From Aptenodytes patagonicus (Eukaryota; Chordata; Aves; Sphenisciformes; Spheniscidae), in contig NC_134962.1 in the NCBI RefSeq assembly GCF_965638725.1, forward strand, positions 2,487,501 through 2,551,500: a stretch of DNA of 64,000 bases, read 5' to 3'. The position numbers and the translations under genes are program-made. The notes beneath the pieces were generated by a model. The model was given only the letters and a program-made list of their open reading frames with translations. It had not been told where the DNA came from and did not search any database. This document shows, one piece after another, positions 1-64,000 of the stretch (position 1 is the first letter of the stretch; each line of letters begins with the position of its first letter).

Positions 1-118
1 TTTTTCTTTTTCTTTTCCTCCTTTTTTCTTTTCCTCCTTTTTTCTTTTTTTTTCTTTTTTCTTTGTCTTTTCCTTCTCCTTCTTTTCTTTCTTTTCCTTC
101 TTCCCCCGCCCCCTCCCC
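1..118 (+). repeat. Polypyrimidine (C/T)-rich simple repeat before a MYT1 exon
   Basis: The first ~118 bases are almost wholly T and C, mainly TTTTC and TTTTCC variants. They run directly into the splice acceptor of the acidic MYT1 exon, so the repeat also serves as a very long polypyrimidine tract. Confidence 0.85.
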
Positions 119-122
119 TCAG

Positions 123-27017
<26,895 letters not shown>

Positions 27018-27738
27018 CGCTGGGATGGAGACGAGCAAGCGAACAGACTGTAAGATGGAACTTTCCCTCCAAGTATTCAGGTTTACAAGTTAGAAAACTT
27101 GTTTAATGAATGGAAAAAAAAAAAAAAAAAGAAAAAAAAAGGACCAAAATGTAACCAAGAGGCCATTTCTGAGACGTGGAACTGACCGAACTCAATGTTC
27201 TCGTTTACTTAACTTTGGACCTTCTTGACAAAAGTGGGATTTTTCTACCTGGACCACGAGGTAGATCAGGATGGAAGGTTAAATTCTCCAGTAGGCTGTG
27301 GGGCTCGGTAGCTGGTGAAGAGCAGGCATCTTTCATGAGTTGCCATGCTCTTGCAGAATTGATCCAAGAGTTAAAACGTTACAAAAACAGGGTCTTGTCT
27401 GATCCAAGACTAGCGTATGACTGGCTTAAACGCTCATGTTGTCTATGGTTGTATGTCCAGATCACCTACTCACACATGAATTATGTTCTATGTTGCTACA
27501 AGTGCTGGAGCTGCAAGCTACCTGTAAATCTGAACCTGTGCTGGGCCTCCCAACCCCGAGGTGTTCAGATATCCACTGGGCATGGGAACTCTGAAGTATT
27601 ATAAAGTAGCTTATTTTTATTTTCTGAAAGAAATCTGAAGAGCAGTTCTGGATCTCCAGTGGAAAGCGCAATGGAAAAAAGGTTCTCAGGGAAGCTTTTG
27701 GAGTTTGCAACTACAGTATTCCTTTGTCTGTCTTAAAT

Positions 27739-27936
27739 ATGAGAATAGCTATTATGAATAGGCCAATACCAGATATTTCATACAGAAGAATTCTTAATGT
27801 GTCATGGTCCGGTGTATATGATTTTTTAGAAGTCTGTTTGATGACGGTTCTGGTTCTTTTCATTATTGTGATCATCCTTACAGTGGCGCAGTACTGCCAG
27901 TCCAGAGATCATACATCGATGCCAGAGAACGTTTGA
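27739..27936 (+). CDS. Candidate 65-residue single-pass membrane microprotein in the MYT1 3' UTR
   Basis: An ATG-to-TGA frame inside the MYT1 3' UTR. Residues 32-50 form a continuous hydrophobic helix (VLVLFIIVIILTV core). Before it are RR and a possible N-glycosylation site (NVS); a short polar tail follows. The length and single-pass layout resemble known small membrane proteins, but I recognise no family. It could be translated as a downstream ORF, come from a separate transcript, or be chance, since U-rich DNA readily encodes hydrophobic residues. Confidence 0.25.
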   Translation: MRIAIMNRPIPDISYRRILNVSWSGVYDFLEVCLMTVLVLFIIVIILTVAQYCQSRDHTSMPENV

Positions 27937-29029
27937 GATTGCGATGAACAAAAAAAAAAAAAAAAAGAAACAAAAACCAACAAAAAGAGAGATGTTAATT
28001 AATGGCCAGCAAAGTGCTTACCTACCATGAATCAGTGGTCGATTTCTTACAGGTATCCACAGGGCAATGGGTATTTTTTGGTTTGGTGTTCTACATTTTG
28101 CGCAAAATCACAGCGCAAGCGCCATTCTGCAAAAAAAAAAGAAAAAAAAAGGAAAAAAAAAAAAAAAAGAGTATTCAGGTATTGGGTATTCTTCCAAAGA
28201 AGCATTTTGTAAGCAGCTCGGTACACGCAGCCCACTGTGCACTTAAAGAACAACTCTATGAATGTCTTTGCGACGCTGCTCTCCAGCACCTGCTCCATCG
28301 CGCGTGGAGCCGGCTGTCACCCCGCGGGCTCGCTCTCCCCCACCTTCGCTCCCATACGGAGCTTGCTGTCCCCCTGCTGCAAACACTTTGGAAGCGGAGG
28401 GGGGCAAAACCTCCCGAGGGGTCCCAGCATGGGGAGCACCCGCATCCCGCATCCCGCATCCTTCCCGGCGGCGGGGCGGGCAGAGCTGGGGAGGATTTTG
28501 CTGACCCATACTAAAGGCAAGACTGTGGTGTCGTTTCGAGCCCAATCCTGCAGATATTTAGGGCATAATCCACGATTCAGAGAAGTCAGGAGAAAGCTTC
28601 CCGGCAATGGCAGCGGCCACTGGATCCGGCCCCGAAGCTCACAAGCGACTTGACTTGTGTCGGTTCCCCTGTTGAGTGCAATAGGGCAGCTGGCGTGAGT
28701 GGGTTTACTCGCATACATAAGTGTTTGCAGGATCCGACTCCATGAGTTCACTTATTTTAGAACCCATTCCAAGTGCAAAAATACAGAAGAAAGGGAAAAA
28801 AAATAAAAATAATTTGAGGTGTTAAAAACACAATGTTCTTAACATGTAAATAGAGTCCAAATTGATTGTGACTGCAATTCAGTTAGTATTTAAAAGTAGA
28901 GAAATTGCACTTCCTGGAAGAAAGAGAGGAAAAAAAAAAAAGTAGTTAGTTTAATTATCCTGTAAATTATTTAATTTTGGCAAGATGTATGTAATTTATA
29001 TTTACAACACCTTATGTTAACTTTTTGCT

Positions 29030-29520
29030 ATTTATTTAACTTTTTTATTTATTAATTTTATACTTATTTTAAACTGGACACCGCACCATAGAAAAGAAGA
29101 TAAAAGAAGCAAAAAAAAGTTAAAAATTAAAACTTTTGACCATAAAAAAAAAGATATTCCAAAAAACAGAAAAAAAAGAAAAAAACCCCTATCTACAACT
29201 CCTACTTGTAATTTTGATGCAACCAAGTTATTTTTTATATATTTTGTTATTTATTCTTTTAACGATGGGAATTTTTTTAAAGATATTTTATAACTGAGAC
29301 ATTTTGATAATTTTTTGGTTTGTTTTTTTGTGGGGGCAGGGGCACCGGGGGGAAGAGAGACTTTTTCAGTTTTTCTTTTCTTTTTCATTCATATTGTTTC
29401 AGGCACTGATAACAGGAAATGAAAATTCTGTATTTATTATTTATTTAATATTTAAGTCGGGAAAAAAAAATGAACTGTGCTCTTGTTGTATATTTATTTT
29501 GTCGTTTGTGTGTCAGTTAT
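29030..29520 (+). promoter_or_regulatory. AU-rich element cluster in the MYT1 3' UTR
   Basis: Repeated ATTTA and TATTTATT motifs occur (for example near 29030-29070, 29245 and 29430-29455) in U-rich context. Such clusters commonly bind ELAV/Hu or TTP-type proteins and control mRNA stability, which would suit a transiently expressed neural factor. Binding itself is inferred. Confidence 0.5.
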
Positions 29521-29570
29521 GTGATGACTGAGTACTTGTTTATGTGAAGGAATACTGTTAATATTTAAAT

Positions 29571-29576
29571 AATAAA
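29571..29576 (+). terminator. MYT1: Poly(A) signal of MYT1 (main candidate)
   Basis: AATAAA in AATAATAAAGAGTCAC, about 2.55 kb after the stop. A second AATAAA lies 130 bp further on. Confidence 0.65.
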
Positions 29577-29700
29577 GAGTCACATTGAAAGTTATAGCAG
29601 GCTACATGTTATTCTGTGAAAACGAATACTGTGATCTACTTTCCTCAGGAAATGTATTTTGCAGACAGAACTTCCTTATGTAATGGCAGGGTTATTTCGT

Positions 29701-29706
29701 AATAAA
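29701..29706 (+). terminator. MYT1: Second poly(A) signal of MYT1
   Basis: AATAAA followed by CCCAGTTCTGTTTGTGAC. The GU-rich stretch just downstream fits a cleavage site. Confidence 0.45.
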
Positions 29707-29719
29707 ACCCAGTTCTGTT

Positions 29720-31795
29720 TGTGACTTTAGTTCCTATGGTCTTTCTTCAAGCTGCTGCCAACGTCCCCAACGGGTCCCTGATGGGCTTCGTCCTTGCTCC
29801 TGCACTGTGGCTTGGAGGGTCGGCGTGTGTCCCCCCCTCGGAGCTGCAGCCAGGGACTGCCCACCCCAAACCTGGCTCTCCCCGCCTACTAAACTGGGGG
29901 ACTTAGGGGGAATTTAGGTTTGGTATCTCTCAAGGCTTTGAAGAATAAGGAGCTGTCACCATCCAGCCAAGCAGGTGCCTAAAATCCCGCCAGTCCCATG
30001 ATGGGGAGAATCAAAAGTCCAAGCAAAGGTGCCTATTTATTTAGTCGGTTGCTGGAGCCCCTTTCCCAAGGCAGGAGGGCTGCAGGCAGCGTTCCTCCGG
30101 GCAGGGGTCGCACCCTGCACCCCCAGCACTCAGCATCCCCGGAATTTCACAGCTTTGTGCTCCCGCAGGTGGTGTGCGAGCAGAGGAGATGCCATCGGGA
30201 GCGGTGCAGGAGATGCCAGCCCTGGGACAGGACACAGAGGTGGACACTTTCCCCTCCTGGATTTACAAAAAAGCCTCACCAAACTGATCTCTGAGGTTTA
30301 GCTAAAATGCTGGGAGGTGGCTTGGTTTTGTCAACAAGATTTCCTCACTTATATCTGCCTGTTCACAGATTACCTTCCTGGAAGAATGGAGCTTTTTCAC
30401 TGGCAAACGAGTTTATGTTTTGAAGCGGTGTCAATGAAGAGAATTTCTCACCTGTCTCTGTGTTGGAGACATCATTTCCGAAGTTGCTGAAATTCAGTTT
30501 CGCTTTGCTGTGGCTTCCAAGGTGAAATAAGGTAAATCACATTAAGGCCATTTGGAGCTGAGTGAGTTGGGTCAAATGGGAATTTCAGGCAGGTACATCA
30601 CCAAGAAATTCAATTCTCTGATTAACTGAGCTGAACTTTCCTGATTGCCCCCATGCAGAGGCACAAGTGCTGTTGGGTTAAGGCAGGAGGTGCTGGCTGT
30701 GCTGCAAAGACACAAGGGTGAAAGGCAGAGTAAAATGGAGCCAAAAGGGTAAGAACTGTAGCCAGAAAAATTTGAAGCAAAATTTTGGGTAGAAAGAAGA
30801 TTTCTTAAAGCCTTTCCTCAAGCATGTACATGGCTATTGGTGTTCATTGGAAGTTTTTTCTGTCTTCCTTGGGTGTCTGCAAGCTGTCCTGGGGCAGGAC
30901 AACTGGCAGAGGCTTAGGACAGGCTCATGGGGATGGTGGAAGAGAGGACATCCCTCCTGGAGAGACTGCAGTAGATGCTCTTGCTTAGTGCTGGTGGGTT
31001 TCCAGGGCCAGTGTGGTGGACAAGTGGGCTGCCAGCTCTGCCACCGGCTCTGCCCTCTCCCCCTCCTTTGCAGGGCATGGTACAGAGATCGCAGGCTCAA
31101 TTAAAAGTGCAAGGCAGGGGCTGGTAAGAGTGGTCAAACTTAGGGCCCACAGTCTCCCTCAGTTGTGACTGACAGTGAAATCGGGAGTAACTAGGAGCCA
31201 TGAAGTGACACAGCCACCGCAGAGACACCGGGGACGGTTTGGTTCAGAGCCTTCGTGCCGACCCCATGTATGCAGCAGTAAGAGACCTTCCCTCTGCTCC
31301 TGCTGCAGCCCCAGCTCCTGGCACAGGAGGTGTCCTGGGACACAAGCCATCCTGCCTTATCTTCATGTTGAGACAAGCCGGAGACTTTGCTGCAGCACTC
31401 TTGGCTCTGCTGAAAGCAAGCGCTCCTCCTGCCTCTGCTGAGCTCCTTCTCCAGCTTCTTCTACCAGCACCTGGCTTTCCTCTCTCTGAGCAGTCAGATT
31501 TAGGACCTGCACTGAATCCCCTAGCCATGTGGTCCCAAATGCCTGAGAAGAAACACCCTCAGGAGCGAGGACTGCCGGAGATCAAGCCCAGGAGCTGTCT
31601 CAGTCCCAGGAACTGTGGACCACAAGCCCCAAGGACAAGCTCTCTTTGAGGCTTTGCCGGACACAACTTAGAGTCGATGGGGTTTTGTCCCCTCCGCAAA
31701 GGGCTGCACATCTTAAAAGGAGAAAAACAGGGTGACTCATGCAAGGGTTCACCTAAACTGGCTGGCATGTTGTTTTTCTGAAGGGCACATAATTG
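29720..31795. other. Intergenic sequence downstream of MYT1
   Basis: Mixed sequence with a 136-codon open frame (31239-31649) lacking similarity. No gene is supported. Confidence 0.65.
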
Positions 31796-32160
31796 TTTTA
31801 TGGGGGATTTCACTAGACTTTGCACCACTGAGCAGTTCCTTGTGCCAATATTTGATTATGATGATAGAGCTAATAGACATGCTCACTTGTCCTTTCTTAA
31901 CGAATTGGCTGTGCTGCATAATAGAGCGGTTAGATTTGTGTTAAATTGCAGCTTTGGGAGCCATCACTGCGAGATGTTATCTTCTCTGAACTGGCGTCCT
32001 TTATCACAGGGAAGGGAATTGAATTGGTTTAAGATGGTACACTGTCAGTTTAGAGGTGTGCTTAGGAGAGCTCTTAAGCCTCCTCCAACCCGTGTAGGGT
32101 GAGAGCTGAACGGCAGAGGAGAGTGGGTCTTTTGCTTCAAGGATGCAAGGGAAAAGATAC
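31740..32160 (+). mobile_element. Ancient LINE (L2/CR1/Rex-like) ORF2 C-terminal fragment with open frame
   Basis: The frame 31800-32102 (100 codons) reads PIFDYDDRA, then NELAVLHNRAVRFVLNCSF, GSHHCEMLSSLNWRPLSQGR and ELNWFKMVH. It matches the layout found after the reverse-transcriptase palm in fish-type L2 or related LINE proteins: LDYGD, a Leu-rich spacer, HNxAxRFV, THHC, LxW.SL..RR..HW. The following bases, read one frame over, give VRAERQRR, suggesting one frameshift after the stop. The palm and endonuclease are absent. Such old elements are usually riddled with stops in birds. Confidence 0.6.
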
Positions 32161-35100
32161 TTCTCAGCATCTGGTTGTTTCTAAACACGTGGGTAAATCA
32201 TTGACCAACGAGAGCGTCATTTGGCCTCACTGATACCACTGTTAATTGCTAAAAGCTGCTAATGACCCATCCCTCCATTCTCCCGCTCAAGTGGTACCTT
32301 CCACTTGTCAACATTTACCTAGCCTCTCCCGGAGAGCCACGAGCTCCAGTGACGGCTTTTGGGCGTGCTCAGAAAGGGGTTTCTTTCCCAGCCTTGTGCA
32401 TTTCTTCTGATTTTTGGTCCCCCTGCCCCAGAACTCCTCTGGGTGAAGTCTTAAGGCTCAGTCCATCTCACCCTGCTCCCACGACCAAGGGACCCTGAAA
32501 AACACGCAGCTGGGTGGTCAGGAAGGGGTTGCCTCGTTCTCCATCAGGTTACTGGGGAGAGAAGGCAACTTTGCTCTTCAGAGATGCCATTTGGCATCAA
32601 ATTCACCCCCCTCGGGCCGCAGGCAGATGATGCTGAGGCTGGGGAGCAATCAGATGGGCTGGAGATGACACTGCAGCCAACAAGTTTCCCCCGCTGGAAA
32701 CTGCTCCCCTCCCAACCAGCGCTGAGCGCAGCTTTGCTGGATTAAGGGCTCTGGCCCGCACTTGTTAACACACTCACTTCTCCTACTCTTTTATGAGAAG
32801 ATATATCCTGAAACGACCTTCCACTTTGTACAGAAGGGCTCGTGGGATTGAGGCTGTAGGAAAGCATGTGGATGACGCATTCTTCAGACAAATAGCTCTC
32901 GTTATTCCAGATGCCTTTATCCCCTTCTTTCAGTGGGATGAATAAATCACCAATTGTTGTAAAAATGGTAGCATCAGATTTAAAGACATTTTTGACCCTG
33001 TCAACAAGGAAGTAAAACAACCATTAAAGCCCGCTTTCATTTATGTAACTGCAACGCTCCTTTGTTTGAATGTCAGTGACTATCTGTGATGATCTGAAGA
33101 AACACGAGCCATGAAGGGACAGAGCAAGGACATATGCTCTGCCTGAGCTCCAGGACTAGCACAAAGGGCTGGACCACCCCAGGAGGACCGGTCCACACTG
33201 AGATACGATGTCTGACCCCGCAGCATCGTGGCCACGGTTAACTCCAGCATGCCCTTATTGAAGCCAGGACGTGCCAAAACTTTTCCCTGCCTCTTCCTTA
33301 CTTCCAGCGAATCCCAGAGTCCACCCAAACTGAGCACGAGGCAATGGCCAAATGGTTTGGACTTAAACAGGGGCTAACCCGGCCTTAGCACCGCAGGGGA
33401 GCTAGTTTTGGCCTGAAGCTCTTCAAGTTCAAGATCAAGGATCAGCTCCTCAGGTTTTGCCATTTGCCAGAGGACTCCTTCTCGGGCTTCAACATTTAAT
33501 AATCCAGCCCAACCATGCTGAGACTGTTTAGCAAGTAAATAACATAAATCCAGAAGCTAGATTAATAAACAGTCTAGTCTGTCTAGAGCAGTCTACAGGG
33601 GTGGAGAGATAAAACTAAAATATTTATTACCAGCTTGGGGATGAAGTCATTAATTTAGTAACTACCCATTGCTTTGCTTCTTACAGTTGTTAGCAGTCTG
33701 AAGGTTACAGAAGATTAGGTGGGAAACTGACTGCCTCCCTGCTGAGAGGAGCCTTTCCCATGAAAGCCAGAGCCCAGCTCCCATCTGTCACCCCATTACA
33801 TTTGGAGGTGGTGAATATATTACCGTGCCGCTTACCGAAATAAAACAAAACAAAATTTCTGCTGGCCACATGGCAACCCTCCGCAAAATTTAATGAGGAC
33901 ACTGCCCTTTGTGCGCGGGGCCATTTTCAACAGCTGTAGAGATGAAGGCAGGAGGATCTTTGTTGGCGCTTGCCGGTTGCTCACGACGTGGCTCCCACAG
34001 CAAGCCCGGCCCCAGCAGCATCGCGAGGGCAGGCACCTTCGGGGAACGATGCTTCGGCTGCCTCTTGTCCTGAGAGGTCAGGAGCATTGTCAAAGCCTCC
34101 CTCATCTGCGATTTCTCAGTGGGTCTTCACATTTTCAGGAGAGCGAACATGGGTATTAGTTCATTCCCTGCTGTGATCTGATATTGGGGAGCATCCAGGA
34201 CTTAGATATACACATCCTCTTTATAGTGATTATGGATGGAGTCCCCTGATGAGCATGCTCCCCCGCTGACAACTACAATTTGCAGCGATGCTGCAGCAAA
34301 AGTCATGGTGGGGGAGTGAGGGAGGGTGCCTGTGTGCCCTTGGCATATTTTGTCATCGGTTTCATCCAGGGACAGCAAAGAGCTGTCATCCAGACGAAGT
34401 GCACAGGGGGTGGGGTTTGAGCAGGAGGCAGTTTGTGATGTGGGACGTGTGCCCCCCACCAGCTCCTGCTGATGAAGGGCCGAGACGCTGCTAATCCTCC
34501 CTGACGACTGCACTGACAGCGGAGGTAATCGAATTGCCTAAATAATTTAATCGAATCTTTACCCTGTTTTGTAAAATAAATAAAATAAAAACAGGCACGT
34601 ACTGTGAGCACGGGACACAGACCACAGGACGGATGAATATACAGATACAGCCACCCAGCCCTGCTGGGCGGCCCCCAGCTGCAGCCTTCCTTGGGGGGGA
34701 CAAGCTCCAGCAGCACTTAGTGCCCGTCCCTGTTCTTGAGGAGGGCAGGAGAAACAGGTCGGAAAGCACTGAAGGGTGCTGGATGGCTCCTGGAGAGCTC
34801 TGTCCTGACGGAGCTGCAGCTCCCCTGCAGAGACCATACTCCTCGCTCAGCCACCAGCCTTGGAAGAGCCCCTTTGGCCATGGGCGTCCCTGGTCCTCCT
34901 AAAGCCTTGGAAGGCAGCAGAGCCACGTGGACCAGGCAAAGCAGAAATGAGTGGGAGCCTTAAGCGGGTGCCTTGAGGAAATAAGAGAGGTCAACAGGAG
35001 ACACGATGGCCAGCCATGGAGAAAGGCATCTGTGCTCTCTGTTAACACAAGAAGTGATGATAAGCGCCTGCGGGTCATGCAGCGATGGACACTGACTTTT

Positions 35101-36570
35101 ACCCTGAGCCATTTGGTGTGACTGCTACCAACCCAGAGAGCACCAAGCACCTTGTCTTCAGGTAATTTCCAGGTAATCTGGTTGACTCAAATTATCCTTG
35201 ACGACAGGAGAGAAAGGAAGACAACATCCCTGAAATAGTATTCTGGTTTCTGCAGGTTCCCACAAAGGAGAGGCTTGCGTGAGGTTTGTGGGCAGCTCAA
35301 AGCAGACAAGTACGAAGCTGGGTCTCTAGGTACTGGGGATGAGAGGCTCTGTACAGGTGGATCAACCGTGATGTCTTGGCCAAGACTTTGCACTATGGTT
35401 TTAATGACATCAGGCTGTGTTTTAGCACAGAGTGAGATTTTAGTGGTACCTTAAGCAGGGTAGGGAGGAGAGGAAAAGAGAGAAAAAATGCTTGTGAATC
35501 AGACAGGCTTCTTCAGTGCTGAATGGCACGACAGACCTGCAAGATATTTCTGCTGTCACCAAAAAGTAACAGAAACATTTCTGCAGAGCATTAACCTCAA
35601 TTTTCCCCTCACAACAGACTAATTTGCAACTGTCAGCGCAAGCATCTTTGTCCTGACTATCCTGTACTCTGGTACACATCCAGCATGGGCAGGGCTAACT
35701 GCAGAGGCCCTACCCCAGTATCATGTCATTGCATTACCCTTTCATTTCTCTTATCAACGCCACCATTCAGTTCCACTCCTTATTCCCAGCCGTTATCACA
35801 ATGAGCCAAGAAAGTGCAGAGCACCAGCCAGGAGAAAAGAAAAAAAAAGAACAGGTGAAATTCTGATGTTGTCAGCTAAAATAGTTTCCAGATGAGCTCT
35901 GCCCACAAAGAAGATGAATCTTGGTGATTTAAGTTGCCAAATTTTACATTTGCTCCCTCTCTCCCATCTCTCCTCTCGGCTGCGAGCTCAGAGTGGAGTT
36001 CTGACACTGCAAAGTGTTAATAGAATTAGTCTCCTGCTATAAACTGTTCACTGGGGCTTGTTAGCTCAATTGTTGATGCTAAATTCTTATCAGAGCCACC
36101 TAAAAGAGCATTAATCAAGAAAGGCTGAACTCCCTGCCTGGGTCACAGAAATTTAATTAAACCCCAAGTAAAACTGGAAAATCATTTTGAAAAGAGAAGA
36201 GACGAATGCAAAATGCTTTTCATCATTTGACTCTGCATCTTCATAGTTCAAATCCTCAGTCGTGATTTCAAAGCGAGTTTTGCCAGAGCAAAGGCTGAGT
36301 GAAACACAGACCAGACTTCCCTCAGTGCCTCCTTTAACACAAGGTCCTGATGCTCATCCAGGATAAATGAAATATGGAAAACCACTGATTAAGGCCTGCT
36401 AAGGACCAGGACCCACAAATGTAAAGGAGCAGAATGCCCTTCCAAGCAAAACAGCGATCTCCTTGAGTAAGGTTGTGTTATGGTTATTGGTTTATGGATT
36501 TGTATCTATTTTCCATTTGCTGTGCAAAAAGGCTTATGCAACAAACCATTTATTCCGTAGATGCAGAGAA
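32160..36570. other. Intergenic sequence
   Basis: No coding gene is recognised. Scattered open frames around 34000-34960 show no similarity. The AT-rich part at 35780-36240 is listed separately as a candidate regulatory block. Confidence 0.65.
35780..36240. promoter_or_regulatory. Candidate intergenic regulatory block
   Basis: ORF-poor sequence with GTTAATAGAATTAGTC, CTCAATTGTTGATGC (SOX-like ATTGTT), TTATCAG (GATA-like) and GCATTAATCAAG, all within about 120 bp near 36015-36120. Function is inferred from motif density only. Confidence 0.25.
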
Positions 36571-36579
36571 ATATTAGTA

Positions 36580-36930
36580 CCAGCGTCGGTACAACCTCGT
36601 GTAGGATATTGTGTGTAGTTCTGGGACCTCTCTTTGGAAAAAGAAAAGATGAATTCATCCTTGAACAGGTGCAGGGAAGGACTGGCAGGGTGATTAGCAG
36701 AAGGGAGAACCTATCTTAGCAGAGGAGATTAAAAGAGCTTGGCTTGTTTAGCCTAGAAAAACAAAGGTTAAGAGGGGATATGATTACTCTTCATAAATAC
36801 ATTCAGGGTGGGAGGAAGGGGAATGATTTAAGTTAGAGGATAATACGGGTAGGAGATCAAATAAGGCGCATCTTGGCCAGGAATAAATTTCCATTGGAAA
36901 TCTGAAGATGTTTACTTATTGCTTGCTTTT
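36580..36930 (+). mobile_element. Ancient CR1/L3-like LINE 3' tail
   Basis: Degraded but recognisable. Landmarks in order are GTAGTTCTGGGACC, GGACTGGCAGGGTGATTAGC, GATTAAAAGAGCTTGGCTTG followed by TTTAGCCTAGAAAAACAAAG, TTAAGAGGGGATATGATTAC, ATAAATACATTCAGG and CCAGGAATAAATTTCCATTG. This order is that of the 3' end of old amniote CR1/L3 elements. It is much more diverged than the copy at 53.5 kb, so the insertion is far older. Confidence 0.7.
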
Positions 36931-37689
36931 CCTTGTCTTTATTTCCCTGTGTTTTACAGTATCCTCCTTCCTTTTTTTTAAACCAGTTTCTTTTACAAAT
37001 ATTCCAAAACCTCCCTCAGGTTTTGGAAAGGCCTTCTGAGCAGGACAGCTGAGCCCCCGTGGTTTTTAAGGGGAGATGGACAAATGTTGTGGCTCCTGCA
37101 GGCCGACAGGTGGGTCTGCAGGTAGGACATGTAGGACTACCAAAACCAAAGGAGGAGCAGGACAATGTGACATGGCTGCCTTCTTGTTGTATTTTTATTA
37201 TTTATGAATCCATAAAACCCATTGATTTTATTTAATCCATTAATCACTTGAAAGATCCAGGAATCATTTTCTTCCCCCATAAATATGAAAAGCTTGATTT
37301 CTGAGATTTTTATTTGGCAACCCTCTCCTAAATCATGGCAGATGGGCCATAACGAGACAGGAGAGAGACAGGACACTGAACGGGGCTCACCGGTGCTCCT
37401 GGCAGTACCAAGAAGAGACGAAGCACCTCACTGCTGTATGTCCCCAATGGCAGGGACCTCTGGTGACGCTTTCTCCCGCTCTCAGCCAGGCTGCACCATC
37501 TCCTGGCTGCTTTCCTTTGACGACGCAGTTAAGTGAGATGAATCCGGGTCTTTATGGGTCCTTTTTCCAAGTGGCAGTGGTTATGCACGGTGCAATACAG
37601 TGGAAATCAAGACATATGTTCTTCCTCTTGCTTCAGCAGTTACTCACAGAGCCCTTTGATGAAGTGAAGCAAGAGGAAAGCTTTAGCAG

Positions 37690-37716
<27 letters not shown>
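37690..37716 (+). repeat. (CA)n microsatellite
   Basis: About 13 CA units followed by TATATA. Confidence 0.9.
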
Positions 37717-37721
<5 letters not shown>

Positions 37722-40656
37722 CCTTTGCATGGGCAGGAGGATCTCAGGTGATTTGCCATCAGTGTGTTAATAGTAATACTAGTGTAAATGTGTAAGTCTG
37801 CATGTATTTATATATATGCATATGCGTGCATGTATGCATATATAGGACACGCTCCTGAAAGTGGTATAGTGCCAAACTGACCAGAAAACACAACAGAGCA
37901 TATTTTGCAAAATGAAAAAAAAAAGGAAATGGTGGAAATATAACCCTATGATTTAATGCTCCTCCAGCTCTTAATTTGTGTGAGTCATCCTGTCACCCAC
38001 AAATTACCCTGTTGACTTAAACAGCCATCTGTATTGCAAGGCTGCAGGTCAGGCTGCCTGAGCGCACCAGCTCTGCCTGCCAGGCCCTGACACGGGTGCT
38101 AAAATGAATGTTTACTATTTGCTCTTTCAAATAAATAAAAATATCCCATTTTAACTGACCATCACTAAGATGGACTTTGGAAGTTAATTCATGCTGACTG
38201 GTGTTTTAAAAATATTTGTAAAAGAAATTGGTTTAAAAAAAAGGAAGGAGGAAACTGTAAAACACAGGGAAGTAAAGACAAGGAAAAGCAAGAAAAATCT
38301 TGGCTTCAGCTCACCCCCAAGAAAATTACTTGCTCTCAGCAATTAAGCATCTCCGCTAACGAAGGATGGAGACCTGATTCTTACCGGTAAGACTGTAGAG
38401 CTGGGAGTTGCTGAGAGTAGGGACAGGGATTGCACTTGCGCCTGCGAGGGTCCCTGCCGTGCCCCAGCCCAGGGGAAGACGCTGAGGTGCAACCTCCAAA
38501 CCCTGCAGCAGTGCCTGTACTGCTGGAGACACCTTGTGGTACATGGCTGAGAAATATAATAATGCTGGGATATAATCAGTGCCACCAGGCCCTGCTTTCC
38601 CAATCCCACTTTGCTTTTTCCACTCTCAGAGACTGCTGGGGCTCTTCAAACGGGGGGGGGGAGCTGCCCACACGCATTTGTGGACAACGCAGACGCAGGA
38701 GTTACTTACTCATCTATTGCTGACTATAACTCATGGATAACAAAGACCCAGGTGAGCCGTAAGGAAGAAGGGAAGGCTTTTTAAAGTGCAGGGAAAGAAG
38801 TGGCACAAAGAATCGGCAACTGCAGACCCATGAAATCATGAAATCCCCAACCATTCTGTTTTTCTAAATGTGGGTATTTTTGCAATGTTATCAGACAACT
38901 TTGGGCTTCCTCCAGAGCTGGAGCCCGGTGCTGTCACCCACGTGGAGGTGTTTTCAGCAATAACTACATTTTCAAAGAACCCAGAGGAGAAAAAACTCCC
39001 AGGGGAGCAGAACCAGCGGGTGCCAGTGGAAAGCTGGGGGTGAGGTCATGCAGCAGCGAAAGCATGCCTGCCCAGGCACAGCTTGGCGTGACTCTTCCGT
39101 TAATCACCCCCCTTAGCGCATGATTTGGGCCACGTACTGCAGAGATGTGCGTGAGTTAGAGGTGCAGAAACTCACCTGTCACAGCTGAAGGGGTGACTGT
39201 CTCCCTTCAGCTAGTTCCTCCCCATGGCTCTGCCGCCTGACATGTTCGGGGTACAGGCAATGAGGTGGGGACTTGCAGTGGGCAAGTGTCTTCCCTGCGT
39301 GCTTCTCCTGGCTAATTCCTGTAATTCTCTGTTTGGAAACGGAGAGGCCGCAAATCTCACCAATCCTGGCAGTGAAAGGCTGGAAGAAATCATGAATACA
39401 CCTGGGAGGGCTCAGGGTATTTGGGAATCCCTTAAACACTCCTCAAGCTCTTTCGGGGACTTGCTGCAAGAGCAGCTGCTGCCGCCGAATCTTCCTCTCT
39501 GCCTTAGTAACAGTTTGCAGGGAGGCACAGTGATGCTCCCTTCTACTCCTGCTGCTGCGAGCTCTCTGCCTACAGCACAGCTGCTCTAGCAATAAAGGGA
39601 ATTTTTTTTTACCCAGCTTTTATTTTGACAATTTTTGCGCAAAAAATAAACAAACTGCTATTTTTCGAGCGGCTCGAGCAGGAAGGGGAGCAGATGCTGA
39701 ATGGAAGCCCTGGAATCACACGTGTAAGGAGTTTGTCTGTTCTGCGTTTGCAGATTTCAACTGCGTTGCCATTATGCTTGAGTGCTTTCTGTATTAAACA
39801 AGATGAGGCGAGCGCAATCACCACGTCCTGTTTTGGTTGAATCAGCAAGGAGGAGTTTCAGCGCTCACTCTCCACGAATAATCCCATTCTCCCAGGCAGC
39901 TGCCTTCTGCGAAATGAAAGTGCAGACATCTACAGTATTACCCCGTGCCTGTTTGCAGAGTCTGCTGTTATCATGTTAATGAAGGGAGCCGAGATAATCA
40001 CCTTAAAGCATAAATACATCTCAGATGCTGATTCACTTTCTCCTATTTGAATCTTGTTTACCAGAGTAATTCTTACTTTTTTCCGCTGCGGGCTTGTTGT
40101 GTCTGGAAGGGTAGCTATTTCTTTTTTTCACAATTCATCTCCAAAACACTTAAATCAAGAAGCCTCTTGTCTAGATCTGGTTATTCCTTCTCATTTCGTA
40201 GCCATACGTAGTATCGAGTCCTGGATCTAAGGCCAGTCCAGACAATTTTGTTTGATCTGCAGCCTTAGCGGTCACACAGATCGCGTAGCCTCAGCCAACG
40301 CTGTGTGGGTCACTTACGGATGAAGACAGACACGCACTTTTAGAGGATAATTTCTCTCACTCTGAGATGGGTGACAGGAACCACTTTTTCCCCATGTCTT
40401 GTCGGGCCCTGCCACGTCGGTTACAACCACTGAAGGAGCCTACGTGGGTGGGTAAAAGCTAAATTAGGTGCCTAACACTCAGCCAGATCACATCAGGGGA
40501 CAGGGATCCCTCCACTGCACGAATGGCAAGTCAGATATTGCGGCAGTCTCGCAATACTCCACGTTTTCTTCAAGCCCCAGCCCCTGGAGTCAGGTGAATA
40601 CGCATCTCACTTATTTTCTTCTCAGTTAATTTCTTTCTGGCGTTTACGGTTGCAGC

Positions 40657-40680
40657 AAAAAAAAAAAAAAAAAAAAAAAA
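40657..40680 (+). repeat. Poly-A run (24 A)
   Basis: Twenty-four A residues after GTTGCAGC. Could be the tail of an old retroposed insertion, but no target-site duplication was identified. Confidence 0.85.
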
Positions 40681-41200
40681 TCCAAGCATGTGACTCAAGT
40701 TGGGTGTTCACAGGCTCGAAATGCAGAATATCAATTAGCTCCCAGAGCAATGTTTTTATTCTAAGTTCCCGTGATTTTTTCCCAAGCCTGACTAACAATA
40801 TCAGAACATCTGGTGTTGTCCGCGCTTCACGCGGCAGGTTTAGCTACAGCACGAGGACTGCGTGTACCAGCTGGAGACTGGCATCTCCCCAGCTCCTTGC
40901 CGGCTCCCACCGCCGGGCTGCTCCGTGCATCTGCTTCCGCACCCTGGGAAGTCCCGATCCCACCCGGAGCCGGGGCAACGTGCTGTCACAGCGAGGTGTG
41001 CTGCAGGGGATGAGGACTGGGAGAACTGGGAGAACCGGGCGCTGAGCTGAAGGAGCAGGTGTGGAAATGCAGCCCTGTGCTGGGAGGCAGAAATTAGGGC
41101 AGGGTAGGGCGTACGGGGCCGGGGGAAGGCAGCCACACTGCGATGGGGAGGTGTTCCCAGGAGCTGTGCAACGGGACAGATGGGGAAAGATGGGAGTCCT

Positions 41201-41611
41201 AGTCTGCGTTTAGCCCTGGTCCATATTTAGGCTGGATCTCTGGGTGCAGGCTGTTGGCCCAGTCTCTATTTAGACCTGGTCTGCATTTAGACCTGGCCGA
41301 TATCCCTGCGCTGCTGGCCCAGGCCATATTTAAGCCTGGTCTGTCGGCCCCATCTGCATTTAGCTCCGATCTGTAGCTCTGGCCCACATTTAGGCCCTGC
41401 CTATGGGCCCAGCCTGTTGACCTAGGCTGTATTTAGACCCAGTTTGTACTTAGGCCCGGTCTGTATTTAGCTCCGGCCTGCAGGCCCAGTGTGTTGGCCC
41501 GGTTTGTATTAAGGCTTGGTCTGTAGGCCCCACATGCAGGCCCTATACATAGGCCCCACAAGTAGGTCCCGTGAGTCGATCCCACACGTAGGCCCAGCCC
41601 GCATTCAGGCC
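41201..41611 (+). repeat. Degenerate ~17-bp minisatellite upstream of the PCMTD2 promoter
   Basis: About 400 bp built from variants of GTCTGTATTTAGGCCTG. The core ATTTAG recurs about ten times and TTGGCCC or AGGCCC variants fill the gaps, for example GTCTCTATTTAGACCTG, GTCTGCATTTAGACCTG, GCTGTATTTAGACCCAG and GTCTGTATTTAGCTCCG. Towards the end the units shift to TAGGCCCCACA-type repeats. It directly abuts the CpG island. Confidence 0.85.
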
Positions 41612-42016
41612 GCTGTGCCGCCAGGGAAGGGCGAGCTCAGACAGCGACGGAGCCCGGAGCCCCCCGGCCGCCCCCGCACTGGGACGGGCCCGGCGCTGCC
41701 GCGTCTCCCCCTCAGGGAACCAGCGCCGCCCCCCTCCCCGCAGTGGTACAGTCTACCCCCCCGCGCCGGGTCTGCATGGTACAGCCCAGACAGCGCCCCC
41801 CCGCCGGACCGCAGTGGTCTGCTCCCCGCCACCCGACCGACCCCCCCCCCCCCCCCCGGCGGCGGTGGTGCGCGCCGCGCGTGCGCGGTGCCGCGGCCGG
41901 CGCTCAGCTGGGCAGTGTTTACCGCTCCGGAGCGCGGCGGGACGGCCGCGCCGCCGGGCCCGGGAGGGGAGCGGGCCGCACCGCACCGGGCCGAGCCGAC
42001 CCGCCCCGCCGCTCAG

Positions 42017-51943
<9,927 letters not shown>

Positions 51944-51977
51944 TTTCCTTCTTCTAAAAAGTGGGAAGTAGGCAGAA

Positions 51978-51983
51978 AATAAA
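51978..51983 (+). terminator. PCMTD2: Proximal poly(A) signal of PCMTD2
   Basis: AATAAA in AGAAAATAAAGTACC, 35 bases after the stop codon. Confidence 0.45.
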
Positions 51984-53539
51984 GTACCACTTAGGGCTTG
52001 ACAAATGTATACCACTTGCTTGCCTGCTAATATGACCACCCAAGGCAGTAGGCTAGCTGGGGAATGTGGCTGCTGTATACCTAAACATAATAGCTTTTTA
52101 AAGTTTTTTTTTTCTTCAGTTGTGTGCTATAGTTTTATCCTACAGCAGGGATTCCTTAGGAAGCAAGTTGGTGAAATGCTCAGCTGCTTATGGAAAGGAG
52201 GATTTAATTCCCTGAAACTAACTGCACAGAGATATTCTAAAAATCTCATGGCTGCTCTACTGAATTGCAGTTTTTAAATATTCTTAAGCAGTTCCCCAAA
52301 GACCTTTGCTGTCTGTGCTCTCTTCCGCTAAACCTGCCATGTGTTTACCGTGGTGTGTGTTTAATGGAGGATGAAGATTATTAGTAAAAACTGACCTGGC
52401 AAATCTTGTTTCTTCCAGTAATCTGAAAAAGCACAACTTTTACAGACATGAAAGGAAAGAATTTTTGGCATCCGGCCTTGTGGCATCCAGGTTTTGAATG
52501 AGAAGGAAAGCATCAGCTCCCCTTTGGTTGGTCTCAGTTTTGCTTATAAACTATATATAATTTTTCAGTAAAAGGTAAAAATGTTTTACGGAATATTGGT
52601 TTTCTTAACGGGAAACACCTGTTCTAGTGAATTAGTCTAATAGAGATGCAAAGTTGTGTGTTTTGTTTTGTTTTTTTTAAAGCGATGGAGGCAAGTGAAG
52701 AGTTGCAAAGCCGATTAGCTTTGACAGGATGCTAGGGTAGTCGGGGTTCTGACTGTTGCCTCTGTAAATGTTTACAGAGTAATTCTGAATGGGGAGGAGG
52801 GTAGAGAGGAAATGCGTAGCAGTGAGTTTGTGAAAACTGACTGGAAGCAGAATCTGTGGATTTTGCTGTTGTGTGAGGTAACTTACGTCTGCTGGGCTGA
52901 ACAGAGTGAAGTGCAGAGCGCGAGCCTGAGCGGAGTGGCTTGTGTCCCAGTAATTCAGCCAAATGTAGTTCTGTGGAGGGTATGTAGAACCTGAAAACAG
53001 TCTAGAAAGCCAAACTGATGCAGTTTTTAGGTGTTCCTGTGTGTGTGCCCCTGCTGTAGCAAGGTGGCTAGAATACTTGTGTGCACATGGTCCACATATG
53101 GTAGGTGAAATGAAGTTGGTTGACTTGGCAGGTTATTTTATGTCTGCAGCAATTAAGTAGATGTTTTAACAGGCTTGTATAGAAGGACTTTACACTCTGC
53201 AGTTCTGTGGATGTGAACTCTAATTTTTATTCCCAAGTCTTTCTGTAATGGTGATGGAAGGAGATACCATGTTTAGAAGGGGAAGTTTACTTGGTTCAGC
53301 CTGTTTTGAAAAATCTACCTAAACTGGTAAAGGCTGGAAAGAAACCCTTGAGCTTGTACTGATGTGAAATACTCCTAAAGCTGGGGGGATAAAAAGCTCC
53401 CTCTCAGTAGGTAATGAAGCTATGTTAAGGCATTGCCCCATCAGAAGCACTTAAGTTGGTATCACTTTGGTATTTTTTTTTTTTTTACGCTGTCTCCTCA
53501 TTTTCTGAGGAGGAATGGATGAAGACTGTCTTGCCAAAA

Positions 53540-53914
53540 ATAGCTGGGTTTTCGGAGAAGAGAAGGCTCCAGGGAGACCTTATAGCATCCTTCCAGTACC
53601 TGAAGGGTGCCTACAGGAAAGCTGGAGAGGGACGTTTTACAAGGGCATGTGGTGATAGGACAAGGGGTAATGGCTTTAAACTGAAAGCGGGTAGATTTAG
53701 ATTAGATATAAGGAAGAAATTCTTCACTATGAGGGTGGTGAGGCACTGGCACAGGTTGCCCAGAGAAGTTGTGGATGCCCCATCCCTGGAATTGTTCAAG
53801 GTCAGGTTGGATGGGTCTTTGAGCAACCTGGTCTAGTGGAAGGTGTCCCTGCCCATGGCAGGGGGGTTGGAACTAGGTGATTTTAAGGTCCCTTCCAACC
53901 CAAACCATTCTATG
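53540..53914 (+). mobile_element. CR1 LINE, 5'-truncated 3' end
   Basis: Typical avian CR1 tail. Landmarks are CAGTACCTGAAGGGTGCCTA, GGGCATGTGGTGATAGGAC, AGGAAGAAATTCTTCACTAT, GTGAGGCACTGGCACAGG, TTGTGGATGCCCCATCCCTG, GAGCAACCTGGTCTAGTGG, CCCTGCCCATGGCAGGGGGG and TCCCTTCCAACCCAAACC, ending in one ATTCTATG octamer. It encodes only the non-functional 3' end. It is modestly diverged and was inserted in the same direction as PCMTD2. Confidence 0.93.
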
Positions 53915-55300
53915 GTTAATGGTACTGAGTTGCACAACTTGCTTAATGATAAATAGAGTTTCAAAGTTGTGCGCAGCTTTGAAAATAAACGGATAACTCT
54001 TGTACGTCTAAGCCCGAGGTGGAGAATTCTTCCTTGCTTAATAGGCTTTTTGTATGTCTTTGAGATTATCTGGTAATGCGGTGTCATGTGGCTGCTGGCA
54101 CATAACACAGTCTTAGGCTGCATTTTGCCTCTGGTTTCCTAAGTCTCCACTTCTAGTCTAAACAGTACCCCAAGCTATCTTGCTCCCTCAGATTTTTATT
54201 TCTTTATTTTAAATGGGGCAGTTCTGTGGGCAGTGAGCTGATGGTTTCCTGTAAACATACAAGTATCCATCTTGTAATTCTGGCAACTACAATGAATTTC
54301 TCTCTACAAATGAAAATCCTGAATATGGTGGTGAATGGAGGCTTAATAGAATCTACGTGTAATATTTCTCTGTGCTTCCCCAAAGGCTGTCACCTCTGTA
54401 TTTGTTAGGCATTTCTGCTTAATAGCTCATACCAGGTATGTGCCTTTCTGTGTTGTGGCACAATTTCCGTACCCCTATGTAGTGCAGGGTGCCTCTTTGG
54501 CTACCAGGTTGTCCTTCAGTTTGTTAACTACAAAACTTCTTTTAAAGGAGTTGCTTTAAAAATGACATTAAACTTCAGGTTCGTATTAGTAAACCTTGCT
54601 GAGATTCTGTTACAGCTGATCAGTTGAGGGAGAATTATCTTTCATTTAGCCCTGTTTGATTTTACCCCCATCCCACCCCCAGTTGTAAAAGATATTTTGT
54701 CAGATTTTTCACCGGATTTGCCTTTTTTATTACATTTGCTAGATTTTTGTAGCTTTCTATAAGATGCATAAAATACTGCTATTTTTCCTGGATAAGGTTG
54801 AATAAATAAATATATATACAGGAAATTTATGTTCTAGGTTGTCAAATTGTCCCCTTGTCCAAAAAACCACAGATCCAAACACACCCATAGTAGAAATTTT
54901 ATGTGTAATATAATTGTGAAATAGTATTGCTTATAGCCTGTAAATGAAGGGGAACTGTAAATACGTTTTCCCTGTGCACAAGCACTTGCACTGTAGTTTT
55001 GTATGCATTTCTAATAGAGTAATTGTAGCATAACTGTTCTTGTATAGTCTGTAAGCTGTCTAGGAATTTTACCTGCTTTGATTGTTTCCTTTTGTGTTCG
55101 AAGTAGTCTTCGCTTTAATTGTACGTGACTCCGTTTAGGTTTCAATACTGCAGTAAATTTGCAAAAAGAAATTAACTTCAAGCTGCTTTAACCATTAGTG
55201 TGTAAGTTGAAAAATCTATGTGTAGAAACTAGAGTTAAATTGGCCTGAGGCATGCAAGTGTTACGCAATTTAAACTTTTATTAATAAGTGTTTCTGTATC

Positions 55301-55306
55301 AATAAA
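55301..55306 (+). terminator. PCMTD2: Distal poly(A) signal of PCMTD2
   Basis: AATAAA in TATCAATAAATTCAG, with GU-rich sequence (ATGTTGTGGTTAG) about 45 bases on. An overlapping pair also lies at 54801-54810. Confidence 0.45.
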
Positions 55307-55319
55307 TTCAGTAAAGACT

Positions 55320-58300
55320 TTTTAGCCTTCTTAACATGGCTTTGCATCATGTTGTGGTTAGAATACTTTGTAGATAAGTACTTATTTTCATAATTGAAGG
55401 TTAAGACACTAGAACACTAGAAAAAGCACTTAATAATATGGTGCAGGTGCATAGTTTTAGATTAATTTGTCAGAATATAATCTCTCAAAAGAAACCTGCC
55501 CAGCTCATGATTTTTAAACCTTTATGTAATGGATTTACGCAAGATGTATTTTGGAATTAGCACACACAGCACTGATCTAGATTTAATATATCGGAACAGT
55601 TAAAGTGAATTCACTTACCTGGCTGTTAGACCTGTAGACAACAGATATCAAGAGGTCATTTAGTCCATTTCTGTACTTGAAGGAATTGCCTAAACCAAAC
55701 ATGTCAGGAGCTTGTTTAATGCATTCTGAATGGCAGCTCCCCTCTTGTCTCCTGTGCTCTGTTTCAGTGCTTAATTAATGCAGATTTTTTCAGAGCTGGT
55801 GTTCAAGGCTTCCATTTCGCTAGTATTGAGAATAGTATTTTGGCTTCAGCTGTAATAGGAAACTGATCATAATAGCAAATACAGCTGTCGCTAGTTAAAT
55901 GTATGTGTTAACCTTTATTCCACAGGATAATTACCTGTAGTCTGTGTTTCTTCCTGTCATCTGTGTGTATGATAGATGTCCTTCTACCAACTATAACATG
56001 AGACTAGTTCAGTGTTAATGTTTTCCTTCACGTGATGCTTGCTGGAAAAAAAAAAATCCTTTTCTGCTTTGGAAAGCTATGGATGTGTCATACAAATGGT
56101 ATCAAGTAAATTAAATTTGTCAGATAATGTTTATGTTCACTTCATAGTAAAATGTACATCACAGTTCCCTGGGAAGTAGTGATGAGCTCTTCAGGGGTCC
56201 TACTCCAATGAAATCTTTCTACTGGGGCAGAAGTGATAGTTAAAAATAAAACAAAAAAAAGGGGGGGGGAACACACCTGAAAAACAAAACCAAGCTGCTT
56301 TGCATTCTACTGGTGTAAAAAAGTCTGTCTAGCAGAGGCTGGAAATGCTTAAGCATGGGACACGAGTGTTAATTTTCATTCCTGTTGCTTATGAGTTAAC
56401 TTTTGGTTCTTGTTCAGAGCTGCACGCTCCTTTTTAAACAATTTGTCATGTTGATGGAAAATAGATAAGTTAATGCAAGAGTAAGGGAACTGTGATTGCT
56501 AGTGTTTCATAACATCTCACAAACATCCCATTTGTCATGAAGGGGAGATAAGCAAGGTAGAAGAGGTATGTTTCAAGTTCAAGTGAAGATCTGCTTCCAA
56601 GTAAACGTATAGGTTGAAGAACTTGCCTTTTTGCACTCGGATTATTCCCTGGGGTATGGCCACTGTTAAATCTGCTGACTTGGCTAAAGATCCCGTTCCT
56701 ACAAAGCAGCAGGCAAATACTCATCAATCCTTCCAGAAGCTGTCACCCACCGCACAGCCAGGCGCTGAAATAAGATTCCAAAGACAGTATGTATAGAAAC
56801 ATGGTGGCTGCCTGGCCCAGCTCTCCTGTTAGCAATATAAATAAACCTGGAAGGGATTTTTTTTTTTTGCAGATGGTTGGTTTAGAGCTCGGAGTTTACG
56901 CACCAAGATGTAAGTGGAGGCAGAAGGCAAAAGCCTGGTATTTGTAAAGTGGCCAGATGTGCCAGGGAAGATGTTGATGACTTTCCTAAATACTGAAGCA
57001 TGGTTTGAAGAGAGCTTTTTTGTTTATTTTCCTAGAAATACTTCTTTACAGAGCAGCTCCTAAGTAGCTGTGTTACCCTGTCCTAACAGAGTTCAGCATG
57101 TTTTGGAAGGAGACAATATGGGAAGTGACCAGGCTGGAAGAACATATGACTTGAAGACTTTGACATAACCTGCATTGTCTTTTGTGATGCATGTGAAGGA
57201 TGCACTTCTAATCCACTTAACTTCTCAAATTGGAATTAAAAGCTGTCATTCACCTGGAGCAATCTGCTGTCAGCTGCCAATTGTTATATAAAGGCTGAAG
57301 CAGATAATTTAGCCTTTTACAGCCTGTTTTTGTGAGAAAGGGTTGGCTGGCCACTAGAGGACACTCTGCTCAAAACCATGAGTTGGGTCCACAGGGGGGA
57401 GCGGGGAGGGGTTCAGCGAACTTGCTTGGATTTCAAAGTGATGTCAGGGCAAACAAACAACAGATTGTCTGAGGACTAGATGCAGAAAACCTGCAGTATA
57501 ATGCCCTTTTACAACCGGGAAAAAATACAGCTTTTACCATCTGTGACATGAAATTTGTAAGTGAAACCCCAAAACCCAACACTCTCTCCCCAAATGCTCG
57601 AGTGACAAAGAATCTGAAGGGAGAAGAGAACCGGGGAGGTTTAAATGTCACTTTTGTTAAGTGCTGTTTTGTCACGTTAATTATATTGTAGTTTACAGTA
57701 TAAAGCAGGTTGATGGGAAACTTTGGTTTGATCTTCCAGGTAATGTGGAATGGTGCCATGTTTGGAATTCCTCAAGTACCTTTATATCTTAATGAGCGTT
57801 AATGCCTCACGCTCATGCTAAACCCACACATTTAGGATCTTGTGTAGTAAAAACTTAAAACCTAAAGACAAGCTGTTTTCACTCTGAGCGTCTTTATAAT
57901 AGTAAAAGGTGATTAATTCAACTGGAAACAATTCCTCCCTTTTGCGTCTCAGTTTTTATCATCCAATGGGAGAAACAAATTGGAGTCTGCGTTTCCTACA
58001 GTTCAAACTCAGTCGGTTTCATTGTTTCTTTCCCTCTTCACCCCTCAATTGCCTTTAATTTCTCCAAAATCCTGACATTTTTCCAAATGACATCCTTGCA
58101 GAAAGAAACGGTACTAGCTAAAAGGTCTTTGAAATGAATCAGCTTTTACTCTGCATAAGAAACTTTACAGAATGCATACAATCAGTTGGTTTTGTCTTTA
58201 TTTGCAGGTTATTTATCTCTGTTAGTGATCTCCCTTTTAAAATCCTATCTGTAGCATTCCACGCTCCCAGCAATAGCTGGAGACAAATTTTTGCTGGATG

Positions 58301-58740
58301 TTACAACTGCATGTAGTAAGAGACAGCCTCTATCCTAAAAGTCTTACTGCCTGATATGTTTGACAGGCTGTTAGATAAGATGCTATCCTTAGTTTGCAGA
58401 GAGTGTGCTAAGGCAAAAATTTTGACATAAAAAACTTGGCCCTGGGCCGTCTGCATCCTAGCTCAGCCCTGGAAGCACAGGGTCGTTTTTTGGTCATTGC
58501 CCACAAAGATGCATTCTGCATGCTTTCAGATAAATGCCTGAGGGGAAGGTGAGGAGTTAACTTGCTGTTCAAAATAAGAAACAAGGCAAAAATAAATCAA
58601 AATTAAGAGTTTCTGTTTCAGCACCACAATGAAAGAGGGGTGGGAACAGTCTGATCTTCAATGATGTACATAATGGCAGAGAGGGTGGGCGGTTGGACTG
58701 TCAAACTGCCTTAATTTAATTGCAAACACATGCTGATGAG
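55320..58740. other. Intergenic sequence between PCMTD2 and the peroxidasin-like gene
   Basis: AT-rich, with short homopolymers (for example near 56051, 56257 and 56858). No coding exon is recognised. Confidence 0.65.
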
Positions 58741-58830
58741 TCCCCTCCTCCTGGACCTCAGGGCTGGGAAACTTTTTTTTGTCAGCTCCCTGCAGTTCAG
58801 AATTGAGGCAAATACACTCCAGCAAACACC
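58680..58830 (+). promoter_or_regulatory. Putative 5' region of the peroxidasin-like gene
   Basis: There is no CpG island. A GC-box-like GGGTGGGCGG lies at 58683-58692. An in-frame TGA at 58804-58806 closes the frame upstream of the ATG, and ACACC before ATG gives a favourable start context. The transcription start is not defined, and an upstream noncoding exon is possible. Confidence 0.3.
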
Positions 58831-58994
58831 ATGCTGATCAAATCTTCAGCTCTTCGAGGTTTTTTGTGTTTTCTCCTCTTGCCTAGTTTCTCCTGCTCCT
58901 GTCCTAGTCGCTGCCTGTGCTTCAGGACTACAGTAAGATGCATGCATCTGATGTTGGAAACCATCCCTGATATCCCACCCCAGACAAACATACT
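58831..58994 (+). CDS. Peroxidasin-like gene, first coding exon (signal peptide and LRRNT)
   Basis: The ATG at 58831 opens 54 codons plus two bases. Residues 1-22 are a signal peptide: [10 protein letters not shown], then a hydrophobic core [13 protein letters not shown]. Residues 24-54 are a leucine-rich-repeat N-terminal cap: [20 protein letters not shown], then [11 protein letters not shown]. Sixteen consecutive residues ([16 protein letters not shown]) match human PXDN as I recall it, and all four cap cysteines are kept. The donor CT|GTGAGT leaves phase 2, so the split codon reads Leu as in PXDN, where DLRFN follows. Peroxidasins are secreted haem peroxidases that make sulfilimine cross-links in collagen IV. 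The LRR, Ig and peroxidase exons would lie beyond the window, so it is unknown whether this gene is intact. Confidence 0.8.
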
Positions 58995-61900
58995 GTGAGT
59001 AACCATTTCATTTTACTGCCTTTCTTACCTGCTTGGTCTTTAGAAAGAAGAAAAAAAAAAAACTAAGGCCATAGGCATGCTTTTTATTCTCCTCCTTTTT
59101 TCCTGCAGAACTGTCTGCATCACAGACCGTTTCCTGCTTTTAAAGCATAAACCAGAAACTGCTTCTTTTGGCATCAGTTAATTGTTAACAGGACAACCAA
59201 GGGAATTGAAAAATTTACTAAGAATAATGTCAGGGCGATCACTGGAAGACAGTTTTGGAGAATCAAAGGTCACAAATGTTAAACTGAGCTTATAGAAAGG
59301 TACACAGTTTACATTTGAGAAGGCTTTGTATATGGGTGTAGGGGAGAGAGAGGAAATACAGCACTGCAGGCTTTTGTCTCTACTGAAACACTTTTCTAAT
59401 ACATACACCACCATTTCTTTCCTAAACTTTAAGTACTGCTTTTCCAGTTTCTGTCTGCACTATACAAACCAAAGTTAAGGCTTATTTGGAAAGCAACGAC
59501 TGTGGCAACTCACAGATTCCTTGCGCAGTACAAGTACCTGTTGGAGCTGCTGGCTGAGTCCATTCAAACAGAAAAGGTGGAGGAAAAGGACATGTAACGC
59601 TTGGGGATTCCTAAACAGCTTTTTCTGATAGATCCAGAAGAGCACTTCCCTGTGATTCTCAACTAATCCTAAACTTAAAGGTGGCTTTAAGGTGCAGCGG
59701 CATGTGACAAAATACTTCCCTTTGTGCTACTCTTAGCTGATCCCTTGGTTTGGAAGACTTTTTTTGTAAATGGTAGGAAAGACTTGTCAAAAATTTATCT
59801 TTATGCTCATCCTCCTTAAACTGCTGCCGATTGTAAAACTTTTTCAAGCCTAGTTTGAGAAGCCTTTCCCCGTGCCTGTAACAAACCAAATTTGATCTCA
59901 GCCAGAACATCTATGCTAGCATTTCTCCTGTAAACATCTCACTAATGTTGCTAATGCATTTTCTCTGCTGGCAGCCTAAGGAACGTGATGTGGGCAGGAT
60001 GCTGGCATTTTAATTGCTGCCATCCAGATCGGCTTTGGCGGATGGAAACCACGGAGGTTCTAGCATTAGTGGCACACAGGAAGATGTCTACACTGGCAAC
60101 AGCTGCCACAGCTGCGTTGTTGGGAAAACTGATTGCAGCTGGGCTACTTGGGAGTCATCCTGACACGGAGCAGGTCAGAATCTGGACTTGCTCTCTCTCT
60201 AGGCTAGGGATGGAGTGGTTATTCTACAGTGCAGAACTGGTCAGTACTGTATGGCTTGTTGCAAACTGTCTGGGTAGTGGTAATCTGCTCTACAGCAGCT
60301 TGCAGAGTCTGACTCTCCAAATTGTCACCAAACTTTTTTTTCCCCCTTATAGATTTGTCTGCATCTTGAAATTTTAAAATATTTAAAATACCCTTACACT
60401 ATTTGATTTTAGCAAAATGGTTTGTCTCTCTTTGTTTAAACATAGATTTTATTGGGGGAAAAGTTTGTTTTGGTGGCTAAACTGAGATATTTCTGAGCTC
60501 AGTAAAGCTTAATTTCTGTTCTCTTCCCAAAATGAGGCAGCATTTTCTGTCACACTGGATGGCCTGAGTGTGTTTCCTGTAGAGATTTTTTGAGCGCAGG
60601 GGGAAGGAAACTTACTGTGGTCACCAGCTTTTCTTCAGTACTGGAACAGTGGATTTCTAAATGCTCTCTGGCAATAGCGCACTTCATTCCTTCTGTGCTG
60701 CAGGGGGCAAAACGTAACTCTGGTCCGTGGCTTGTCCTTGCAGCTTTAGTAAAACTCCAGGTAGTATCTTGCTGTAATGTAGGTGGCATTGAGTTGTCTG
60801 TTAAACTCAACTCAGAAAGGTGACGAGGTTTTCCAGCGCAGTGTATGCAGTCACCCTAATTCCCTTTCCTCTGCTCTAACTAGTTTGCATGTACACTGTT
60901 TGTAAATGGTCCGTGTTTTGCCTACTTAACCATTTGGAAAGCTGGTTTATTTAGTTTAACGTGATAGCCACAGCCTTGAATGGGAAACTGGGTTTTTAAA
61001 CATTAACTAAATGGTATAGGTGTGTGATATAAAAGTAGTAATATTCCAAAATGAGATGACTGTCTTTATAGACCAGTATTTTTTAAGAAGATTTATCTGG
61101 TTTATTCTCTTTTAATACTGTCTGCGTAATTATAGGCAAAAAGTACTGATGAGCAGAGATCCCCATAGATATAGAGGCATATGAGCCTGGTAAGTGTTCT
61201 CTGTTGGCAGATCATGTGCCTTTGTATGGTGTGTGGCAAGTAAAAATCCTGACTTTCTGGCTATCTTGAAGATCTAATGTATGTAAATGCATTTGCCAGC
61301 CAGCTTCCCATTGTATCTTTTATAAATCGCATTTGAATAATTAAACTTTTTTTAATTGTGAAAGATCAAAGAATGCTTCTTAACCAAGCCCCTGACTACT
61401 CCAGCTTTTTGGCATGTAAATCTTTCTCCTGGGAGGACCGTTGTGTCAGAGTGAACATTCAGAATTATAGCAAGAATAGTCTTGATCATGGAGTTATTCT
61501 GAGTAGAAAATGTGGGATTGTGATATTTTCCACATTTGCCCTTTGGTATGAATAGGACCAAGGCTGTGACTGCAGATACAACACCGATCCCAGGCTCCAG
61601 CTCGGTTCCCTCGCAGAACAGCTGCAGTTTCCAGATGGAGTTTGCTTTGAAGTTGGGAGTTTGGGACTTTCTGACCTCAGTGACTCCGTGCCATCCTCCC
61701 TCTAACAATCCTTGAAGAGTGGGGAAGTCTTCTAGCCGGCACACGCTGTGCTTCAGCAAGCCCCGTTGGCAGATGGCCCCCTCGGGGCTGTAGCCAGCTG
61801 GCGTAACTTAGAATAGCCCATAGCCTTCTCCGAGCGATGCTGGGATTGGCATGGAACCAGTTCCAGGATTGATGAGCTGTTACTGGCTCCTCTTTGGTCG

Positions 61901-64000
61901 CCATTTCCCTCCTCCCTTCCCAGTCCCAGCTGGGTGCAGCTGAGGATCTGGCCCAATGTCTGGTTTTAGCAATAGACTATTTATCTCTGGTAATGAAGTC
62001 TGTTCGTTTTATCCTGAGCAGAGAATAGGATGGCAGGAATGGCTACATGTGTACGGATAAGTAAACTATAAAAATTCATGGTGTATAACTGCAAATGTAT
62101 TTTGGCTGCTGTCTGTTCAACTGGAACATGATTATCCAGATGTGATCTGCTGGTTACCGCTGGGATTCAAGCAGTTCTTTTTGCCAGCAGCCCAAAGAAG
62201 GGAACAGCTGTGAAACATACACTCAGAAAATTTCAATAGGTCTTTAGCCTTCTAAGTCATTTGTTCTACAGTGTGACATTTAAAATAATAAACTTTGAAA
62301 CGTGTGGGCATGAGTAGAAGAAATCCATGGAAAGAAGTTCCCCTCTGGCTGGCAGCTAATAGATTGCAATCCAATTATCCATGGGTTATTCTCCTTTCTG
62401 CATTATGCATAGCACATAATGAATGAGTACTTCTAGAGAAACATAGCTGAGGGCACAAGCAAAGGCAGCGCAGTATCTGGGATCTGAATGCATCGCTGGC
62501 ACGAACTGAAGGTGACCCAGTTGCTCACAGACCTGGTTGCTAATTGGGCAGTGTAAGCACGGCCAGCTTGACAAGTTTTGTTTCCCTTCATCGTTGTGCT
62601 GCTTGTTTGGTGGCCGCTCGGTTCCTTTCTTCCTCCCGCAGGTCACTGCACTGCAGTAGGGAAGGCTGTAGCAGGACAGGGTGTAGCTCTCCTAGTCCAT
62701 CTTAAGGAGCATAGTTTTGAGAAGGAACTTTATACATTTGTTGGGGAAAGGTTTACTGAGCAAATGAGTTCTTGGAAATGCTGCTCCCTTTGTGGTCTCT
62801 GTCGTGCGCTTTGGGTTAAAGAAGGGATTACTCATTTCCTCTGTGTGTGATAGTCTTATATGCAACCATTAAACACACACCCACGCATTCTGGATGTGCC
62901 AGGTGTGATCTCTTTCTGACTTCTTTCGCTATAGTATTTAATGCTCATTAAACCTTTTAGAGGTGACCAAAGTCTTCTGTATGTTCTGTTTATAGAGTTC
63001 CCTTCATCGGAAGGAAAATGGGGAGGGAAGGTATTTAAAGCATATTTTCCTTCTAGAAGCATTCCAGCATCTTTTGATGAAAGCATCCTAACTCTTGCGA
63101 TTGTAGCTACCTTAAGTGTTTAGAAATCCTGCCTTCGCTGAACTTCACAGTGCTTCATCATGTGGTTCCCACTTGAGTATTTGCATTTTCATTGACCTCA
63201 CCACATCCTTCTCCCCATAGGGATCCCCACAGGATTTTTTTCCTGCTCTTTAAGGAGAAGTCAGTATTTTTTGGTGAAAGAACGTGTGTGTATTCTGGGT
63301 AAAGATTTAAATGGCCATGCTCCTAAAAAAGAAAAAAGCTGACACCTATGCTACATGAGACTCCATATTAAAGAATGCCCCAGCAGTTCATTTAAGCTGG
63401 CACGGTGCTACTGCTTCTCGGACTCCGTGGAAAAGGTAAATAGGTAAATATATCTTACGCTCGGCAATTTTCTTTTACTCCCTCCAGATCAGGATCAGAA
63501 CACACTTCAGGAGGAGGAAAAGTTGTCTTCATTTGATGTGGGCGATATCTTGAATAGATGGTGCAAAGGAAATACACGTTAGGTTAAGAGAGTCCTGCTC
63601 CTTGCTGACATGAATGCCCAAGAACAGACTTAGCTGGTTTGATTAGGATCAGACCCTAATCTCCATACCAGCTGTTAATATATAATAGCTCAAATTATCT
63701 AAGGTTGATGAGGTCAACAGTTTGCTGTGTAAACTCCCTACTTGAATATGTGTCCAGGGCCAAAACTATATTTTGGAGATATTCCTTGCTCCTGCCTTTA
63801 CGGGCAAGAGCTAAAGGGATGCTCTGTGGCAGTTGATGAAACGATTCCACCAGGGATGAAGCACCAGCAGACCCCTCCTGCCCTGGCACTGCCTTTAGGG
63901 CCAGGCTCTGAAGTGCAACATTGACGCCAGCTTACGTGCACAGAAAAGGTGGGATCAAAACAGCTTGGTACGTTGACTGCTGAATTACTATCTTGCCCCA
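58995..64000 (+). other. Presumed first intron of the peroxidasin-like gene
   Basis: No LRR-encoding exon (DLRFN-type start) was found to the window end, which fits the long first introns of peroxidasins. Open stretches at 59448-59597 and 63488-63585 follow acceptor-like sequences but do not continue the peroxidasin frame. A possible old repeat covers about 61560-61960. Confidence 0.5.

What the first reader, a model, noticed from the sequence alone, without database searches (positions are those of the whole stretch)
58831..58994. First exon of a third peroxidasin-family gene beside MYT1-PCMTD2
Seen: the exon encodes a signal peptide and an LRRNT cap with [16 protein letters not shown], ends at a phase-2 GTGAGT donor inside a Leu codon, and has an in-frame stop upstream. 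Known: this cap motif is diagnostic of PXDN/PXDNL, and in human PXDN lies beside MYT1L (2p25) and PXDNL beside PCMTD1 and ST18 (8q11). Inference: this is a separate paralog on the MYT1 chromosome, absent beside human MYT1-PCMTD2 as I know that locus. It may be auto-annotated in bird genomes as peroxidasin-like without study. If intact, birds have an extra collagen IV cross-linking or related secreted peroxidase.
Basis: partly seen in the sequence, partly recalled or inferred. Interest (0 to 1): 0.9.

Follow-up and report, generated by a model that had tools for sequence, protein, structure and literature searches.

The report
Third peroxidasin gene beside bird MYT1-PCMTD2
This bird genome carries a complete, apparently active third kind of peroxidasin, a secreted enzyme of the family that cross-links collagen, sitting beside MYT1 and PCMTD2, while the copy equivalent to human PXDNL seems to survive only as a broken fragment.

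Summary
The exon is real and is exon 1 of a complete gene. In the window's own genome (1.35 Gb) the gene runs from window 58831 to 102073 (C14:2546331-2589573): 22 coding exons, 1406 codons, no internal stop. It encodes a leader, LRRs, four Ig domains, an animal heme peroxidase and a coiled coil; the terminal VWC domain is lost. Three peroxidasin loci were found, each downstream of a MYT gene on the same strand: MYT1-PCMTD2-this gene, MYT1L-PXDN, and ST18-PCMTD1-a decayed fragment. A recent copy of bird PXDN is rejected. I read it as a third, old paralog (ohnolog) of the MYT paralogon, with the true PXDNL decayed. It keeps the catalytic residues that human PXDNL lost, plus a furin-type RSKR site, so an active secreted peroxidase is likely; collagen IV cross-linking is inferred. 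A chicken QTL paper lists 'PXDNL' beside PCMTD2 on chromosome 20, so the gene is probably annotated in birds under the wrong paralog's name. No paper I saw describes a third vertebrate peroxidasin locus. Untested: other vertebrates, expression, activity.

The parts
58831..58994 (+). Coding exon 1 of the third peroxidasin: start codon, signal-peptide-like leader, LRRNT cap; phase-2 donor GTGAGT at 58995
58995..64000 (+). Start of intron 1, which runs past the window end; exon 2 lies at C14:2556799-2556870. The remaining 21 coding exons are outside the window, the last ending at C14:2589573
45230..51940 (+). PCMTD2 coding exons, the adjacent upstream gene. The last exon is 88% identical to human PCMTD2 and 44% to PCMTD1 (human sequences recalled)
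   Evidence: genome-wide copies
107..27014 (+). MYT1 coding exons with C2HC zinc fingers and C-terminal coiled coil; the gene starts before the window (finger at C14:2485673)

Best explanation
The exon opens a complete third peroxidasin gene of the MYT paralogon. One ancestral MYT-PCMTD-PXDN block was multiplied early in vertebrate history. The copies are MYT1L-PXDN, ST18-PCMTD1-PXDNL and MYT1-PCMTD2-this gene. In this bird the PXDNL copy has decayed, and the MYT1-side copy is intact. Shown: gene structure, synteny within this genome, divergence older than the bird-mammal split, conserved residues. Likely mechanism (inferred): the protein enters the secretory pathway, binds heme covalently through Asp and Glu, forms disulfide-linked trimers, is cut by a furin-type protease at RSKR, and in the matrix uses H2O2 to oxidise bromide to HOBr, as PXDN does for collagen IV sulfilimine bonds. 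It lacks the VWC domain, which PXDN sheds on activation, so its propeptide is only the coiled-coil tail.
For: Gene: 22 coding exons, 1406 codons, no internal stop; 21 of 21 introns GT-AG (the script required AG and allowed GT or GC for 19 junctions; 2 placed by eye). Domains: An_peroxidase 669.7 bits, four Ig I-set stretches, LRRs. Loci: three peroxidasin loci found (39 of 39 candidates scored, 33 of 525 scored). Synteny: MYT1, PCMTD2, gene on C14; MYT1L, PXDN on C3; ST18, PCMTD1, relic on C2, all on the + strand. Age: quartet test, delta lnL 64; synonymous sites against bird PXDN saturated, pS 0.92, dN 0.14 over 498 codons. Residues: 9 of 9 checked positions of human PXDN match (Cys736, Gln823, Asp826, His827, Arg977, Glu980, His1074, Cys1315, Arg1336), plus the proximal Asn motif; human PXDNL has Trp, Glu and Ile at Gln823, Asp826 and Asn (roles in PMC8533639, PMC3533774). 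Loss of the VWC raises human PXDN activity (PMC5377774). Chicken chr 20 lists PXDNL with PCMTD2 (PMC7240924).
Against: No RNA evidence for this gene in this species. The rooted tree does not settle its sister: with PXDN bpRELL 0.714, with PXDNL 0.257, outside both 0.028, so a 2R date rests on synteny. The VWC domain, typical of the family, is absent. Four donors are weak (GTACTG twice, GTATTA, GTGTAG). PMC3533774 splits vertebrate peroxidasins into only two branches, with birds in each, which this reading contradicts. The relic covers part of one exon only, so its being PXDNL rests on position; its place in the tree is weak.
Confidence: 0.85

Rival explanations
1. It is the bird orthologue of mammalian PXDNL, as bird annotation names it, moved next to MYT1-PCMTD2 by rearrangement.
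For: Rooted peroxidase tree with C14 sister to human PXDNL is only 2.3 lnL worse (pSH 0.528). Chicken annotation uses the name PXDNL for a gene listed with PCMTD2. Exon 1 shares PXDNL-like letters, HLML and IP, but bird PXDN also has HLML.
Against: A peroxidasin relic sits at the expected PXDNL place, about 213 kb downstream of PCMTD1 on the same strand. PCMTD2 and MYT1 beside the gene are the true paralogs, not PCMTD1/ST18. Catalytic residues lost in human PXDNL are kept. Overall identity is higher to PXDN (69.7%) than to PXDNL (61.3%).
Confidence: 0.1
2. It is a later duplicate of PXDN (segmental, sauropsid or bird lineage) that landed beside PCMTD2.
For: Closest to PXDN by identity (79-80% in the peroxidase domain).
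Against: Bird PXDN is 90.3% identical to human PXDN in that domain while this gene is 79.1%; pairing it with bird PXDN is rejected. Introns are present, so not a retrocopy. Position and strand repeat the MYT-PCMTD-PXDN order of the other loci.
Confidence: 0.03
3. The gene is intact in sequence but works mainly as a matrix adhesion or scaffold protein rather than as a collagen IV cross-linking peroxidase.
For: Loss of the VWC domain and faster change in Ig domains (64.0% to human PXDN against 79.1% in the peroxidase domain) could mean altered partners; PXDN itself already covers cross-linking.
Against: The peroxidase domain is its best conserved part, with a tip branch of 0.099 against 0.145 for bird PXDN from the shared node and 0.337 for human PXDNL; catalytic, trimer-cysteine and furin-site residues are kept.
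Confidence: 0.25

Closest known systems
PXDN (peroxidasin 1), human and the C3 copy of this bird
   Same: Domain order leader-LRR-Ig x4-peroxidase-coiled coil; 9 of 9 checked functional residues of human PXDN; 69.7% identity overall to human, 79.1% in the peroxidase domain
   Different: Different locus (MYT1-PCMTD2, not MYT1L-TPO); no VWC domain; RSKR in place of RGRR at the furin site; outside the bird + human PXDN pair in the tree
PXDNL (peroxidasin-like), human 8q11
   Same: Same architecture apart from the VWC, and a parallel place downstream of a MYT-PCMTD pair; 61.3% identity
   Different: Keeps Gln, Asp and Asn of the active site, which human PXDNL has replaced; lies in the MYT1, not the ST18, paralogon
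Chicken gene annotated PXDNL, chromosome 20, 9.06-9.10 Mb (PMC7240924, table passage seen)
   Same: Listed in one region with PCMTD2, so very probably the same gene
   Different: Carries the name of a different paralog; no chicken sequence was compared here
MgaPxd03, third turkey peroxidasin in the sequence table of PMC3533774
   Same: A bird with three listed peroxidasins
   Different: Locus and sequence not given in the passages seen; the paper recognises only Pxd1 and Pxd2 branches

Membership tests
Peroxidasin family (multidomain) | LRR + four Ig + animal heme peroxidase in one secreted protein | tested here: met
   (An_peroxidase 669.7 bits, four I-set stretches, LRR_8); leader, by eye; LRRNT 17 bits and LRRCT 17.7 bits lie under their cut-offs
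Peroxidasin family (multidomain) | C-terminal VWC module (typical; removed from PXDN on maturation, so not treated here as exclusive) | tested here: not met
   Last exon ends in a stop just before the VWC. In about 12 kb downstream only weak VWC-part matches, best E 0.033. Genome-wide VWC search: no hit near the gene; the C3 PXDN locus gave one hit below cut-off, 22.6 bits, E 0.19
Peroxidasin family (multidomain) | Active-site set (distal Gln, Asp-His-Asp, Arg, heme-ester Glu, proximal His and Asn) | tested here: met
   roles from PMC3533774 and PMC8533639
Peroxidasin family (multidomain) | Peroxidase activity / sulfilimine cross-linking of collagen IV | not testable with these tools
   needs protein expression
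PXDNL orthologue | Locus beside ST18-PCMTD1 | tested here: not met
   that locus carries the C2 relic
PXDNL orthologue | Trp and Glu at the positions of PXDN Gln823 and Asp826 | tested here: not met
   (a human PXDNL feature; may not hold for all orthologues)
PXDNL orthologue | Groups with PXDNL in a rooted tree | tested here: inconclusive
   bpRELL 0.257 against 0.714 for grouping with PXDN
PXDN (recent copy) | Groups with bird PXDN inside the PXDN clade | tested here: not met
   pSH 0.008 rooted, 0.000 quartet
Ohnolog of the MYT paralogon | Same gene order and strand as sister blocks | tested here: met
   three of three blocks MYT -> (PCMTD, not found on C3) -> peroxidasin on + strand
Ohnolog of the MYT paralogon | Origin at the base of vertebrates (2R) | tested here: inconclusive
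   older than the bird-mammal split; no fish, shark or frog genome available

The most novel reading that the evidence does not exclude
Vertebrates had three functional peroxidasins; mammals and birds then lost different ones. Birds keep a second catalytically active collagen IV cross-linking enzyme that is genetically pre-trimmed (no VWC brake), while mammals keep an inactive PXDNL. The bird gene called PXDNL is a hidden paralog, so bird and mammal PXDNL data are not comparable.
Probability: 0.5. Interest if true: 0.7.

Novelty: new member of a known kind. Interest (0 to 1): 0.55.

Why it matters
A paper on the mammalian enzymes counts two peroxidasins: PXDN, which cross-links collagen IV, and PXDNL, which has no measurable peroxidase activity (PMC8533639, passages seen). 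An intact, old third copy with a full active site means that a bird may have two enzymes able to brominate matrix proteins or cross-link collagen IV. It also means that the name PXDNL in birds probably points to the wrong paralog, which would mislead orthology-based selection scans and expression comparisons. Loss of the VWC module gives a natural experiment on what that domain does.

Tried and rejected
Considered and rejected: (a) that the neighbours were really PCMTD1/ST18, making this plain PXDNL (rejected); (b) orphan exon or pseudogene (rejected); (c) retrocopy or recent copy of PXDN (rejected). PDB search with exon 1 gave 34 distinct sequences at E up to 10, mostly LRR-cap proteins such as lamprey VLRs, decorin, biglycan and Slit; none is named peroxidasin. 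PDB search with the peroxidase exon gave 35 (MPO, LPO, EPO, DUOX1, peroxinectin, alpha-oxidases/dioxygenases), none named peroxidasin. A first tree used outgroup exons read on the wrong strand and was discarded; it was redone with the strand corrected. Topology tests by IQ-TREE gave no table, so RELL and SH values were computed from site likelihoods. dN/dS could not be given because synonymous sites are saturated. The relic's place in the tree stays weak: the best of six topologies pairs it with human PXDNL, bpRELL 0.390, and the other five are not rejected. Other peroxidase hits on C10, C5 and C18 lie in short exons, unlike the 1.5-kb peroxidasin exon, and were not examined further. No structure was predicted.

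In the titles and abstract starts listed, none names a third vertebrate peroxidasin locus. PMC3533774 does mention a third human entry, which it takes for a splice variant, and lists three turkey entries. Subscription journals are mostly not in this library. Papers were seen as passages (PMC3533774 also one full section; PMC2315650, PMC8533639, PMC11601313, PMC10657184, PMC5377774, PMC7240924, PMC8464878, PMC5082542 passages only).

Full report
Observation. The exon at 58831-58994 is as described: upstream in-frame stop, start codon, hydrophobic leader, LRRNT cap [16 protein letters not shown] and a phase-2 GTGAGT donor. In a six-frame search of the whole assembly that holds the window (1,352,360,349 bases, 618 contigs; window = C14:2487501-2551500), the exon matches two places at E 0.001 or better: itself and C3:22157284.

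The gene downstream. The Pfam animal peroxidase model, run over the whole assembly, found its best match at C14:2585015-2586403, about 38.5 kb past exon 1, on the same strand, in an open frame of 549 codons. I fetched the next 50 kb. tblastn with recalled human PXDN and PXDNL found the LRR, LRRCT, Ig and peroxidase exons in order on one strand. Joining them by reading frame, splice sites and similarity gave 22 coding exons and 1406 codons with no internal stop. In the 19 junctions chosen by script, acceptors had to be AG and donors GT or GC; every chosen donor was GT. The last two junctions were placed by eye and are also GT-AG. Four donors are weak. Pfam finds An_peroxidase (669.7 bits), four Ig I-set stretches and LRRs, and no VWC at E 0.01.

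The C-terminus. The last exon ends GDKWRKR-stop, where human PXDN continues into the VWC domain. The frame next to it still reads a degenerate KDDHAACSYK, with two of the three cysteines of this stretch gone (comparison with recalled human KKDACTICECK). In the roughly 12 kb that follow, tblastn at a loose cut-off gave only weak matches to parts of the VWC, the best E 0.033 at window-frame 106926-106988, with a different cysteine spacing; I take them as chance. The genome-wide VWC search gave no hit near the gene, while the PXDN locus on C3 gave one hit below cut-off, 22.6 bits, E 0.19, at C3:22242444, so this control is itself faint. In human PXDN a convertase cleaves at Arg1336, removing the VWC and raising activity (PMC5377774 and PMC10657184, passages seen). 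This gene has RSKR at that place.

Neighbours and paralogons. The window holds MYT1 (exons from 107 to 27014) and PCMTD2 (45230-51940). The last PCMTD exon is 88% identical to recalled human PCMTD2 and 44% to PCMTD1. Zinc-finger exons of the MYT family lie at C14:2485673-2510944, C3:22008991-22113774 and C2:45330009-45369425, all on the + strand; four single hits elsewhere (C14:17575525, C21:5328446, C20:3103520, C3:64179568) were set aside. A search with the first PCMTD2 exon found two copies, on C14 and at C2:45465492, none on C3. Peroxidasin-type loci found are three: C14 (this gene), C3 (PXDN, with exons of TPO on the other strand beyond it) and C2:45678257-45678961. One search scored 39 of 39 candidates, only 33 of 525. 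The C3 gene is PXDN: 89.0% identical to recalled human PXDN over about 510 residues. The names MYT1L, ST18 and TPO come from position and recalled human synteny. So all three blocks read MYT, then PCMTD (not found on C3), then peroxidasin, on one strand.

The C2 relic. It covers only human PXDN residues 855-1086, within one exon, with three in-frame stops, two shifts of reading frame and changed residues. Nothing else of the gene was seen in the 9.8 kb upstream and 1.4 kb downstream that I held. It lies about 213 kb downstream of the PCMTD1 exon on the same strand. I read it as the decayed orthologue of mammalian PXDNL, chiefly by position. The tree agrees only weakly: best with human PXDNL, bpRELL 0.390 among six topologies, none rejected; plain identity is slightly higher to this gene (136 of 221) than to human PXDNL (123 of 219) (the alignment with faulty outgroups).

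Age and sister group. Over 968 ungapped columns, the split (bird PXDN, human PXDN | this gene, human PXDNL) beats both alternatives by 64 lnL. In the peroxidase tree rooted with this bird's own TPO and two C17 peroxidases (438 columns), pairing with bird PXDN is rejected (pSH 0.008), while the order of the three old lines is not resolved: sister to PXDN 0.714, to PXDNL 0.257, outermost 0.028. Synonymous sites against bird PXDN are saturated (pS 0.92). The duplication therefore precedes the bird-mammal split; a 2R date follows from the three-fold block and is an inference.

Function. Nine positions were compared with human PXDN: Cys736, Gln823, Asp826, His827, Arg977, Glu980, His1074, Cys1315 and Arg1336. 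Nine of nine are identical in this gene, while human PXDNL differs at Gln823 (Trp) and Asp826 (Glu). The proximal Asn motif is AAINIQRGRDHG as in PXDN, against AATIIQRGRDHG in PXDNL. PMC8533639 links the Trp and Glu changes to the lack of activity, and PMC3533774 says that its Pxd2 group lacks the Gln and Asp and varies at the Asn. The peroxidase domain is 79.1% identical to human PXDN, and its branch is shorter than that of bird PXDN from the shared node (0.099 against 0.088 + 0.057), a sign of constraint. Ig domains are 64.0% and LRRs 71.9% identical. The likeliest reading is an active, secreted, furin-processed peroxidase of the matrix. That it cross-links collagen IV is inferred from PXDN and not shown.

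What is known. PMC3533774 (2012) lists two chicken, two zebra finch and three turkey peroxidasins, but describes only two vertebrate branches, each containing birds, and takes a third human entry for a splice variant. PMC7240924 lists a chicken region on chromosome 20, 9.06-9.10 Mb, with genes PXDNL and PCMTD2, so the bird gene called PXDNL is very probably this one. PMC8464878 lists PXDNL among genes changed in chicken breast muscle, a hint of expression if the same gene is meant. PMC11601313 shows a misalignment at the 3' end of a PXDNL alignment from Shultz and Sackton 2019; that this is a bird set is recalled, and a changed 3' end would fit the VWC loss.

Verdict. The gene is a new member of the peroxidasin family by locus, intact here, while the true PXDNL seems decayed. 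Its novelty lies in its identity as a hidden third paralog with an active-type site and no VWC, not in a new kind of protein.

Noticed in passing
L006 / L042 (C2:45678257-45678961): Broken peroxidasin fragment with three in-frame stops about 213 kb downstream of PCMTD1: probable decayed PXDNL of this bird.
   Followed up: yes
C17:782751-789193 (+) and C17:806158-818510 (-): Two sets of heme-peroxidase exons of the MPO/LPO/EPO kind (recalled kinship) pointing towards each other about 17 kb apart; used only as outgroups.
   Followed up: partly
window 40001-42500: G+C peak of 0.578 with several long overlapping frames about 3 kb upstream of the PCMTD2 start codon, probably its CpG-island promoter rather than a gene.
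   Followed up: no
window 44000-54000: Marked G over C excess on the + strand (skew up to 0.219) across the transcribed PCMTD2 region.
   Followed up: no
window 521-622: Long glutamate run in the MYT1 acidic region.
   Followed up: no
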